DNA of 64,000 nucleotides from Planktomarina temperata RCA23 (GTDB lineage: Bacteria; Pseudomonadota; Alphaproteobacteria; Rhodobacterales; Rhodobacteraceae): positions 992,001-1,056,000 of the forward strand of contig NZ_CP003984.1 of assembly GCF_000738435.1 (NCBI RefSeq), read 5' to 3'. Of the stretch, positions 1-64,000 are shown piece by piece. The stretch's first letter is position 1. The number at the start of each line of letters is the position of its first letter. A program made the translations under genes and the position numbers. The notes under the pieces were generated by a model that saw only the letters and a program-made list of their open reading frames with translations, was not told the origin of the DNA and did no database searches.

Positions 1-1
1 T

Positions 2-391
2 CCCGATGGTACTAGGTACGAGGGACAATTTAAGGACGGAGTCCCTCACGGACGTGGAATAGAAAGATATTCAGACGGCAGTAAGTATCATGGTACCTTT
101 GAATTGGGGAAAAAAAGTGGAAAGGGTATCGAAACTTTTCTGCTAGGTTCAATATACCAAGGTGATTTTTGTGAAGGACGATTTGGTGGTTGTGGCAGAT
201 TTACTTTCCCAACTGGTGAATTTTGGGAAGGAAGTTTTTCTACTGAGTGGCTAAATGTACGAGGTGGAAAAGAAATTTTTTACACTATTCAAGAAAAGAA
301 CGGAAAAAAACGGTTTGGTCAGTTTCAAAATAGTGGGTATTTTAATGATTATACGTCCTTATTGGGCAGGCTGCTTAATCTACTAAAATAG
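2..391 (+). CDS. MORN-repeat protein, 5' end outside the window
   Basis: Only the C-terminal ~129 residues are present; the frame is open from base 2, so the start lies upstream. It consists of tandem MORN units of about 22-23 residues: YEGQFKDGVPHGRG, then YHGTFELGKKSGKG, YQGDFCEGRFGGCG and a last WEGSF. The final ~40 residues show no repeat. MORN repeats form elongated beta-hairpin solenoids that commonly bind membranes or other proteins; no enzymatic domain is visible in the part seen, so the role is unknown. It ends at TAG 389-391 and converges on a second MORN gene on the other strand across a ~190-bp AT-rich gap in which I see nothing. Base composition is AT-rich relative to the core genes beyond 12 kb, which suggests an accessory origin. 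Confidence 0.8.
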   Translation, partial: PDGTRYEGQFKDGVPHGRGIERYSDGSKYHGTFELGKKSGKGIETFLLGSIYQGDFCEGRFGGCGRFTFPTGEFWEGSFSTEWLNVRGGKEIFYTIQEKNGKKRFGQFQNSGYFNDYTSLLGRLLNLLK

Positions 392-583
392 ACGTGAGCC
401 CTAATGCAACGATTAACGAAATCATAGTGAAAATGATTTTAAAACAGACTGAATTAAAGATTGTGAAAATGAGCGGTCATTAGCAATCTATTCGCTCACC
501 TCTCCGACCATACCCCCGGCACCCTCCACTTTACAGATCAGGTCTTCTAGCTTCTTTCTGTAATACTAATCCACACGAACGAT

Positions 584-1441
584 TTAGTGGATATGGTAAA
601 CGGGCTTTGCATTAATCGTTTTAGGGACACTTAACACCCGCTGCAAACTCCCATTATCCCAAACGCCGTCATAGTTCTGTCCGTTCGGTAGGCGAACCTT
701 CATAAAGCCGTGCGGCTTTAAATTCTCCAATGTGCCGTACCATCGGACGCCTTGGTCGTCTGTGCTCGTTGCGTAATGCACACTGGTATCATTTACCCAG
801 CAGCCAGATATTAGGTTGCTAGATTTACTAGTATACTTACCGATACCATGCCGCGTAAAATGTAGCAGTTCTCCTACATATTTAGCGCCGTCTGTGTAGG
901 TTATTGTGCCGCTTGTGCGCCCATGCTGATCAGGGAAAGTACCAGAAAACTTCCAGTCATTGCTTGCTATTTGGACATCACCAGTAAGGGTTCCGTTCTG
1001 CCAGCTCCCTTTGAACGTCCTTTGGGATGACTTTTCAAATAATTCACCAAACCCAGATCGAACGCCATTCTTCAATAACCCATGATACGTGTCGCCATTT
1101 TTATAAAATATTTTGGCTGATCCTGTCTGTTCGCCATTGGCCCATTCACCAGCATATTGAAAGCCAGAAGCTGAATTGAAAATACCAAAGCCATGTTTTA
1201 CGCCAAACTTGAAATCGCCCTCGTAAACGCCACCATATTTGTACTGCAGAACGCCACGACCGTGGAACATACCTCTGCGCCAAGAGCCTTGGTAGCTCAG
1301 CACATCTGAATGGTTTACAGAATAGAAGCGCCCAAACAGGCGTCGTATAAAATTGTTCATATAAACACCTGCTACCGGCCACTTGTACATTGCAGGTGAT
1401 TCCACTTTTCTCCAGTATTGGCCTGTAGGTTTTTGAGTCAA
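584..1441 (-). CDS. MORN-repeat protein
   Basis: A 285-residue protein if the TTG at 1441 is used; ATG codons at residues 18 and 28 (MYKWP, MNNF) are alternative starts and the first has a weak purine-rich site before it. From about residue 48 to the end there are roughly nine MORN-like units, for example YQGSWRRGMFHGRG, YEGDFKFGVKHGFG, YAGEWANGEQTG, YHGLLKNGVRSGFG, YVGELLHFTRHGIG and YDGVWDNGS. No catalytic domain, clear signal peptide or membrane segment is evident; residues 28-40 are basic and aromatic. The truncated ClpP-like gene at 1512-1970 lies 70 bp upstream on the same strand, so the two may once have been co-transcribed. AT-rich, accessory-like sequence. The family call is solid; function is unknown. 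Confidence 0.75.
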   Translation of the reverse strand: MTQKPTGQYWRKVESPAMYKWPVAGVYMNNFIRRLFGRFYSVNHSDVLSYQGSWRRGMFHGRGVLQYKYGGVYEGDFKFGVKHGFGIFNSASGFQYAGEWANGEQTGSAKIFYKNGDTYHGLLKNGVRSGFGELFEKSSQRTFKGSWQNGTLTGDVQIASNDWKFSGTFPDQHGRTSGTITYTDGAKYVGELLHFTRHGIGKYTSKSSNLISGCWVNDTSVHYATSTDDQGVRWYGTLENLKPHGFMKVRLPNGQNYDGVWDNGSLQRVLSVPKTINAKPVYHIH

Positions 1442-1511
1442 CGAACGTAAAATTAGTCAGCTGAAAGTTGCCGTTTATCTTTGACGAGCTGCGGTTTATG
1501 TCGAGCACATA

Positions 1512-1970
1512 TTACTTAGTTAGAACGCCTGCTGACAGAAGCTCTTCTCTTGTTGGGACCCACATGTCATGGCTATCTGTTGAAAATATTCTCAAAATGA
1601 AATCTATGTCCACGCCTCGGCTGAGCATAAATTCGACATCTTCGACCATGCTGGCAATTGCTGAACCGAAAAGCATTGTAGCGTAATCAAATTCATCGTC
1701 CCAACCCTCTTCGATACGATTTTCAACATAATTCTTTTTGATGTACTCCCGGTCGATCCACGTTCGATGAAATCCTAATTTCGCTTCAGGGGATAGGGTT
1801 CGGGTTTCACCTCCCAGAAAAATGTGGGCACATGCGCTGTCACATTCGCCAAACGCTTCAGTGTTGATGTTATGACGCGCTAAATACTCTGCAATAGCAC
1901 TGGAAGCAGACGCTGAGCCTCCGGGGCCGGTCACTCGTAATGCGGTAATCTCAGGGTTATCGAACAGGTA
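1512..1970 (-). pseudogene. ClpP/crotonase-like (COG3904-type) protein, N-terminus cut off by an IS630 element
   Basis: The frame can be read from the IS630 boundary as LAVYLFDNPEITALRVTGPGG, then SASASSAIAEYLARHNI, then ECDSACAHIFLGGETRTLS and KLGFHRTW. This matches the core of periplasmic ClpP/crotonase-fold proteins of the COG3904 type (a PGG turn, a Ser-Ala-Cys stretch and a GFH motif). Those proteins normally carry a signal peptide and an N-terminal beta-alpha half upstream; both are missing because the frame runs straight into the transposon end. A GTG at 1934 could give a 140-residue product, but it would lack the first half of the fold. The missing 5' part is not found on the other side of the element. 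Proteolytic function in this family is inferred from fold only. Confidence 0.65.
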
Positions 1971-3107
1971 TACTGCGAGTCCTTAAGGACCCGAAGAAGT
2001 TGTTGATGTTCGAGCGTAAATGGATTCTTGTTTCCGTATGATCCGTTCCAATTTTCCTTCCCGTGAAGACCGCTGCGAGCTTTTGAGCTGTGTAAAACGC
2101 CAACGCGAGGATCATGGCGTTGCGCGGCGAGCGAATGCACTTTTGCTGCTGGATGATGGGAAGTCCTGTGTCGAGATTGCGCAGGTTCTTTACCTTGATG
2201 ACGACACGGTGCGTGGCTGGCATAAGCAATATCTGTCTGAGGGCTGGGATGCGGTGGCTTATGACGGTTGGAAAGGCGGGCAATCGCGGCTGTCTGTCGC
2301 GCAGAAAGCCGCTCTTTGCGCGTGGCTTGAGGAACGTTTCTGCCGATCTACAGTGGAAATCCGCAGCTATATCACGGCGCAATTCGATCTGCGCTATTCT
2401 CATTCAGGCTGTGTTAAGCTTTTGGCGCGACAAGGCTTTGAGTATCGCAAACCCAAGGCTCTGCCGCGGGTGGCCGATGTAGCCAAACAGGCTGAGTTCA
2501 TCGCAATGTATGAAAACATGCTGAATTCTCTGGCCGATGATGAGGCGGTATACTTTGCAGATGCCGTACATCCAGAATATCAAAGCAAGCCTGCCTTTGG
2601 TTGGGTGAAGAAGGGCACAAACCCCACGCTCAAAACGACTTCAGGCCGGGCGCGCGTCAACATTCACGGCGCACTGAACCTTGAAACCTTTGATACGCCT
2701 TTCGTCGCGCCGATTACAGTGGACGGCGTGAGTGCCGTGCAATTGCTGGCCAAGATTGAGGCCCGCAATCACGATAAACGCATCATCCACGTGGTCTGGG
2801 ACAACGCTGCTTACCACAAAGGGCCGGATGTCAGGGCTTTTCTCTCGCGCAAAAACTGCCGCATCCACCTGATCCAGCTGCCGCCCTATTGCCCGCACCT
2901 GAATCCAATTGAAAGGCTCTGGGCCGTGATGCACCAACACGTCACCCACAATCGCGCCTATCCCACGCAAAAGCTATTTACCGAAGCCATTCTGAAGTTC
3001 TTTCGGAAAATTATCCCAGAGCAATGGCACAACTTCCGAAATCAGGTCACTGATAATTTCCGCATCATATCAGAACAAAATCTTCGGGTTTTGGAGTGAG
3101 CGGTGTA
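1971..3107 (+). mobile_element. IS630-family insertion sequence, ~1137 bp
   Basis: The transposase gene is bracketed by imperfect terminal inverted repeats. The left end begins tactgcgagtcctta and the right end, read on the minus strand, begins tacaccgctcactcc. The two align without gaps and share the block acccgaaga 19-27 bases in. A TA dinucleotide flanks each side (1969-1970 and 3108-3109), as expected because IS630/Tc1-mariner elements insert at TA and duplicate it. The left neighbour is a ClpP-like gene fragment while the right neighbour is the end of an IS3-family element, so the two flanks do not belong to one original target. The element itself looks intact. Confidence 0.85.
2020..3099 (+). 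CDS. IS630-family transposase
   Basis: A 359-residue transposase, full length for the family. Residues ~25-125 form helix-turn-helix domains (GVARRANALLLLDDGKS, VRGWHKQYLSEG, STVEIRSYI). The C-terminal half is the DDE_3 nuclease: first Asp in VYFADAVHPEYQ (~185), second Asp in VVWDNAAYHKG (~265), and the catalytic Glu in YCPHLNPIERLWAVMH (~305). It catalyses cut-and-paste transposition at TA targets. The ATG at 2020 lies just inside the left terminal repeat, and the gene stops 8 bases before the right end. There is no frameshift, so the element may still be active. Confidence 0.92.
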   Translation: MDSCFRMIRSNFPSREDRCELLSCVKRQREDHGVARRANALLLLDDGKSCVEIAQVLYLDDDTVRGWHKQYLSEGWDAVAYDGWKGGQSRLSVAQKAALCAWLEERFCRSTVEIRSYITAQFDLRYSHSGCVKLLARQGFEYRKPKALPRVADVAKQAEFIAMYENMLNSLADDEAVYFADAVHPEYQSKPAFGWVKKGTNPTLKTTSGRARVNIHGALNLETFDTPFVAPITVDGVSAVQLLAKIEARNHDKRIIHVVWDNAAYHKGPDVRAFLSRKNCRIHLIQLPPYCPHLNPIERLWAVMHQHVTHNRAYPTQKLFTEAILKFFRKIIPEQWHNFRNQVTDNFRIISEQNLRVLE

Positions 3108-3138
3108 TATGAATGAGGGAGCCTCGGGGGGCAGGTCA
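3108..3138. repeat. 31-bp orphan end of an IS3-family element
   Basis: These 31 bases are the exact reverse complement of 9221-9251, the orfB-side end of the complete IS3 element downstream (31 of 31 identical). They start at the TA where the IS630 element is inserted and finish with the IS3 terminus caggtca. The rest of this IS3 copy is absent. The fragment therefore records a former IS3 insertion that was disrupted by the IS630 element and then deleted or recombined. Confidence 0.85.
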
Positions 3139-3157
3139 GTCGTAATGTCACTATGTA

Positions 3158-4057
3158 TCAGTATCTAAGTGCTAATTTCATTTCCTCAACCATAAAATCA
3201 AAAACAAGTCTTATGCGTGCGCGTGTGTTAACGTCAGGATGAGCTACCATCCAGACTGGAAGGGTTAACGATCCATGATTAGCCATAATGCGTTTTACTG
3301 CTGGGTTTGCATCCCCGTGATTGAGGTGCGTAAGACCAATTCCACATCCTGCGGCTACCAATTCCCAAATTAGTGGGTAATCTTTACATTTAATCACATC
3401 AACATGATCCAGAATGTCCTTCCCCCACCTATTTGTAATTAAATTTTCTAGTGTTTTTGGCATGCTGCCAACGATGCAATGATCTTTAAGCTCTAATATC
3501 TTATTCGGGGTGCCTACTCTTTCAAGGTAATTAATAGATGCATATGCCCCATAATTTATTTGGCCAACTTTAAGCGCAATCAAATCTAGCTGAATTGGGG
3601 CATATGTTTGAATTGCAATATCTGCATCTTGGAAAGCTTCTTTTTCAACGGAATTCGTCGATATTACTTCTAATTGTATGTCGTCAGACACTTCGTGAAT
3701 TCTCGAAATTATCTTTGGCAATATGATCGAGGCGATGCCGCTGCTTGCTATTATTTTCATGGGACCTGAAATTTGTACGTTTTGCAATAAGACTGCTTCA
3801 TACAAATCTACTGCCGCTTTAAATATATTTTCAGAATGCTGGAACGCGATCCTACCTACCTGTGTTAAAGTTAAGCCTCTGTCGCTTCGGTAAAACAAGA
3901 CTGCTGAAAGCTCTTTTTCTAGGGATGCAATATGCCTACTTAAGGTTGACCGTGGAACTCCAGTTCTCCGCTCGGTTTCAGCAAGTGTACCCGTCTTAGC
4001 AACCTCATAAAAGGATTTGAGGCTTTCTAGATTAGGTTGTTCATTTAAATTTAACAT
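3158..4057 (-). CDS. LysR-family transcriptional regulator
   Basis: A 299-residue protein with the standard LTTR layout. The N-terminal winged helix-turn-helix spans residues ~8-66 (LESLKSFYEVAKTGTL, then PRSTLSRHIASLEKEL and FYRSDRGLTLTQVG). A periplasmic-binding-protein-like effector domain covers ~90-290 (MKIIASSGIASIILP, DIAIQTYAPI, LVAAGCGIGLTHL). It is divergent from the large surface-protein gene at 4333 across ~275 bp of AT-rich DNA, the usual arrangement for an LTTR controlling its neighbour, so it may regulate that gene; no binding site is obvious by eye. The effector is unknown. Low G+C and its position between inverted IS3 ends suggest horizontal acquisition. Confidence 0.88.
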   Translation of the reverse strand: MLNLNEQPNLESLKSFYEVAKTGTLAETERRTGVPRSTLSRHIASLEKELSAVLFYRSDRGLTLTQVGRIAFQHSENIFKAAVDLYEAVLLQNVQISGPMKIIASSGIASIILPKIISRIHEVSDDIQLEVISTNSVEKEAFQDADIAIQTYAPIQLDLIALKVGQINYGAYASINYLERVGTPNKILELKDHCIVGSMPKTLENLITNRWGKDILDHVDVIKCKDYPLIWELVAAGCGIGLTHLNHGDANPAVKRIMANHGSLTLPVWMVAHPDVNTRARIRLVFDFMVEEMKLALRY

Positions 4058-4332
4058 ATTTTTTCTCCAGAAATTTTGTACAAACTAATTTATTCCAGTT
4101 AATATCTGCTTTCCGTAATTATATTAGGATAGTTGCATGAAGTCCATATTTGGGAGGCTTCGTCTCATTATTAACCATTTTCAAAAACTTCTTAATTATA
4201 TACCAGTTTTAACAACGTAAAATTCTAGCTAACTATAAGTCTATCTTATTTCGTACCTTTCAAGGTTCGGTTCACTGATATTTTTTGTATCTTCAACTTC
4301 CAATATTAGTACAAGTTAAAGTCAAATTATCA

Positions 4333-7300
4333 ATGTCATTTAGAAACGCAGCCACTCAGTTTATCACCTTCTCACTAAAGAGATGCAGCAGGAGCTTAGC
4401 TTTAGTATTTTTGATTTTAAGCGCTACTGAAGTTAATGCTGGATGTGTTGTTGACAATGTAGCGTACGATACAATTACCGACAGAACAGTGGGACAGCCC
4501 ATTTCACTGAATATCATTAAAAACTGGGACGCGGATGATGATGTGGCCACCTGCGACGTAAGCACGTTAACTAGTTTAAACGGGGCCTTTGAGGGTAAAA
4601 ATACATTTAACCAAGATATTAGAGGTTGGGTCACTAGTGCCGTTACGAATTTTCGCGGCATGTTTAAAAATGCCACAACTTTCAATCAAGATATTAGAAC
4701 ATCCGGCGGTTCATGGAACATAAACGATAACGCCAATAATTTTACTAACATGTTTCAAAACGCAACGGGAATGGCAGCGCTGGGAGCACCAACCCCAAAC
4801 GGGACTGGAAATGCTGCCAGAAGTGAATATAGAGTGTGGTTTGCAGGTGGCGCGGATAGCACTGCGCCGACGGTGACCTTCAGCCCAGCAGATGGGGCTG
4901 CAGCAGTTGCGAATGCAAGCAATATCACCCTCACATTCAGTGAAGCTGTGCGAAATACTGACAACTCGGCGCTTACCAATACGAATGTAGATGGTCTCAT
5001 CACATTGAGAAAAACAAACGCTGGCGGTGATGATATTGCCTTTGACGCGACGATTAACGGGAATGTGATCACTATAAACCCGGCCGTAGACTTCCCCTCA
5101 GAGCAGGTGGTTTATGTGGCGATTGGGGCCAGTGTTGAAGACAGCACGAACAATGCGATCTCCGCCTCCAATGCCACATTCACGGCCGCGGATAGTGCTG
5201 CGCCGACCTTACGTGATGTTAATTTTGTGTCAAATAATGCAACTGTAACGGTAGCAAATATTGGTAATATAATAACACTTTCGTTCCTATCCAGCGAGGA
5301 GATTAGTCAGCCTGATGTGACGTTTTTATCAAGTGGTAATGCGATTATGGATACACCTGCGTATACAAATAGTGGGAATATATGGACCGTTACCTACAAC
5401 GTTACCTCAGGCGATACGGACGGATTAATCACGTATAATATTGAGTTCACAGACATAGCCGGCAATTCAGGAATACCAGTCAGTGGTGGCAACATCACTA
5501 TGCCAAAAATTACTACTCCTTGTTTTAACTGCAACACCACAATAATTGATCCGCCAAGTGGGGAATTTATTGTATATGATATATATTCCGGAGGTATCCC
5601 GGTCGACATAAGTCTGAAAGATCAGGCCAATAATCCCCTTACGGACACGTCTGAAATCTCCAGCGTAACAGTTACTTCGAGCGGTGGAAGTCTTAAAGTA
5701 AATCCTTCCGGTAGAACTATCACCATACCCAAGCCTAGTAATGGCTCAGCAATATTCAGTTTTGAGGTACTATCTACTACACCTGGACCGATAGTACTTA
5801 GCGCCATCGTTACCACAACAGATGGAGTTGCCCACAGTCTTGGTAATAGAACAGTTAGATTTGAAGCAGTCACACAAAATTTGATTGGTACAGTTGAAAT
5901 TACGACCCAACCTGCAATTAGTGGAAGAGATTCGTTGATTAATGGCGAGAACCTGTCGGTGCAGCCATCAGTACGTCTCTTGGATACCAGTGGAGCTCTA
6001 AAATCCTTAGATAATTCAACAGTAGTAACGGCCAGTATTATTAGTGGTGAAAGTGGCTCTCTAAATGCAAATGGATCAGCAACTAGCGTGCAAGTATCTG
6101 GCGGCATCGCAAATTTTGTAGGTCTAAAATTAACTGGGGATCCAAATGAGGTCTATGCATTGGTTTTTCAAGCTACAAATCACGTGCCGGAAACATCAGT
6201 GGAATTAAGAGCCACAGCCTCTATCACGCAAACAGATAGTACTGCTCCTACGGTTACCTTTAGCCCATTAGCTGGCACAGATAGCATTCCTAAAGATGTC
6301 AATATCACCCTCACATTCAGTGAAGCTGTGCGGAATACTGACAACTCGGCGCTTACCAATACGAATGTAGATGGTCTCATCACATTGAGAAAAACAAACG
6401 CTGGCGGTGATAATATTGCCTTTGACGCGACGATTAACGGGAATGTTATCACTATAAACCCGGCCGTAGACTTCCCCTCAGAGCAGGTGGTTTATGTGGC
6501 GATTGGGGCCAGTGTTGAAGACAGCTCGAACAATGCGATCTCCGCCTCCAATGCCACATTCACAACAATAAATAACAACCTGAATGTTATTCGTCTCGCC
6601 GATACTGTCGTAACGGTTGTTCTGGCGGGACCAACTACTCCGGTCATTGGATCATTCCATGTCCACGCGGAGTTCTCGTCTGATGTATCGCTCCTAACTG
6701 TTAATGATATTACTATTAGCAACGGCACCATCGCGAACTTAACTGGAAGTGGCGATACTTATGGATTTACCGTTAATGCAATTCTTGGAAAAGTAGTTAC
6801 CGTAACTATTGGTGGGGGCGTAGTCCAAGATTCGACTGGAAATATGAATAGTGCCTCCAACACATTGTCAGTCGAAGCTGGAGCCCCTGGTGCATATTTT
6901 AAAATTAAAAAAGACCAAATACGTTCCATAATAGTTGAGCATGAAGGAAGGTTGTTGCAGGGTGAAATGTCATCCCAGCAAGGAATGATACAAGATGCAC
7001 GCTCGAGCTTCATAACATGCAGAAATCAAATTTATGAGGAAGATATTTTGGTTCTTACTTCTTGTGACAACCAAAGTCTCAATTTTAATGGGTTTACCAA
7101 AATTAATGATGGCGGCGTTATCGCCCAAGGTAGCTTTATAGACAAACATTGGAGTGATCCGGGCAAGCAAAGTCGCGTGGCATTAGGTGAATTTAATATA
7201 TATAGCTATGCAGACGGCACAACTAACTCATCGCTCAAAGGCCAAATATCATGGGAGCGATACCTGTCTGATAGTGCAATGTTTGGCAGTGACTTCAGTG

Positions 7301-7947
7301 GGAAATTTGCACATTCCAAGCTGAGCGGAGAATTTGAAGGCACGCAACGTCAATATGGCATAGGATTTGGGGCTTATTTTGTTTCTCAATTAGCTGATGC
7401 GTTATTTTTCGATAGTTATATATCAAGTGATTTTTACCGAAACTCTTTGAAGATGGACGATGGTACTCTTGCGCTGGCCAGCGATTACACTACAGAAAAA
7501 TATATAGTTGGGGGGGCTTTGACCGGGGTTTTTAAATATGAAGGGTTCGAGCTGCGTCCTGAACTCGCATATGCATATGGTAAAACATCAATTGGCGAAA
7601 TAAATTTCATTGGAGAGTCTTGGGGGTTTTCTGATAACAATATCACATTGGATGCAGGCACAACGTCAATTTCCCGCCTGACCCTCAGACCGGAGTTTAA
7701 TGTTTCATTAGGGGAAAGCTTAGGTCTAGCATCAAATGCAATGTTCAGTTTTACGCCGCAGTACAGCTGTGAACGTTTAGCACCTTATGCTTCATCACAA
7801 AGCTGTGGTCGTGGTTTTGAGTTTGGTTTCTCAAAACAGTCTGCTGACAGATCGACGAAAATTTCGATCGAGTACAAGGTTGATTTTCTACATAATGATA
7901 AGCTTTCAATGTTGCAATTGAACTTTAGTAGGAATTTTAAACGTTAA
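4333..7947 (+). CDS. secreted surface protein: BspA-like repeats, bacterial Ig-like domains, C-terminal beta-barrel-like domain
   Basis: A 1204-residue exported protein. The frame opens at a TTG at 4285, but the ATG at 4333 puts a good signal peptide at the N-terminus (KRCSRSLALVFLILS, cleavage near EVNA/GC, residue 36). Residues ~70-145 resemble BspA/DUF285 repeats (NTFNQDIRGWVTSAVTNFRG, MFKNATTFNQDI). Two SbsA-type Ig-like domains (~175-285 and ~635-745), each starting near STAPTVTFSP, are almost identical in their second part; other Ig-like regions lie between them and at ~745-855. From ~855 the sequence becomes an amphipathic beta-rich domain with alternating aromatics, ending SMLQLNFSRNFKR, like an autotransporter-type outer-membrane barrel, though the last residue is Arg rather than Phe. 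Likely role: surface display or adhesion (inference). The gene is AT-rich, divergent from a LysR gene and inside the IS3-bounded island. Confidence 0.8.
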   Translation: MSFRNAATQFITFSLKRCSRSLALVFLILSATEVNAGCVVDNVAYDTITDRTVGQPISLNIIKNWDADDDVATCDVSTLTSLNGAFEGKNTFNQDIRGWVTSAVTNFRGMFKNATTFNQDIRTSGGSWNINDNANNFTNMFQNATGMAALGAPTPNGTGNAARSEYRVWFAGGADSTAPTVTFSPADGAAAVANASNITLTFSEAVRNTDNSALTNTNVDGLITLRKTNAGGDDIAFDATINGNVITINPAVDFPSEQVVYVAIGASVEDSTNNAISASNATFTAADSAAPTLRDVNFVSNNATVTVANIGNIITLSFLSSEEISQPDVTFLSSGNAIMDTPAYTNSGNIWTVTYNVTSGDTDGLITYNIEFTDIAGNSGIPVSGGNITMPKITTPCFNCNTTIIDPPSGEFIVYDIYSGGIPVDISLKDQANNPLTDTSEISSVTVTSSGGSLKVNPSGRTITIPKPSNGSAIFSFEVLSTTPGPIVLSAIVTTTDGVAHSLGNRTVRFEAVTQNLIGTVEITTQPAISGRDSLINGENLSVQPSVRLLDTSGALKSLDNSTVVTASIISGESGSLNANGSATSVQVSGGIANFVGLKLTGDPNEVYALVFQATNHVPETSVELRATASITQTDSTAPTVTFSPLAGTDSIPKDVNITLTFSEAVRNTDNSALTNTNVDGLITLRKTNAGGDNIAFDATINGNVITINPAVDFPSEQVVYVAIGASVEDSSNNAISASNATFTTINNNLNVIRLADTVVTVVLAGPTTPVIGSFHVHAEFSSDVSLLTVNDITISNGTIANLTGSGDTYGFTVNAILGKVVTVTIGGGVVQDSTGNMNSASNTLSVEAGAPGAYFKIKKDQIRSIIVEHEGRLLQGEMSSQQGMIQDARSSFITCRNQIYEEDILVLTSCDNQSLNFNGFTKINDGGVIAQGSFIDKHWSDPGKQSRVALGEFNIYSYADGTTNSSLKGQISWERYLSDSAMFGSDFSGKFAHSKLSGEFEGTQRQYGIGFGAYFVSQLADALFFDSYISSDFYRNSLKMDDGTLALASDYTTEKYIVGGALTGVFKYEGFELRPELAYAYGKTSIGEINFIGESWGFSDNNITLDAGTTSISRLTLRPEFNVSLGESLGLASNAMFSFTPQYSCERLAPYASSQSCGRGFEFGFSKQSADRSTKISIEYKVDFLHNDKLSMLQLNFSRNFKR
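4920..5183 (+). repeat. intragenic direct repeat, copy A (264 bp)
   Basis: This stretch within the surface-protein gene is repeated at 6300-6563 with only four mismatches (260 of 264 identical), exactly 1380 bp apart and in frame. It encodes most of one Ig-like domain (from NITLTFSEAV to NATFT). Similarity drops sharply just before position 4920 and after 5183, even though the flanking residues are still the same domain type. This points to gene conversion or recent duplication rather than slow divergence. Confidence 0.9.
6300..6563 (+). repeat. intragenic direct repeat, copy B (264 bp)
   Basis: Second copy of the repeat described at 4920-5183. The four differences fall near 6333, 6412, 6447 and 6526; three change the residue or codon only slightly (for example D to N in GGDNIAF and T to S in DSSNN). 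The upstream half of the same Ig-like domain (6235-6299) is strongly diverged from its counterpart at 4855-4919, so the boundary of near-identity is abrupt. Confidence 0.9.
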
Positions 7948-8053
7948 AGACAGTCGCCTTCGTTTAAACATTCTTGGTTCTAACCTCAGTGTCCGTTTGT
8001 TTTTCTCTCCCTTTGAATTGGTGCCCCCTATAGTTAAGAGCTAGGGGATCAAT

Positions 8054-8206
8054 ATGGATCTCAAGCTCTACAAACTTGAAGAAATTGTAATGAAGCTGAG
8101 GCAAGTTGAAGTTTTGACTATACAAATGGCCACAATTATTGAGCGCCTGGGTTTAGGTTGTGCCAGCAATGTGATACGATTTATAACCAGTCTGGAAGCA
8201 CCTTAA
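8054..8206 (+). pseudogene. decayed IS3-family orfA remnant
   Basis: A 50-codon frame begins at ATG 8054 with YKLEEIVMKLRQVEVLTIQM. This closely resembles the N-terminus of IS3-family orfA proteins (KPEEIVAKLRQVEVL type), which bind the element ends through a helix-turn-helix. After RLGLG the expected second helix (EQTYYRW type) is gone and the frame stops at 8204-8206. No orfB follows. It therefore looks like the relic of an IS3 element different from the one at 9221-10473. The similarity is from memory of the family, hence moderate confidence. Confidence 0.5.
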
Positions 8207-8259
8207 ATTTATATCTGCTTGACTAGGCTGTGGTTGATTCATTTTATCAGGTTTTACCA

Positions 8260-9186
8260 ATGCATAAAATCATAGTTGTCTTTTTTATATTGCTTTCATG
8301 TGAAGTTGCAGCTGAGGAAAAATTTTCAGTCATTAAACTTCAAAAAAATCTTACTTTGTTGAGATTATATGAAGGTCCCATTGATGGATTTTGGGATCCG
8401 GAAACAAAGAATGCAATGTGCCAATTTTTGAGTGATACTGGAAGACCCTGTGGCGCTGCTATCAATGAGCTTGATCTCAAAAAACTGAATGAGGCTGCTT
8501 CTCAAAAGGTTATAATTTATATGCACGGCACAAATAATCCTCGGCAGCAGGAAAATTGTCATTGGAGTTATAACGCGGTGCCAAAATCTATAAAACAAGT
8601 ACTGGGCTTTGTTAATTTTCATATTTACTATCTTTGTTCTTCCGCTGCTGATTCCCAAAAATTACAGGAAAATCTTCCCGGTGATGGTGTCCATTACCAA
8701 TTTGGGCATGCTAATGGATCTTATATCCTGCAGCGAGTTGTTGAGTTGAATAATCTCATAGATAGCCTTCATGCAGCTAATGTGAGGCCAGAAAATATCT
8801 TTGTTGCGGGTCATTCAGCGGGCGGTTGGTCCGCTTTGATTGCAGCTGACACTTTTCCAGAAAAATTCAATGGTGTGATCGCATTTGCTCCTGCTTGCTG
8901 CGGGCCAAGACATGAAGTGGATTTATACCCAATTTGGCGACAAATAGTCCGGCCAGAGCAGCAAAAAATGATGACCAATAATCCTGCACTTAAAAGGCTG
9001 GTATTTGCTTATGAGGATGATGAATATAATCGGTCTACGGATCTAGAGTTTTTACAAAGTGCGTTTCCAGAAACATTGCAACTGGTTAACCAAAATTGTG
9101 GCAAGGGGCACAGCACACATCTAATGGACTGCAACAGCGCCGAGACTCAAAATATAATCAATAAATTTTTAATTATTCACCAGTAA
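8260..9186 (+). CDS. secreted alpha/beta-hydrolase with N-terminal peptidoglycan-binding-like domain
   Basis: A 308-residue protein. An upstream GTG at 8230 is in frame, but the ATG at 8260 starts directly with a signal peptide (MHKIIVVFFILLSCEVAA), so it is preferred. Residues ~22-65 match a PG_binding_1 fold (KLQKNLTLLRLYEGPIDGFW, DPETKNAMCQFL). The rest is an alpha/beta hydrolase: HGTNNPRQQ near the oxyanion loop, nucleophile elbow GHSAGG (~190), an acidic candidate in FAYEDDEYN and His in GKGHSTH near the C-terminus. Several Cys pairs (ACCG, NCG, DCN) suit a periplasmic or secreted enzyme. The substrate is unknown; an esterase, lipase or depolymerase is plausible. It is AT-rich, ends 34 bp before the IS3 element and probably arrived with the island. 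Confidence 0.75.
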   Translation: MHKIIVVFFILLSCEVAAEEKFSVIKLQKNLTLLRLYEGPIDGFWDPETKNAMCQFLSDTGRPCGAAINELDLKKLNEAASQKVIIYMHGTNNPRQQENCHWSYNAVPKSIKQVLGFVNFHIYYLCSSAADSQKLQENLPGDGVHYQFGHANGSYILQRVVELNNLIDSLHAANVRPENIFVAGHSAGGWSALIAADTFPEKFNGVIAFAPACCGPRHEVDLYPIWRQIVRPEQQKMMTNNPALKRLVFAYEDDEYNRSTDLEFLQSAFPETLQLVNQNCGKGHSTHLMDCNSAETQNIINKFLIIHQ

Positions 9187-9246
9187 CCAAGGTACTGCTG
9201 CACAAGGCCACCAGCGGTTCTGACCTGCCCCCCGAGGCTCCCTCAT

Positions 9247-10131
9247 TCATAACGAGAGTTTGCGGGTTTGGATTTCATATTCTTCTTCGTCAGTTTGAGC
9301 AAGCGCGTCGTGTGCGGAGCCCTCAAATTTCTCAAGCGCTCGGCGCGCTTCAGCGGGTGTTTGGTTGCCCAGAGATGAGTGCGGTCTGACGTTGTTGTAA
9401 TCGTATCGCCAAAGGGCCAGTTTGCGGCGGGCATCGTCTAACGTATCGAAGATTTCCTCGTTCAGCAGCTCGTCTCTCAGGCTGCCATTGAAGCTTTCGA
9501 TGAAGCCATTCTGCTGCGGTTTTCCCGGATCGATGTAATGCCAATCCACATCGTTCTCGCCCGCCCACTTCAGGATCGCACGACTGGTGAACTCCGTCCC
9601 ATTGTCCGAGACGATGCAGGCTGGCTTCCCGTAGATACGGACAAGCGCATCCAGTTCCCGTGCAACCCGAGCGCCCGAGATACTGGTATCAGCCATCAAA
9701 CACAGGTTCTCGCGGCAGCAATCATCATTCACGGTCAACATGCGGAACTTGCGTGACGCGCCAAAAGTGTCGGACACAAAATCCAGAGACCAACGTTCAC
9801 CTTGCCGTAACGCAACTGGCATCGGTGTGCGCGATCCCCTTGCGCGTTTGCGGCCCCTTCGCCGCCTGACGCCAAGCTTTTCTTCAGTATAGAGGCGATA
9901 CAGCTTCTTGTGGTTCATGGTCATTCCTTTGCGTTCCAACGGCACGCCGATCCGGCGATAGCCGAACCGACGCCGCTTGCTGGCAATCGCCTTCATCTCT
10001 TCGCGAACTTCTGGATTATCCGGCGGCTGATCGCGCCGGACGGTCTTGGGATCGACACCGACAAGCCTGCACGCTCGGCGTTGTGAGATATCATGATCCC
10101 GCATCGCCTTGCGTGCTGCAGCCCGTCGCAC
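9247..10131 (-). CDS. IS3-family transposase OrfB (DDE catalytic part)
   Basis: A 294-residue OrfB. Its open frame continues upstream through GKELTTPNV into the end of orfA, so it is probably made as an OrfAB fusion by -1 frameshifting near gggaaag. The N-terminal region ([19 protein letters not shown]) is the HTH_21 domain. The rve/DDE domain shows Asp in SLDFVSDTF (~115), Asp in [10 protein letters not shown] (~178) and Glu in [18 protein letters not shown] (~214), followed by [17 protein letters not shown]. These are the hallmark motifs of IS3 transposases. No stop or frameshift interrupts the gene. Confidence 0.93.
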
Positions 10132-10142
10132 GTTCGGTGTCG

Positions 10143-10406
10143 TCAGTTCTTTCCCAGCAAATCTTTCAAAACTACATTGTCCAACATCGTGTCCGCCAAC
10201 AGACGCTTCAGTTTGCCGTTCTCATCTTCAAGCGATTTAAGGCGGTGGGTGTCAGAAACGTTCATGCCACCGTATTTGGCTTTGAACTTGTAGAACGACG
10301 CGGGACTGAGGCCATGCCTGCGGCACACCTCAGCAGTTGGCATCCCAGCTTCTTGTTCTTTGATCATCCCGATAATCTGGGCTTCGGTAAAACGACTCTG
10401 TAGCAT
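10143..10406 (-). CDS. IS3-family transposase OrfA
   Basis: An 87-residue OrfA with ATG at 10406. It has the usual helix-turn-helix ([34 protein letters not shown]) and a C-terminal leucine-zipper-like stretch ([20 protein letters not shown]). It binds the element ends and is extended into OrfB by frameshifting. It lies upstream of orfB on the same strand with 11 bp between the two annotated frames and looks intact. Confidence 0.93.
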
Positions 10407-10510
10407 TTGTTTGCTCCTTCAAAGGTTAAGCAAACTCTACATTAAAGTGAGGGACCTTTCGGGGGGCAGGTCAAAGGCAGCAATGATGCGGGGCTTATGC
10501 CTGATGACGA

Positions 10511-10567
10511 TTAAGGGTTTACCGCCAAACGAATGACTTCAGGGCTGGTTTTAAAATAGCAAAATGG
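10511..10567 (-). pseudogene. IS6-family transposase N-terminal stub, first of two
   Basis: Reading the minus strand gives FCYFKTSPEVIRLAVNP followed by a stop. This is the conserved N-terminus of IS6-family transposases (F-K-x-F-x-x-x-P-E-x-I-x-L-A-V). Nothing of the DDE domain follows. It sits 38 bp beyond the right end of the IS3 element and is a relic too short to be functional. Confidence 0.6.
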
Positions 10568-10613
10568 AGAGTGTTTTGCCATTAGAAGAGGTTACAAATT
10601 AGCCCTGCCCGCT

Positions 10614-10790
10614 TCAAGCAGTTTTCTCTGACAGTGCCCAAAACCGAACTGTTTCGTGACAGATATCGACGCCGCGTTCATGCAAGATGTCTTCCACCTG
10701 ACGAAAACTCAATGGGTAACGTATGTAATACATCACCGCCAATCGGATGATTTCAGGTGAGGTCTTGAAATATTTGAAGGGAGAACATGT
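10614..10790 (-). pseudogene. IS6-family transposase fragment, second of two
   Basis: The minus strand encodes PFKYFKTSPEIIRLAVMYYI, then RYPLSFRQVEDILHERGVDI and CHETVRFW, before it breaks down to ALSEKTA and a stop. This is the first ~50 residues of an IS6-family transposase (N-terminal helix-turn-helix) with no catalytic domain. It has no in-frame start codon. Together with the stub at 10511-10567 it shows that two IS6-type copies decayed here. The remaining part of the 10474-10937 gap contains nothing I can recognise. Confidence 0.7.
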
Positions 10791-10937
10791 TGTAATTTAA
10801 CAAAAATAGGGATCGGCCGCGAAACCGTCAAGTTTGTCTGACAACACCGATTTGAGAGGGTGTCGCGGCTGAGAGTGACACAGCTATAGACTTTGTTTGT
10901 GAGGGATACGTATTAACCAGCCTCTAATCTCAGAAGG

Positions 10938-11531
10938 CTAGAGCCCTGCAGCTTGTTTTAGGATAGCTGCGGTGAATACGTCCTGATGAGCACCACCAAT
11001 ATTCTTGAATAGGGTGATCTCTTTAGCAGAGACCCGCCCTGAGCGGCGCCCCTGCACTAAGTCGAATGCATCACCTTGGATGTCATCCAAGCTTAGCGCA
11101 CCGGACGCTATTGGTATCGTCAGTTCGCCCACTTCTTCGCGGCCACGGTCGCAACACGTGTAGACCGATCCACGGCGCATCGCGTCATCATCCGTTTCAG
11201 GCATGTCGGTTAAGTACGACCCTACCAGGTCGAGATGTGCTCCAGGTTTCAGCAACGCTCCCTTCACAAGAGGCGCGCGCGACATGGTCACACAACTGAT
11301 GACATCAGCTTCAGCCACTGCAGCATCAAGATCTGGTGCTGCAGTGGCCTCGATGCCTAGAGTACAAAGCAGAGCTGCCAAAGCCTCGGCACGGGACCAA
11401 GTGCGATTCCAGATCCGCACACGCGAAATTGACGGACGCGCCGCTATATGCGCCATCGCCACATGTGGGCCTAGTCCACCCGCACCCACAACAAGCAACT
11501 CGCGCGGTGTGGGTGGAGCTAGAAGTGAGGT
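10938..11531 (-). pseudogene. ornithine cyclodeaminase/mu-crystallin-family protein, N-terminus lost
   Basis: The frame from about 11531 reads LLAPPTPRELLVVGAGGLGP, then HVAMAHIAARPSISRVRIWN, ADVISCVTMS, PGAHLDLVGSYLTDMPE and GRVSAKEITLFKNIGGAHQD. This is the Rossmann NAD(P)-binding half and C-terminus of the ornithine cyclodeaminase/mu-crystallin family, which acts on amino acids or imines. Family members are about 310-330 residues; here only ~190 fit and the N-terminal substrate-binding half is missing. Upstream, a different frame (11519-11710) does not give convincing family sequence. A TTG at 11498 could start a 186-residue product, but it would lack half the active site, so I call it a pseudogene. 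Confidence 0.6.
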
Positions 11532-11727
11532 GCCAAGCCCAGAGCCGCGAGAAAGGTCGCGAGGCCCTCTGGAACTATGTGCAGACCAAAAATATTGCCA
11601 TAAAATTGCAAGGCTGAGCCAGGTTTCCGACCCTTTCCAGCGGCGATGATGGGGGGGGCATGGGTGCCAAGGTCGCTTTGATATTGCCGCAGGGGTCTTT
11701 GACTGGGCAAGCGGATCTTCTGCTAGT

Positions 11728-12444
11728 CTAGGTCAACCATCTTATCAGGATCGGCACAATGAGACTTGTGAGCAAGGCATTGAGGGCCATGGCAATGCCT
11801 GCATAGGCGCCGGCAATTGGGTTGACCTTGAAGGCGCGCGCCGTGCCAATTCCGTGGGCGGCGACACCCACTGCAAAACCCCGTGCTTGCCAATCTGTGA
11901 TAGACAGGATGTTCATCAACGGGGTCACGGTGATTGCCCCAATGATCCCTGTTAAAATAACCAGAACGGCTGTGAGCGTTGGAATGCCGCCCACGGCTTC
12001 TGAAATGCCCAAGGCCACGGGAGCCGTGGTGGATTTTGGTGCGAGGGACAGCAGGACGCTTAGGGGCAGATCAAAAAACTGCGCCAATACAATGGCCGAT
12101 CCTGCCGCCACCGTAGAGCCCACGACCAGGGCGCATAGGATGGGAATCACGGATTTTTGGATCGTGGCGCGGTTGTCCCAAAGGGGCAGGGCCAAAGCGA
12201 CCGTTGCGGGCCCTAACAGAAAATGTATAAATTGCGCGCCTTCGAAATAGGTGCCGTAATCGGTCTTGGTCAAAACAAGCACCGGTGAGAGCAGCAGGAC
12301 CGACATCAATACCGGGTTGGCCCAGGAGGGATTTCCCAATCGTGCGGCCAGGCTTTTGGCGATCAGATAGGCGGCAATTGTGGCTGTAAGCCAGAGCAAG
12401 GGCGTGGCGGATAAATAGCTCCAAAGGCTGACAAAATCATTCAT
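11728..12444 (-). CDS. lrgB: LrgB/CidB-family inner-membrane protein
   Basis: A 238-residue polytopic membrane protein beginning MNDFVSLWSYLSATPLLWLT. The frame continues far upstream into lrgA, but the ATG at 12444 is the real start because it overlaps the lrgA stop by four bases (ATGA). Family signatures are LAPKSTTAPVALGISEAVGG and AHGIGTARAF. LrgB partners LrgA in systems that affect murein hydrolase export and programmed lysis, and in some bacteria pyruvate or glycolate transport; which applies here cannot be told. It is encoded directly after lrgA as a two-gene operon. Confidence 0.88.
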   Translation of the reverse strand: MNDFVSLWSYLSATPLLWLTATIAAYLIAKSLAARLGNPSWANPVLMSVLLLSPVLVLTKTDYGTYFEGAQFIHFLLGPATVALALPLWDNRATIQKSVIPILCALVVGSTVAAGSAIVLAQFFDLPLSVLLSLAPKSTTAPVALGISEAVGGIPTLTAVLVILTGIIGAITVTPLMNILSITDWQARGFAVGVAAHGIGTARAFKVNPIAGAYAGIAMALNALLTSLIVPILIRWLT

Positions 12445-12794
12445 TTTTGCACCCTGTACATGAGCCGTTTCATCGCAATAAATGTGGCGACGGTCACAAG
12501 CATTGACAAAATTGTCGACAGGATGAGAACCACAAGCAACCTGGCCCAATCTGATGACAGAACGTCTAAATTGCCAATAACCCCGACACCGGCGGGGACA
12601 AACATCAAAGACAAATGGGCCAGGATAACTTGTGTCGTCGGGCGCAGGGCGCTCGCCAAAGGCGGCCTGAGGGCAAGAGCCGCCAGCAAAATCACCAAGC
12701 CCAAGACAGGGCCGGGAATAGGCAGGCCCAACCCGCGCGCGATAAATTCCCCCGCAAGTTGACAGCCAAGAAGCAATCCTAAAGTTCGAAGCAT
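12441..12794 (-). CDS. lrgA: LrgA/CidA-family holin-like protein
   Basis: A 117-residue membrane protein with about four transmembrane segments (MLRTLGLLLGCQLAGEFIAR, LPIPGPVLGLVILLAAL, HLSLMFVPAGVGVIGNLDVL, LLVVLILSTILSMLVTVATF). The motif PIPGPVLGL is typical of LrgA/CidA. A longer frame opens at 12848, but an AAGGAG site ten bases before the ATG at 12794 supports the shorter form, whose length fits the family. Forms an operon with lrgB through a 4-bp overlap. Presumed holin-like or transport partner of LrgB. Confidence 0.85.
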   Translation of the reverse strand: MLRTLGLLLGCQLAGEFIARGLGLPIPGPVLGLVILLAALALRPPLASALRPTTQVILAHLSLMFVPAGVGVIGNLDVLSSDWARLLVVLILSTILSMLVTVATFIAMKRLMYRVQK

Positions 12795-12915
12795 CTGCGC
12801 CACACTCCTTATCGGGTTCACAGTGACGGGGAATGGGCAGGGTGGCAATCTGTTTAAGGATATTCAATCAAAAGGGCGCCGCTTGCCGTTCAAAAGCTTG
12901 AGGTGAAAGAGGCGC

Positions 12916-13815
12916 TTAAACGTAGGTGATTTTCTCCGTCAAATCATCGCGATTGTGCCAATCCCAATAGGTTTTGAGCAGTCGTGCCGTGATGGGGCCG
13001 ACGGCATCATTGCCCAAAATGGTTTTATTCACGCGCGTCACAGGCACCGGGCCACCGGCTGTGGTTGCGGTAAAAACCTCATCGGCGGATAGGAATTCAT
13101 CAAGACTAATGTCGGTCTGTGCACAGGGAATGCCAAGGTCGGCGCAAATCTCCAAGACGGTTTTTCTGGAAATGCCTTCGAGCATTCCCGATCTGGGTGT
13201 CAGCACTTTACCGTCAATAACTGCAAAGATATTAAAGCCCGGCCCTTCGGTTACATAGCCATCGGTGTCGAGCAATACGGTGGTGTCATAGCCGGCATCT
13301 AATGCGTTAAATAGGGCGGCGGTCATGTCACCCCAGTGATAGTTTTTAACCGTCGGATCAACTGAGTGAGGCGGGATACGCCGCAGGTTCTCTTCTACAG
13401 AAATATGGGCGCCTCGTTGTGCCACCTCCTGTGGGATCACCCAGATGAATGGAACGGCCCAGGCGTAAAAATGGTTGGTGCAGGCTCTTGGATCACGCGT
13501 GCCGGGAACCTGCGGTGTGCCGCGGGAGGCCACCATGGAGACATAGGCGGACTTTAGCCCCGATGTGGCCACCAATTCGACCAGAGCTGCCTTTATCTCT
13601 GCGCGAGTCATGCCCACATCAAGCCGCAATTTATCCATCGAAACCATGAAGCGGTCTAAGTAATCTTCCAGCCGAAAGAAGGCGCCTTCCCATACATGGA
13701 CGACATCATATGTGATATCAGAGCGGGTCAAACCCCAATCAAACACCGAAATTTTGGCCTCCGATACCGGTATGACCTTGCCGTCCATCCAAGCTGCGCC
13801 GGCTGAATAAGTCAT
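12916..13815 (-). CDS. class IV PLP aminotransferase (branched-chain/D-amino acid type)
   Basis: A 299-residue fold-type IV aminotransferase. Seen: the N-terminal ISVFDWGLTRSDITYDVVHV, the PLP lysine in DPTVKNYHWGDMTAAL (~160), YVTEGPGFNIFAV with the Glu that contacts the cofactor, and the phosphate-binding stretch TATTAGGPVPVTRV. The family includes IlvE, D-amino-acid aminotransferase, ADC lyase and (R)-amine transaminases. The substrate-pocket residues visible do not let me choose, though the overall appearance is closest to IlvE-like transaminases of uncertain substrate. It follows a beta-hydroxyacid dehydrogenase 49 bp upstream on the same strand, so the pair may act in one catabolic route. 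Confidence 0.82.
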   Translation of the reverse strand: MTYSAGAAWMDGKVIPVSEAKISVFDWGLTRSDITYDVVHVWEGAFFRLEDYLDRFMVSMDKLRLDVGMTRAEIKAALVELVATSGLKSAYVSMVASRGTPQVPGTRDPRACTNHFYAWAVPFIWVIPQEVAQRGAHISVEENLRRIPPHSVDPTVKNYHWGDMTAALFNALDAGYDTTVLLDTDGYVTEGPGFNIFAVIDGKVLTPRSGMLEGISRKTVLEICADLGIPCAQTDISLDEFLSADEVFTATTAGGPVPVTRVNKTILGNDAVGPITARLLKTYWDWHNRDDLTEKITYV

Positions 13816-13864
13816 CTCATAGCCTTTTTGCGATCAATTGCGCCGCATGGGCGCAATATGGCGC

Positions 13865-14761
13865 TCATTTTTTCACGCCATTTTGCGCCATAACATAATC
13901 CACCAGATGCGGCACATAATCTTCCGGGCCGTCACCACCTGCTGCGAATGCCAAGGCAAAACTATTTTTCACCGCGCCACCAATGGGATTTGCCAAATTG
14001 ACACCATCGGCCATGTTGGCAAGATAACTTGTATCTTTCAAAGCGTTTTTCAGCGTGAATTTATGCGCCTCGCGATTGCCCTCCACAGCATAGCCCATGA
14101 AGGTTTGATAAAATCCGCAATCCATTCGGCTGCCACGAATAACGGAGTCAAATTGCGCGGTGGTGATGCCGACTTTTTCGGCCAGAGCCAGGGCCTCCGA
14201 ATACATCGCGGCATATCCGAGCGACAAAAAATTGTTGAGCAGTTTCATTTTGTGCCCGGCGCCATTGTCTCCCATGTGCACGATGGAACGCGCCCAAGTT
14301 TCGACCACGGGTGTAATGCGGGCATAAATGTCTTCTGTTGCCCCAATCATGGTCGACAATTCGCCGGATTCGGCCTGAACGGGTGTGCCGCCCAGAGGTG
14401 CATCGGCCATATGGCAGCCCTGTTCTGCCAGGCGCGCGGCCAGTCGCGCTGTCGAATTGGGATCTGAGGTTGAGCAGTCAATGATCACTGTGTCTGGACG
14501 CAGATCGGGCAAGAGCTCGACCACGATAGCCTCCACTTCCGGTGAGCCGGGCGCGCAAATGTGGATGACCGTTGTATTGCGCGCCATATCGGCCAGAGTT
14601 TTGACCTCCTTTGCGCCTTTGGACAAAAGATCTTCCACGGGCGCGCGATTGCGATGGGCCAGAACATAGACTGGGTAACCTGCCGCCAAGAGGTTCTTTG
14701 CAATACCGTGTCCCATAAGGCCAACGCCTATAAATCCGATCGTCTCTGCTGTGTTATTCAT
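13865..14761 (-). CDS. NAD(P)-dependent beta-hydroxyacid dehydrogenase (3-hydroxyisobutyrate dehydrogenase family)
   Basis: A 298-residue oxidoreductase. The N-terminal Rossmann motif is IGFIGVGLMGHGIAKNLL; the substrate-binding signature is DAPLGGTPVQAESGELS; the catalytic lysine lies in GHKMKLLNNFLSLG (~175), followed by the helical C-terminal domain. The family covers 3-hydroxyisobutyrate, tartronate-semialdehyde, 6-phosphogluconate-like and related dehydrogenases, and the exact substrate cannot be read off. It is the first gene of a likely two-gene operon with the class IV aminotransferase. The ATG at 14761 is preceded by 146 bp in which I see no gene. Confidence 0.85.
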   Translation of the reverse strand: MNNTAETIGFIGVGLMGHGIAKNLLAAGYPVYVLAHRNRAPVEDLLSKGAKEVKTLADMARNTTVIHICAPGSPEVEAIVVELLPDLRPDTVIIDCSTSDPNSTARLAARLAEQGCHMADAPLGGTPVQAESGELSTMIGATEDIYARITPVVETWARSIVHMGDNGAGHKMKLLNNFLSLGYAAMYSEALALAEKVGITTAQFDSVIRGSRMDCGFYQTFMGYAVEGNREAHKFTLKNALKDTSYLANMADGVNLANPIGGAVKNSFALAFAAGGDGPEDYVPHLVDYVMAQNGVKK

Positions 14762-14907
14762 GACTTGTCCTTATTACGGTGTTGCCGAGACTCGCTTTCA
14801 GTTCTGAAACTCCGCGCCGTCTTCGGTGAATTTGGAGTGAAAATAGGCGCCCTTGTCAAGTCGCGGCCTTGCGGCGCCGGCGGTTTGCCTGCTGCGGTGA
14901 TTGCATC

Positions 14908-16113
14908 TTACATGGCCGCCCTGCGTTCAAATCGTTTCAGGCGATGAGCGCTGAGGGATCCGCAGATAGACAATACAAAGATGGCGACAATCAATATGAG
15001 CGGTGTCCCGTCAAAAAATTGCCCGGCGACCGAGGCCAATAGGATAGAGCCCAAGGTCGCAACCGCGCTGGTGACGCTGGCGGCTGTGCCGGCGATATGC
15101 CCGAGTGGCTCCATAGCCAAAGCTGTGAGGTTGCCCAACGTCATTCCGGCTTGAAAAAACAGTCCGAAAATCCAAAAGATGAAAAGCGCAAAGCCAAGAT
15201 CACCGGCCATCAGCCCTTGCGCGTATAGAAGCAGCATCCCGAGGCTCCAGACAATCTGTATGCGCAGGGCCGCACTGATCAGGCGACGCATTCCGAGGCG
15301 CATGACGATCATGGAGTTGAGAAAACTGGCCGAGGCGGACAGGCCCGCCACCAAGGCAAACCATTGGGGAAAACTGTCGGCGCGGTTGTAGAATTGATCG
15401 AAGATCTGTTGCACCATGAGGATGCTCAAAAACAGCATCGCATAGGCAAACACCATGGTCAGCATCGACATGCGCACCATGCCGAGGGAAAATATCTCGA
15501 CCAAGGCGGTTTGAAAAGCCTTTCTGCGGAAGGGGATGCGCTGCTCTGGTGCTAGGGGTTCTTGAATTCGCAATCCGGTCCAAGTGGTGCTCAGGGCTGA
15601 AAATACAATGAAAATCACAAAGATTGATTGCCAAGCAAAAATTGAGATCAATCCTGCCCCAAGCAAGGGGGCAAGAGCGGGAACAATGGAGAAAATAATC
15701 ATAACAAATGAGGAAATCTGTGCCATTTGGCGCCCAGAATACAGATCGCGGATCAAAGCTTGGGAGACAACGCGCGGGGCGGCGGCACCGAAGCCTTGAC
15801 AGAGGCGCGCAATAATCATGGTCTCAAGATTGCTGGCGAAAATACAGATGATGGAGGCCAAAATATAAAGCCCCGCGCCCCAATAAATCACGGTTTTACG
15901 GCCAAAGCTGTCCGACAGCGGGCCGGCGATTAATGTACCGGCAGACATGCCAATAATGAAGGTCGACAAGATCAACTGCACGTTATTGGGGCGCTCAGGT
16001 GTCAGTTGCGCAGCGATATCGGGCAGCGCCGGCAACATCGCATCGATCGAGATGGCAACGGTCGCGACCAGCATGGCCATCAGGGTGATAAATTCAGGAG
16101 TTGAGATCCGCAT
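14908..16113 (-). CDS. MFS drug-resistance transporter, Bcr/CflA type
   Basis: A 401-residue, 12-helix major facilitator. The N-terminal MAMLVATVAISIDAMLPALP carries the D-x-x-L-P-A-L-P motif of the Bcr/CflA subfamily. GPLSDSFGRKTVIYWGAGLY is the MFS loop 2-3 signature, and RLCQGFGAAAPRVVSQALIR is the TM4 motif. It is predicted to export drugs or small metabolites by proton antiport across the inner membrane. It stands alone on the minus strand, with no local regulator gene, so the substrate is open. Confidence 0.87.
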   Translation of the reverse strand: MRISTPEFITLMAMLVATVAISIDAMLPALPDIAAQLTPERPNNVQLILSTFIIGMSAGTLIAGPLSDSFGRKTVIYWGAGLYILASIICIFASNLETMIIARLCQGFGAAAPRVVSQALIRDLYSGRQMAQISSFVMIIFSIVPALAPLLGAGLISIFAWQSIFVIFIVFSALSTTWTGLRIQEPLAPEQRIPFRRKAFQTALVEIFSLGMVRMSMLTMVFAYAMLFLSILMVQQIFDQFYNRADSFPQWFALVAGLSASASFLNSMIVMRLGMRRLISAALRIQIVWSLGMLLLYAQGLMAGDLGFALFIFWIFGLFFQAGMTLGNLTALAMEPLGHIAGTAASVTSAVATLGSILLASVAGQFFDGTPLILIVAIFVLSICGSLSAHRLKRFERRAAM

Positions 16114-16186
16114 GAGTTTCCAGATTTAAATGTATGAGAACTTAGTCATGGGAATGAACTGAAAAGTAAACACCTGCCGCGCTACA

Positions 16187-16660
16187 TTAAACGGGAACAC
16201 TCAAACAGGTCAAAACCAAAGCCGTCAGCAGCGCGCGCAATTTCAGCCACCAATCTGGCGTCAATCGGTGACGGAAGAACACGATATCTAGGCCGAAGAG
16301 CGCCAAGAATCCGGCGCTGAGCGCCGCAAGCTGCTCGGGCGCGTTGCTGGCCAGCACGAAAGTCGCCCAGAGCGCTGGAAGGACCGATAGGCCGAAAAAT
16401 AAGGGGGCGTTTTGCTTTGGTGCTTTACACGCGAACCCCCAAAGCACCCCGGACATAAACGATAAGATCACCGCGCCATAGGTCAGCTGTAGATCGCGCC
16501 CCAAAAAACCGGGGCCGAGCCAATCGGCGATCGGTCGGGAAATATCCGTGTTCCAAGCGCTTATAGCCCCCCAAAGAAACGGCAGCACGCCGGCAAGGCC
16601 AAGCCACAAGGGGGCGGTTGGGATTTGGGTTCGAATGGCGCGGCTGTTAAGAAAATTCAT
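16187..16660 (-). CDS. DUF3429 membrane protein
   Basis: A 157-residue membrane protein starting MNFLNSRAIRTQIPTAPLWL. A longer frame exists upstream, but the ATG at 16660 overlaps the photolyase stop as ATGA, which fixes the start. Hydrophobic segments (LWLGLAGVLPFLWGAI, YGAVILSFMSGVLWGFA, FFGLSVLPALWATFVLAS, LSAGFLALFGLDIVFF, LRALLTALVLTCLS) give about five TM helices. The pattern with GAVILSFMSGVLWG is that of DUF3429. Function is unknown; translational coupling to the photolyase suggests a light- or membrane-stress-related role, but this is inference. Confidence 0.8.
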   Translation of the reverse strand: MNFLNSRAIRTQIPTAPLWLGLAGVLPFLWGAISAWNTDISRPIADWLGPGFLGRDLQLTYGAVILSFMSGVLWGFACKAPKQNAPLFFGLSVLPALWATFVLASNAPEQLAALSAGFLALFGLDIVFFRHRLTPDWWLKLRALLTALVLTCLSVPV

Positions 16661-18198
16661 GGGGTGCGGTCTTGTGTTGCGAGATCTTTTAAAAATTGTT
16701 CGGCATCGGATCGGATGGCCTGTTGTTTGTCGGCATCCATGTGATCGTAAACCCGGTACATCATGCCAACCCGTGGATTGGCGCGCAGCTTGGCGCGGTT
16801 GCGGTCGAGAAAATCCCAATAAAGGTAATTAAATGGGCAGGCCTTTGGGCCGTTTTTGGCCGTGACGCTATAGCTGCAGCCTTTGCAATAGTTGGACATT
16901 TTGTTGATATAGCCACCGCCAGAGGCATAGGGTTTGCTGGCCAATTTACCGCCATCGGCAAAGAGCGCCATGCCCGAGACATTTGGCAGTTCAACCCATT
17001 CGAAGGCATCGGCATAAACGCTTAAAAACCAGTCATTGACCTGCGCGGGCAAGATACCGGCCAGGAGCGCAAAATTCCCCAGAACCATCAACCTTTGGAT
17101 GTGGTGCGCATAGGCATGATCTATCGTCTCTTGCACCGATTGGCGCAAACAGTTCATGCGCGTGTCAGCGGTCCAGTAGAAGTCGGGTAGATCGCGCTGG
17201 GCATCAAAAAAGTTGAGCGTTTCATAGCCGGGCATATTTTGCCAATAGAGACCGCGCACAAATTCGCGCCACCCCAAAATTTGCCTTATAAAGCCTTCAA
17301 CCGCATTGAGAGGCGCTTGACCTCGATGATAGGCCTGCTCGGCTGCGGCAATACACTCAAGCGGAAGCAACAAGCCGGTGTTGAGATAGAGCCCAATATG
17401 GGCATGGAACATCCAGGCTTCATCTTGAAGCATGGCATCTTGGTAATCGCCAAAGAAGGCCAAGCGTTCCTCAACAAATTGCTGCAATGCCGCGCGTGCG
17501 CCCTCAGCGGTCACGGCGAAATGGAAGGGGGTGGCGGCGCCCATATGGTCGGGGAACAGCTGTTCGACCATCGCGCAGACCTCTTGGGTGACGCCATCGG
17601 GCGCAAGGCGAAACGTGTCGGGAATAGTCAGTGTCGCATTGGGCGCTTTGCGGTTGTCGCTGTCAAAATTCCATTGATCTCCAATCGGCTGGTCACCCTC
17701 CATCAAGATATTGTAACGCTTGCGCATTTCACGATAGAAATATTCCATGCGCAAGGATTTGCGCCCCGCGCTCCAGTTCTGAAAGTCGCTGTGGCTGGCG
17801 AGAAATCGCGTGTCGGGGCGGATATCGACCGGCAGATTTAGCAGATCAGGCCAAAGCTTGATCTCTTCCAAAACACGATATTCGCTGGGCTCTGTTACGA
17901 CGATTTCGTCAAAATCGCCCATTTGAGCCGCGCGGGTCACTGCATCGGAAAAGCGTGACACAGGCGTGGCATCATCGAGCTTGTGGTAGATCACCCGGTA
18001 TTTTGCGTCCCGCAGCTCTTGTGCGAAATGCCGCATGGCGGAGAAAATGAAGACTAGTTTTTTCTTATGGTGTTTGACATAGGTGGCTTCTTGCTGAACT
18101 TCACAGATCAAGATGGTGTCTTTGGTCTTATCGGCACCGTGCAAACTCGATATTGTTGGACTGAGCTGATCGCCTAAGATTACGCGTAATACCGCCAC
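16657..18198 (-). CDS. phrB: FeS-type bacterial cryptochrome/(6-4) photolyase, PhrB family
   Basis: A 513-residue protein with GTG start at 18198. A longer frame exists, but GAGGG five bases before this GTG and the family length (~510) favour it. With this start the cluster cysteines fall at residues 350 (MNCLRQS), 438 and 441 (YCKGCSY) and 454 (KACPFNY), the same numbers I recall for the 4Fe-4S ligands of Agrobacterium PhrB. The N-terminal domain begins VAVLRVILGDQLSP; the FAD domain includes GWREFVRGLYW and the stretch WVELPNVSGMALFADGG. These enzymes repair (6-4) photoproducts or act as photoreceptors, using FAD plus a lumazine-type antenna. It is coupled to DUF3429 and divergent from a second photolyase homologue at 18370. 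Confidence 0.92.
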   Translation of the reverse strand: MAVLRVILGDQLSPTISSLHGADKTKDTILICEVQQEATYVKHHKKKLVFIFSAMRHFAQELRDAKYRVIYHKLDDATPVSRFSDAVTRAAQMGDFDEIVVTEPSEYRVLEEIKLWPDLLNLPVDIRPDTRFLASHSDFQNWSAGRKSLRMEYFYREMRKRYNILMEGDQPIGDQWNFDSDNRKAPNATLTIPDTFRLAPDGVTQEVCAMVEQLFPDHMGAATPFHFAVTAEGARAALQQFVEERLAFFGDYQDAMLQDEAWMFHAHIGLYLNTGLLLPLECIAAAEQAYHRGQAPLNAVEGFIRQILGWREFVRGLYWQNMPGYETLNFFDAQRDLPDFYWTADTRMNCLRQSVQETIDHAYAHHIQRLMVLGNFALLAGILPAQVNDWFLSVYADAFEWVELPNVSGMALFADGGKLASKPYASGGGYINKMSNYCKGCSYSVTAKNGPKACPFNYLYWDFLDRNRAKLRANPRVGMMYRVYDHMDADKQQAIRSDAEQFLKDLATQDRTP

Positions 18199-18369
18199 TT
18201 TTCCCTCAATTCCGTTTTGCCCAGGCTGGTGCCCACTCTTGGAACCTTCAACTAGATTGATTTGACCGCGCTGCAACGCGGTGCTTTGAATTTTTGCTGG
18301 GTGAGAGGCCAAGAGCGCATTGCAATATCGGCGTGCCGCTATAGCTCAGAGGCAACATAGGAGCTGGCG

Positions 18370-19587
18370 ATGGCACAAGTGATGACGGCAACCCGTGCGG
18401 CGGGGCAAGCGCGGCTTGAACAGTTTTCCGCGAAAATGGGGCGCGATTATGCCCAGGGGCGCAACTTCGATCGGGGACCGGCTGCGCATCAGGATGTGTC
18501 GATGCTATCAGCCTATATCCGACGCCGGCTCATAACTGAGCCCGAGGTCATCGCCACGGCCATAAAAACGCAAGGCGCTGAAGCCTCTGCAAAGTTCATT
18601 GATGAGGTGATTTGGCGCAGTTATTTTAAGGGGTGGTTGGAACAGCGGCCCGAGGTGTGGAACAACTATACCGCGGGGTTGCGGCAAGACTTGGCCGCGC
18701 TGGAGGGTGATGTGGGGCTGCGCCAAGCGGTTCATGCCGCCGAAACGGCGCAAACCGGGCTGGACTATTTCGACAGTTGGGCAGCTGAGCTGATTGAGAC
18801 CGGATATTTGCACAACCATGCGCGGATGTGGTTTGCCTCCATTTGGATCTTCACGCTTAAATTGCCATGGCGCCTTGGGGCAGATTTTTTCTTGAAGAAC
18901 TTGTTAGACGGGGATCCGGCCTCCAATACCTTGAGTTGGCGCTGGGTCGCGGGGCTGCACACGCGCGGCAAACCCTATGTCGCACAGGCGAGCAATATTG
19001 CGCGCTTCACCGAAGAACGCTTTGTGCCGCGCGCGCAAGAGTTGACGCAGAGCGCCTCTGGGCTGGAGGCGCTTGAACCTGACGGGCTGCCAGAGTGCAA
19101 TCCTCCAAGGGTGCCAAATGCGCCGCAACTGCACCTTCCAACCGCGATTTTGTTTACGGAGGAGGATTGCCGGATCGAAGATTTTCCCTTTCGAGACTTG
19201 ATCTGCACCGCTGCGGCCACTTTGGCGGCGAGCCCCCTGCGTTCGCCGCGTGATGTCGCGCAGCTTGTGGTGCGGTTCGAGGCGGGTGCTTTGGCCGATG
19301 TTGCGCAAAGATCGGGTCTTGCTGTCTCAGCGACGCAGATTGGCGCGCCGTCAGATCTTGCGCGGTGGGCGCTGCAATCGGGCGCGCAGCAAATTGTGAC
19401 GCCCTATGTGCCTGTTGGCCCCCTGCGCGATTGGCTTGCGCGCGCCCAACCAGAGCTCGAGGCGGCCGGCATTTCCTTGACGGAATGGCGGCGCGATTGG
19501 GATGCGATGGTCTGGCCCCATGCGACCGCGGGATTCTTTAAGGTCAAAAAACAAATTCCGAAGTTCTTGCGCACAATTTGTGCATGA
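18370..19587 (+). CDS. photolyase/cryptochrome homologue with swapped domain order (FAD domain first)
   Basis: A 405-residue protein. Residues ~35-235 match the FAD-binding domain of class I photolyases: VSMLSAYIRRRLITEPEV, FIDEVIWRSYFKGWL, NHARMWFASIWIFTLKLPWR and, most clearly, LLDGDPASNTLSWRWVAG. Normal photolyases carry a Rossmann-like antenna domain before this; here only ~30 residues precede it. Instead residues ~255-405 look like that antenna domain: a strand-like TAILFTEEDC, LARWALQSGAQQIVTPYVPV and FFKVKKQIPKFL, where the usual domain ends YRVFTPF. This suggests a circular permutation. An AGGAG site precedes the ATG. The gene is divergent from phrB across 171 bp, so the two may be co-regulated. 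Whether it repairs DNA is unknown. Confidence 0.78.
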   Translation: MAQVMTATRAAGQARLEQFSAKMGRDYAQGRNFDRGPAAHQDVSMLSAYIRRRLITEPEVIATAIKTQGAEASAKFIDEVIWRSYFKGWLEQRPEVWNNYTAGLRQDLAALEGDVGLRQAVHAAETAQTGLDYFDSWAAELIETGYLHNHARMWFASIWIFTLKLPWRLGADFFLKNLLDGDPASNTLSWRWVAGLHTRGKPYVAQASNIARFTEERFVPRAQELTQSASGLEALEPDGLPECNPPRVPNAPQLHLPTAILFTEEDCRIEDFPFRDLICTAAATLAASPLRSPRDVAQLVVRFEAGALADVAQRSGLAVSATQIGAPSDLARWALQSGAQQIVTPYVPVGPLRDWLARAQPELEAAGISLTEWRRDWDAMVWPHATAGFFKVKKQIPKFLRTICA

Positions 19588-19943
19588 GCGTTGCGTCCAT
19601 CTTTACCATCCAAACAGATCGTTTGTTGAGAGGGCGGGCGGCCCGGTTGGTGTCTCGTGTTGGTCGCTCGCCGGGGGCGATGGCTGGCGACGCGATGGTT
19701 TCGGCACGTCGCGTCTTGCATAATGAAAGGAATGCAATAAGCTCAGTGTTAAGACCTTAACGTTCCTGCGCTTAACCCATTGTTAATAAACTGGGAGGCG
19801 TTTGCCTTGATCTTTGTGATCTGTCTTTTGTGTTAAGCCTAGCGCTTAGGTTATTTTGCCAAGACGGTGGGTGAGACATAGGCCAAAGACTTTGCGTAAG
19901 ATGATAACGCCAAAAATAAAGACTACGAATAGGGAGAAAATGA
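19588..19943. other. 356-bp gene-free region upstream of coxS
   Basis: No convincing reading frame; short frames here lack family features and good start sites. The last part is AT-richer and presumably holds the coxS promoter, ending in the strong ribosome site tagggagaaaatga directly before the coxS ATG. I see no clear inverted repeat that would mark an operator or terminator. Confidence 0.6.
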
Positions 19944-20426
19944 ATGAAAATTGCGATGACTGTGAACGGCAAATCGGTATCTCGTGATGTTGCCGGCAAT
20001 ACTTTGTTGGTCGAATATATCCGGGATCATTTGCGACTGACGGGCACCCATGTGGGCTGTGACACCAGCCAATGCGGCGCTTGTGTTGTGCATGTGGATG
20101 GCAAGGCGATGAAATCCTGCACCATGCTCGCGGCCAGTGCTGAAGGCGCGGCGGTGACGACCGTGGAAGGGCTCGCGAAATCGAAAGATGAGCTGCATCC
20201 CATGCAGGTGGCGTTTAAGGAAAACCATGGTCTGCAATGCGGGTTTTGCACCCCGGGCATGATCATGACCGCAACCGATATGGTCGCACGCTATCAAGCC
20301 GAGGGCAAAACACTGACGGAAGAAAATATCCGCCATGAGCTTGAAGGTAATATTTGTCGCTGCACCGGCTACCATAACATTGTGAAATCCATCGCGGACG
20401 GTGCGTCCAAGATGACGTCAGCATAG
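19944..20426 (+). CDS. coxS: CO-dehydrogenase-type molybdenum hydroxylase, [2Fe-2S] small subunit
   Basis: A 160-residue iron-sulfur subunit. The N-terminal plant-ferredoxin-like domain has [20 protein letters not shown] followed by SC (ligands Cys-x4-Cys-x2-Cys...Cys, residues ~40-60). The C-terminal domain has QCGFCTPGM and CRCTGYHNI, which bind the second [2Fe-2S] cluster. It passes electrons from the molybdopterin subunit to the FAD subunit. It is first in a coxS-coxL-coxM-coxD-coxE operon with gaps of 11-12 bp. The order S-L-M is that of form II (BMS-type) clusters rather than the M-S-L order of true form I CO dehydrogenases. Confidence 0.93.
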
Positions 20427-20437
20427 GGGGACGGGAT

Positions 20438-22798
20438 ATGTCAGAAGGAATTGGCGCGCGCGTTTTGCGCAAGGAAGACAAGAGATTCATCACCGGCAAA
20501 GGCCGTTACACAGACGATATCATCGAGGCCAACCAAGCCTATGCCGCCTTTGTGCGCAGCCCGCATGCGCATGCGCGGATAGTCTCGCTGGACACCTCCG
20601 CGGCTTTGGCTATGGAGGGGGTTGAAACGGTTTTGACTGGCCCGGAATTGGTCGCCGATGGCATCGGCAACATCATCTGCGGTTGGGGCATTACCTCCAA
20701 AGATGGCACCCCCATGAATATGGGCGCTTGGTCCGCTTTGGCGACCGAAAAGGTGCGCTATGTGGGTGATGCCGTTGCCATTGTGGTGGCTGATAGCAAA
20801 TCCCAGGCAAAATTGGCCGCTGAGGCGGTGGTTGTGACCTATGAAGAGCTGCCCGTTGTGGTCGGCTCGGTCGAGGCCTTGGCCCCCGGTGCACCGCAAC
20901 TACATGACAATGCCCCTGGCAACTTGATCTTTGACTGGGAAATTGGAGATTTGGCGCCCACCGACGCGGCCTTGGCCTCTGCGGCGCATGTGACGGAGAT
21001 GGAGATCACCAACAATCGTTTGGCGCCCAATCCAATGGAGCCACGATCTGCAATTGCCACTTTTAACGAGGCGGAAGATCACTACACGCTTTATACCACA
21101 AGTCAAAACCCCCATGTGGCCCGTTTGGTGCTCTCGGCTTTCTATAACGTCGCGCCTGAGCATAAATTGCGGGTGATTGCGCCAGATGTTGGCGGCGGTT
21201 TTGGATCCAAGATTTATATTTATCCCGAAGAGATTGCCTGTCTTTGGGCCTCGATGAAGTCGGGCTGTTCGGTGAAATGGACCTCAGACCGCACTGAGGC
21301 TTTCCTCACCGATGCCCATGGGCGCGATCATGTTTCAACCGCGAAAATCGGTTTTGACAGCGATGGCAAGATTGTGGGCTTGAAGGTGAACACCAAAGCC
21401 AATTTGGGCGCGTATATGTCCCTGTTTAGCTCGGCTGTGCCGACCTATCTCTACGCGACTTTGCTGTCAGGCCAGTATGATATTGCAAATATCTATTGCG
21501 ATGTTCAGGCGGTTTACACCAATACCGTGCCGGTGGATGCCTACCGCGGAGCGGGGCGCCCAGAGGCCTGTTATGTGGTTGAACGCATCATGGAAACGGC
21601 GGCGCGTGAAATGGGCATGGACCCTGCCGAGCTGCGATCAAAGAACTTCGTGCGCAGCTTCCCGCATCAAACGCCTGTGATTATGGCCTATGACAGCGGT
21701 GATTTTGACGCCAATTTGAAGCAGGCCCAAGAGGCCGCAGATGTGGCGGGTTTTGCCGCAAGAAAAGCCGAAGCGGCCAGCCGTGGCAAGCTGCGAGGGA
21801 TGGGCTATTCCAACTATATCGAAGCCTGCGGCATCGCACCGTCAGCTGCGGTGGGAAGCCTTGGAGCAGGCGTTGGCCTGTGGGAAAGCGCAGAGGTTCG
21901 GGTCAATCCCGTGGGCACCATTGAGATCCTCACAGGCTCGCACAGCCACGGGCAGGGGCATGAAACCACATTCGCGCAGATCGTGTCGGAACGTTTTGAT
22001 TTGCCAACGGAAAACATCCAGATTGTCCATGGCGACACCGATAAGGTGCAATTTGGTATGGGCACCTATGGCTCCCGGTCCGGTGCTGTCGGCATGTCTG
22101 CCATTGTGAAAGCGATGGATAAAGTGGAAGCCAAGGTCAAGAAAATCGCCGCCCATGTGCTTGAGGCCGGCGAGGATGATATCGTGATCGAAGGTGGGGC
22201 CGTGAAAGTGGCTGGCACTGACAAACAGATGCTCTGGCATGAGGTTGGTCTTGCAGCCTATACGGCCCATAATATCCCCGAAGGCATGGAGCCGGGTCTG
22301 AAAGAAAGCGCCTTTTATGACCCGACCAATTTCACATTCCCAGCGGGGTGTTACATTTGTGAGGTCGAAGTGGATCCCGAAACCGGGGTGACGGAGGTGG
22401 TGCAATTTGTAGCCTCTGATGACTTTGGCACCATCATCAACCCGATGATTGTGGAAGGCCAAGTGCATGGCGGTATTGCGCAGGGCATTGGCCAAGCGAT
22501 GCTTGAAAATGTTGTCTATGACGCGGCCGGTCAACAGCTATCGGCCAGCTATATGGATTACGCCATGCCGCGCGCCGATGATTTGCCAAATTATTCGGTG
22601 CATCATGCCTCGACCACCTGTCCTGGAAACCCGCTTGGGATGAAGGGCTGTGGGGAGGCCGGTGCGATTGGCTCGCCGCCTGCGGTGATCAACGCCATCA
22701 CGGATGCCATTGGCAATAACAATCTTTCAATGCCGGCCACCCCCTCTGCGGTTTGGGCCGCGTTGCAGGATGTGAGCCAAAAACTAGCAGCTGAATAA
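20438..22798 (+). CDS. coxL: molybdopterin large subunit, form II CoxL type
   Basis: A 786-residue catalytic subunit of the xanthine-oxidase family. Seen: VLRKEDKRFITGKGRYTDDI at the N-terminus, GGGFGSKIYIYPEE, the active-site loop VDAYRGAGRPEACYVVER (~365-382), GSHSHGQGHETTFAQI, and near the end GMKGCGEAGAIGSPPA with the catalytic Glu. The loop is AYRGAGR, the form II signature; form I CO dehydrogenases have AYxCSFR with the Cu-binding cysteine. So this is probably a Mo-hydroxylase for another small substrate, and CO oxidation is uncertain. Coenzyme is the Mo-pterin cytosine dinucleotide. It sits between coxS and coxM with tight spacing. Confidence 0.92.
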   Translation: MSEGIGARVLRKEDKRFITGKGRYTDDIIEANQAYAAFVRSPHAHARIVSLDTSAALAMEGVETVLTGPELVADGIGNIICGWGITSKDGTPMNMGAWSALATEKVRYVGDAVAIVVADSKSQAKLAAEAVVVTYEELPVVVGSVEALAPGAPQLHDNAPGNLIFDWEIGDLAPTDAALASAAHVTEMEITNNRLAPNPMEPRSAIATFNEAEDHYTLYTTSQNPHVARLVLSAFYNVAPEHKLRVIAPDVGGGFGSKIYIYPEEIACLWASMKSGCSVKWTSDRTEAFLTDAHGRDHVSTAKIGFDSDGKIVGLKVNTKANLGAYMSLFSSAVPTYLYATLLSGQYDIANIYCDVQAVYTNTVPVDAYRGAGRPEACYVVERIMETAAREMGMDPAELRSKNFVRSFPHQTPVIMAYDSGDFDANLKQAQEAADVAGFAARKAEAASRGKLRGMGYSNYIEACGIAPSAAVGSLGAGVGLWESAEVRVNPVGTIEILTGSHSHGQGHETTFAQIVSERFDLPTENIQIVHGDTDKVQFGMGTYGSRSGAVGMSAIVKAMDKVEAKVKKIAAHVLEAGEDDIVIEGGAVKVAGTDKQMLWHEVGLAAYTAHNIPEGMEPGLKESAFYDPTNFTFPAGCYICEVEVDPETGVTEVVQFVASDDFGTIINPMIVEGQVHGGIAQGIGQAMLENVVYDAAGQQLSASYMDYAMPRADDLPNYSVHHASTTCPGNPLGMKGCGEAGAIGSPPAVINAITDAIGNNNLSMPATPSAVWAALQDVSQKLAAE

Positions 22799-22810
22799 GG
22801 AGTTTGGACG

Positions 22811-23602
22811 ATGTATGAGACCAATTTTCATAAAGCGGCCACCGCACAAGAGGCTGCCGCCCTGTTGAACACCTCTGAAGATGGGAAAATATTGGCCGGG
22901 GGGCAAACCTTAATCCCCACCATGAAACAACGACTTGCCGATCCGACAGATGTGATTGATCTAAGCGGCGCGGCGGATCTGCGCGGGATTACCATTGCCG
23001 GTGATCAGGTCACCATTGGGGCGATGACACCCCATGCAGAAGTGGCGGGACATGCCGCTCTCGCCGCGCTGTGCCCTTCGATTTGTAAACTTGCGGCGAA
23101 TATCGGCGATCCCGCTGTCCGTCATCGCGGAACGATTGGCGGGTCTTTGGCCAATAATGATCCGGCGGCTGATTATCCAGCAGCGGCCCTAGCCTTGAAT
23201 GCGCGGATCCACACAACCTCTCGTGAAATTGCAGCGGATGATTTTTTCGAAGGTATGTTTACCACAGCCTTAGAAGAGGATGAGATCATCACCGCCATCA
23301 GCTTCACCGCCCCGGCGAAAGGTGGTTATGGCAAGTTCCCTAATCCGGCGTCGCGCTATGCAATGGCCGGCGTGTTTGTGGCCAAATCAGCCGACGGCAG
23401 CGTCCGGGTTGCTGTGACCGGCGCGAGTGAAGACGGGGTCTATCGCCATGACGGTCTGGAAGCGGCCTTGAGTGCGGATTGGTCGGCCTCTGCTGTTGAT
23501 GGGGTCGAGATCTCATCGGACGGGCTTTTGTCTGATCTTCATGGAAATGCGGAATATCGCGCTAATTTGATCAAGGTCATGGCCAAACGCGCTTTGGGCT
23601 AG
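22811..23602 (+). CDS. coxM: FAD-binding medium subunit of the Cox-type hydroxylase
   Basis: A 263-residue flavoprotein. LAGGQTLIPTMKQRLADPTD is the first FAD-binding motif (A-G-G-x-S-L position, ~31) and NIGDPAVRHRGTIGGSLANN the second (T-I-G-G, ~105), with DPAADYPAAALALNA following. The C-terminal CO_deh_flav_C domain covers ~160-260. It takes electrons from the [2Fe-2S] subunit and passes them to the quinone pool or another acceptor. Twelve bp after coxL; a perfect 11-bp hairpin follows before coxD. Confidence 0.92.
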   Translation: MYETNFHKAATAQEAAALLNTSEDGKILAGGQTLIPTMKQRLADPTDVIDLSGAADLRGITIAGDQVTIGAMTPHAEVAGHAALAALCPSICKLAANIGDPAVRHRGTIGGSLANNDPAADYPAAALALNARIHTTSREIAADDFFEGMFTTALEEDEIITAISFTAPAKGGYGKFPNPASRYAMAGVFVAKSADGSVRVAVTGASEDGVYRHDGLEAALSADWSASAVDGVEISSDGLLSDLHGNAEYRANLIKVMAKRALG

Positions 23603-23620
23603 ATCTTTCACAAACCTTAC

Positions 23621-23648
23621 ACACCAACCCCATTTTTGGGGTTGGTGT
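23621..23648 (+). promoter_or_regulatory. perfect 11-bp stem-loop between coxM and coxD
   Basis: Arms 23621-23631 and 23638-23648 pair perfectly around a six-base loop (attttt). No T-run follows the 3' arm, so it is not a classical intrinsic terminator; it could be an mRNA-stabilising or attenuating hairpin that separates expression of the enzyme subunits from the maturation proteins. It also argues that coxD translation starts downstream of it. Confidence 0.6.
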
Positions 23649-23671
23649 TGCCAATTTATAGGGCAGATATC

Positions 23672-24556
23672 TTGCAAAACTTGCCGCAGTCCATCGACGC
23701 AACCACCGCTCTGCTCGCCTCTGAAGGCTATGTGGCCGATCGTGCGCTGTCGACCTTGACCTTCCTCTCCCTGACGCTCAATCGACCAATCTTTTTGGAG
23801 GGCGAAGCCGGCGTTGGCAAAACAGAACTGGCCAAGGTGATCGCCAAAACTCTTGGGCGAGATTTGATCCGCTTGCAATGCTATGAAGGGTTAGACGCCA
23901 GCAGCTCGGTCTATGAATGGAATTTCGCCGGCCAAATGCTGGCAATGCGCAATGGGGCGGAGCAAGGCGACATATATTCAGAAAAATACTTGATCAAACG
24001 TGCCTTATTGCAGGCGGTTGAGCCGCATCCCTCTGGGCCGCCGGTCTTGCTGATCGATGAGATTGACCGCACAGATGCACCCTTTGAGGCGTTTTTGTTG
24101 GAGGCGCTCTCTGATTTTCAAGTCACCGTGCCAGAGCTGGGCGTGATCAAAGCCCCAGAACCGCCGATTGTGATTTTGACCTCTAACCGCACGCGTGAGG
24201 TACATGACGCGTTGAAGCGCCGCTGTCTCTATCACTGGGTCGATTATCCGGGGTTTGACCGTGAGATGGAAATTTTGCGTGCCCGCCTGCCAGAGGTGAA
24301 CGCCGATTTAAGCCGCGAGGTGGTGGCTTTCATCCAAAAGCTTCGCGAGGAAGAGCTGTTCAAGCGGCCCGGACTGGCCGAGACCTTGGACTGGGCCAAA
24401 TGCCTTGTGGCGTTGGATGTTGTGGCACTCTCACCCGATGTGATCACAGACACCATTGGTGCGGTGCTGAAATATCAAGATGATATTGCCAAGATCACCG
24501 GGGGGCCTGCAACACGGATTTTGGAGCAAATCAGGCAAGATATGCAGGCGCTGTAA
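23672..24556 (+). CDS. coxD: MoxR-type AAA+ ATPase, CoxD family
   Basis: A 294-residue AAA+ ATPase if translation begins at TTG 23672 (MQNLPQSIDATTALLASEGY). The frame is open from 23636, but that start lies inside the hairpin, and agggcagatatc before the TTG at 23672 provides a plausible ribosome site. Walker A is EGEAGVGKTELAKVI (~45), Walker B LLIDEIDRTD (~128), and sensor 1 TSNRTRE. In carboxydotrophs CoxD matures the active site of the Mo-enzyme together with CoxE. It overlaps coxE by one base (TAATG), so the two are translationally coupled. Confidence 0.88.
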   Translation: MQNLPQSIDATTALLASEGYVADRALSTLTFLSLTLNRPIFLEGEAGVGKTELAKVIAKTLGRDLIRLQCYEGLDASSSVYEWNFAGQMLAMRNGAEQGDIYSEKYLIKRALLQAVEPHPSGPPVLLIDEIDRTDAPFEAFLLEALSDFQVTVPELGVIKAPEPPIVILTSNRTREVHDALKRRCLYHWVDYPGFDREMEILRARLPEVNADLSREVVAFIQKLREEELFKRPGLAETLDWAKCLVALDVVALSPDVITDTIGAVLKYQDDIAKITGGPATRILEQIRQDMQAL

Positions 24557-25776
24557 TGGCAGATGCTGCAGGGAGATTGCCGGACAATATCGTCTATTTT
24601 GGCCGCGCCTTGCGCCGGGCCGGCGTGCCGGTTGGAACGGCGCAAATCCTGGAGGCCCTGCGGGCGGTGCAGCTGGTTGGCTTCACCAAGCGGCAGGATT
24701 TTCACACCACCCTACGGGCGATGATTGTGACCCGGCCAGAGCATCTGCTTATATTTGATCAAGTCTTTGCAATGTTCTGGCGCGATCCTGATTTCTTGGA
24801 AAATATGATCACCAACCTCCTGCCTGTGATCACGGCCCCTTCGGTTGAGAAGCCCATGAAACCGGCGCAGAATAGGGCCGCGGAGGCGATGGCGGCCGGT
24901 GGGGGAAAGCCGCGCGATCTGCCCCCTCAAGAGCTGTTGGAACTGGATGCGCAGTTTTCTCATTCAGATGTGGAGAAACTGATGCAAAAGGATTTTGAGG
25001 CAATGAATGCCACGGAAATTCGCCAAGCCGAACAGGCCATTCGAAGCCTGCAGTTGGATTTACCACAGCTGGCGGGGCGGCGTTTTGAGACGGCGGCTCG
25101 GGCCTTACGGATTGACCGGCGAAAAGCGCTGCAACAGGCGCGGCGCAGCGGCGGTGAACTGCTCACTTTGCCGAAGCAGCGGGCAAAGCCCCGACAGCTC
25201 AACCTCGTGGTGCTATGTGATATTTCTGGATCCATGACCCGATACAGCCGAATGATGATGCATTTTGTCCATTCCTGCGCACAGGCGCGTGGGTCGGACT
25301 GGGCCGCAGTGCATGGCTTCACCTTCGGCACTCAGCTGCATAATATTTCGCCTCAGCTGACCATTAAAGACCCCGATGCTGCTCTGGCTGCGATCGGTCA
25401 ACATGTGCAGGATTGGGAGGGCGGCACCCGCATCTCTGAAAGCCTTGGGACGTTTAATCGTGACTGGGCCCGGCGGGTTTTGTCAGCCCCGGCCGTGGTT
25501 TTGCTCATAAGTGATGGGCTTGAGCGGTCGGGACTTGCGGCGCTTGAAGGAGAAATCGCCCGACTGGCCCTGCAAGCCCGGGATCTGATATGGCTTAATC
25601 CCTTGTTGCGCTGGGACCAATTCTCGCCGCAGGCCGCAGGCATCAAAGCCATGCTGCCGCATGTGTCCTCACTGGTGGCCTGCCACAATCTTGGCAGTTT
25701 GCAAGATCTTTCAGATCATTTGAACGGCCGGCGCGGTGTCGATCACAAGGCGCGTTTGATGCGGTTGCTCGCATGA
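24556..25776 (+). CDS. coxE: VWA-domain protein, CoxE family
   Basis: A 406-residue CoxE-like protein. The C-terminal half is a von Willebrand A domain with the MIDAS motif CDISGSMTRYSRMMM (~223), a Thr in the loop near EGGTRISESL, and LLISDGLERSG. The N-terminal half is helical (residues ~1-200, with a Q/R-rich linker). CoxE works with the MoxR ATPase CoxD as a chaperone pair in metallocofactor insertion. Start fixed by the TAATG overlap with coxD. No coxF or coxG gene follows; the operon seems to end here, with 105 bp before iolB. Confidence 0.88.
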   Translation: MADAAGRLPDNIVYFGRALRRAGVPVGTAQILEALRAVQLVGFTKRQDFHTTLRAMIVTRPEHLLIFDQVFAMFWRDPDFLENMITNLLPVITAPSVEKPMKPAQNRAAEAMAAGGGKPRDLPPQELLELDAQFSHSDVEKLMQKDFEAMNATEIRQAEQAIRSLQLDLPQLAGRRFETAARALRIDRRKALQQARRSGGELLTLPKQRAKPRQLNLVVLCDISGSMTRYSRMMMHFVHSCAQARGSDWAAVHGFTFGTQLHNISPQLTIKDPDAALAAIGQHVQDWEGGTRISESLGTFNRDWARRVLSAPAVVLLISDGLERSGLAALEGEIARLALQARDLIWLNPLLRWDQFSPQAAGIKAMLPHVSSLVACHNLGSLQDLSDHLNGRRGVDHKARLMRLLA

Positions 25777-25881
25777 GGGCCAGCGTCCCCCATGGGTGCC
25801 CGTTTGTGCCTTGCACGGGGTGATTGATGCCCCGCTTGCAGTTAGTTATGACTGTGGACAGTTCAACTTATGAGGGGCGCA

Positions 25882-26688
25882 ATGTCCGATCTGCTTAAAA
25901 AACCTTTTGGAACCCATGGAAAAGTGCATGAAATCACGCCGCAATCTGCGGGTTGGCGCTATGTGGGCTTTTCCCTCTATCATTTACGCGCGGGCGAGCG
26001 CGCGGCTGAGCTGACGGGGGATCGCGAAGTTATTTTGGTGATGGTGGAAGGTAAAGCGCAGATCTGGGGCGCAGGGCAGGATTGGGGGGTCTTGGGCGCG
26101 CGGATGTCGGTGTTTGAAAAGACGCCGCCCCATTGTCTTTATCTGCCCAATGACACCGACTGGGCGGCCGTGGCCGAGACCGATTGTGTCATTGCTCTGT
26201 GCACAGCGCCGGGCAAAGGGGGGCATGCGGCGCGGCGGATTGGGCCCGAGGGCATCACACTGACGGAGCGGGGCAAGGGGGTGAATACCCGCTACATCAA
26301 CAATATTGCGATGGAAAATGAAGATTACTGTGACAGCTTGCTGGTGACAGAGGTGTTCACCCCGCCCGGGCATTGGTCCTCATATCCTAGCCATCGCCAC
26401 GATGAAGATGATTATCCGCGGATCACCTATCTTGAGGAGACCTACTATCATCGGCTCAACCCTGCCTCGGGCTTTGGGATTCAGCGGGTCTACACGGATG
26501 ATGGGCAATTGGATGAGACAATGGCGGCCAAAGATGGGGATGTGGTCTGTGTGCCGCGCGGCCATCACCCTTGCGGTGCGCCACATGGCTTTGAAATGTA
26601 TTATCTCAATGTCATGGCCGGGCCGCTGCGCAAGTGGCGATTTGTGGCGGCGCCCGAGGTGGAATGGATCTTGGAACGCGATGGGTGA
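25882..26688 (+). CDS. iolB: 5-deoxy-glucuronate isomerase
   Basis: A 268-residue bicupin enzyme of inositol catabolism that isomerises 5-deoxy-D-glucuronate to 5-dehydro-2-deoxy-D-gluconate in the cytoplasm. Seen: GWRYVGFSLYHLRAGE, then the metal-binding cluster YPSHRHDEDD (~168-177) followed by EETYYHRLNP, and VPRGHHPCGAPHGFEMYYLN (~225). An ATG 12 bases upstream is in frame, but gaggggcgca precedes the ATG at 25882 and makes it the better start. No other iol genes are in the window, so it is an isolated member of its pathway here, presumably supported by genes elsewhere. Confidence 0.93.
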   Translation: MSDLLKKPFGTHGKVHEITPQSAGWRYVGFSLYHLRAGERAAELTGDREVILVMVEGKAQIWGAGQDWGVLGARMSVFEKTPPHCLYLPNDTDWAAVAETDCVIALCTAPGKGGHAARRIGPEGITLTERGKGVNTRYINNIAMENEDYCDSLLVTEVFTPPGHWSSYPSHRHDEDDYPRITYLEETYYHRLNPASGFGIQRVYTDDGQLDETMAAKDGDVVCVPRGHHPCGAPHGFEMYYLNVMAGPLRKWRFVAAPEVEWILERDG

Positions 26689-26706
26689 GGGCTGGATCTC
26701 ACGGGC

Positions 26707-27039
26707 CTAGAGTAAAGCGAATATCACCGGGGCGAAGAAAACGCCGAGGCCCGCTAACATGCCCCAAATGACCTTGCGGGTCAGATAGGCCGTGCCAACG
26801 GCGGCACTTGCGGCGGCCAGATGCAACAGGGTGACCCCATCGGCGGCATCGGTTGGCCAGAGCACGAGGGGCGCCACCATGCCCGGAAGGACTGCGACCG
26901 GGGTAAAGCGCAGCATACGCTCAATCACAGGCGCCATGCGCTTTGAGCCGATCAATCCAAGAAACGAAAAGCGAATGGCAAATGTACCGATCGCGATGAG
27001 CGCAATAATCAGCCAGATTTCAAATTGCGAGTAATTCAT
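26707..27039 (-). CDS. azlD: AzlD-family branched-chain amino acid exporter subunit
   Basis: A 110-residue membrane protein with four hydrophobic helices. AIRFSFLGLIGSKRMAPVIE, then RMLRFTPVAVLPGMVAPLVL, is typical of AzlD. The longer upstream frame is disregarded because the ATG at 27039 overlaps the azlC stop by four bases. AzlC and AzlD together export branched-chain amino acids or analogues. Converges on iolB with an 18-bp gap. Confidence 0.88.
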   Translation of the reverse strand: MNYSQFEIWLIIALIAIGTFAIRFSFLGLIGSKRMAPVIERMLRFTPVAVLPGMVAPLVLWPTDAADGVTLLHLAAASAAVGTAYLTRKVIWGMLAGLGVFFAPVIFALL

Positions 27040-27743
27040 GCGCTGCGCTCCAGCAGTGTTTCGACAATGACCCCTGTGACCATGGCGCAAAAAGCTGCAA
27101 TCAAGAGCCCGCTGCCCGACGGCAGGCTGGCCAGTGCTAGGGCTAGAACAACTGACACAAAGGCGGTGGCGATATGGGCCAGCGATTTCAGCAAGGGCGC
27201 CACAGTGGACAAAAACGCCAGAGGCAAGACAAAGGACACCTCCAAACTGCTGGGTATCCAAGTGCCAATCTCTGCGCCGATATAAGTAAACAGGCACCAT
27301 AGCGGCGCAATCGTGAGCGAGACCCCTGCAAAATAAGCCACCCGTGAGGGCAGGGGCATGTCGGGTTGGTCTTCATATTTTGCAACAGCGAGCACATAGC
27401 TGTGATCAAAGTTCAAGTACCCAATAAAGGCCCGCTGCAACAGAGGCGCGCCGCCCAAATGGGGTGCCAAAGCAGCGGAATACATGGCCATTCGTAGGTT
27501 AACCGCCAAAGCGGCAGCGAGAATGAATCCAATGGCGGCATTGTCGAGCATCAATTGCAGCGCGGCAAATTGCGAGGCGCCCGCGATGACAAGAATGGAA
27601 AAGCTCAGGGTTTGGGCCAGGCTCAGCCCCGCTTCAATGGCAACAACTCCAAAGAGGGTTGCGAATGGCACGACCATGACAATAAAGGGCAAGACATCCA
27701 CAACCCCTGTCCAAAAAGCAGAACTTTCTAAAGAGCGTGTCAT
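27036..27743 (-). CDS. azlC: AzlC-family branched-chain amino acid exporter subunit
   Basis: A 235-residue inner-membrane protein. Family features are PFIVMVVPFATLFGVVAIEA, LVIAGASQFAALQLML (the A-G-A-S-Q-F-A motif) and LNFDHSYVLAVAKYE. It forms the large subunit of the AzlCD permease that exports leucine, isoleucine, valine or toxic analogues. It is translationally coupled to azlD. cimA lies 60 bp downstream of azlD's partner on the same strand but upstream in transcription order, so an isoleucine-synthesis and export grouping is suggestive. Confidence 0.88.
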   Translation of the reverse strand: MTRSLESSAFWTGVVDVLPFIVMVVPFATLFGVVAIEAGLSLAQTLSFSILVIAGASQFAALQLMLDNAAIGFILAAALAVNLRMAMYSAALAPHLGGAPLLQRAFIGYLNFDHSYVLAVAKYEDQPDMPLPSRVAYFAGVSLTIAPLWCLFTYIGAEIGTWIPSSLEVSFVLPLAFLSTVAPLLKSLAHIATAFVSVVLALALASLPSGSGLLIAAFCAMVTGVIVETLLERSA

Positions 27744-27803
27744 CAGGTCAGCCTTTTACAAGATAGGTTTGATATGGCCCGCAGCACAGGGGGCCCATGC
27801 GCC

Positions 27804-29426
27804 CTAGGCCGGCGGGGCCGTGTCGCGAATTAACTTCCAATTGACCGCATCCAACAAAGCCTCAAAGCTGGCGTCCACGATATTGGCGGAAACGCCGACG
27901 GTGGCCCAGCTGCGTCCTTTGCTGTCTTCGCAATCGATCACCACGCGCGTGACGGCCTCTGTGCCACCTTGGGTGATGCGCACCTTGTAATCGGTCAAAT
28001 TCATGTCATCGATCATCGCCTGATAAGGGCCAAGGTCTTTGGCCAGAGCTTTGGAGAGCGCATTCACAGGGCCCCGGTCATTGCCCAGCTCATCCATTGA
28101 CTCGCTGACGGACATTTTCTTTTCGCCATCAATCCGCACCACAACCAATGCCTCGGACAAAGACACCATGCGATTGTATTTGTTTTTGCGCCGCTCCACT
28201 GAGACTTTGTAGCGTTTGACTTCAAAAAAAACTGGACAGAGCCCCAATTCGCGCCGTGCCAATATCTCAAAACTGGCTTGTGCCGTGTCGTAGGAATATC
28301 CTTGTGCTTCGCGCTCTTTGACCAATTCCAAAATACGCCCCAATGCGGGGTCGTCTTTTTCGACGATCAAATTTGCCTCTTTGAGGCGTTTGCGTAGGTT
28401 CGATTGCCCGGCTTGGTTCGACATGGGGATGTCGCGTTGATTGCCGACCAAGGCCGGGTCGATATGCTCATAGGTGACAGGGTTCTTGAGGATGGCGCTG
28501 GCATGTAGGCCGGCTTTATGGACAAATGCGCTGGCTCCGACGAAAGGGGCCTGGGGCGCTGGTATCCGGTTGAGAATATCGTCGAGCACCCGTGAGGCGC
28601 GTTTTATGTCCCGCAAAGCCGCATCAGTGACGCCGATCTCATAGTTCGACCGATAGGGCTCTTTGAGCTTGAGGATTGGCAGAAGTGAGGTGAGGTTGGC
28701 ATTACCGCATCGCTCGCCCAACCCGTTCAGCGTGCCTTGAATTTGCCGTGCCCCTGCATCGATGGCAGCCAGGGTATTGGCGACAGCATTTTCTGTATCG
28801 TTATGGGTGTGAATGCCCAAATGATCACCCGGCAGCCCGGCTGTGATGACCTCTTGCACGATCTGGCCAACCTCGGCCGGCAAGGCGCCCCCATTGGTGT
28901 CGCATAGCACGATCCAACGTGCGCCTGCGGCAAAGGCGGCCTGAATGCAGGCGCGTGCATAATCGGGATTGGCCTTATAGCCATCAAAGAAATGTTCCGC
29001 ATCAAACAGAGCTTCCCGGCCCTGGCTGACGAGATGCTCGATTGAGCGCCTAATGTTCTCAATATTTTCGTCCAAGGTGATGCCAAGCGCCGTTTCGACA
29101 TGAAAATCATGGGTTTTACCGACCAGACAGACAGCCGCTGTATTGGCATTGACCACAGCATTGAGCGCCGTGTCATTTTCGGCGGAATGTCCGGCGCGTT
29201 TGGTCATGCCAAAGGCCGTGAAGGTGGCGCGGAGTTTGGGTTGGCTGTCAAACCAAGCGCTGTCGATCGGATTGGCCCCTGGCCAGCCGCCCTCAATATA
29301 ATCAACGCCAAGCGCGTCTAAGGTCGCTGCGATTTGCTGTTTTTCCGCAAGTGAAAATTGCACCCCCTGCGTCTGCTGACCATCCCTTAGGGTGGTGTCA
29401 TAGACATATAGGCGTTCTTTGGTCAT
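27804..29426 (-). CDS. cimA: (R)-citramalate synthase
   Basis: A 540-residue enzyme condensing acetyl-CoA with pyruvate to (R)-citramalate, the first step of the threonine-independent route to isoleucine. The N-terminal TIM barrel has YDTTLRDGQQTQGVQFSLAE, IEGGWPGANP, VLCDTNGGALP and the metal-binding LGIHTHNDTENAVANTLAAI, followed by GTLNGLGERCGNANL. The C-terminal LeuA_dimer domain (~400-535) is the allosteric regulatory part, normally sensing isoleucine. The GGWPGANP motif and the overall length separate CimA from LeuA and homocitrate synthase. An earlier ATG is in frame, but ggagcccttc before the ATG at 29426 supports this start. Confidence 0.92.
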   Translation of the reverse strand: MTKERLYVYDTTLRDGQQTQGVQFSLAEKQQIAATLDALGVDYIEGGWPGANPIDSAWFDSQPKLRATFTAFGMTKRAGHSAENDTALNAVVNANTAAVCLVGKTHDFHVETALGITLDENIENIRRSIEHLVSQGREALFDAEHFFDGYKANPDYARACIQAAFAAGARWIVLCDTNGGALPAEVGQIVQEVITAGLPGDHLGIHTHNDTENAVANTLAAIDAGARQIQGTLNGLGERCGNANLTSLLPILKLKEPYRSNYEIGVTDAALRDIKRASRVLDDILNRIPAPQAPFVGASAFVHKAGLHASAILKNPVTYEHIDPALVGNQRDIPMSNQAGQSNLRKRLKEANLIVEKDDPALGRILELVKEREAQGYSYDTAQASFEILARRELGLCPVFFEVKRYKVSVERRKNKYNRMVSLSEALVVVRIDGEKKMSVSESMDELGNDRGPVNALSKALAKDLGPYQAMIDDMNLTDYKVRITQGGTEAVTRVVIDCEDSKGRSWATVGVSANIVDASFEALLDAVNWKLIRDTAPPA

Positions 29427-29498
29427 GAAGGGCTCCAGTTTGCGCGCATAAAACCAGCACAAGGCGAAAGGTCAACCCCGCGCCTCTGCCTCTTCGCC

Positions 29499-30656
29499 CT
29501 AAGTCTGCACCATCAAAGCATCGAGCCCGTGGAAATGGTAGCTGTTGGCATAGGTTGGCGCTTGGCTAATGTGCAAATTCGGGCAGCGGTCAAAGAGCAG
29601 CTGCAAACTGAGTGAAATTTCCAGCCGGGCAAGCGGCGCGCCAACGCAAAAATGCAATCCGGCACCGAAGGATTGATGGGCGGTGGATTTGCGGTGTGGG
29701 TCAAAAACATGCGGATTTTCGACAAAGGCGGGATCGCGATTGGCTGCTGCCAAAAGGCAAGCCACCTCTTGGCCCTTGTGAATATCAAAACCAAAACACG
29801 TGGTGTCTTCATAAGCAAATCGGGTGAAGAGATGCAAAGGCGGGTCGAAGCGCAAGACTTCTTCAACCAATTGCGGTGTCACCTCACGGTGGGGGCTCGG
29901 CAGAAGCGTTTTGAGCGCATTGCCCAGCGTGTGCACCGTGGCCTCATGCCCGGCGTTGAGCAGCAATATGCAGGTGGAGATCAACTCGGCACCGGTGAGC
30001 TTTTCGCCTGCTTCCTCAGCTGCAATGAGATCGGACAATAGATCGTCACGCGGCTGGCTGCGGCGGTGGGCGATGTAGCTGTCCAGAAAGGCGGTGAACT
30101 CCAGCGTGGCCTGATTGGCTGCGATTTCCACCTCATAGCTGCGGTTCGATTGATACATGGCCACCATTGCGTTGGACCAGCTTAGAAGATCCGAACTTCG
30201 ATCGGTGGGCACGCCCAAGAGTTTGGCGATGATATGCACCGGCAGGGGGCGGGCGAAGGCGTTGAGGAAATCAAAGGGCTGGGCGGGGAAGGCGTCGATC
30301 AACCTGTGGCAAGTCTCTGTGATCTGAGGGGCCATGGCGGCAACTTTTTTGCTGGTGAAGGCGCGCAAAACCAAGCCGCGCAACCGGCTGTGGCGCGGCG
30401 GCTCAAGCTCAAGCATCGAGTGGCTCTCATTGGCCTGCCAGTCGGCGAGGTGGGCGGGACATTGGGGCGCGGTCAGGGCCTCTCGGCCAAATTTGCGGTT
30501 TGTCAGCAGCCCGCGCACCGCCCGGTAGCTGACGGCAGCTGGCATCTTATAGTCATCCCACCACACCAGATCACCCATCGCGCGGGCGCGGTCATAGGCG
30601 GGATAGGGATTTTGCACAAAACTGGTATCTGTGGGCGATTGTTTGAATATTTTCAT
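29499..30656 (-). CDS. cytochrome P450 (soluble bacterial class)
   Basis: A 385-residue P450. The haem-binding loop is FGAGLHFCVGAPLARLE (Cys ~340), the K-helix ExxR lies in LVEEVLRFDPP, and the I-helix reads LLLNAGHEATVHTLG, where the usual Thr after the acidic residue is Ala followed by Thr. It is an oxygen-dependent monooxygenase needing a ferredoxin and reductase, neither encoded nearby. The frame extends 33 codons further upstream, but the MKIFKQSPTDTSF start (30656) is the family-like N-terminus. Substrate unknown. It is divergent from dctP with a shared 153-bp promoter region. Confidence 0.9.
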   Translation of the reverse strand: MKIFKQSPTDTSFVQNPYPAYDRARAMGDLVWWDDYKMPAAVSYRAVRGLLTNRKFGREALTAPQCPAHLADWQANESHSMLELEPPRHSRLRGLVLRAFTSKKVAAMAPQITETCHRLIDAFPAQPFDFLNAFARPLPVHIIAKLLGVPTDRSSDLLSWSNAMVAMYQSNRSYEVEIAANQATLEFTAFLDSYIAHRRSQPRDDLLSDLIAAEEAGEKLTGAELISTCILLLNAGHEATVHTLGNALKTLLPSPHREVTPQLVEEVLRFDPPLHLFTRFAYEDTTCFGFDIHKGQEVACLLAAANRDPAFVENPHVFDPHRKSTAHQSFGAGLHFCVGAPLARLEISLSLQLLFDRCPNLHISQAPTYANSYHFHGLDALMVQT

Positions 30657-30809
30657 GTCGCCATGACAGCCGAAACTGTGCACTGTGACAAGATGTGTTG
30701 AATGTATTTCAACATCCGACGTAAAAACGACGAAAGTTCCTTGTTTTTTAGCCACCGCGATATAGAGTCTGTCTCACTCCGGGCAAACCGGTTAACTTGG
30801 GAGGATACC

Positions 30810-31811
30810 ATGAAATATTTTACTGCGGCAGCGGCCGCTGTTGCACTGTCGTTTTCTGCAAGCGCAGCTTTTGCGGCCTGTGATGCCGGCGAAACTGTCA
30901 TTAAATTTAGCCATGTGACCAATACAGACAAGCATCCCAAAGGGATTGCGGCGACTTTGTTGATGGATCGTGTCAATGCGGAAATGAATGGCAAAGCCTG
31001 CGTTGAAGTTTTCCCAAATTCCACACTGTACAACGATGACCAAGTGTTGGAAGCCCTGTTGAACGGTGACGTTCAAATGGCCGCGCCATCCTTGTCAAAA
31101 TTCGAGCAATTCACCAAACAGTTCCGCATTTTCGATTTGCCGTTTATGTTCAAAAACATCCATGCTGTGGATGAGTTCCAAAGCTCCGCAACGGGTCAAG
31201 CGATGAAAGAATCGATGACCAAGCGCGGCCTGCTTGGCCTGGCGTTCTGGCACAATGGCATGAAGCAAATGTCAGCCAATGTTCCTTTGATGCTGCCGTC
31301 CGATGCCGATGGTTTGAAATTCCGCGTGCAAAACTCTGAAGTGCTCAAAGCGCAAATGGCAGCAATGGGCGCAAGCCCGCAGCCAATGGCTTTCTCTGAG
31401 GTCTATGGCGCTTTGCAAACGGGCGTTGTGGATGGGCAAGAGAACACTTGGTCCAATATCTTTGGCCAAAAATTCTTTGAAGTTCAGGACGGTGTGACAG
31501 AAACTGATCACGGTGTGATCGATTACCTCGTTGTGACCTCAACAGATTTTTGGGATGGTCTGCCCTCAGATGTGCGTGACCAACTCGCGACGATCTTGAC
31601 CGAGGTGACTGAGGCCCGCAATGGCGAGTCCACTGCGGTGAACGCGGCTGCCAAGCAAGCCATTTTGGATGCGGGCGGTGTTGTGCGGACATTGAACGCC
31701 GACCAGCGCGCCGCTTGGGTTGAAGCCATGTTGCCGGTTTGGGGTCAATTTGTTGACGGCGTAGGCCAAGACAATATCGACGCTGCACAGGCGATCAACG
31801 CCAACCACTAA
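30810..31811 (+). CDS. dctP: TRAP transporter solute-binding protein
   Basis: A 333-residue periplasmic protein. The frame is open from 30702, but the ATG at 30810 follows the strong site gggaggatacc and begins directly with a signal peptide (MKYFTAAAAAVALSFSASAA, then FA/ACD). Mature features of the DctP family: FSHVTNTDKHPKG, GDVQMAAPSLSKFEQF, the signature LKFRVQNSEVLKAQMAAMGA with the carboxylate-binding Arg, and GALQTGVVDGQENTWSNI with the conserved Asn/Trp region. It delivers a carboxylate to DctQM for sodium-driven uptake. The ligand is a C4-dicarboxylate or similar acid. A terminator-like hairpin separates it from dctQ. Confidence 0.92.
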   Translation: MKYFTAAAAAVALSFSASAAFAACDAGETVIKFSHVTNTDKHPKGIAATLLMDRVNAEMNGKACVEVFPNSTLYNDDQVLEALLNGDVQMAAPSLSKFEQFTKQFRIFDLPFMFKNIHAVDEFQSSATGQAMKESMTKRGLLGLAFWHNGMKQMSANVPLMLPSDADGLKFRVQNSEVLKAQMAAMGASPQPMAFSEVYGALQTGVVDGQENTWSNIFGQKFFEVQDGVTETDHGVIDYLVVTSTDFWDGLPSDVRDQLATILTEVTEARNGESTAVNAAAKQAILDAGGVVRTLNADQRAAWVEAMLPVWGQFVDGVGQDNIDAAQAINANH

Positions 31812-31828
31812 AGCGGCTCACAAGCCTA

Positions 31829-31856
31829 TTGGCCTGCAGAAATGCAGGCCAATTTT
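31829..31856 (+). terminator. stem-loop with T-run between dctP and dctQ (attenuator)
   Basis: A perfect 10-bp stem (31829-31838 with 31843-31852) closed by a GAAA tetraloop and followed by TTTT. This is an intrinsic-terminator-like structure placed right after the binding-protein gene. It would let much of the transcription stop or be stabilised there, so that DctP is made in excess over DctQM, as is common in binding-protein-dependent transport operons. Confidence 0.75.
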
Positions 31857-31875
31857 ACATTTTAGGACTTGCAAA

Positions 31876-32568
31876 ATGTCATCATCCCCCCAGACCCCTC
31901 GCTCCAGAATAGGCCATTGGGTCAATGAGATTGAGGAGACGGCCATCGCCATCCTTCTTGGCCTTATGACTCTGATTACCTTCACCAATGTGGTCCTGCG
32001 CTATGGGTTCAACACGGGATTGATTTGGGGGCTTGAAGCGACAACCTTCTTGTTTGCGTGGCTGGTATTGTTTGGTGTGAGCTATGCGGTCAAGGTGACG
32101 GCGCATTTGGGCGTCGATGCGCTCATCAATGTTTTTAAACCGAAAACGCGCCGAATTCTAACGCTGATCGCGGCGGCGGTTTGCGTGATCTATGCTGGGC
32201 TACTGATGAAAGGGGCTTGGGATTACTGGGCCAATTTCGCCAATTTGCCACAAACGACGGGGCGTTGGTTTCCAACCGGATTTGAAGAGATGAAACGCAC
32301 CTCTTACCGCGGATGGTATGAGGTCATTGATATCGCCTTTCCCGAATGGTTGCGCTGGATCCAACCTCTCATGAACGATGGGGATGACTATGAAAAAATC
32401 CCGCGGTTCATTCCTTATTTTATTCTTCCCTTTGGCATGGCGCTGCTCTTGTTCCGCTTTGTCCAAGTCTTCGTGCGCTTGCTGCGCGGCCAAGAGGCCA
32501 GCTTGATTGTCAGCCATGAAGTTGAAGAGGCTGTTGCCGAAGTTAAACACTTGAACGCTAAGGACTAA
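31876..32568 (+). CDS. dctQ: TRAP transporter small membrane subunit
   Basis: A 230-residue four-helix membrane protein. TAIAILLGLMTLITFTNVVL, then RYGFNTGLIWGLEATTFLFA with the typical W-x-x-E core, and KVTAHLGVDALINVF are DctQ features. The segment around residues 115-170 is a hydrophilic insertion (LPQTTGRWFPTGFEEMKRTS and following), making it longer than the usual ~170-190 residues. It bridges the binding protein and DctM. Four bp separate it from dctM. Confidence 0.9.
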   Translation: MSSSPQTPRSRIGHWVNEIEETAIAILLGLMTLITFTNVVLRYGFNTGLIWGLEATTFLFAWLVLFGVSYAVKVTAHLGVDALINVFKPKTRRILTLIAAAVCVIYAGLLMKGAWDYWANFANLPQTTGRWFPTGFEEMKRTSYRGWYEVIDIAFPEWLRWIQPLMNDGDDYEKIPRFIPYFILPFGMALLLFRFVQVFVRLLRGQEASLIVSHEVEEAVAEVKHLNAKD

Positions 32569-32572
32569 CCCT

Positions 32573-34420
32573 ATGGAAGTTGCAATTTTATTTGCTGTTG
32601 TTGTTGGTCTGATGCTCATCGGCGTGCCCATTGCGGTCAGCCTGGGGATGGCGTCCATCTTGTTTTTGCTGGCCCTTGGCGATACTTCGCTGGCCTCCAT
32701 TGCACAGACATTCTTTCAGGCCATGGCGGGCCATTATACCCTGCTGGCCATTCCCTTTTTCATACTGGCCTCGGGCTTCATGTCCACCGGCGGTGTGGCG
32801 CGACGGATTATCCGGTTTTCTGTGGCCCTTGTGGGGCATGTTCCGGGCGGTCTGGCCATTGCCGGCGTGTTTGCTTGTATGATGTTTGCGGCGCTCTCGG
32901 GTTCGTCGCCGGCCACGGTTGTGGCGATTGGCTCCATCGTGATCGCGGGGATGCACCAAGCGGGCTATACAAAGGACTTTGCTGCGGGTGTGATCGCCAA
33001 CGCGGGCACTTTGGGCATTTTGATCCCACCGTCCATTGTGATGGTGGTCTATGCCTCCTCGGTGGATGTTTCGGTCGGGCGGATGTTCTTGGCCGGGGTC
33101 TTGCCGGGCCTTTTGGCTGGCAGCATGTTGATGATTACCATCTACATTATGGCGCGAGTGAAAAACCTGCCAAAGGGGGATTGGCAAGGATGGGATGAGG
33201 TTGCAGCTTCCGTTCTCGATGCCGCCTTTGGATTGGTTTTGATCGTGATCATTCTGGGCGGAATTTACGGCGGTATTTTCACCCCAACAGAGGCCGCTGC
33301 TGTGGCCTGCGTCTATGCGTTTTTCGCAGCTCTGATGATCTACCGCGATATGGGCCCCTTGCAAGGCAAGGGCTGGTTGCGTGAGAGCGAGCAGCGCGCC
33401 TTTGGTTTGGGGCTGCGCGTTGTGGCCTTTGCAATTATTGGCTTCTTGCTGCATGTCTCGCTCGGCAAGGCGGGTGTCTACCCCGCGGGTTGGGGGCTGG
33501 CTGTTGCGATTGCTTGGGTTTTGGTCTGCCTCGCCACCGGCTGGGCGATGACCCATTTTGCGGCCCAGCGTAGCCGCGTGGCTTGGCCCGTGATCGTGGT
33601 GCTGGGCGCTGTGCCGGGCGTCATCTTTGCCTATTGGACGATGATCTCAATTTTCCACGGCCTATCGGAATTTGCCTCCGGTTCGATGCTCGCTTTTGCC
33701 AGCACCGGGCTTTTGGCTCTTGTTGCTGCGGTGTTTCTCTTCGCGGCCACCGTGGCACCAGCCATTATCTTCACGTTTTCGCTGCATGGAGCGGCCCGCG
33801 AGGGGGAGGCCACTGGATTTGGCGTCAGCCTTTTGGGCGGCGCCAAGGCCATGGGCCGAGGTGTGATTGAGGCGATTATCTATTTGCCAGCCGCTGTTGT
33901 GCATAAAGACACCCGCAAAACCTTGTTTGAGTCTGGAAAACTCACAGTGACTTTGATGTTCATCATCGCCAATGCGCTCATCCTCAAACATGTGTTGACG
34001 GATGAGCAAATCCCTCAGCATATTGCCTCTGCCATGCTGTCCGCAGGGTTTGGGCCGATTATGTTCTTGGTGATCGTCAATGTGATCTTGTTGATTGGCG
34101 GGCAATTTATGGAGCCATCGGGGCTTTTGGTCATCGTGGCGCCCTTGGTCTTCCCGATTGCAATTGAGCTGGGCATTGACCCGATCCATCTGGGCATCAT
34201 CATGGTGGTGAATATGGAGATCGGCATGATCACCCCGCCCGTGGGGCTCAATCTTTTTGTGACCTCTGGCGTGGCGAATATGCCGATGATGTCCGTTGTG
34301 CGCGCGGCCTTGCCCTTTTTGGCGGTCCTGTTCGTTTTCTTAATTCTGATTACCTATGTGCCTTGGATTTCGACGGTCTTGCCAAATGCGATGATGGGAC
34401 CGGAATTGATTGTAAAATGA
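32573..34420 (+). CDS. dctM: TRAP transporter large membrane subunit, enlarged
   Basis: A 615-residue permease; ordinary DctM proteins are about 425-440. The N-terminal part is canonical (LMLIGVPIAVSLGMASILFL, FFILASGFMSTGGVARRII, CMMFAALSGSSPATVVAIGS, GTLGILIPPSIVMVVYASS, GGIFTPTEAAAVACVYAFFA). After IYRDMGPLQGKGW there is an extra ~180-residue hydrophobic region with further helices before the family sequence resumes at LFESGKLTVTLMFIIANALI and ends with the GMITPPVGLNLFVTSGV motif. Enlarged DctM forms occur in this bacterial group. It provides the sodium-coupled channel. Confidence 0.9.
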   Translation: MEVAILFAVVVGLMLIGVPIAVSLGMASILFLLALGDTSLASIAQTFFQAMAGHYTLLAIPFFILASGFMSTGGVARRIIRFSVALVGHVPGGLAIAGVFACMMFAALSGSSPATVVAIGSIVIAGMHQAGYTKDFAAGVIANAGTLGILIPPSIVMVVYASSVDVSVGRMFLAGVLPGLLAGSMLMITIYIMARVKNLPKGDWQGWDEVAASVLDAAFGLVLIVIILGGIYGGIFTPTEAAAVACVYAFFAALMIYRDMGPLQGKGWLRESEQRAFGLGLRVVAFAIIGFLLHVSLGKAGVYPAGWGLAVAIAWVLVCLATGWAMTHFAAQRSRVAWPVIVVLGAVPGVIFAYWTMISIFHGLSEFASGSMLAFASTGLLALVAAVFLFAATVAPAIIFTFSLHGAAREGEATGFGVSLLGGAKAMGRGVIEAIIYLPAAVVHKDTRKTLFESGKLTVTLMFIIANALILKHVLTDEQIPQHIASAMLSAGFGPIMFLVIVNVILLIGGQFMEPSGLLVIVAPLVFPIAIELGIDPIHLGIIMVVNMEIGMITPPVGLNLFVTSGVANMPMMSVVRAALPFLAVLFVFLILITYVPWISTVLPNAMMGPELIVK

Positions 34421-34485
34421 TAGATTAGAAAGGCCAAAGCCTATATCCCTTTTGCAAAGGGCTTGCGGCCAAACGGAGGATAATA

Positions 34486-36369
34486 ATGGACCCGGTGACG
34501 CTGACACATGACATGATCGTTGTGCTTACGGTGCTTTTTGTGACGGTTACATTGTTTATCACCGAAGCCTTTCGCATCGATTTGACCGCAATCCTGACCA
34601 TGCTGGCCCTGGGGTTGCTCAGCCAACTGCCCGGACTTGGCAATCTCGCCGATACCTCGCGATTGTTTGACGGCTTTGCCTCAAACGCGGTGATTTCGAT
34701 CATTGCCGTTATGATCATCGGGGCGGGGCTCGATAAGACTGGTTTGATGTCGAAAGTGGCGGGTTATATTTTGAAACTCGGAGGGGCGAAGGAAACGCGA
34801 ATCGTGCCGATCATTTCCGGTTCGGTCGGGGTTATCTCATCTTTCATGCAAAACGTCGGGGCCGCAGCCCTGTTTTTGCCGGTGCTCAGCCGCATTTCCG
34901 TGCGGGCAGAATTGCCCATGTCTCGGCTTTTGATGCCTATGGGATTTTGCGCCATTTTGGGCGGTACGATCACCATGGTGGGCTCGTCGCCGCTGATCTT
35001 GCTCAATGATCTTATGGGCGTTGCCAATGCTGGATTGCCGAGCGACCAACAGATGCGCCCCTTTGAGCTTTTCGATGTCACGCCGATAGGTCTGTGTTTG
35101 ATTATAACTGGGATCTTATATTTCATGCTCTTGGGACGCTGGATTTTACCGCGAAGAGATGGCGCGGGTGAGGGCACCTCGGCGCAATCGATGCTTGACT
35201 ATGTCAAAGCGGTTTACGGGCTAAAGGCGGTTATCTTTGAGGTGAAAGTGCCCGATGGCAATATTCTGATTGGCCATCGTTTGGCCGATATCATGGATGC
35301 GCATCACATCTATATCATCGGCACAGATTATCGCGGCCGCCAAGTGGTGGCCCCCATGGCCCCCACACAGATTGAGGCCCCTTGCCGTTTGGCCATTTTG
35401 GGCCGCCGGCGGGTGGTGGAGGAATTTGCCGAAATCTACTGCTTGGAAATTTTACCGCAGCTTGACAATTTTTCCGACAATTTTGCGGCGACCCATGCAG
35501 GTGTGGCGGAGATTGTTGTGCCGCCCGGCTCATCTGTGATTGGCAAAACCCCGGGGCAGATCCGTTTTCGCGCCACCCATGGCCTGTCGTTGCTGGGCAT
35601 TCATCGCGGGGAAGACACCTTGAGCCATGTGGAAACCCCTGATCACGCCGCGACGCGTCTCACCCATGTGCCGCTTTTGGCAGGCGATACTTTGGTGGTG
35701 CATACCAAGTGGGAATCCCTGACAAGGCTGAGCCGCAACCGTGATTATGTCATTGTCACCTCTGAATACCCGCGCGAAGAGGTGCGGCCGCAAAAAGTGA
35801 GCTGGGCTTTGGTCTTCTTTGTCTTGGCGATTGCCATGATCTTGCTGACCGATATTCGCCTGTCTTTGTGCCTCTTGACCGGCGCCTCGGGCATGATCGT
35901 GTCGCGTGTCCTGTCCATCGATGAGGCCTATGAGGCCGTCAGCTGGAATACCGTGTTTTTATTGGCCAGCCTTATCCCCCTTGGGGTAGCTGTCCAAGCC
36001 ACGGGCACAGCGGCTTGGATTGCGCAACAGGTTCTCATGCTCTTAGAGGGATGGCCGATTTGGGGCTTGCAAGTGGGCGTGGCGATTATGGCCACGATCT
36101 TCACTTTGGTGATGTCCAATGTGGGGGCCACCGTGTTGCTCGTGCCCTTGGCTGTCTCCATCGCAGTCGCGGCAGGCGGCAACCCGGCGATTTTTGCGCT
36201 GACCGTGGCTATTTCGACCTCAAACTCTTTTTTGATCCCCACCCATCAAGTAAATGCTCTGATTATGGGGCCGGGCGGCTATCGTGTGGTTGATTTCGTG
36301 CGTTGCGGCGCGGGGATGACCCTATTGTTTCTGGTCGTCTCTATGGTGGTGATGAACCTGCTGTTTTAA
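34486..36369 (+). CDS. SLC13/CitT-type permease with two RCK_C (TrkA-C) domains
   Basis: A 627-residue protein: six or so N-terminal helices (TAILTMLALGLLSQLPGL, AVISIIAVMIIGAGLDKTG, ISSFMQNVGAAALFLPVLSR, GTITMVGSSPLILLNDL), then a soluble region ~210-430 with two TrkA-C-like repeats (VIFEVKVPDGNILIGHRLAD and VVPPGSSVIGKTPGQIRFRA), then more helices (VFFVLAIAMILLTDIRLSLC, NVGATVLLVPLAVSIAVAAG, SNSFLIPTHQVNALIMGPGG). This architecture is the SLC13/DASS group often annotated for sulfate or other anions. It follows the TRAP operon by 65 bp on the same strand and may share its transcript. It overlaps tpiA by four bases tail to tail. Substrate uncertain. Confidence 0.85.
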   Translation: MDPVTLTHDMIVVLTVLFVTVTLFITEAFRIDLTAILTMLALGLLSQLPGLGNLADTSRLFDGFASNAVISIIAVMIIGAGLDKTGLMSKVAGYILKLGGAKETRIVPIISGSVGVISSFMQNVGAAALFLPVLSRISVRAELPMSRLLMPMGFCAILGGTITMVGSSPLILLNDLMGVANAGLPSDQQMRPFELFDVTPIGLCLIITGILYFMLLGRWILPRRDGAGEGTSAQSMLDYVKAVYGLKAVIFEVKVPDGNILIGHRLADIMDAHHIYIIGTDYRGRQVVAPMAPTQIEAPCRLAILGRRRVVEEFAEIYCLEILPQLDNFSDNFAATHAGVAEIVVPPGSSVIGKTPGQIRFRATHGLSLLGIHRGEDTLSHVETPDHAATRLTHVPLLAGDTLVVHTKWESLTRLSRNRDYVIVTSEYPREEVRPQKVSWALVFFVLAIAMILLTDIRLSLCLLTGASGMIVSRVLSIDEAYEAVSWNTVFLLASLIPLGVAVQATGTAAWIAQQVLMLLEGWPIWGLQVGVAIMATIFTLVMSNVGATVLLVPLAVSIAVAAGGNPAIFALTVAISTSNSFLIPTHQVNALIMGPGGYRVVDFVRCGAGMTLLFLVVSMVVMNLLF

Positions 36370-37097
36370 CTCTCAGCCAAGCTGCGCATAATGGGTAGGA
36401 AATCCTCGGCTTTGAGACTGGCACCGCCCACCAATGCGCCGTTCACATGGGTGATGGCGAAAATTTCTTGGGCATTGCTCGGCTTGACTGAGCCGCCATA
36501 AAGGATGGAGATCTCCTGACCTGCCGCGCCAAAAATGGCATGGAGCTGAGCGCGCAAAGCATCGTGGACTTCGGTGATTTCAGCCACAGTGGGAACAAGA
36601 CCCGTCCCTATGGCCCAAATTGGCTCATAGGCAATGATGACCTGGGCATCATCGGGCAGGGAGCCGGACAGCTGCGCCAACACGACCTCAAGCGCCTGAC
36701 CTGCGGCGCGTTGCTCTTGGCTCTCACCAAGGCAGATGATGGGCGTGAGCCCGGATTGGAGAGCCGCTTGCGCCTTGGCGCGCACCAAACTGTCGCTCTC
36801 GCCATAGCCTTCGCGCCTCTCGGAGTGGCCAAGAATGACATAGGAGGCACCGCAATCGGCCAGCTGCGCGGCGCTGATGTCGCCGGTGAAGGCACCTGAC
36901 GGCGCGTGGTGGCAATTCTGCCCGCCGATGGCCAATGGTCCAGCCAGTTTGGCCGCTCTGTGTAGTAGATGCGCCGGCGGGCATAGAATGGTGGAGCAGG
37001 GGCTCTCTTGTGCGGCCTCCGCAATGGCTTGGATCTCAGACAGGCTGGCCTGTGTTCCGTTCATTTTCCAATTTCCAGCGGCGATTTTTTGGGGCAT
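36366..37097 (-). CDS. tpiA: triosephosphate isomerase
   Basis: A 243-residue glycolytic enzyme interconverting dihydroxyacetone phosphate and glyceraldehyde 3-phosphate. GNWKMNGT holds Asn and the catalytic Lys (~11-12), YVILGHSERR the electrophilic His, and IIAYEPIWAIGTG the catalytic Glu; ILYGGSVKPSN and GALVGGASLK bind phosphate. An ATG five codons upstream is in frame, but AAGGA seven bases before the ATG at 37097 gives the standard N-terminus MPQKIAAGNWKM. Cytosolic. Its end overlaps the SLC13 gene by four bases. Confidence 0.96.
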   Translation of the reverse strand: MPQKIAAGNWKMNGTQASLSEIQAIAEAAQESPCSTILCPPAHLLHRAAKLAGPLAIGGQNCHHAPSGAFTGDISAAQLADCGASYVILGHSERREGYGESDSLVRAKAQAALQSGLTPIICLGESQEQRAAGQALEVVLAQLSGSLPDDAQVIIAYEPIWAIGTGLVPTVAEITEVHDALRAQLHAIFGAAGQEISILYGGSVKPSNAQEIFAITHVNGALVGGASLKAEDFLPIMRSLAES

Positions 37098-37136
37098 CGG
37101 AGATCCTTCCACGAGGTGGGTATTGATTTAGGAGTT

Positions 37137-37454
37137 TTACAGCAAAGAGCGTCTGGCCCAATCGCAGGCCAGCTCCGGCTCGTCCATTGCAGCGTCGGGC
37201 AGGGTCCAATAGGGCATGGCAACACGCTTGTCGCCCTTGCCGTCATGAATAAATTGCTGCGATCCTTGGGCGGCGAGGTCGCTTGCAAGCGCGCCCTTTG
37301 CCTTGATCATCAAAGCGCCCGTGCTGATGACAAGTGCAAAAATCACCCCATCGGCATAGACCGCCAATCCGCCAAACATTTTGCGGGTTGTCAGAGTGCC
37401 GACGCCTGAAAAAAGATCTTTCACAAAGGCGATATCAGCGTCGGAAATGCTCAT
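37137..37454 (-). CDS. TfoX/Sxy N-terminal-domain protein
   Basis: A 105-residue protein consisting of only the TfoX N-terminal domain: LFSGVGTLTTRKMFGGLAVY and ADGVIFALVISTGALMIKAK, ending in PYWTLPDAAMDEPELACDWA. Full-length TfoX/Sxy activates competence genes with CRP in gamma-proteobacteria and has a second domain, absent here. Single-domain forms are widespread and of unknown role. The start overlaps the stop of the upstream Fe-S carrier gene by four bases (ATGA), so they are coupled. Thus a link to Fe-S assembly is possible but only by context. Confidence 0.85.
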   Translation of the reverse strand: MSISDADIAFVKDLFSGVGTLTTRKMFGGLAVYADGVIFALVISTGALMIKAKGALASDLAAQGSQQFIHDGKGDKRVAMPYWTLPDAAMDEPELACDWARRSLL

Positions 37455-37816
37455 TTTTTGGCGAAAAGCGTTTCGTCAAATTTGATGCTTTCGCCGCAGC
37501 CACAGGCATCAACCACATTTGGGTTTTTGAATTTGAAGCCAGATTCCAACAGGCTGGTCTCATAGTCAATCTCAGTGCCGAAGAGGAACATCTGCGCCAT
37601 TGGGGCAATCATAACCCGCGCGCCCTCGGTTTCAATCAATTCATCATGGGCTTCGATCTCATCGACATAGTCCATTGTATATTCCATGCCGGCGCAGCCG
37701 CCCTTTTTCACGCCAATACGCAGGCCCTTATGGCCCTCGCGCGCCATGAGCTTGGTGATTTGCCCAATCGCGGCAGGGGTGAGGGTCACAGCTTGTTTAC
37801 CCGGAATACCGAACAT
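37451..37816 (-). CDS. A-type iron-sulfur carrier protein (IscA/SufA/ErpA family)
   Basis: A 121-residue protein with the three conserved cysteines of A-type carriers: GVKKGGCAGMEYTMDY (~41) and ACGCGESIKFD near the C-terminus. It accepts Fe-S clusters from the SUF scaffold and delivers them to target enzymes. The C-terminal CGCGES and the SUF-like neighbour DUF59 protein (119 bp upstream on the same strand) fit a SUF-type setting. Which member (SufA or ErpA) cannot be told by eye, so no symbol is given. Coupled to the downstream TfoX-domain gene. Confidence 0.9.
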   Translation of the reverse strand: MFGIPGKQAVTLTPAAIGQITKLMAREGHKGLRIGVKKGGCAGMEYTMDYVDEIEAHDELIETEGARVMIAPMAQMFLFGTEIDYETSLLESGFKFKNPNVVDACGCGESIKFDETLFAKK

Positions 37817-37935
37817 GTCTGATCCTTTTCAATCTGCTCTTAACCTAAGAGCGGGCCAAGCGAACTGCAAGAGGGGACATGCAGGTTGCAATCGCTCTTT
37901 GCGACCAGCCTGCGGTGTTCAGACGGCGCGGGACC

Positions 37936-38295
37936 CTACATAAAGCCCAATTCGAGCCTTGCCTCATCGGACATCATATCCATGCCCCAAGGCGGCTCCC
38001 AAACCAGCTCAACATCCACATGTTTGACGCCGGGCAAGGGTTCAACGGCCTCGGCCACCCAGCCGGGCATTTCACCGGCGACCGGGCAGCCGGGCGCGGT
38101 GAGGGTCATGGCAATTTTCACCTCGGAGTCCTCATTGATATCTACCGTATAAATGAGGCCAAGATCGAAAATATTAACTGGAATTTCAGGATCATACACC
38201 GTGCGGATGCTGTCGACAATATTGTCATACAGCGGGTGATCTGTGCTCGAGGGCGCGATCAATGGTGTACCTTCAACAGGGGACTCGTCCGACAT
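37936..38295 (-). CDS. SUF-system DUF59/MIP18-family Fe-S maturation protein
   Basis: A 119-residue protein starting MSDESPVEGT after AAGGATCATGAC. A longer open frame exists upstream without a better start. The core DSIRTVYDPEIPVNIFDLGL, followed by IYTVDI and MTLTAPGCPVAGEMPGWV, is the MIP18/DUF59 signature, with the reactive Cys in APGCPV. VELVWEPPWGMDMMSDEAR is the usual C-terminus. SUF-associated DUF59 proteins (SufT-like) take part in Fe-S protein maturation. It precedes the A-type carrier gene; the rest of the suf operon is not in the window. Confidence 0.88.
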   Translation of the reverse strand: MSDESPVEGTPLIAPSSTDHPLYDNIVDSIRTVYDPEIPVNIFDLGLIYTVDINEDSEVKIAMTLTAPGCPVAGEMPGWVAEAVEPLPGVKHVDVELVWEPPWGMDMMSDEARLELGFM

Positions 38296-38468
38296 GTCAT
38301 GATCCTTGAGTATTTTTATAAGGTATAAAGGGGCAGGACGCTGGGGTAAAGCAATAACCTGAAGTAAGACCGTGATGCGCGGCGGGCGCGCCCTTGGTTT
38401 TGGGTGAAAATCGTGAATTTTGCGACCAATCGCTTGATCCTTCATAAGGTTTAGAGCATGTGAGGCCC

Positions 38469-39599
38469 ATGACAGAAAAATTCTCATTCCAATTGCATGC
38501 GCGCTCAGGCAAGGCCCGGGCTGGCACGATTCACACCCCGCGCGGCGAGATCCGCACGCCAGCCTTTATGCCCGTTGGAACGGCGGCCACGGTCAAGGCG
38601 ATGTTGCCGGGCTCTGTGCGGCAAACTGGGGCGGATATATTGTTGGGCAATACCTATCATTTGATGCTGCGCCCGACCGCGGAGCGGATTGATCGGCTGG
38701 GCGGGCTTCACAAGTTTATGAACTGGGAGCGCCCCATTTTGACCGATAGCGGCGGGTTTCAAGTGATGAGCCTGTCGAGCCTGCGCAAGATGAGCGAAGA
38801 CGGGGTGACGTTTAAGTCGCATATTGATGGCTCAAAGCATCATCTGACGCCCGAGCGCTCGATGGAGATCCAACGGCTCTTGGGCAGTGATATCGTGATG
38901 TGTTTCGATGAATGCCCGGCTTTACCGGCCGAACGTGATGAAATTGCCCGCTCCATGCGGATGTCGATGCGATGGGCCGGGCGCTCTCGCGAGGCCTTCG
39001 GTGATCGTCCGGGTCATGCTTTATTTGGCATTCAGCAGGGCGGTTTGGATGAGCAATTGCGCGGCGAAAGTGCCGATGCGCTCAAGGCCATTGGTTTTGA
39101 AGGCTATGCGGTTGGCGGTCTGGCGGTGGGTGAGGGGCAGAAGGCCATGTTCGAGGTGCTCGATTTTGCGCCCGATCAATTGCCCGAGGACAAGCCGCGA
39201 TATTTGATGGGTGTTGGCAAGCCTGATGATATCGTGGGCGCCGTGAAACGCGGCATTGATATGATGGATTGTGTTTTGCCCAGCCGGTCCGGTCGCACAG
39301 GGCAGGTCTTCACCCGCCGGGGTGTGGTAAACATTAAAAATGCGCGTCACCAAGATGACCCGCGGCCCTTGGACGAGGCCTGCAGCTGCCCGGCCTGCAG
39401 CAATTATTCGCGCGCCTATTTGCACCATGTTTTCCGCAGTCAGGAGATTATCAGTTCCATGTTGCTGACCTGGCATAATCTGCATTATTTCCAAGAGATT
39501 ATGCAGCAGATGCGCGCGGCTATTGCGGTAGATGATTTTGCCGGATTTGAACGCCAGTTCCATGCAGAGCGGGCTTTGGGCGATATTGAGCCGGTGTAG
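38469..39599 (+). CDS. tgt: queuine tRNA-guanine transglycosylase
   Basis: A 376-residue enzyme exchanging guanine-34 of GUN-anticodon tRNAs for preQ1. Seen: [20 protein letters not shown], then [14 protein letters not shown]; the substrate pocket [13 protein letters not shown] with catalytic Asp; [36 protein letters not shown]; catalytic Asp in [14 protein letters not shown]; and the zinc site [20 protein letters not shown] three codons upstream is in frame, but tgagg before the ATG at 38469 fits better. Cytosolic. Head-to-head with the DUF59 gene across 173 bp. Confidence 0.96.
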
Positions 39600-39610
39600 C
39601 AAAGGGGCCT

Positions 39611-40099
39611 TTAGGGTGCCAATGTGATGCGCAGCTTCGCCGGATAGGCATAGCGGTCCTTGCTGCGGTCGCGCAGGGAAATCGTGCCTGCAATGCGCGG
39701 CCCACCGCTGCCCAATGTGAGCCGCAGCCCTTCGTTTTTGGGAGCAGATTGATTTACGGCTTCGAGCGTAAAGCGGGCCGCAAGATTTGTGCCCGGCAGG
39801 CTGCAATATCCATTGATTGGCGCGGGCGCTCCTTTGTAGAGCGGCAAGCGCACCTGCGCCGGAGTCTGAAAGGCGGCCGACAGGCGCTGATCTGGCGTGA
39901 AGATGTGGCAGCGCGCGCCCGGCCGCTCTTGGCGATGGCCCGCCACGAAGCTGCGGACTGTAATGACATCAAACCGCAGCGGCTGGGTGGTGATCTTGGC
40001 GTTTGGACTGCGGGCATCCGCGATGTAATCTGTAATGGGCAACGGGGGGGCACAGCTGGCCAGTGCAGTGAGTAGCACAAGACTAACGGCAAATCGCAT
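39611..40099 (-). CDS. putative lipoprotein, conserved hypothetical
   Basis: A 162-residue protein with a lipoprotein signal: MRFAVSLVLLTALASC, lipobox L-A-S-C with the lipidated Cys at residue 16. The remainder is predicted mainly beta (RFDVITVRSFVAGHRQER, RLPLYKGAPAPINGYC, LRLTLGSGGPRIAGTISLRD). I do not recognise a family. It converges on tgt with an 11-bp gap. Probably anchored in the outer-membrane inner leaflet; function unknown. Confidence 0.7.
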   Translation of the reverse strand: MRFAVSLVLLTALASCAPPLPITDYIADARSPNAKITTQPLRFDVITVRSFVAGHRQERPGARCHIFTPDQRLSAAFQTPAQVRLPLYKGAPAPINGYCSLPGTNLAARFTLEAVNQSAPKNEGLRLTLGSGGPRIAGTISLRDRSKDRYAYPAKLRITLAP

Positions 40100-40270
40100 T
40101 GTGACACCTCTCGAACTGATCTCATGCTATCGCGCGGCGCCGGTGGCTGCAAATGAAATGCCTGTGGCGCTGGGGGATTGGAGATTTTATATCGACTAAG
40201 GCGCAATATTTAAACTTATTTAAACCTCATGCTTGCACTTCTTAGATTGTGCAGGCAGTTTACATGGGGT

Positions 40271-40299
40271 CTTGAAAGTGAGGCGGTTGCGCCCCAGTT
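40271..40299 (+). promoter_or_regulatory. candidate sigma-32 (RpoH) promoter of lon
   Basis: CTTGAAA at 40271-40277 exactly matches the sigma-32 -35 box. After a 14-base spacer CCCCAGTT (40292-40299) is close to the -10 consensus CCCCATnT. It lies ~75 bp upstream of the lon start, and lon is a classic heat-shock gene, so the context supports the call. Confidence 0.7.
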
Positions 40300-40373
40300 A
40301 TATAGCAAGATTGGGGCCGGGCGAATTGCCTGATTGGGATTCGCTCGATGCCTGCCACAGTTAAGGAACGAGA

Positions 40374-42782
40374 ATGACTTTGAATTTAGCCGATAGCTAC
40401 CCTGTATTGCCGCTGCGCGACATCGTTGTGTTTCCGCATATGATCGTGCCTCTGTTTGTTGGGCGCGATAAATCTGTGCGCGCGCTTGAGCAGGTGATGA
40501 CGCAAGACAAGCAAATTTTGCTGTCCTCACAGCGCGACCCCGCAGAGGATGACCCTTCTGAAGATGGGATTTTCCGGGTCGGTGTTTTGGCCAATGTCTT
40601 GCAGCTGTTAAAACTTCCTGATGGCACGGTTAAAGTTCTGGTCGAAGGCCGCGCTCGCGTTCAGATTGATCGCTTCATCGGCAATGAGTCTTATTTTGAA
40701 GCCGAGGCCAGCCTTTTGGAGGAGACGCAGGGCGATGAGGACATGGTCGCAGCCTTGGTGCGTTCGGTCTCATCTGAGTTTGAGCTCTATGCCAAAGTTA
40801 AGAAAAACGTACCCGAGGAGGCGCTGGCGGCCATTGCCGAGACGCGCAATTCAAGCAAGTTGGCCGATCTCGCCTCTGGGCATCTTGGCGTTGAGGTTGA
40901 GCAAAAGCAGGAGCTTTTGGAGCTGCTCTGCGTGGCGGAGCGTTTGGAGAAAGTCTACGGTCTGATGCAGGGCGAAATGTCCGTGCTGAAAGTTGAGAAA
41001 AAGATCAAGTCGCGGGTCAAAACCCAAATGGAGAAGACCCAGCGCGAATATTATTTGAATGAGCAAATGAAAGCCATTCAAAAAGAATTGGGCGAGGGGG
41101 AAGAAGGCGAAGGCGAATTGGCCGAGCTGGAGGCCAAAATTGCACAAACGAAATTGTCCAAGGAAGCCTCTGACAAAGCCGCCGCTGAGTTGAAAAAGCT
41201 CAAGAATATGTCCCCGATGTCAGCAGAAGCGACCGTCGTGCGCAATTATCTTGATTGGATGCTGTCTCTGCCCTGGGGTGTGCGCAGCCGGGTCAAGAAA
41301 GATCTTACCAAGGCACAGAAGACCCTGGATGATGATCATTATGGGTTGGAGAAGGTCAAAGAGCGCATTGTTGAATATTTGGCCGTGCAACAGCGTTCGC
41401 GCAAATTAAAAGGCCCCATCATGTGTTTGGTGGGCCCTCCCGGCGTGGGCAAAACCTCGCTTGGAAAATCAGTTGCCAAAGCCACGGGGCGCGAATTTAT
41501 TCGTATCTCTTTGGGCGGGGTGCGTGATGAAAGCGAAATTCGCGGTCACCGCCGGACTTACATTGGCTCGATGCCCGGTAAAATTATTCAGGCGTTGAAA
41601 AAGGCCAAAACCACCAATCCGCTGATCCTGCTGGATGAGATCGACAAAATGGGTCAGGATTTTCGGGGCGACCCCGCCTCTGCGATGTTGGAGGTGTTGG
41701 ACCCAGAGCAGAACGCGACCTTCGTGGATCATTATCTGGAGGTGGAATATGATCTGTCTGATGTGATGTTCCTGACCACATCCAACAGCTATAACATGCC
41801 TGGCCCCTTGCTGGACCGCATGGAAATCATTCCCTTGGCGGGCTACACTGAAGAGGAAAAGGCTGAGATTGCGCATCGTCATTTGATCCCGAAGCAGGTG
41901 AAAAACCACGGGCTGAAGGCCTCTGAGTTTTCTTTGGAGTCTGAGGCGTTGCAAGAAATGATCCGCACCTACACCCGCGAGGCGGGGGTGCGGAATTTGG
42001 AACGTGAGATCGGCAAATTGGCCCGCAAAGCTGTCACCAAGATCGTTAAGAAAGAGGTTGAGAGCGTCAATATTTCGGTCGAAAACCTGGATGACTACCT
42101 CGGTGTTAAGAAATATCGCTATGGTTTGGCTGAAGACGATCACCAGGTGGGGGTCGTGACGGGTCTGGCCTATACCAGCGTGGGCGGCGATCTGCTGCAT
42201 ATCGAAGCGCTGCGCTTGCCGGGCAAGGGCCGGATGAAGACCACGGGGACTTTGGGCGATGTGATGAAAGAGAGCATCGATGCGGCCAGCTCCTATGTGC
42301 GGTCCATTTCACCCGAGATCGGGGTCAAGCCGCCCCGGTTCGACAAGATGGATATCCATGTGCACGTGCCCGAAGGGGCAACGCCCAAGGATGGCCCGTC
42401 GGCGGGTCTGGCGATGGTGACGTCGATTGTCTCTGTGTTGACCGGCATTCCCGTGCGCAAAGATATCGCCATGACCGGCGAGGTGACATTGCGCGGCAAT
42501 GCCTTGCCGATTGGCGGGTTGAAAGAAAAGCTTCTGGCGGCTCTGCGCGGCGGAATCAAAACCGTGCTCATTCCAGCCGAGAACGAGAAAGACCTGCGTG
42601 ATTTGCCCAAAAGCGTCACGGATGGGTTAGAGATCATTCCCGTCAGCCATGTGTCAGAGGTGTTGAAACATGCTTTGATATCTGCGCCCGAGCCGATTGA
42701 TTGGGATGAGGCGGCAGAGGATGCAGCCGCGGCCGCCCTTGCGGCAGAGCGTGGCAGCGCCGCTGGCCTCACCGCGCATTGA
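40374..42782 (+). CDS. lon: ATP-dependent protease Lon
   Basis: An 802-residue LonA protease, full length. The N-terminal substrate-binding domain begins YPVLPLRDIVVFPHMIVPLF (~10-200). The AAA+ module (~350-580) has Walker A CLVGPPGVGKTSLGKSVA, Walker B PLILLDEIDKMG and the GDPASAMLEVLDPEQN stretch. The protease domain (~590-780) has catalytic Ser in PKDGPSAGLAM and Lys in GGLKEKLLAALRGG. It degrades misfolded and regulatory proteins in the cytosol. Preceded by a sigma-32-like promoter and followed by an 8-bp inverted repeat. Confidence 0.97.
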   Translation: MTLNLADSYPVLPLRDIVVFPHMIVPLFVGRDKSVRALEQVMTQDKQILLSSQRDPAEDDPSEDGIFRVGVLANVLQLLKLPDGTVKVLVEGRARVQIDRFIGNESYFEAEASLLEETQGDEDMVAALVRSVSSEFELYAKVKKNVPEEALAAIAETRNSSKLADLASGHLGVEVEQKQELLELLCVAERLEKVYGLMQGEMSVLKVEKKIKSRVKTQMEKTQREYYLNEQMKAIQKELGEGEEGEGELAELEAKIAQTKLSKEASDKAAAELKKLKNMSPMSAEATVVRNYLDWMLSLPWGVRSRVKKDLTKAQKTLDDDHYGLEKVKERIVEYLAVQQRSRKLKGPIMCLVGPPGVGKTSLGKSVAKATGREFIRISLGGVRDESEIRGHRRTYIGSMPGKIIQALKKAKTTNPLILLDEIDKMGQDFRGDPASAMLEVLDPEQNATFVDHYLEVEYDLSDVMFLTTSNSYNMPGPLLDRMEIIPLAGYTEEEKAEIAHRHLIPKQVKNHGLKASEFSLESEALQEMIRTYTREAGVRNLEREIGKLARKAVTKIVKKEVESVNISVENLDDYLGVKKYRYGLAEDDHQVGVVTGLAYTSVGGDLLHIEALRLPGKGRMKTTGTLGDVMKESIDAASSYVRSISPEIGVKPPRFDKMDIHVHVPEGATPKDGPSAGLAMVTSIVSVLTGIPVRKDIAMTGEVTLRGNALPIGGLKEKLLAALRGGIKTVLIPAENEKDLRDLPKSVTDGLEIIPVSHVSEVLKHALISAPEPIDWDEAAEDAAAAALAAERGSAAGLTAH

Positions 42783-42792
42783 GTAACCTGCG

Positions 42793-42824
42793 AAGGCGCT
42801 TTAGCGGAGGAGCTAGAGCGCCTT
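42793..42824 (+). terminator. 8-bp inverted repeat after lon
   Basis: AAGGCGCT (42793-42800) pairs with AGCGCCTT (42817-42824) around a 16-base loop. It has no T-run, so it is at most a weak terminator or an mRNA 3'-end hairpin. It starts ten bases after the lon stop and covers a TTG that would otherwise be the earliest start of the next gene. Confidence 0.45.
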
Positions 42825-42870
42825 GGACCTCACCTATTCCCTGCGGATTATGCGCGGCGGTGGGCGCCCT

Positions 42871-43461
42871 ATGAGTGCCGCGGCGATCATCCCTTCCTGT
42901 CCTGAAGTGCTGGTCCTGCGCCATGGGCAAACGGAATGGAATGCCGAAGGTCGCCTGCAGGGTCATCTCGACAGCCCTTTAACCGAAAAAGGCCTGCGCC
43001 AGGCCCAGCGGCAGAATGAAATTTTGCAGCCCTATGATTTGACGGGGTTTCGATTTATCTCCAGCCCCCAGGGGCGCGCGCATATGACGGCGCAAATTGC
43101 TCTGGCGGGTCTTGCGGCAGAGATCGAAACCTCAACGGAGTTGATGGAAATCGGCATGGGGGCTTGGGCCGGAACCACCCGCGCTGAGATTGCAGCCGAA
43201 CGAAAGTGCAGCCTTCATGACCTCGGGCAAACGCAGTTTTATGACTGGGCCCCTGGTGGGGAAGGCACTGCGCGGCTTTACGACCGCTGCGCTGCATTCT
43301 TGGCCCAGCTTACCGGGCCGGCGGTTTTGGTCACCCATGGGATGACGTCGCTGTGTTTGCGCCTATGCGCACTTGGTTGGGGGCTGGATCGCTTGGAGGA
43401 TTTGCCGAGCGGGCAGGGGGTGGTTTACCGGGTCAAAGCCGGCCACCATGACGAGTTATAA
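42871..43461 (+). CDS. histidine phosphatase superfamily protein (phosphoglycerate-mutase-like)
   Basis: About 196 residues from ATG 42871. The frame is open from TTG 42823, which lies in the post-lon hairpin, and another ATG is at 42850; the true start is uncertain. VLVLRHGQTEWNAEGRLQGH is the R-H-G catalytic motif with the phospho-accepting His; SSPQGRAHMTAQIALAG and MEIGMGAWAG follow, and VLVTHGMTSLCLRL holds the second catalytic His. Members include cofactor-dependent phosphoglycerate mutases, alpha-ribazole phosphatase and broad phosphatases; SSPQGRA and the short length favour a phosphatase. Downstream of lon on the same strand, before tRNA-Val. Confidence 0.82.
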   Translation: MSAAAIIPSCPEVLVLRHGQTEWNAEGRLQGHLDSPLTEKGLRQAQRQNEILQPYDLTGFRFISSPQGRAHMTAQIALAGLAAEIETSTELMEIGMGAWAGTTRAEIAAERKCSLHDLGQTQFYDWAPGGEGTARLYDRCAAFLAQLTGPAVLVTHGMTSLCLRLCALGWGLDRLEDLPSGQGVVYRVKAGHHDEL

Positions 43462-43478
43462 AAAACTGAAAAAACCGC

Positions 43479-43507
43479 TTGCCCCCCAGGCTTGCCCGAT
43501 CTATATC
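43479..43507 (+). promoter_or_regulatory. candidate sigma-70 promoter of tRNA-Val
   Basis: TTGCCC (43479-43484) and TATATC (43502-43507) are separated by exactly 17 bases and lie just upstream of the tRNA, whose mature 5' end is ten bases beyond the -10 box. The elements are near consensus; the assignment is by pattern and position only. Confidence 0.5.
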
Positions 43508-43516
43508 GCGGCTACC

Positions 43517-43592
<76 letters not shown>

Positions 43593-43776
43593 TTTCATCA
43601 CCCGATCACATCTAAAATCGATCGTGCCGGACGTGCGCCATTTACCTGTCGAAAAGACATTCTTATTATTATCGAAAAATCCACGCGAGATTTTGTCCAA
43701 TGGTTGTTCTTGTCGTTGCAGGGCAATGGCGCATGTGGGATAACTGCGAGACTCTTTGACGACAGGAATACCTGAC

Positions 43777-44430
43777 ATGACTGACTTTTTGACTCGCCGG
43801 ACAACGATGGTTGATACGCAGATTAGACCGGCGGATGTGACGAAATTTCCCATTATTGACGCCATGCTTCAAGTGCGGCGCGAGGTCTTCGTGCCCGATA
43901 CCCTACGCGAAACAGCCTATGCGGATGCGATTTTGGATTTGGGCCATGGCCGCATGATCCTTGAGCCGCGCACCTTTGCCAAAATGCTTGATGCTGTGGA
44001 TATTCAAGGCAATGAGTTGGTTTTGGATCTCGGTTGCGGTCTTGGCTATTCCTCTGCTGTGATTGGAAAGTTCTCGGAAGCTGTTGTTGCTATTGAAGAA
44101 AATGAAGCTATGGCCGCTGAGGCGGAGACGAATTTGGCCACTGAGGGCTGTTTGAATGTCGCGGTCGTGCAGGGTATTTTGACCGAAGGCGCTGCGCAAC
44201 ACGCTCCGTTTGACGTGATTGTCGTACAAGGGGCGGTCGAGCACATACCAGAACCCCTGATCGCGCAATTGGCTGAAGGGGGACGCATTGTTGCGGTCTT
44301 TAGCCAAAAAGGCCAGGGTGTGGTTCGAGTGGGATATAAGACCGACGGCCAGATGTCGTGGCGTTTTGCTTGTAATGCCTTTGCGCCCGTCTTGAATGGA
44401 TTTGTGACAGAGCGGAGTTTTGCGCTTTAG
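43777..44430 (+). CDS. pcm: protein-L-isoaspartate O-methyltransferase
   Basis: A 217-residue SAM-dependent methyltransferase that repairs isoaspartyl residues in damaged proteins. Seen: RREVFVPDTLRETAYADAIL, DLGHGRMILEPRTFAKMLDA, motif I LVLDLGCGLGYSSAVIGKF (~75), the acidic loop VVAIEENEAMA, and the post-II region DVIVVQGAVEHIPEPL. An ATG seven codons upstream is in frame; aggaatacctgac before the ATG at 43777 favours the shorter form. Its place before tolC is a conserved arrangement in alphaproteobacteria. Some members of this subgroup may act on other substrates. Confidence 0.9.
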   Translation: MTDFLTRRTTMVDTQIRPADVTKFPIIDAMLQVRREVFVPDTLRETAYADAILDLGHGRMILEPRTFAKMLDAVDIQGNELVLDLGCGLGYSSAVIGKFSEAVVAIEENEAMAAEAETNLATEGCLNVAVVQGILTEGAAQHAPFDVIVVQGAVEHIPEPLIAQLAEGGRIVAVFSQKGQGVVRVGYKTDGQMSWRFACNAFAPVLNGFVTERSFAL

Positions 44431-44465
44431 AAATTGAAATGATTCTTTTGCCTAGGGGGGCACAA

Positions 44466-45830
44466 ATGTTTGGACGAAAATTCACTGAATTCAGCTGTGC
44501 GGCCATTTTGATTTTGGCGACACCCAACTTGACTGCGGCCGAAAGCCTGCGGGACAGCCTGCGCAATGCCTATCAAAACAGCGGTCTATTGGTGCAAAAT
44601 CGCGCCTTGTTACGCGCTGCGGATGAAAAAGTTGCTGGCGCTGTGGCCGCTTTGCGTCCGGTCATCAGCTGGAGCTCAAAATTTTCTCACAGTTACAATG
44701 ACGTGGCCAATAGTGACAGTGTGACCACAAGTCTGAACGCCAAATGGCTGCTCTATGATTTTGGCAGTTCTGATTTGCAGACCGACGCGCTGGAAAAAAC
44801 TGTTTTGGCGACCCGGGAATCATTGGTGTCGATTGAGCAAAATGTGCTTTTGCGTGCTGTGACGGCGCATATGAATTACCGTCGGTCGGTCGAATTTGTG
44901 TCACTGCGATCGGCCAATGTGGAATTGATTGAACAAGAATTGCGCGCCGCTCAAGATCGGTTCGAAGTGGGCGAGGTCACGCGAACCGATGTGGCATTGG
45001 CGGAGGCGCGTTTGGCAAGTGCGCGCGCGGCGCTTGCGGGGGCACAAGGCGATTTGGCGAAGGCTGCAGCGGAATATCATGCGGTTGTGGGCCGCAAGCC
45101 TGGTGATCTTGTAACCCCTTCTAGCCTGCCCAAATTGCCAAAAGACGCGTCTGCGGCCATTGCCACCGCCCGGGCCCATCACCCGAACCTCAAACGCGTA
45201 CAATATGAGGTGGCGGCGGCTGAGCTTGCGTTAAAGGTCGCGCAGCAGGCTTATCGTCCAAAGTTTGAAGCGGGTGCAGGGCTCTCTAACGTGGATCTCG
45301 ACAGCTCTTTGACACGCAACCTGAGTTTGACCGTCAGCGGACCAGTTTACAGCAGCGGCGCCATCGCCTCGGCCAGCCGTGCCGCGATGGCACAACGAGA
45401 CGCAAAGCGGGCAGGGCTGCATGTTGCGGGGCTTGAGGTTGAGCAGGAAGTGCGCAACGCCTTTGTTGTGCTAGAGGTGGCGCGGGCCAAGGGCACGGCG
45501 ACGGATCGGCAAATTGAGGCGGCCAGCGTGGCCTTTCGCGGTGTGCGCGAAGAAGCCTCTTTAGGAGCACGGACAACTTTGGACGTGCTAAATGCTGAGC
45601 AAGAGCTGCTGGATGCGCGCGTGAGCCGCATTTCAACACGAATAGATGAGCAGATCGCGAGTTATAGTCTGCTCGCCGCAATGGGAAAATTAACGGCAAC
45701 AGAGCTTGATCTCGGGGTGAAAACCTATGACCCGGCGGAATATTACAATCTGGTAAAATCGGCACCGCGCGCCAAAAGCAAGCAGGGCGCGGCGTTGGAT
45801 CGCGTGCTGCAAGGCCTGGCGGGAAATTGA
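44466..45830 (+). CDS. tolC: TolC-family outer-membrane efflux protein
   Basis: A 454-residue outer-membrane factor. The start at ATG 44466 follows AGGGGGG and opens with a signal peptide (MFGRKFTEFSCAAILILATP, cleavage near LTAA/ES). Two OEP repeats of coiled-coil helices follow: SLRDSLRNAYQNSGLLVQNR and RLASARAALAGAQGDLAKAA in the first, DASAAIATARAHHPNLKRVQ and RTTLDVLNAEQELLDARVSR in the second; the strand-rich barrel segments include SWSSKFSHSYNDVANSD. It forms the trimeric exit duct for drug efflux and type I secretion. It follows pcm by 35 bp, likely in one operon with the next small gene. Confidence 0.92.
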   Translation: MFGRKFTEFSCAAILILATPNLTAAESLRDSLRNAYQNSGLLVQNRALLRAADEKVAGAVAALRPVISWSSKFSHSYNDVANSDSVTTSLNAKWLLYDFGSSDLQTDALEKTVLATRESLVSIEQNVLLRAVTAHMNYRRSVEFVSLRSANVELIEQELRAAQDRFEVGEVTRTDVALAEARLASARAALAGAQGDLAKAAAEYHAVVGRKPGDLVTPSSLPKLPKDASAAIATARAHHPNLKRVQYEVAAAELALKVAQQAYRPKFEAGAGLSNVDLDSSLTRNLSLTVSGPVYSSGAIASASRAAMAQRDAKRAGLHVAGLEVEQEVRNAFVVLEVARAKGTATDRQIEAASVAFRGVREEASLGARTTLDVLNAEQELLDARVSRISTRIDEQIASYSLLAAMGKLTATELDLGVKTYDPAEYYNLVKSAPRAKSKQGAALDRVLQGLAGN

Positions 45831-45880
45831 ACCGGGCTGCTGCGCCTGTTATGGGCAAGCCCTGGTGAACAGGAGGTGCT

Positions 45881-46228
45881 GTGACCCGTAAGGACGACTA
45901 TCCTATGCCAGACGCTTTGGTTCTGTCCGTGCGCAGGTTAATTTCGGATGCCGCTGTCCCGGATGAGGGCTCTGGGGTGGTCGCCCCTTTGGTCTTGCAA
46001 GCCAGCCAGCGGGTGGTGACGCCGTCCTTGGAGCCTATGGTGCTGACACGCGCTGATGGTGCCAGCGCGGATCAAGCGGAGCAAGAGCCGCCCAAACCCG
46101 CTGCGCCGCTGTCACATGACCCCGAATATTTGGAGGTCATTGCCAACCTCCGCCGCGCCCTGGCCGGTCCTATGCGCGACGAAGTGTCGAGCGCTGTTCG
46201 AACTATGATTGATGATCGTGATCCCTGA
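45881..46228 (+). CDS. small hypothetical protein following tolC (possible DUF2497/PopZ-like)
   Basis: A 115-residue protein starting at GTG 45881, which has an excellent AGGAGG four bases upstream; an ATG at 45905 is an alternative. The N-terminus PDALVLSVRRLISDAAVPDE resembles the V-L-S-S-I-R-R-L-V-S segment of alphaproteobacterial proteins found after tolC and before valS (DUF2497/PopZ region); the middle is acidic and Pro/Ala-rich and the C-terminus is a helix (YLEVIANLRRALAGPMRDEV). It is shorter than that family, and the expected C-terminal multimerisation helices are reduced. Polar organiser function is only a guess from position. Confidence 0.55.
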   Translation: MTRKDDYPMPDALVLSVRRLISDAAVPDEGSGVVAPLVLQASQRVVTPSLEPMVLTRADGASADQAEQEPPKPAAPLSHDPEYLEVIANLRRALAGPMRDEVSSAVRTMIDDRDP

Positions 46229-46261
46229 CATTGGCTTAAACCGCGTCATGCGCTGCGGCGT

Positions 46262-47719
46262 CTAAGGCGCGATGGGTCTTGCTAAAGCGATCAAAGCATC
46301 GACATTGAGATGCTGCTCTATAAAGGCGGCAAGTCGATCCAAAGTGTCCTCCACAGCCGCATCATAGGAGGTGAGCTGCGATTGGGTGCCGAGCATGGTC
46401 AAGACCTCTGATCGAAAGCCATCAGAGGCAAAAAGACCGTGCAAATAACAGCCGCGCACCTGACCATCAGCAGAAATCGCTCCCTCATGCCGATTTGCGA
46501 GCTTGAGCCATGGGTTTTGGCAATCCGCTCCGCTGCTCTGGCCGAGGTGAATCTCATAGCCGCGCACGGGTGTGTTGGTTTCGGCGCTATGCGCTTCGGT
46601 CAAGGATAGGTTTTTCTTGGGACTCATTGTGGTTTCAATATTCAAATAGCCCAACCCATCTATGGAGCGCGGCGCGCCTTCTATTCCGTCTGGGTCATGT
46701 ACTTTGCGCCCCAGCATTTGATAACCGCCACAAATGCCGATGATTTGACCGCCGCGACGGTGATGCGCCTGCAGATCAATATCCCAGCCATTGGCACGGA
46801 AGCTTTCCAGATCACTGATGGTGGATTTGCTGCCGGGCAGGATCACGAGTGATGCGTCACCCGGCAATGGCTGACCCTGTTCAATGATTTCGACGGTCAC
46901 ATTGGGCTCGGCAACCAATGGGTCGAGATCATCGAAATTGGAGATACGCGCCAAACGCGGCACAGCGATTTTGATGGCGCCACCGGCCCGTGTTGCAATA
47001 TCCATCACATCTTCGGCCGGCAGTTTCCAGGCCTCGGCAAACCATGGTAATACGCCGAGTGACGCCCATCCGGTATGCTCGGCAATGGCGGTCATACCCT
47101 CATCAAAGAGCGACACATCCCCTCGAAACTTATTGATTGCAAAACCCGTGATCCTGTTGCGATCTTGGGTCGGCAGAACCGCATGGGTTCCGACCATTTG
47201 TGCAATCACCCCACCACGGTCAATGTCACCAATCAAGATCACTGGAACATCGGCGGCCTCTGCGAAACCCATATTGGCAATATCCCCGGAGCGCAGGTTG
47301 ATTTCAGCCGGGCTTCCGGCCCCCTCTATGACGACAAAATCTGCGCTTTTGGCCAGGCGGTGAAAGGAATCGAGCACCCGTGGCATTAAAGTGGGTTTGA
47401 GTGCTGCATAGTCTCGGGCTTTAACAGTGGTGAGCCTTTGGCCTTGAACCACCACCTGCGCCCCAATCTCGGACTCGGGTTTTAACAGCACCGGGTTCAT
47501 ATCGACGATGGCGGGCCGTCCGCAGGCAAGGGCTTGCAGCGCCTGCGCGCGGCCAATCTCGCCACCGTCAACGGTGACAGCGGCATTGTTGGACATATTT
47601 TGCGGCTTGAACGGCGCCGGGTGATGGCCGCGCTTGACCAAGGCGCGGCAGATCCCTGCCACCAGGATGGATTTTCCGACATTAGATCCGGCGCCCTGTA
47701 TCATAATCGCTTTGGTCAT
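46262..47719 (-). CDS. cobQ: cobyric acid synthase (adenosylcobyrate synthase)
   Basis: A 485-residue glutamine-dependent amidotransferase that amidates side chains b, d, e and g of the corrin ring. The N-terminal synthetase domain has the P-loop IMIQGAGSNVGKSILVAGIC and KPQNMSNNAAVTVDGGEIGR; FVVIEGAGSPAEINLRSGDI and LIGDIDRGGVIAQMVG follow. The C-terminal GATase domain has LPGSKSTISDL, the nucleophilic Cys in IGICGGYQMLGRKV and a His in GCYLHGLFASDGFR. Cytosolic, B12 biosynthesis. I find no cobalamin riboswitch upstream and no other cob genes in the window. Confidence 0.95.
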   Translation of the reverse strand: MTKAIMIQGAGSNVGKSILVAGICRALVKRGHHPAPFKPQNMSNNAAVTVDGGEIGRAQALQALACGRPAIVDMNPVLLKPESEIGAQVVVQGQRLTTVKARDYAALKPTLMPRVLDSFHRLAKSADFVVIEGAGSPAEINLRSGDIANMGFAEAADVPVILIGDIDRGGVIAQMVGTHAVLPTQDRNRITGFAINKFRGDVSLFDEGMTAIAEHTGWASLGVLPWFAEAWKLPAEDVMDIATRAGGAIKIAVPRLARISNFDDLDPLVAEPNVTVEIIEQGQPLPGDASLVILPGSKSTISDLESFRANGWDIDLQAHHRRGGQIIGICGGYQMLGRKVHDPDGIEGAPRSIDGLGYLNIETTMSPKKNLSLTEAHSAETNTPVRGYEIHLGQSSGADCQNPWLKLANRHEGAISADGQVRGCYLHGLFASDGFRSEVLTMLGTQSQLTSYDAAVEDTLDRLAAFIEQHLNVDALIALARPIAP

Positions 47720-47870
47720 ACGGCTCTCCCTGGGGCCTGAGCATGTTCGGCCAAAATGGATTCTGCTTTGGCGGTTCTAACATGCTCTAAGCATAGGCAG
47801 CGGTTTGAGCATGGGCCATTTAAATGCGGCATTTTTTGCCTTTTTCGGCACTATGATCGCCGAAACGCAA

Positions 47871-47892
47871 AACGCGCCCCTGTGGGCGCGTT
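47871..47892 (-). terminator. intrinsic-terminator-like hairpin of the 47917-48228 gene
   Basis: On the minus strand a perfect 9-bp G+C-rich stem (bases 47884-47892 with 47871-47879) encloses a four-base loop and is followed by TTTTGCGTTT. It sits 25 bp after the stop of the minus-strand gene, in the 197-bp gap before cobQ. Position and structure fit rho-independent termination. Confidence 0.7.
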
Positions 47893-47916
47893 GGCGGTCA
47901 AAACCCTTAAGTGGTT

Positions 47917-48228
47917 TTATGCAGCTTCTGCCTGCTGGCGGCGCTCGCTCTCTTCGCGGCTCAGAGCCACGGAGGTGCGGATGCCTTTTCCGACGAAATC
48001 CATGAGGCCAGAGACCACACGTTCGTTGGGATCAATGCCGGCGCAGGAGAGCACTTCGCGCCCATCGCGAGAGCGGGCCCAACGTGCAATCTGCTCAGGT
48101 CCGTTGCCATATTTCTTATCGTCCGCAATCGCGTCATCTAATGCAGCCAAGACAACGGCAGCAAAGAGTTTGCGGGCACGGTTGCCCTGTTCGTTGTTAA
48201 AGGCGTTTCCGTCGACGAAATCTTTCAT
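47917..48228 (-). CDS. conserved Roseobacter-type small protein (DUF6280-like)
   Basis: A 103-residue soluble protein: MKDFVDGNAFNNEQGNRARK, LFAAVVLAALDDAIADDKKY, EQIARWARSRDGREVLSCAG, VSGLMDFVGKGIRTSVALSR. It is helical, with a central acidic helix, and has no membrane segment or signal. I recall near-identical proteins across marine Rhodobacteraceae annotated as DUF6280; their function is not known. It resembles small DNA- or replication-associated proteins in size only. Divergent from efp over a 216-bp gap and followed by a terminator-like hairpin. Confidence 0.75.
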   Translation of the reverse strand: MKDFVDGNAFNNEQGNRARKLFAAVVLAALDDAIADDKKYGNGPEQIARWARSRDGREVLSCAGIDPNERVVSGLMDFVGKGIRTSVALSREESERRQQAEAA

Positions 48229-48372
48229 CTCGTGTCCTTTTAATTCTTACTCTTGAACTTTTCGATCTGCGTTCCTTATGCAGCATCGAAAACGATTCGG
48301 GTGGTCTCTTTCGGAATATCTGCCATGCACCCAACGCATAGCTCAGCTTCCAACCGCGGCCTCAGTCGTGGC

Positions 48373-48401
48373 TTGAAACCGCATCCTCGCTTCGATATAG
48401 G
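48373..48401 (+). promoter_or_regulatory. candidate sigma-70 promoter of efp
   Basis: TTGAAA (48373-48378), a 17-base spacer and TATAGG (48396-48401) lie ~44 bp upstream of the efp ATG. Both hexamers are near consensus. The gap also serves the divergent DUF6280-like gene. Confidence 0.55.
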
Positions 48402-48444
48402 CGGTGTTAAATCAAATTCAACCTTTTACTCAAGGTCTTAATAC

Positions 48445-49008
48445 ATGCCAAAGATTAACGGAAATGAAATACGAATCGGCAATGTGCTTGAGCACAATGG
48501 CGGCCTCTGGAGCGCGGTGAAGGTCGACCACGTAAAGCCCGGAAAAGGCGGGGCTTTTGCTCAGGTTGAGATGCGCAATCTGCGCAATGGATCGAAATTA
48601 AACGAGCGATTCCGCTCCGCTGACAAAGTGGAAAAGGTACGTTTGGAGCAAAAGGATCAGCAGTTTTTGTACGAAAATGACGGCATGTTGGTGTTTATGG
48701 ATATGGAAACCTATGACCAAATCGAGCTGCCGGCGGAGCTGCTTGGTGATCGCCGTCCGTTTTTACAAGACGGGATGACCGTCCAGATTGAATATCATGA
48801 GGCCGAAGCGCTTCATGCCACACTGCCGCAAAAGGTGACGTGCAAAATCGTTGAGACAGAGCCTGTGGTCAAAGGTCAAACTGCGGCCAATTCCTTTAAG
48901 CCTGCTGTTTTAGACAATGGATTGAAAGTTATGGTGCCGCCCTTCGTGGGGCAGGATGAGTTGATCATCGTAGACACGATTTCGATGGAATACACAGAAC
49001 GGGCCTAA
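48445..49008 (+). CDS. efp: translation elongation factor P
   Basis: A 187-residue, three-domain protein that rescues ribosomes stalled at polyproline. The N-terminal KOW-like domain ends in the tip loop [20 protein letters not shown], whose Lys (~34) is the modification site for beta-lysylation by EpmA; the second domain is [20 protein letters not shown]; the third has [20 protein letters not shown] and the C-terminal signature. Full family length. Its end overlaps ygfZ tail to tail by four bases. Confidence 0.96.
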
Positions 49009-49736
49009 GGGGTGATGATCGCAAAGCCCGCTACCATCTCAGGGGCGATGCGATCAAAGCGCAGGTAGGCCAATGCAAGCCCGCCCTGCTGTGTATATAA
49101 CACGCCGGCGGGTTTTTCATTGGCAAGAATGGCAGTGCCAATCGGTGCTGATCCTGAGATCTTCACTTGCCGCAGGCCTTTGCGGAGCTCGGTTTTATGT
49201 TTCATGCGCGCAACGATTTCTTGTCCGACATAGCAGCCTTTTTTGAAATCCACCCCGTTGAGACGCTCGAAATCCATTTCTAGGATAAAGCGGTCTGGAG
49301 TTAGCTCTATTCCGGTTTCAGGAATGATATGCGCCACGCGCAAGGCTGGCCAATCGATGACACCTGCCTCTTGCCGCCCGTAGGCGCGCCAGCCCAAATT
49401 GGGATCACGCGGATCGGCAAATCCATCCGGCGGGAGGGTGCCCAATCCGCAGCATAGGTCGATATTCACTTCGGCAATTTGAACATCTGCGCGCAGGCGG
49501 TACATATTGAGGCGCATGTTAAGGCCGGAGCAAATCTCTGTGGCCACGTCGATGAGCAGATCATCTGGCCGCTGCAACACGAAAAAATCTGCAAGATATT
49601 TGCCCTGTGGTGTCAACAACGCGGTGTAATGCAATCCGGGTGCGGAGACGTCATTGGTCACAAGATTTTGCAAAAAGAAGGTCCGGTCAGCACCGGTGAC
49701 TTGAAGAATGCTGCGGGGCTGTTCGGGCTGTGCCAT
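49005..49736 (-). CDS. ygfZ: folate-binding protein YgfZ (GcvT-like, Fe-S enzyme maintenance)
   Basis: A 243-residue GcvT-fold protein. The frame runs on upstream, but the ATG at 49736, preceded by aaggaataccc, gives the proper N-terminus [20 protein letters not shown]. The diagnostic motif is [20 protein letters not shown] (K-G-C-x-x-G-Q-E) at ~175. The N-terminal part has [11 protein letters not shown] and [13 protein letters not shown]. YgfZ uses tetrahydrofolate to help maintain or repair Fe-S clusters in enzymes such as MiaB. Convergent with efp; divergent from the glycosyltransferase at 49797 with 60 bp between. Confidence 0.93.
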
Positions 49737-49796
49737 GGGTATTCCTTTGTCTGTGCTTTCCATATAAGCTGTTTTGACCGCAAAGCCAGAGGCCTC

Positions 49797-50474
49797 ATGT
49801 CTGCACCGATTTCCGTTGTTATCCCAACGCTTAATTCTGCCAACAGCCTGCCGGCGACCCTTTTGTCGTTGATGGAGGGATTGGATGCTGGATTGATCTG
49901 TGAGGTGGTTGTCTCCGATGGTGGATCGACAGATGCCAGCGGTGCTATCGCCTTGGCCTGGGGCGCGGAGATTGTGACCGGTGCCGCCTCGCGCGGCGGG
50001 CAATTGCGCCGCGGGGTGGCGGCCACGCGCGGCGCATGGGTGATGGTCTTGCATGCGGATACGATCTTGCAGGAGGGCTGGGCCGCGCAGGTAAAAGCCG
50101 CTATGCAGCAAGGCCCTTTGTGTTTTTCACTGGCCTTCCGTGCCAGAGGTTTTGCGGCCCGATGGGTGGCAGCTTGGGCGAATTTGCGCAGTGACCTTTT
50201 CGGTCTTCCTTACGGGGATCAGGGGCTCGTCCTGCGCCGGAGTGATTATGACCGGTCGGGAGGCTATCCAGATCAGCCGCTGATGGAAGATGTGGCGCTG
50301 GTGCGGGCCTTAAAGGGGAAAATCCACCGACTGCCAGCCCATGCCTTCACGCGCGCCGACAAATATCAGCAGCAGGGGTGGTTGCGCCGTGGGGCGAAGA
50401 ACCTTGGCCTTTTGTTGCGATATGTCTTGGGTGCCAATCCCGACGATTTAGCGCGGCGGTATCGCAAGCCGTAG
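49797..50474 (+). CDS. family 2 glycosyltransferase (TIGR04283-like)
   Basis: A 225-residue GT-A fold transferase. ISVVIPTLNSANSLPATLLS opens the nucleotide-sugar site; VVVSDGGSTDASGAIALAWG and RGGQLRRGVAATRGAWVMVL follow; HADTIL carries the D-x-D-like metal motif; GLPYGDQGLVLRRSDYDRSG and PLMEDVALVRAL complete it. This order (SRG.QLR.G, LHADT, PYGDQ) is typical of the TIGR04283 group, which often accompanies a second small gene of the rSAM/selenodomain class, not present here. No transmembrane helix. The longer upstream frame is discounted because ATG 49797 has AGAGG before it. Sugar acceptor unknown. Confidence 0.85.
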   Translation: MSAPISVVIPTLNSANSLPATLLSLMEGLDAGLICEVVVSDGGSTDASGAIALAWGAEIVTGAASRGGQLRRGVAATRGAWVMVLHADTILQEGWAAQVKAAMQQGPLCFSLAFRARGFAARWVAAWANLRSDLFGLPYGDQGLVLRRSDYDRSGGYPDQPLMEDVALVRALKGKIHRLPAHAFTRADKYQQQGWLRRGAKNLGLLLRYVLGANPDDLARRYRKP

Positions 50475-50529
50475 CAAAGGCCTTCACCTCCTGCATTGCG
50501 CCAGATAAAAGACGCCGCCGCCGCCGGCC

Positions 50530-52299
50530 CTACTGGCTCTCCGAGTGATCAAATTGCAAGCGGCAGAGGTCCGAATAATGTCCACCAGCCGCAATCAGCT
50601 CTGCATGGGTGCCGCGCTCAATCACCCGGCCTTTGTCCATAACGATGATATGATCGGCAGAGACAATGGTCGACAGGCGGTGGGCGATGACCAAAGTGGT
50701 GCGGTTTGCGGAGAGTTTTTCTAATGCGTCTTGCACAAGAACTTCTGATTGGGTGTCAAGCGCTGAGGTGGCCTCATCCAACAGTAAAATGGGCGTATCG
50801 CGCAGAAGCGCGCGCGCGATGGCGACTCGTTGACGCTGCCCGCCGGACAGATTTGTGCCGCGTGGCCCAACTTCGGTGTCCATGCCTTGGGCCAAACTGG
50901 GCAGGAAATCGGCAACATGTGCTGCTGAGATCACCTCATTGAGTTTCGATGGATCGATTTCGTGCGCATCAAGTATGATGTTTTCCCCAAGGGTTTCATC
51001 AAACAGCAGGCTGTCTTGCGACACCACTGAGATACAGGCCCGAAGGGCGCTGGGATCGATGTCTGTATTTGCAAGGCCGGAGATTGTGATCTCACCCGCG
51101 CTATGGGCGTAAAGCCGGGTGAGCGCATTGAAAATCGTTGTCTTGCCCGCGCCTGAGGCCCCGACAATTGCAGTGGTTTTCCCAGCAGGCGCGCGGAAGG
51201 AGACGTCGCGCAGCACGGGCGTTTCGCCAAACTCTAAACTGACGTTCTTGAACTCAATATCGCCAAAGGGCTGAACGGGTTTTGGATGATCCGGGCCGAG
51301 CAGCGTTGGCTGATGGTTGAAAATATCTCGCATTCTTTGGATGGATACAGAGGCAGCATTGATCAGCCCAGAGATGCCGGCCAAGCGGCGCAGCGGTTCA
51401 AATGCCAATCCTAATGCGCTGAAGAAGGCCATGAATTGCCCGACCGTTTTGGCACCGCTGATGATTTCATAGCCGCCGTAAATGATTACGCAGGCAAAAC
51501 CGATGCCACTCATCACATCCACCAGTGAGGGGATTACGGCCGTGCCAAAGAGAGTTTTGATCTCTACTTCAATCTGCCGTTTCGTTAGGGCACGATAGCG
51601 GTCGGTGTAGTAGCGCTCCAAACCATTGAGCTTAATCGTTCCCACGCCGTGGAAAGCTTCATTGAGGCGCGTGGCCATAGTGCCGGCGACTTCTCGGGCT
51701 TTCACGGCCTGTTTGCGCGTGTAGCGTTGCGCGACAAGCGAAGGGAACAATAGCAAGGGTGCGCCGATCAATGCCGCAAAGGTCCAGAACCAATCTATTG
51801 AGAGCATGACCGCAAAAAGCGATATCAGCCCGATGAGATCGCGGGCCGCGCCGCGCACCAAAAGCGCCCATATTCCCGCCACCGCCTGCACATCGCCATT
51901 GACCCGCTCCATCAAATATCCCGGTGCATAGCGGGAGAAAAAGCTGAGATCTAAGTGCAGCAAGTGGCGCAGCAAATCATTTTGCAAATCGGCTACGGAT
52001 TGCTTGGCAATTTTCGTCATGAGCACTCGATGTACGACGGAGAGCACGCCTCGGATCAAAAATAAACCCAAGACAATACCGCCCACCAACCACAGTTGGC
52101 TTTTGCTGCCGCCAGCGAAGACCCCGTCAAATAGAGGCTGCATCATCCATGCAAGCCCGCCCACCATGCTGCCTTCGATCATCATCAACACGACGATAAT
52201 CGCCAAGACCCACATATGGCGTCGCAGATATTCGCGCCAGAGCCAAAGGAACAAGGCGCCTTGCTTTATGTCTTTTGGGGAAGATGATTTCATGTCCAT
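50530..52299 (-). CDS. MsbA-like ABC exporter (fused membrane and ATPase domains)
   Basis: A 589-residue half-size ABC exporter. Residues ~25-320 hold six membrane helices (HMWVLAIIVVLMMIEGSMVG, GAARDLIGLISLFAVMLSID). The nucleotide-binding domain has Walker A IVGASGAGKTTIFNALTRLY, the Q-loop SVVSQDSLLFDETLGENIIL, signature NLSGGQRQRVAIARALLRDT, Walker B PILLLDEATSALD and switch His in LVIAHRLSTIV. It dimerises in the inner membrane. The nearest family is MsbA/lipid A flippase, but drug or peptide export cannot be excluded. It stands alone between the glycosyltransferase and an aminotransferase gene. Confidence 0.9.
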   Translation of the reverse strand: MDMKSSSPKDIKQGALFLWLWREYLRRHMWVLAIIVVLMMIEGSMVGGLAWMMQPLFDGVFAGGSKSQLWLVGGIVLGLFLIRGVLSVVHRVLMTKIAKQSVADLQNDLLRHLLHLDLSFFSRYAPGYLMERVNGDVQAVAGIWALLVRGAARDLIGLISLFAVMLSIDWFWTFAALIGAPLLLFPSLVAQRYTRKQAVKAREVAGTMATRLNEAFHGVGTIKLNGLERYYTDRYRALTKRQIEVEIKTLFGTAVIPSLVDVMSGIGFACVIIYGGYEIISGAKTVGQFMAFFSALGLAFEPLRRLAGISGLINAASVSIQRMRDIFNHQPTLLGPDHPKPVQPFGDIEFKNVSLEFGETPVLRDVSFRAPAGKTTAIVGASGAGKTTIFNALTRLYAHSAGEITISGLANTDIDPSALRACISVVSQDSLLFDETLGENIILDAHEIDPSKLNEVISAAHVADFLPSLAQGMDTEVGPRGTNLSGGQRQRVAIARALLRDTPILLLDEATSALDTQSEVLVQDALEKLSANRTTLVIAHRLSTIVSADHIIVMDKGRVIERGTHAELIAAGGHYSDLCRLQFDHSESQ

Positions 52300-52402
52300 A
52301 GGCGCCTGTTAGTGCTTTGTTTGAGTTGCTGCAAGGGACGGCAGCTTGACGCGGCAGTAAACCGCGAATACCGATAAGCCATCATAATCGAGGTGAAATT
52401 AT

Positions 52403-53608
52403 ATGTCACTGTCCCAAGGCCGCTCCTATCTCGCCATCCCGGGCCCTTCGGTCATGCCCGAGCGTGTTTTGCGCGCGATGCATCAACCCTGCCCAAATAT
52501 CTATGAGGGCGGATTGATTGAGCTGACCCATAGTTTGATTCCCGATCTGAAACATCTGGCCAGCACGTCCGGGCAGGCGGCAATCTATATCGCCAATGGC
52601 CATGGTGCTTGGGAGGCCGCTGTCTCTAATGTGTTGGCCGCTGGCGATACGGTCTTGGTCTTGGCAACCGGACGGTTTTGCGAAGGCTGGGGCGAAATGG
52701 CCCGCGCGCTTGGGGTCACTGTGGAAACCTTGGATTTTGGCAATCGCGCGACGATTGACTTGGCGCAGGTCGAGGCCCATCTTGCCGCCGATCGCTCTGG
52801 CCGCATCAAAGCTGTGATGGCGGTCCAGGTGGACACATCGACCTCTGTGCTCAACGATATTGCCGCTCTGCGGCGCAGTTTGGATGCCGCGGGGCATGGG
52901 GCTTTGCTCATGGTGGATTGTATCGCCAGCCTGGGCTGCGATAAGTTTTTAATGGATGAATGGGGCGTCGATCTCATGGTCACAGCCTGTCAAAAAGGCC
53001 TGATGACCCCGCCGGGCATTTCCTTTGTGTTTTTCTCTGATAAGGCTGCCGCGGCACGCAATGCGATGACCCGGGTGAGTTCATATTGGGACTGGAATGC
53101 GCGCATAAATCCCGAATATTTTTATCAATATTTCTGCGGCACTGCGCCAACGCAGCATTTGCTGGGGTTGCGGGAGGCTTTGGATATGATTCTCGAGGAA
53201 GAATTACGTCATGTCTGGGCGCGGCATGAGGCGATTGCGCGGGCGGTTTGGGCGGCTTGCGACGCTTGGGGTAAAGGCGGGCCATTGGCGATGAATATCG
53301 CCGATCCGGCTCTGCGCAGCCACGCTGTCACGGCGCTTTCGATTGAGGCGCCCAATGGGCTGAATTTGCGCCGCTGGACAGAGCATCAGGCCGGGCTGAC
53401 GCTGGGCATAGGGTTGAATATGGCCACAGATGACGATCCGAATGCGGATGGGTTTTTCCGCATTGGGCATATGGGGCATGTCAATGCGCAGATGATCATG
53501 GGAACGCTTGGCGCCATCCAATCGGGCATGATGGCCTTAGATATTCCCCATGGTAAGGGGGGATTGGAGGCCGCGGCGCGTTTGCTGGCAGAGGCGACCC
53601 GCGGCTAG
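52403..53608 (+). CDS. class V aminotransferase (serine/alanine-glyoxylate aminotransferase type)
   Basis: A 401-residue PLP enzyme. YLAIPGPSVMPERVLRAMHQ is the family N-terminus; YIANGHGAWEAAVSNVLAAG, then ATGRFCEGWGEMARALGV; MAVQVDTSTSVLNDIAALRR; LMVDCIASLGCDKFLMDEWG with the cofactor Asp; the PLP Lys in VTACQKGLMTPPGISFVFF (~197). It probably converts serine or alanine plus glyoxylate into hydroxypyruvate or pyruvate plus glycine, as in the photorespiration-like or serine cycle. The substrate is not certain, so no symbol is given. It converges on the next gene with one base between the stops. Confidence 0.87.
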   Translation: MSLSQGRSYLAIPGPSVMPERVLRAMHQPCPNIYEGGLIELTHSLIPDLKHLASTSGQAAIYIANGHGAWEAAVSNVLAAGDTVLVLATGRFCEGWGEMARALGVTVETLDFGNRATIDLAQVEAHLAADRSGRIKAVMAVQVDTSTSVLNDIAALRRSLDAAGHGALLMVDCIASLGCDKFLMDEWGVDLMVTACQKGLMTPPGISFVFFSDKAAAARNAMTRVSSYWDWNARINPEYFYQYFCGTAPTQHLLGLREALDMILEEELRHVWARHEAIARAVWAACDAWGKGGPLAMNIADPALRSHAVTALSIEAPNGLNLRRWTEHQAGLTLGIGLNMATDDDPNADGFFRIGHMGHVNAQMIMGTLGAIQSGMMALDIPHGKGGLEAAARLLAEATRG

Positions 53609-53609
53609 C

Positions 53610-54719
53610 CTAGGCCGATCTTGCGGCTTTCAGGGCTTCGGGCAAGGCTTTTGCAACCAAATCCATCGCCGCTTCATCGCCGCAAGAGATGCGAATGCAA
53701 CGGTTCATCGGTGCCACGAAAGGCATGCGGATAAACAAAGCGCGTGCGATCATCTGCTCGAGAACTGAGCGGGCAAAATCGCCATCTCTGCCGCAATCTA
53801 TCGTGACGAAATTTGTGGCTGAGGGCAGGGCAATGAGGCCATTGTCTTGGGCAATCTGCGCGAGGGTCTCGCGGCTTTTCGCCACTTTTTGCTTGATGCC
53901 GTCCACATAGGCCTGGTCTTTGAGGGCCGCCAAGGCTCCGGCCTGCGAAATTCGCGACAGGCCGAAATGATTGCGCAGTTTGTCGAAGGCACAGATCAGC
54001 GATTTTGGCCCAATGGCATAGCCCACGCGCGCTCCCGCCATCCCATAGGCTTTGGAAAAGGTCCGCAGACGGATCACATTGTCTGTTTCGGGCCGCAAGT
54101 CGGGCGCAGTGCCGTTTGGCGCCAATTCAATATAGGCTTCATCGAGCACCAAGAGGCTAGACTTGGGTAAATTATCAATCAATTCTTGCACAGTATCAGC
54201 GCTGTGCCAGCTGCCCATTGGATTGTCAGGATTGGCGAAATAGACCAGTTTCGCGCCCAATAGGCGGGCCTGCTCGGCAAGGCCCCGGGGGTCTTCGTGA
54301 TCATCCAGATATGGCACCATATGCAGGGTGCCGCCATTGCCGGCGGCATGATAATTAAACGTCGGATAGGCCCCGTGGGAGGTGAGGATGGCATCTCCAG
54401 ATGCAACGGTCAGGCGGGTCAAGGTCAATAAGAGACCGTCAATGCCTTCGCCGAGGGTGATATGGCCCGGATCAATGTTGTGATGCGCGGCCAGCGCTTG
54501 TTTCAGATCATGATTTTCCGGGTCGCCATATTGCCAAACCTCCTGCGCCGCTTGTGCCATCGCCTCGATTGAACGGGGCGAGGGGCCAAATTGGCTTTCA
54601 TTGGCGCCCAGCCTGGCCGAGAAAGCCCGGCCCAAGGCCCTCTCTTGGGTTTCTGGTCCGACAAAGGGGACGCTGGCTGGCAAGGATTTGGCCAAGGCGG
54701 TGAGCGCATTATGTGACAT
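53610..54719 (-). CDS. class I/II aminotransferase, histidinol-phosphate aminotransferase-like
   Basis: A 369-residue PLP aminotransferase. GRAFSARLGANESQFGPSPR is the HisC-like start; YGDPENHDLKQALAAHHNID and HITLGEGIDGLLLTL follow; YFANPDNPMGSW, LLVLDEAYIELAP and the PLP Lys in LRTFSKAYGMAGARVGYAIG are the classical fold-type I motifs. Either HisC (histidine synthesis) or the related aromatic or phosphonate-type aminotransferases fit; the overall look resembles HisC2-like proteins. An ATG six codons upstream is in frame; ggagaccgtgcc before 54719 supports this start. valS follows in the same direction upstream with 35 bp between, so cotranscription is possible. Confidence 0.85.
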   Translation of the reverse strand: MSHNALTALAKSLPASVPFVGPETQERALGRAFSARLGANESQFGPSPRSIEAMAQAAQEVWQYGDPENHDLKQALAAHHNIDPGHITLGEGIDGLLLTLTRLTVASGDAILTSHGAYPTFNYHAAGNGGTLHMVPYLDDHEDPRGLAEQARLLGAKLVYFANPDNPMGSWHSADTVQELIDNLPKSSLLVLDEAYIELAPNGTAPDLRPETDNVIRLRTFSKAYGMAGARVGYAIGPKSLICAFDKLRNHFGLSRISQAGALAALKDQAYVDGIKQKVAKSRETLAQIAQDNGLIALPSATNFVTIDCGRDGDFARSVLEQMIARALFIRMPFVAPMNRCIRISCGDEAAMDLVAKALPEALKAARSA

Positions 54720-54754
54720 GGCACGGTCTCCAGGCAAAAAGATCTCTGCGCAGC

Positions 54755-57682
54755 CTATCCGATTTCTTGCAATCTTGCCAATGCTATAGAGAGTTTAGCC
54801 TCTTCCTCTTCACGGGCTTCGAGATTGGCGCGTGTTTCGGCCAAGACCTCTGGGGGGGCGGAGGCGGCGAATTTGGGGTTGTTCAAACGCCCGCGAAGGC
54901 CGCCGAGTTCTTTCGCCAATTTCCCCATGCTTTTTTCAAGGCGCATTCTCTCCGCCGCCACATCGATAATATCTGCCAAGGGCAGGCCGAAGGTGGCTTG
55001 GGGCGCCGTAATGGTGATGGCGCCTTTTGGCATCTCTGACACTTTGGTCACCTCGGTGATCCGAGCCATTTGCTGAATCTGCGCCATATTGGCCGCCAAA
55101 GCCGCTTCACCGGCCGGGCTGATTGTCACTTGCACCAAGGGCACTTTTGCACCGGCAGGCACATTCATCTGTGCACGGGCAGAGCGGATGGAATCAATCA
55201 ATGAAATGGCCCAGCTGATTTCCTCGCTGGCGGCCGTATCGACCAATTCGAGCCCATATTCCGGCCAATCTTGATGCACCAACATATGGCTGCGCTTTGC
55301 GGTGATGCCCCAGAGCTCTTCGGTGATAAAGGGCATGATGGGATGCAGTAGGGTCATGGATTGCTCCAAGACCCAAGCCAGTGTGATTTGTGTTTCCAAT
55401 CGCCCGGCGTCGCCGCTGGAATGGCTGCCTTTTAAAATTGGCTTTGACAGTTCGAGATAGCGATCGCACAACGTGCCCCAGACAAAACCGTAGAGCGCAG
55501 AGGCCGCATCATTAAAGCGATAGCCGTCCAGCGCGGCATCCACCGCCACGCGCACCCGCCCAACTTCGCCAATGATCCATTTGTTGAGTGCCAAATCTGG
55601 ACTTGGAAGGGAGCAGCTTCGGTGTTCAAATGCCTCATTGAATTGTGCAAAAGAACAGGCATTCCAGAGCTTTGTTCCAAAATTTCGATATCCCGCAATG
55701 CGCTGCATATCCAGCTTGAGCACCCCACCCAAAGAGGCCATCGACGCATTGGTAAAGCGCAGAGCATCGGCGCCAAATTCGTCGATAATCTCAAGCGGAT
55801 CGACGACATTTCCGGTTGATTTGCTCATCTTCTTCCCCTTGGCATCACGCACCAACCCGTGCAGGTAGATGGTGTTGAAGGGGACTTGATCGACCACGGC
55901 CAATTGCATCATCATCATCCGTGCGACCCAGAAAAATAAGATGTCAGAGCCCGTGATGAGATCAGAGGTGGGGAAAAACCTTTGCAGCATATCGTTTTGC
56001 GCATCGGCCTCAGCCTCGCCGCTCCAGCCCAAAGTTCCGATAGGCCAAAGACCGGAGGAGAACCAAGTGTCCAGCACATCGGGATCACGGGTGAGAGAGG
56101 CGTCGGGGCCGGCCATGGCTTGCGCCTCTGCTTCGGTCGCGGCGCAATATTGCGCGCCGGTCTCATCAAACCAAACAGGGATTTGATGGCCCCACCACAA
56201 TTGCCTTGAAATGCACCAAGGCTCGATGTTTTCGAGCCAATGAAAATAAACTTTCTTTTCAGACTCGGGCAGAATTTTAACCCGGCCATCACGCACCGCC
56301 TCCAGCGCAGGGGCGACGATTTTGTCCGTGTCAACAAACCATTGATCGGTCAGCATCGGCTCAATCACCACTTTGGAGCGGTCGCCGAAAGGCTGCATGA
56401 TGGGTTTATTCTCCACCAAGGGCACCAGCTGGGTGGTTTGCTGCCTCTCTGCATCGGTGAGGGTGTCTTCGGTCATCACCGCCAAACCTTCGCGGGTGAT
56501 GTCATCGACAATTTTCTTGCGCGCCTCAAAACGATCCATGCCGCGATAGGCATCCGGCACCATATTCATGGCGGCAATTTTGGCGTCGTCAAAGCTCTCT
56601 TCGCCATTGGCGATGCGCTGGGCGGTGGCCGCCTCTTGCGCATAGGCCTGTCCATCGGCGCGCAGATTGGCTTTTGTGTCCATCAGATTATACATCGGAA
56701 TGCCGGCGCGTTTGGCGACTTGATAGTCGTTGAAATCATGCGCCCCGGTGATTTTGACCGCGCCAGACCCAAAGTCTTTGTCGGGGTACTCATCGGTGAT
56801 GATGGGAATCAAGCGCCGTTGCGCTTTGGGCCCGACGGGAATTTCACACATCATCCCAACAATCGGCGCATAGCGCTCGTCGGAGGGATGCACCGCAACT
56901 GCACCGTCGCCCAACATGGTCTCTGGGCGGGTGGTGGCAATGGAGATATAGTCGCGCTCTTCTTGCAACGTGATGTTGCCGTCTTCATCTCTCTCCACAT
57001 AGGTATATGTCGCGCCACCGGCTAAGGGATATTTAAAATGCCACATGTGACCGGCAACTTCGATATTCTCCACTTCAAGATCTGAGATAGCTGTTTCGAA
57101 ATGTGGATCCCAATTGACCAGACGCTTGCCTCGGTAAATCAGGCCTTTGTTGTACATTTCAACGAAGACTTTGATCACGGCATCGTGGAAATTCGGGCTG
57201 TTTTCATGGCCCGTACGCGTGTCACCCTGCGCGCCTGCCATGGTAAAGGCTGTGCGATCCCAATCGCAGGAGGCGCCCAAGCGTTTGAGCTGATTTACAA
57301 TTGTACCGCCTGATTGCTCTTTCCATTGCCAGACTTTTTCCAAGAATTTCTCACGCCCCAGGGCCACACGGCCCGGTTCGCCCCGCTCTGCCAATTGCCG
57401 CTCAACGACCATCTGTGTGGCGATGCCCGCATGGTCTGTCCCAGCCTGCCACAGGGTGTCAAAGCCGCGCATCCGGTGCCAGCGCACCAAGATATCTTGC
57501 AAAGTATTGTTAAAGGCATGACCCATATGCAAAACACCCGTGACATTGGGCGGGGGGATCATGATGCAATAGCTTGATGCTCCGGGTTTGGCATTGGCCC
57601 CGGCTGTAAAACAGCCCGCCGCCTCCCAGGCTTTGTAAAGACGATCTTCAGCTTCTGCTGCGTTGAATTTTTCCATGGCCAT
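54755..57682 (-). CDS. valS: valyl-tRNA synthetase
   Basis: A 975-residue class I synthetase, full length. [20 protein letters not shown] contains the H-I-G-H-like nucleotide motif (HMGH, ~50); the CP1 editing domain covers ~200-390 ([20 protein letters not shown]); [17 protein letters not shown] and [15 protein letters not shown] follow; KMSKS is in [20 protein letters not shown] (~560). The C-terminal tRNA-binding and coiled-coil Val-tRNA arm covers ~880-975 ([20 protein letters not shown]). The ATG three codons in ([15 protein letters not shown]) is an equally good start. Cytosolic, essential. Confidence 0.97.
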
Positions 57683-57743
57683 AATAGGGGGGTATCCTTC
57701 GAATTTGTCTCCGAATACCTATTTCTCTGGGCGAGTGAAAGCC

Positions 57744-58340
57744 CTAGCTGACCAAAGGCGCGCGCGCGCCGGGGCGCAGGACGGCCGGGTCGTAGGGTTG
57801 CCGCGCAAAAACCTCGCGAACCCGCTGTGCAAAATGTTCAATCGGCAAGGTGTCATAGTCAGGATCGAAGCTGTTTTGGTCCCAACGTTCGCAGAAGGTT
57901 GCACAGTCGTCAAAATAGATATGGCCGCGATAGGTTTCGCGCTTGTCTCGGTTGCCGCCCACGTGATGGCCATAATAGAGCATCTGAAAATCACCGTGTT
58001 TCTCAACAACCCAGGCGCATTGTTCCCGCACAAAGGGGCGCAGGATCGCTGCGGCATATTCGTCGTGATTGTAGGGCGCGAAAATATCGCCGATATCATG
58101 CAACAGCGCAGAGACAATCCAATCGGTATCGGCTCCATCGCGCTCCGCGCGGGTGGCCGATTGCAGCGAATGGCCCAGACGCGTCACCTGATAGCCAGAG
58201 AGGCCTTCATCCAGCGCAACCAATGCCCGGAGCAGGCGATCGGCAGTGCCCTTGGTATATTCAATCTCATGTTCCGTGAGAAAGGCATAATCTGCCGCAT
58301 CGCCATCTTTCATGGCGCGAAATTTGACTTGATCCATCAT
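57744..58340 (-). CDS. HD-domain oxygenase-like protein, candidate TmpB/PhnZ-type phosphonate oxygenase
   Basis: A 198-residue HD-domain protein. FRAMKDGDAADYAFLTEHEI (~7-26) opens it. The likely di-iron ligands are H57 (RLGHSLQSATRA), H81-D82 (ALLHDIGDIFAPY), H92, H115 (VVEKHGDFQMLYYGHH) and D154 (RWDQNSFDPDYD). The set and the LLHDIGD/KHGDFQMLYYGHH pattern resemble TmpB of Leisingera and PhnZ, mixed-valent di-iron oxygenases that cleave the C-P bond of hydroxyphosphonates. The PhyH-type gene just upstream overlaps it by four bases, the TmpA/PhnY-TmpB/PhnZ arrangement. Activity is inferred; an ordinary HD phosphohydrolase remains possible. Confidence 0.72.
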   Translation of the reverse strand: MMDQVKFRAMKDGDAADYAFLTEHEIEYTKGTADRLLRALVALDEGLSGYQVTRLGHSLQSATRAERDGADTDWIVSALLHDIGDIFAPYNHDEYAAAILRPFVREQCAWVVEKHGDFQMLYYGHHVGGNRDKRETYRGHIYFDDCATFCERWDQNSFDPDYDTLPIEHFAQRVREVFARQPYDPAVLRPGARAPLVS

Positions 58341-59209
58341 CTGTACATCTCGGCTTTGCCCTCGGCGCCCGCCATCATGACTTTGGCCTGTTCTGTTCGA
58401 ATTTCTTCGTAGAGTAAAAGATCCTCTGGATGAAACAAGCCCTTTGGCGCGTCGCAGAGGGTGAAATTTCCCGTGTCACAATTGCCGCGCATCGGCACGC
58501 CGTAATCGGGCGCATTATTGGGTTTTTTGACATGTGGGCTTAAAAAGCGCATCACAACACCAATTCTGCGGTCATCGCTTGTATTGGCGCCCGAGCCGTG
58601 GATCATCAAGCCGTGGTGCAGGCTGATCTCGCCCGTCGCCAGGGCGCCGCTTGATTTGTCTTCCTGTGCCACATCCACCTTGATTTCTTGACCGCGTGAC
58701 AGCAGGTTCAGCTCATCAAAGCTGTCCTCATGGGGAATAATAGGGCTTTTGTGACTGCCTTTCACAAAATCCATACATCCGCTTTGAGGCGTTGCCGGAG
58801 AGAGCGCCAGCCAAGCGGTGAGTATCCCATCAATTTCACCCAAACCCCAATAGGCCAAGTCTTGGTGCATCGTCACCACATGTTTTGTCCGCGGCTCTTT
58901 GATCAAAAACTCTGTCGAATACAGTAAGACATCAGGCCCCAAAATACCCTCAACCACATCCAATATCGCGCTATGGGCGGCGATCTCATAGGCCAGCGGC
59001 ATAACGATATGTGCATTGACCCGTTTGTATACATTCAAAGCCCGTGGCAGGCCGTTGTCGAGCCAATCGCCTTCAATCGCTTCCAATTGGGCGCGCCAAT
59101 CTGCACATTGCTGCGCAGAAATTGCAGGGATGGGGCATAAAAAACCGTCCTCCCAATAGCTTTGGATCTGGGCGTCGGACAGGCGATGAGAGGTTTGGGC
59201 GTTTGGCAT
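58337..59209 (-). CDS. PhyH-family Fe(II)/2-oxoglutarate dioxygenase, candidate TmpA/PhnY-type
   Basis: A 290-residue dioxygenase of the phytanoyl-CoA dioxygenase family. The iron triad is H-x-D in VTMHQDLAYWG (~135) and a distal His in SLHHGLMIHGSGAN (~208), followed by the 2-oxoglutarate-binding Arg in RIGVVMRFLS. WEDGFLCPIPAISAQQCADW is the family N-terminus. In TmpAB and PhnYZ systems this type hydroxylates the carbon next to phosphorus, making the substrate of the HD-domain partner encoded directly downstream with a 4-bp overlap. Substrates there are trimethylaminoethyl- or aminoethylphosphonate; here they are not known. No phosphonate transporter is nearby. Confidence 0.78.
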   Translation of the reverse strand: MPNAQTSHRLSDAQIQSYWEDGFLCPIPAISAQQCADWRAQLEAIEGDWLDNGLPRALNVYKRVNAHIVMPLAYEIAAHSAILDVVEGILGPDVLLYSTEFLIKEPRTKHVVTMHQDLAYWGLGEIDGILTAWLALSPATPQSGCMDFVKGSHKSPIIPHEDSFDELNLLSRGQEIKVDVAQEDKSSGALATGEISLHHGLMIHGSGANTSDDRRIGVVMRFLSPHVKKPNNAPDYGVPMRGNCDTGNFTLCDAPKGLFHPEDLLLYEEIRTEQAKVMMAGAEGKAEMYR

Positions 59210-59350
59210 CGTGAACTCCTTGAATGCACAAAATGCGCCATATCAAAATGCAGCAGTCTTGCCTGAACACGACATCCGCGAATTAATCTGCTTGTGGCTG
59301 GACAGTCGGGGGCAGGTTGGTACAGTTTAACCAAACTGAGGAGCAGGTGC

Positions 59351-61636
59351 GTGGAAAAATTTGGAAAGAGCCAATCGGTATTGCGGCGCGAAGATGATCG
59401 TTTTCTGACGGGGCGCGGGCAATATGTGGATGATACCACGCCGGAGGGGGCGTTACATGGCTATGTGCTGCGTTCAAGCTACGCGCATGGGGTGATCACA
59501 GCGCTGGACACGCAAGAGGCGGAAGAGGCTGAGGGGGTGCATCTCGTGCTCACTGCGGCCGCGCTTGAGACGGCGGGACTCTCGGGCAAGATGGAGGCCA
59601 GTCTGGTGAAAAACCAAGATGGCCAATTGGCGCCTAACACAGATCGGTTTTTGTTGGCCAAAGACAAGGTGCGCTTTGTGGGGGAACCGGTGGCCATGGT
59701 CTTTGCTGAGACCTATGCGCAGGCGCGGGCCGCGGCGGATATGATTGAGCTCGAGGTTGATGATCTGCCGGTGCATCTTGAGTTGCAACCGGGCGGGCCC
59801 AATTTGCATGAGGCAGCGCCGAATAATGTCGCCTTTGACTGGGCTTTAGGTGACAGCGCGCAGATGGAGGCGGTGAAAGCCAAAGCGGCCCATGTGTTGA
59901 GTTTCGAGATTTCCGACAACCGTGTGATTTGTAATTCCATGGAGCCGCGGGGCTGCTGGGCGGATATAGAAGATGGGCGGGTGCACCTGTGCGTGAATGG
60001 CCAGGGGGTCTGGTCGCAAAAGGGGCAATTGGCGAAGATGTTGGGCCTGCCCGAAAGCGAGATCCGCGTGACCAACCCCGACGTCGGTGGCGGCTTTGGT
60101 ATGAAAGCCATGGCCTATCCGGAGTATTTCCTAGCCGGGCAGGCCGCGCGCATGCTCAATCGTTCGGTGCGTTGGATGTCGGACAGATCGGAGGCGATGC
60201 TGTCGGACAATGGTGGTCGGGACCTCACCTCAACGGCAACGCTGGCTTTGGATGCTGATCATAAGATCATCGGGTATCAGGTGCATACGCTGGCCAATAT
60301 GGGCGCCTATTCGGGTCAATTTGCCCAGCCCATTCAAACGCAGCTGTTTTCAAAAGTTTTGACCGGTCTTTACGATATCCCGGTTGCGCATCTGCAAGTG
60401 ACCGGGATTTACACCAACACCACGCAGGTAGATGCCTATCGTGGGGCTGGACGTCCTGAGGCGATTTACGTTTTGGAACGGGCCATGGATTACGCGGCCC
60501 GTGCGCTGGGCATTGATGCTTGGGATTTTCGCCGGCGTAACTTCATCGCCCCAGAGAAATTTCCCTATAAGACGGCCAGCCAAGTGCGCTACGATGTGGG
60601 GGATTTCGGTCTTGTCTTGGATCGTTTGGCCCAAGAGGCCGCGCGCGACGACTTTGAGGCGCGGCGCGCAGCAAGTGCGCAAAAGGGTCTGCTGCGTGGC
60701 CTGGGGCTGTGCTGTTATATCGAAAGTATTTTAGGCAACCCGACCGAGACCTCGCGGGTTGTGTTTCAGGCCGATGGCAGCGTTGATCTTTATGTGGGCA
60801 CGCAGTCCGGAGGGCAGGGGCATGAAACGGTTTATGCCCAATATCTGGCAGATCAAACCGGCCTGCCGGTGGACCAGATCAACGTGATCCAAGGCGACAG
60901 CGATCTCATTCCCACGGGGGGCGGAACGGGTGGATCGCGCTCTGCGACGGTGCAAAATTCCGCGACTTTGGCCTTGGTTACTGTGATGACCGAGGCTTAT
61001 AAGCTCTTTTTGGCGGAACATCATGAGGCCGATTCCGCGGATGTGAGCTTTGATGACGAGGTGTTTCGGATTGCGGGCTCCAACGTGGTGTTCAGCTGGT
61101 TGGATGCGGCCAAACTGGCGCGTGAGGCCGGGCAGTCGGCGCTTTTGGATGTGACGCAATCGGCGACTTTGGATGATTTGAGCTTCCCCAATGGGGCGCA
61201 TTTGGCGGAAGTGGAAGTTGATCCGCAGACCGGGCAATCACAGGTCGTGCGCTATGTCATCGTCGATGATTTCGGCTATCTTCTCAATCCCATGTTGGTG
61301 GAGGGGCAGGTGCATGGCGGCGTGGTTCAAGGGCTGGGGCAGGCCATGATGGAACATGTGGTATATGATGACAACGGCCAGCTTCTGACAGCCAGCTTTA
61401 TGGACTATGGCATGCCGCGGGCTGCCGATGTGCCGATGTTTGACTTCAACTCCGTCGTGGTGCCCTCAACCGCCAATCCTATTGGCATGAAAGGCTGCGG
61501 TGAGGCTGGCACCATTGGCTCAATGGCCGCTGTATCCAATGCGGTGATGGACGCTTTGGCCTCAAAGGGTGTCACGCGGGCGGATATGCCCTTCACGCCG
61601 CAGCGGGTTTGGAGCATGTTGCAAAACGCAGGCTAA
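59351..61636 (+). CDS. orphan form II CoxL-type molybdopterin subunit
   Basis: A 761-residue member of the xanthine-oxidase family starting at GTG 59351, with gaggagcaggtgc before it; an earlier frame start at 59294 lacks such a site. VLRREDDRFLTGRGQYVDDT, GGGFGMKAMAYPEYFLAGQA, VDAYRGAGRPEAIYVLERAM (active-site loop ~360-379), TQSGGQGHETVYAQYL and GMKGCGEAGTIGSMAAVS are seen. The AYRGAGR loop again marks form II. No coxS or coxM gene accompanies it, so it must borrow electron-transfer subunits from elsewhere (perhaps the 19944-23602 operon) or is regulated separately. It is diverged from the operon copy, so it is not a recent duplicate. Confidence 0.9.
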   Translation: MEKFGKSQSVLRREDDRFLTGRGQYVDDTTPEGALHGYVLRSSYAHGVITALDTQEAEEAEGVHLVLTAAALETAGLSGKMEASLVKNQDGQLAPNTDRFLLAKDKVRFVGEPVAMVFAETYAQARAAADMIELEVDDLPVHLELQPGGPNLHEAAPNNVAFDWALGDSAQMEAVKAKAAHVLSFEISDNRVICNSMEPRGCWADIEDGRVHLCVNGQGVWSQKGQLAKMLGLPESEIRVTNPDVGGGFGMKAMAYPEYFLAGQAARMLNRSVRWMSDRSEAMLSDNGGRDLTSTATLALDADHKIIGYQVHTLANMGAYSGQFAQPIQTQLFSKVLTGLYDIPVAHLQVTGIYTNTTQVDAYRGAGRPEAIYVLERAMDYAARALGIDAWDFRRRNFIAPEKFPYKTASQVRYDVGDFGLVLDRLAQEAARDDFEARRAASAQKGLLRGLGLCCYIESILGNPTETSRVVFQADGSVDLYVGTQSGGQGHETVYAQYLADQTGLPVDQINVIQGDSDLIPTGGGTGGSRSATVQNSATLALVTVMTEAYKLFLAEHHEADSADVSFDDEVFRIAGSNVVFSWLDAAKLAREAGQSALLDVTQSATLDDLSFPNGAHLAEVEVDPQTGQSQVVRYVIVDDFGYLLNPMLVEGQVHGGVVQGLGQAMMEHVVYDDNGQLLTASFMDYGMPRAADVPMFDFNSVVVPSTANPIGMKGCGEAGTIGSMAAVSNAVMDALASKGVTRADMPFTPQRVWSMLQNAG

Positions 61637-61642
61637 GTCGTC

Positions 61643-62722
61643 ATGTCCCTTTGGCATTGGATCAACTCCAAGATTTGGCAGAACCGCTTTGGCCAGGTCG
61701 TGGAAGATGCGGGGTCTGCGTCTGGGGCCGCACCGCGCCGAGCGGTGCATGTTGTTGTCATGGACGGCACGCTCTCCTCGCTGGAGCCGGGGTTTGAGAC
61801 AAATGCGGGGTTGGCCTATCAGCTTTTGAAACGCAGCGCTGGGCCGGGGGTGATATTGCATTACCAACCCGGGCTGCAATTTGACCGGAGCAATTTTCTG
61901 GCATCAGCCTGGTCTGTGTTGACCGGCAGCGGGTTGGATTGGCAAATTCAGACGGTCTATGGCGCTCTTGCGAGCCGCTATCAGCTGGGCGATGAGATCT
62001 TTTTGATTGGCTATTCGCGCGGTGCCTTTGCGGCGCGCTCTTTGGCGGGATTGATCGATCGGGTCGGGTTGCTGCGGCGCGATCAGGCCACCCAGCGTCA
62101 TGTTTGCATGGCCTATCGCCACTATCGGGACGGCAGCGACGCCTTGCGGGTCTTTGCGAAAGAATATTGCCACTTAGATGTCCCCATCACAGCGATTGGG
62201 GTTTGGGACACGGTCAAAGCGCTTGGGCTGCGCGTTCCGGGGCTCTGGCGGATGTTTGAGGGAAAATACCAGTTTCACAACCATCAGATCAGCGCCTGTG
62301 TCGGCGCCGGGTTTCAGGCTTTGGCCTTGGATGAAACCCGAGACACATATCGACCTGAAATGTGGGAGGATCCACCAGATCGGCCGGTTGCGTTGCAGCA
62401 GGTCTGGTTCGTTGGGAATCATGGGGATGTAGGCGGGCAGGTGATGGGCTCTCCGCAAACACGGCCCCTGTCAAATATCCCCTTCGTTTGGATGATGCAG
62501 CGACTGCAAGAGCAAGGCCTTCCTTTGCCCAAGGCTTGGACAGAGGAGTTTGTGCAAGATGTTCATGCGCCCTCGACGGGCAATTGGAGCGGATTGAATT
62601 GGGTATTTTGGGCACGGTCCAGGCGTTTGGTTGGACGCTTTCGCTCAGAGTCAATTCATCCCAGTGTTGCTGATGGGCGGCCTGGGCGGCTCATCAACTT
62701 GCATAATGATGCAGGTGGTTGA
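61643..62722 (+). CDS. DUF2235 alpha/beta-hydrolase
   Basis: A 359-residue DUF2235 protein, seven bases after the orphan coxL. VHVVVMDGTLSSLEPGFETN is the family start (usually D-G-T); ILHYQPGLQFD; the nucleophile elbow FLIGYSRGAFAARSLAGLID (G-Y-S-R-G, ~128); ITAIGVWDTVKALGLRVPG; FVGNHGDVGGQ (catalytic Asp-His region). DUF2235 includes phospholipase-like effectors such as Tle1, but no signal peptide, secretion gene or immunity gene is near. A cytosolic esterase role is equally possible. The last 72 bases overlap the thioesterase gene on the opposite strand. Confidence 0.85.
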   Translation: MSLWHWINSKIWQNRFGQVVEDAGSASGAAPRRAVHVVVMDGTLSSLEPGFETNAGLAYQLLKRSAGPGVILHYQPGLQFDRSNFLASAWSVLTGSGLDWQIQTVYGALASRYQLGDEIFLIGYSRGAFAARSLAGLIDRVGLLRRDQATQRHVCMAYRHYRDGSDALRVFAKEYCHLDVPITAIGVWDTVKALGLRVPGLWRMFEGKYQFHNHQISACVGAGFQALALDETRDTYRPEMWEDPPDRPVALQQVWFVGNHGDVGGQVMGSPQTRPLSNIPFVWMMQRLQEQGLPLPKAWTEEFVQDVHAPSTGNWSGLNWVFWARSRRLVGRFRSESIHPSVADGRPGRLINLHNDAGG

Positions 62723-63169
62723 GCCGGTCGCATAGAGTTTTCCATCTTCGGCACCGCGAATTTCCCCCGCGGCCACGCCGGTGGATCGGCCGGCGTGCTG
62801 CACCCATCCGCGGGCGATAACAGGCTGGCCGATTGGAATGCTGCGGGTGATATTGATCTTATATTCCAGCGTTGTGTAAATACTGCCTTTCGGCACTTTG
62901 GTCATCACTGCACAGGCCATACAGCTGTCTAATACCGCACCATACCATCCGCCATGCAGCCCGCCCATTGGGTTCGTGTGATCAAACTCCGGGGTGCCTG
63001 CAAAGGTGACAGCACCCACGGATACCTCGGTCAGCTCATAGCAAAGCAACCGAGCGATGGGCGGGCGCGGCAATGTGCCGTCGCGCATGGCGCACATAAA
63101 TTCATAACCGGACATCGAAAGAAGTTGCGCGCGGGTGGGCAAATCCGAAAAATCTCTCGCCTCTGTCAT
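62651..63169 (-). CDS. PaaI-family hotdog thioesterase
   Basis: A 172-residue hotdog-fold protein. DHTNPMGGLHGGWYGAVLDS is the PaaI active-site motif (H-x-G-G-x-x-x-x-x-x-D), then CMACAVMTKVPKGSIYTTLE and INITRSIPIGQPVIARGWVQ. Such enzymes hydrolyse aryl- or acyl-CoA thioesters in the cytosol. Substrate unknown. Its 3' end overlaps the DUF2235 gene by 72 bp tail to tail, unusually long for bacteria. Confidence 0.85.
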   Translation of the reverse strand: MTEARDFSDLPTRAQLLSMSGYEFMCAMRDGTLPRPPIARLLCYELTEVSVGAVTFAGTPEFDHTNPMGGLHGGWYGAVLDSCMACAVMTKVPKGSIYTTLEYKINITRSIPIGQPVIARGWVQHAGRSTGVAAGEIRGAEDGKLYATGSTTCIIMQVDEPPRPPISNTGMN

Positions 63170-63224
63170 TTCAAGCTCCCTGAGCTGCGCTATCGGACAA
63201 GTCTAACGCGGCTCAGGGAGGGCT

Positions 63225-64000
63225 TCAAGCCACGCGGCGGAGGCTTTGTTGCGGTGCCTTTCCCAAAGCGGTGCAAATGGCACTGACCACTTCGGCTTTG
63301 TTCATCGTGTAAAAATGCAGATGCTCAACACCATTTTGGATCAAACTGTCACAAAGTTCACTGGCCTGCGCGATGGCCATCATCTCGGCCCGGCCCTCGC
63401 GTTCGGCGCGGGCGAAGCCCTCTGCCAGATCCGGGGCGATAGAGGTGCCACAGCTGCGGGCGATGGCTTGGGTTGCTGTCCAATTTTGCACAGGCAAAAT
63501 GCCAGGGGTGATGGGTAGGGTGATCCCCTGCGCCGCGGCCCTGTCGCGGAAGCGTAGAAAAAACTCTGCGTGGAAGAAAAATTGCGTAATCGCAGCCGTA
63601 GCGCCGGCATCTTGCTTGCGCTTGAGCCAATCTAAATCACTTTGGGAGCTCTGTGCCAAAGGGTGCACCTCTGGGTAGGCGGCGACGAAAATGTCCTGCA
63701 TTGCGTTTTGCTTGGCACATGCGATTAAGTCCGTCACATCCAAACCCTTGGGTGCTGTATCCCCGCGCAGAGCGATGAGACCCTCCGCGCCGGCCTCTTG
63801 CGCCGCTTTCAGATAGGCGGGCAGATCAGCTGGCTGTTGGGTGGAACAAGTGACATGTGCCTGCAAGCGCTCCAGTCCGGATCGGCGCAAGGCCCGCAGG
63901 GTGTCTAAGGTTTGAGCGGGATCTTTGCTGCAGGTGACAGATGAAAATTGTGGTGCAAATCCGGCAAGCGTCTCGGCTGCCCGGCTTAACGAAAATGCGG
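63225..64000 (-). CDS. metF: 5,10-methylenetetrahydrofolate reductase, 5' end outside the window
   Basis: About 257 C-terminal residues are visible; the frame is open to the window edge. Seen: FSSVTCSKDPAQTLDTLRAL, HVTCSTQQPADLPAYLKAAQ, LIALRGDTAPKG (FAD-contact region), AAYPEVHPLAQSSQ, GATAAITQFFFHAEFFLRFR and PGILPVQNW, ending VEHLHFYTMNKAEVVSAIC. This is MetF, which reduces methylene-THF to methyl-THF for methionine synthesis, using FAD. The start and any upstream regulatory element are not in the window. Confidence 0.92.
   Translation of the reverse strand, partial: AFSLSRAAETLAGFAPQFSSVTCSKDPAQTLDTLRALRRSGLERLQAHVTCSTQQPADLPAYLKAAQEAGAEGLIALRGDTAPKGLDVTDLIACAKQNAMQDIFVAAYPEVHPLAQSSQSDLDWLKRKQDAGATAAITQFFFHAEFFLRFRDRAAAQGITLPITPGILPVQNWTATQAIARSCGTSIAPDLAEGFARAEREGRAEMMAIAQASELCDSLIQNGVEHLHFYTMNKAEVVSAICTALGKAPQQSLRRVA

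Follow-up and report, generated by a model that had tools for sequence, protein, structure and literature searches.

A probable NewPHL-type photolyase of Planktomarina temperata with a predicted inverted domain order

Inverted-topology photolyases that repair cyclobutane pyrimidine dimers (CPDs), termed NewPHL or SPL, are described in PMC13274461, which gives A8LJA9 (D. shibae), M7YZC8 (M. mesophilicum), Q2N8F4 and B6IPR5 as accessions of characterised members. Species named for this published class are D. shibae, M. mesophilicum, E. litoralis and R. centenum, and its members repair CPDs in single-stranded DNA. For the D. shibae enzyme, PMC8948257 speaks of ‘a mere Trp dyad’. Another set of inverted-topology photolyases, Phr4–Phr7 of picocyanobacteria, is described in PMC9426592: Synechococcus and Cyanobium have the split Phr4/Phr5 and the fused Phr6, and Phr7 of Prochlorococcus is composed of an N-terminal FAD domain and a C-terminal ‘Z-domain’, without FeS cysteines. 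One proposal places short photolyases at the root of the whole photolyase/cryptochrome family (Xu 2021, cited in PMC9649867 and PMC9498864).

Here we describe a gene in a 64,000-nucleotide stretch of the Planktomarina temperata RCA23 genome (contig NZ_CP003984.1; hereafter, the window) whose 405-residue product is very probably a CPD photolyase of the short, inverted NewPHL type (Table 1). Pfam FAD_binding_7 aligned with residues 76–209 and covered only positions 1–131 of the 203 in the profile, leaving the last third of that domain unmatched, in contrast to the class I CPD photolyase of E. coli (PhrB, PDB 1dnp), and the C-terminal 161 residues had no Pfam match. Five NCBIfam matches, to photolyases and cryptochromes, were all under cut-off and confined to residues 4–204. 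The closest solved relative by sequence was 1dnp, at 59.5 bits over residues 11–204 of the query and 206–396 of the target; thus, that search returned no close homologue of solved structure.

Table 1. Features of the photolyase gene and its divergent neighbour, in window coordinates.
Feature	Position	Strand	Basis or remark
FeS-BCP-type prokaryotic (6-4) photolyase (PF04244 DPRP), divergent neighbour	16657..18312	-	Pfam E 2.1e-80
AGGAG, ribosome-binding-site-like	18359..18363	+	from sequence; 6 bases 5' of ATG
NewPHL-type inverted photolyase gene (probable)	18370..19587	+	ORF, 405 aa; full-length AlphaFold2 model
N-terminal FAD (catalytic) domain, residues 1-235	18370..19074	+	
LLDGDPASNTLSWRWVAG, residues 178-195: D180/D182/N186 (FAD), W190 (Trp dyad), W192 (lesion stacking)	18901..18954	+	residue mapping
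Linker between domains, residues 236-255	19075..19134	+	model without regular secondary structure there
C-terminal alpha/beta (antenna-type, Rossmann-like) domain, residues 256-405	19135..19584	+	

The full-length AlphaFold2 model (pLDDT 95.5, pTM 0.93) aligned with 1dnp in two blocks, residues 1–237 with 194–469 and residues 256–405 with 1–167, such that the predicted domain order is inverted relative to that of the E. coli enzyme. The initial annotation had proposed that the FAD domain precedes an antenna-like domain, and the model alignment bears this out; nor did structure prediction yield a C-terminal part unrelated to the photolyase α/β domain. Modelled alone, the C-terminal domain was again predicted with confidence (pLDDT 91.0, pTM 0.84), and its α/β fold matched photolyase residues 1 to ~165. 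So complete and confidently predicted an antenna fold could belong to a true photolyase whose relocated domain still binds a pigment (8-HDF, MTHF, lumazine or flavin), in a changed geometry. We consider this unlikely: the sequence of the domain is degenerate, and in the NewPHL study the C-terminal domain reportedly seals the FAD site. From its position and its degeneracy, we infer instead that the domain covers the catalytic domain on its FAD side, probably without pigment.

A second group of inverted photolyases, from Deinococcus, some Alphaproteobacteria and Persicobacter, resembles the window protein in having the FAD domain first and the antenna domain second, as do, by description, the cyanobacterial Phr4/Phr5 and Phr6. 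It differs from the window type in that its antenna domain is better preserved, the two domains are often encoded by two overlapping ORFs, and a three-cysteine motif is present in 7 of 14 rows (L160, L161, L163–L165, L193 and L194). In Deinococcus sp. QL22, the FAD-domain ORF is followed by an ORF that overlaps it by 4 nt, is annotated as a ‘hypothetical protein’ and matches PF00875 under the cut-off (E 2.3e-4), and the FAD and antenna ORFs are fused in D. wulumuqiensis and on two other Deinococcus plasmids. Ten loci (L163–L172) were added by searching 386 genomes of the class, and in each of them a second-domain ORF lies directly behind or overlaps the FAD ORF; seven of these second domains were recognised by phmmer with P0003, and those of L170–L172 by position and alignment only. 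When ten split pairs were measured (L160 and L164–L172), the candidate start overlapped the FAD stop by 4 nt in six and by 8 nt in two, with a 14-nt gap in L164 and several candidate starts further inside in L169. FAD_binding_7 matched only the first 119–135 of its 203 positions in the members scanned. Since the split inverted photolyases L166–L169 have no or one Cys at the motif site (L170–L172 being unplaced), inverted photolyases may have lost the motif on more than one occasion. The group is rare in the phylum, with 1 of 398 genomes positive at E ≤1e-35. On a Persicobacter (Bacteroidota) plasmid, its fused frame of 404 residues (L195, 2857–4068, + strand) sits directly ahead of a canonical-order photolyase-like ORF.

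These second domains provide a bridge, at the level of sequence profiles, between the window-type C-terminal domain and the antenna domains of canonical photolyases. Compared directly by hhalign, the C-terminal domain profile and 30 canonical antenna domains gave a probability of 6.6 and E 0.0055, with a score of 23.6 against 21.5 for the best of 200 column shuffles; E ranged from 1.8e-4 to 0.017 over eight variants. PF00875 had no match in the window protein, in which the Pfam gathering score for the antenna domain was not reached, and matched weakly in 4 of 61 family members (best E 0.01), with BLH_phosphatase tying in number. A search of PDB sequences with the C-terminal domain profile returned 32 sequences up to E 10, none of them photolyases. 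Given this search and the weak direct comparison, it is the fold comparison and the bridge that carry the claim of antenna homology. In the first step of the bridge, the profile of 125 family members aligned with the 14 antenna domains of the second inverted group at a probability of 92.4 and E 5.3e-7 over 131 columns; in the second step, those 14 aligned with the 30 canonical domains at a probability of 94.8 and E 5.5e-8 over 141 columns. Neither score was reached by any of 200 column shuffles, nor by any reversed profile. Across 24 variants of the window-type and bridge profiles, E varied from 5e-7 to 4e-3, with 128–138 columns aligned in 19 and 38–109 in five. The bridge weakened when Deinococcus members were removed, and the less diverse profile A2 gave a probability of 7.2 and E 0.005 against A3 (A1 and A2 comprise the window protein plus 60 related-locus rows, out of 87 rows below 80% identity). 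An HMM built from the second domains hit all 30 canonical photolyases, a small set, in their N-terminal region at E up to 10, and 11 of the 30 at ≤1e-3, with E. coli photolyase at only 1.7.

Among the 50 Foldseek rows shown for the C-terminal domain, 22 were photolyases or cryptochromes (TMq 0.39–0.52), and the remainder included PPAT, USP, Cam1 and others. That the domain is an unrelated HUP/Rossmann domain, similar to USP or nucleotidylyl-transferases and acquired separately, is nonetheless very improbable: ranks 1–17 of VIA-align were all photolyases or cryptochromes, most photolyase rows extended to model residue 172–173 whereas USP rows stopped at 142–153, and the bridging domains, which align colinearly with both the window-type C-terminal domain and canonical antenna domains, matched PF00875 at E ≤1 in 7 of the 15 found behind FAD ORFs (best E 8.3e-5). 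The antenna-like character suggested for the C-terminal part is thus supported by both the predicted structure and the bridged profiles, on which evidence it appears to be the antenna-type domain of photolyases, transferred to the opposite end of the polypeptide and less similar in sequence.

The roles of individual residues are known from E. coli photolyase, in which the class I CPD pocket comprises R226, E274, W277, N341, R342, M345 and W384, with R342 contacting the lesion or DNA. We mapped residues on E. coli numbering in 51 sampled family members and 30 class I rows. The FAD residues R344, D372, D374 and N378 correspond to R152, D180, D182 and N186 of the window protein and are present in 51 of 51 members. 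Over a longer list of 15 FAD-site residues, 11 are identical to those of E. coli; the differences fall at T234, R236, W271 and W338, the last three of which also vary or differ in the 30 class I rows. Of the seven CPD-pocket residues mapped, the window protein retains all except R342, and these six (R31, E79, W82, N149, M153 and W192 in its own numbering) are present in 49 to 51 of the 51 members. At the R342 position there is a His in the window protein, in 50 of 51 family members and in 14 of 14 members of the second inverted group, and an Arg in 30 of 30 canonical photolyases; a part for His150 in single-strand preference would be a guess. As for the Trp triad, W382 and W359 of E. coli correspond to W190 and W167, conserved in 51 of 51, and the third, W306, is replaced by Gly in the window protein, with Trp not within the three commonest letters at that position in the sampled family.

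The conservation of these catalytic residues speaks for an enzyme that repairs CPDs rather than for a protein that serves only as a photoreceptor. We give least credence to a bacterial cryptochrome, a blue-light photoreceptor whose repair function has been lost and whose relocated C-terminal domain serves in signalling: the gene does adjoin one of the FeS-BCP type, a family that includes cryptochrome B (3zxs, by title), the R342 position is altered as described, and W137 and W159, each found in 51 of 51 members, are mostly or wholly missing from the 30 class I rows, but E79, W82, N149, M153 and W192 of the CPD pocket are kept, and the class to which we assign the protein repairs CPDs, according to PMC13274461. 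The initial annotation had left the choice between ‘a photoreceptor or an unstudied repair enzyme’; the repair enzyme is the better supported of the two, and it is not of an unstudied kind. Because inverted photolyases are a published class, the novelty that had been implied for the swapped order finds no support. Among the papers listed in literature searches, none had a permuted photolyase in its title.

Taking the protein as a NewPHL-type CPD photolyase, its N-terminal helical domain (~residues 1–235) would bind FAD, and under blue or near-UV light the reduced flavin would pass an electron to a cyclobutane pyrimidine dimer in the active-site pocket, as expected from its family. The dimer would then be split and the electron returned to the flavin, and oxidised FAD would regain its reduced state by way of a Trp dyad running from W190 to W167. 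In this scheme, the C-terminal α/β domain (256–405) would probably form a cap over the catalytic domain on its FAD side, and may carry no pigment. By analogy with the published class, the substrate would be CPDs in single-stranded DNA.

Compared with the described systems, the window protein shares with NewPHL/SPL the inverted topology, a bacterial host, a CPD-type active site and a Trp dyad, and D. shibae belongs to the same bacterial order as P. temperata. With Phr7 it shares, by description, the domain order and the missing FeS cysteines, the host phylum being different. It fits NewPHL/SPL and Phr7 in every feature tested, and its membership of the published NewPHL/SPL class is assigned by features. 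The class I enzyme (1dnp) has both domains, the FAD residues and most lesion-binding residues in common with the window protein, and differs in placing the antenna domain first, in its three-Trp chain and in R342. FeS-BCP proteins (PhrB/CryB) differ in domain order, in their DPRP domain and cysteines, and in having His for N341 and Leu for M345 in 23 of 23 rows; the window protein had no Pfam match to PF04244, and its tail is without the FeS cysteine motif. Where the FAD domain ends, 97 of 125 family members have no Cys, 18 have one and one has two, nine being unplaced.

The relatives examined have kept the α/β domain, either C-terminally or in the following ORF, and the case for short photolyases as primitive one-domain ancestors is weaker for it. 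If the antenna domain was kept and relocated, then either the two-domain state predates the short photolyases or domain order was flexible from the start. We lean towards a history of this kind, in which NewPHL/SPL are not primitive one-domain ancestors: the antenna domain would have been kept behind the FAD domain, in a fused or overlapping ORF, and the window protein would have arisen by gene fission with reordering, then by refusion, with the FeS cluster being lost. An antenna domain that has moved, or is encoded next door, would deprive the root-of-family argument of part of its support. A FAD-domain tree of 119 rows, including 51 of 125 family rows, grouped the window family in a single clade (SH-aLRT 99) and required two changes for the second inverted group; with long branches for FeS-BCP (6.8) and L001 (6.0) and without an outgroup, it does not settle the root of the permutation.

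The family is common in marine Alphaproteobacteria and poorly named. At least 586 stretches among 84,980 species genomes encode relatives at tblastn E 1e-3, a count that may include other photolyases. The best 80 of these are 47–83% identical to the window protein and, by their titles, come mostly from Rhodobacterales and other Alphaproteobacteria, with a few from Gammaproteobacteria or Burkholderiaceae; the closest named relative among them is a Planktomarina MAG, at 83%. Together with the loci of the first genome searches, the best 80 stretches supplied 99 ORFs that span the full length of the family, of which 97 are distinct, after exclusion of ORFs of partial span (e.g. L069, L072, L080, L082, L106 and L107). 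When 299 Pseudomonadota genomes were sampled evenly, a match at E ≤1e-25 was present in 17, including that of the window; all 17 are in the window's family or class, and one of them, G076, belongs to the second inverted group. Neither of two viral_contigs scans confirmed a relative, and in the phage collection ten records matched, all in the FAD region and none over 80% of the query. Eight plasmid records covered at least 80% of it; six were named ‘FAD-binding domain-containing protein’ and two were unannotated, so the repair role of the family is easily missed.

Besides the FeS-BCP-type neighbour, the genome carries two canonical-order photolyase genes, and the photolyase gene set would cover both CPDs and (6-4) lesions, which would suit a surface-ocean bacterium. 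The FeS-BCP gene and the inverted gene are arranged head to head in 9 of the 15 searched genomes of the genus that have both (G000–G004, G009, G010, G014 and G016), and a FeS-BCP gene lies near the family gene in only 4 of the best 80 loci (flanks of at most 6 kb, some cut by contig ends); the pairing thus looks like a habit of the genus. The intergenic region of the divergent pair (Table 1) is a possible shared promoter region under light or UV control. In two genomes of the genus, the family gene is in pieces in different frames (G009, contig C5, and G018, contig C2), and in G009 the neighbouring FeS-BCP gene is also in pieces, through either decay or assembly error.
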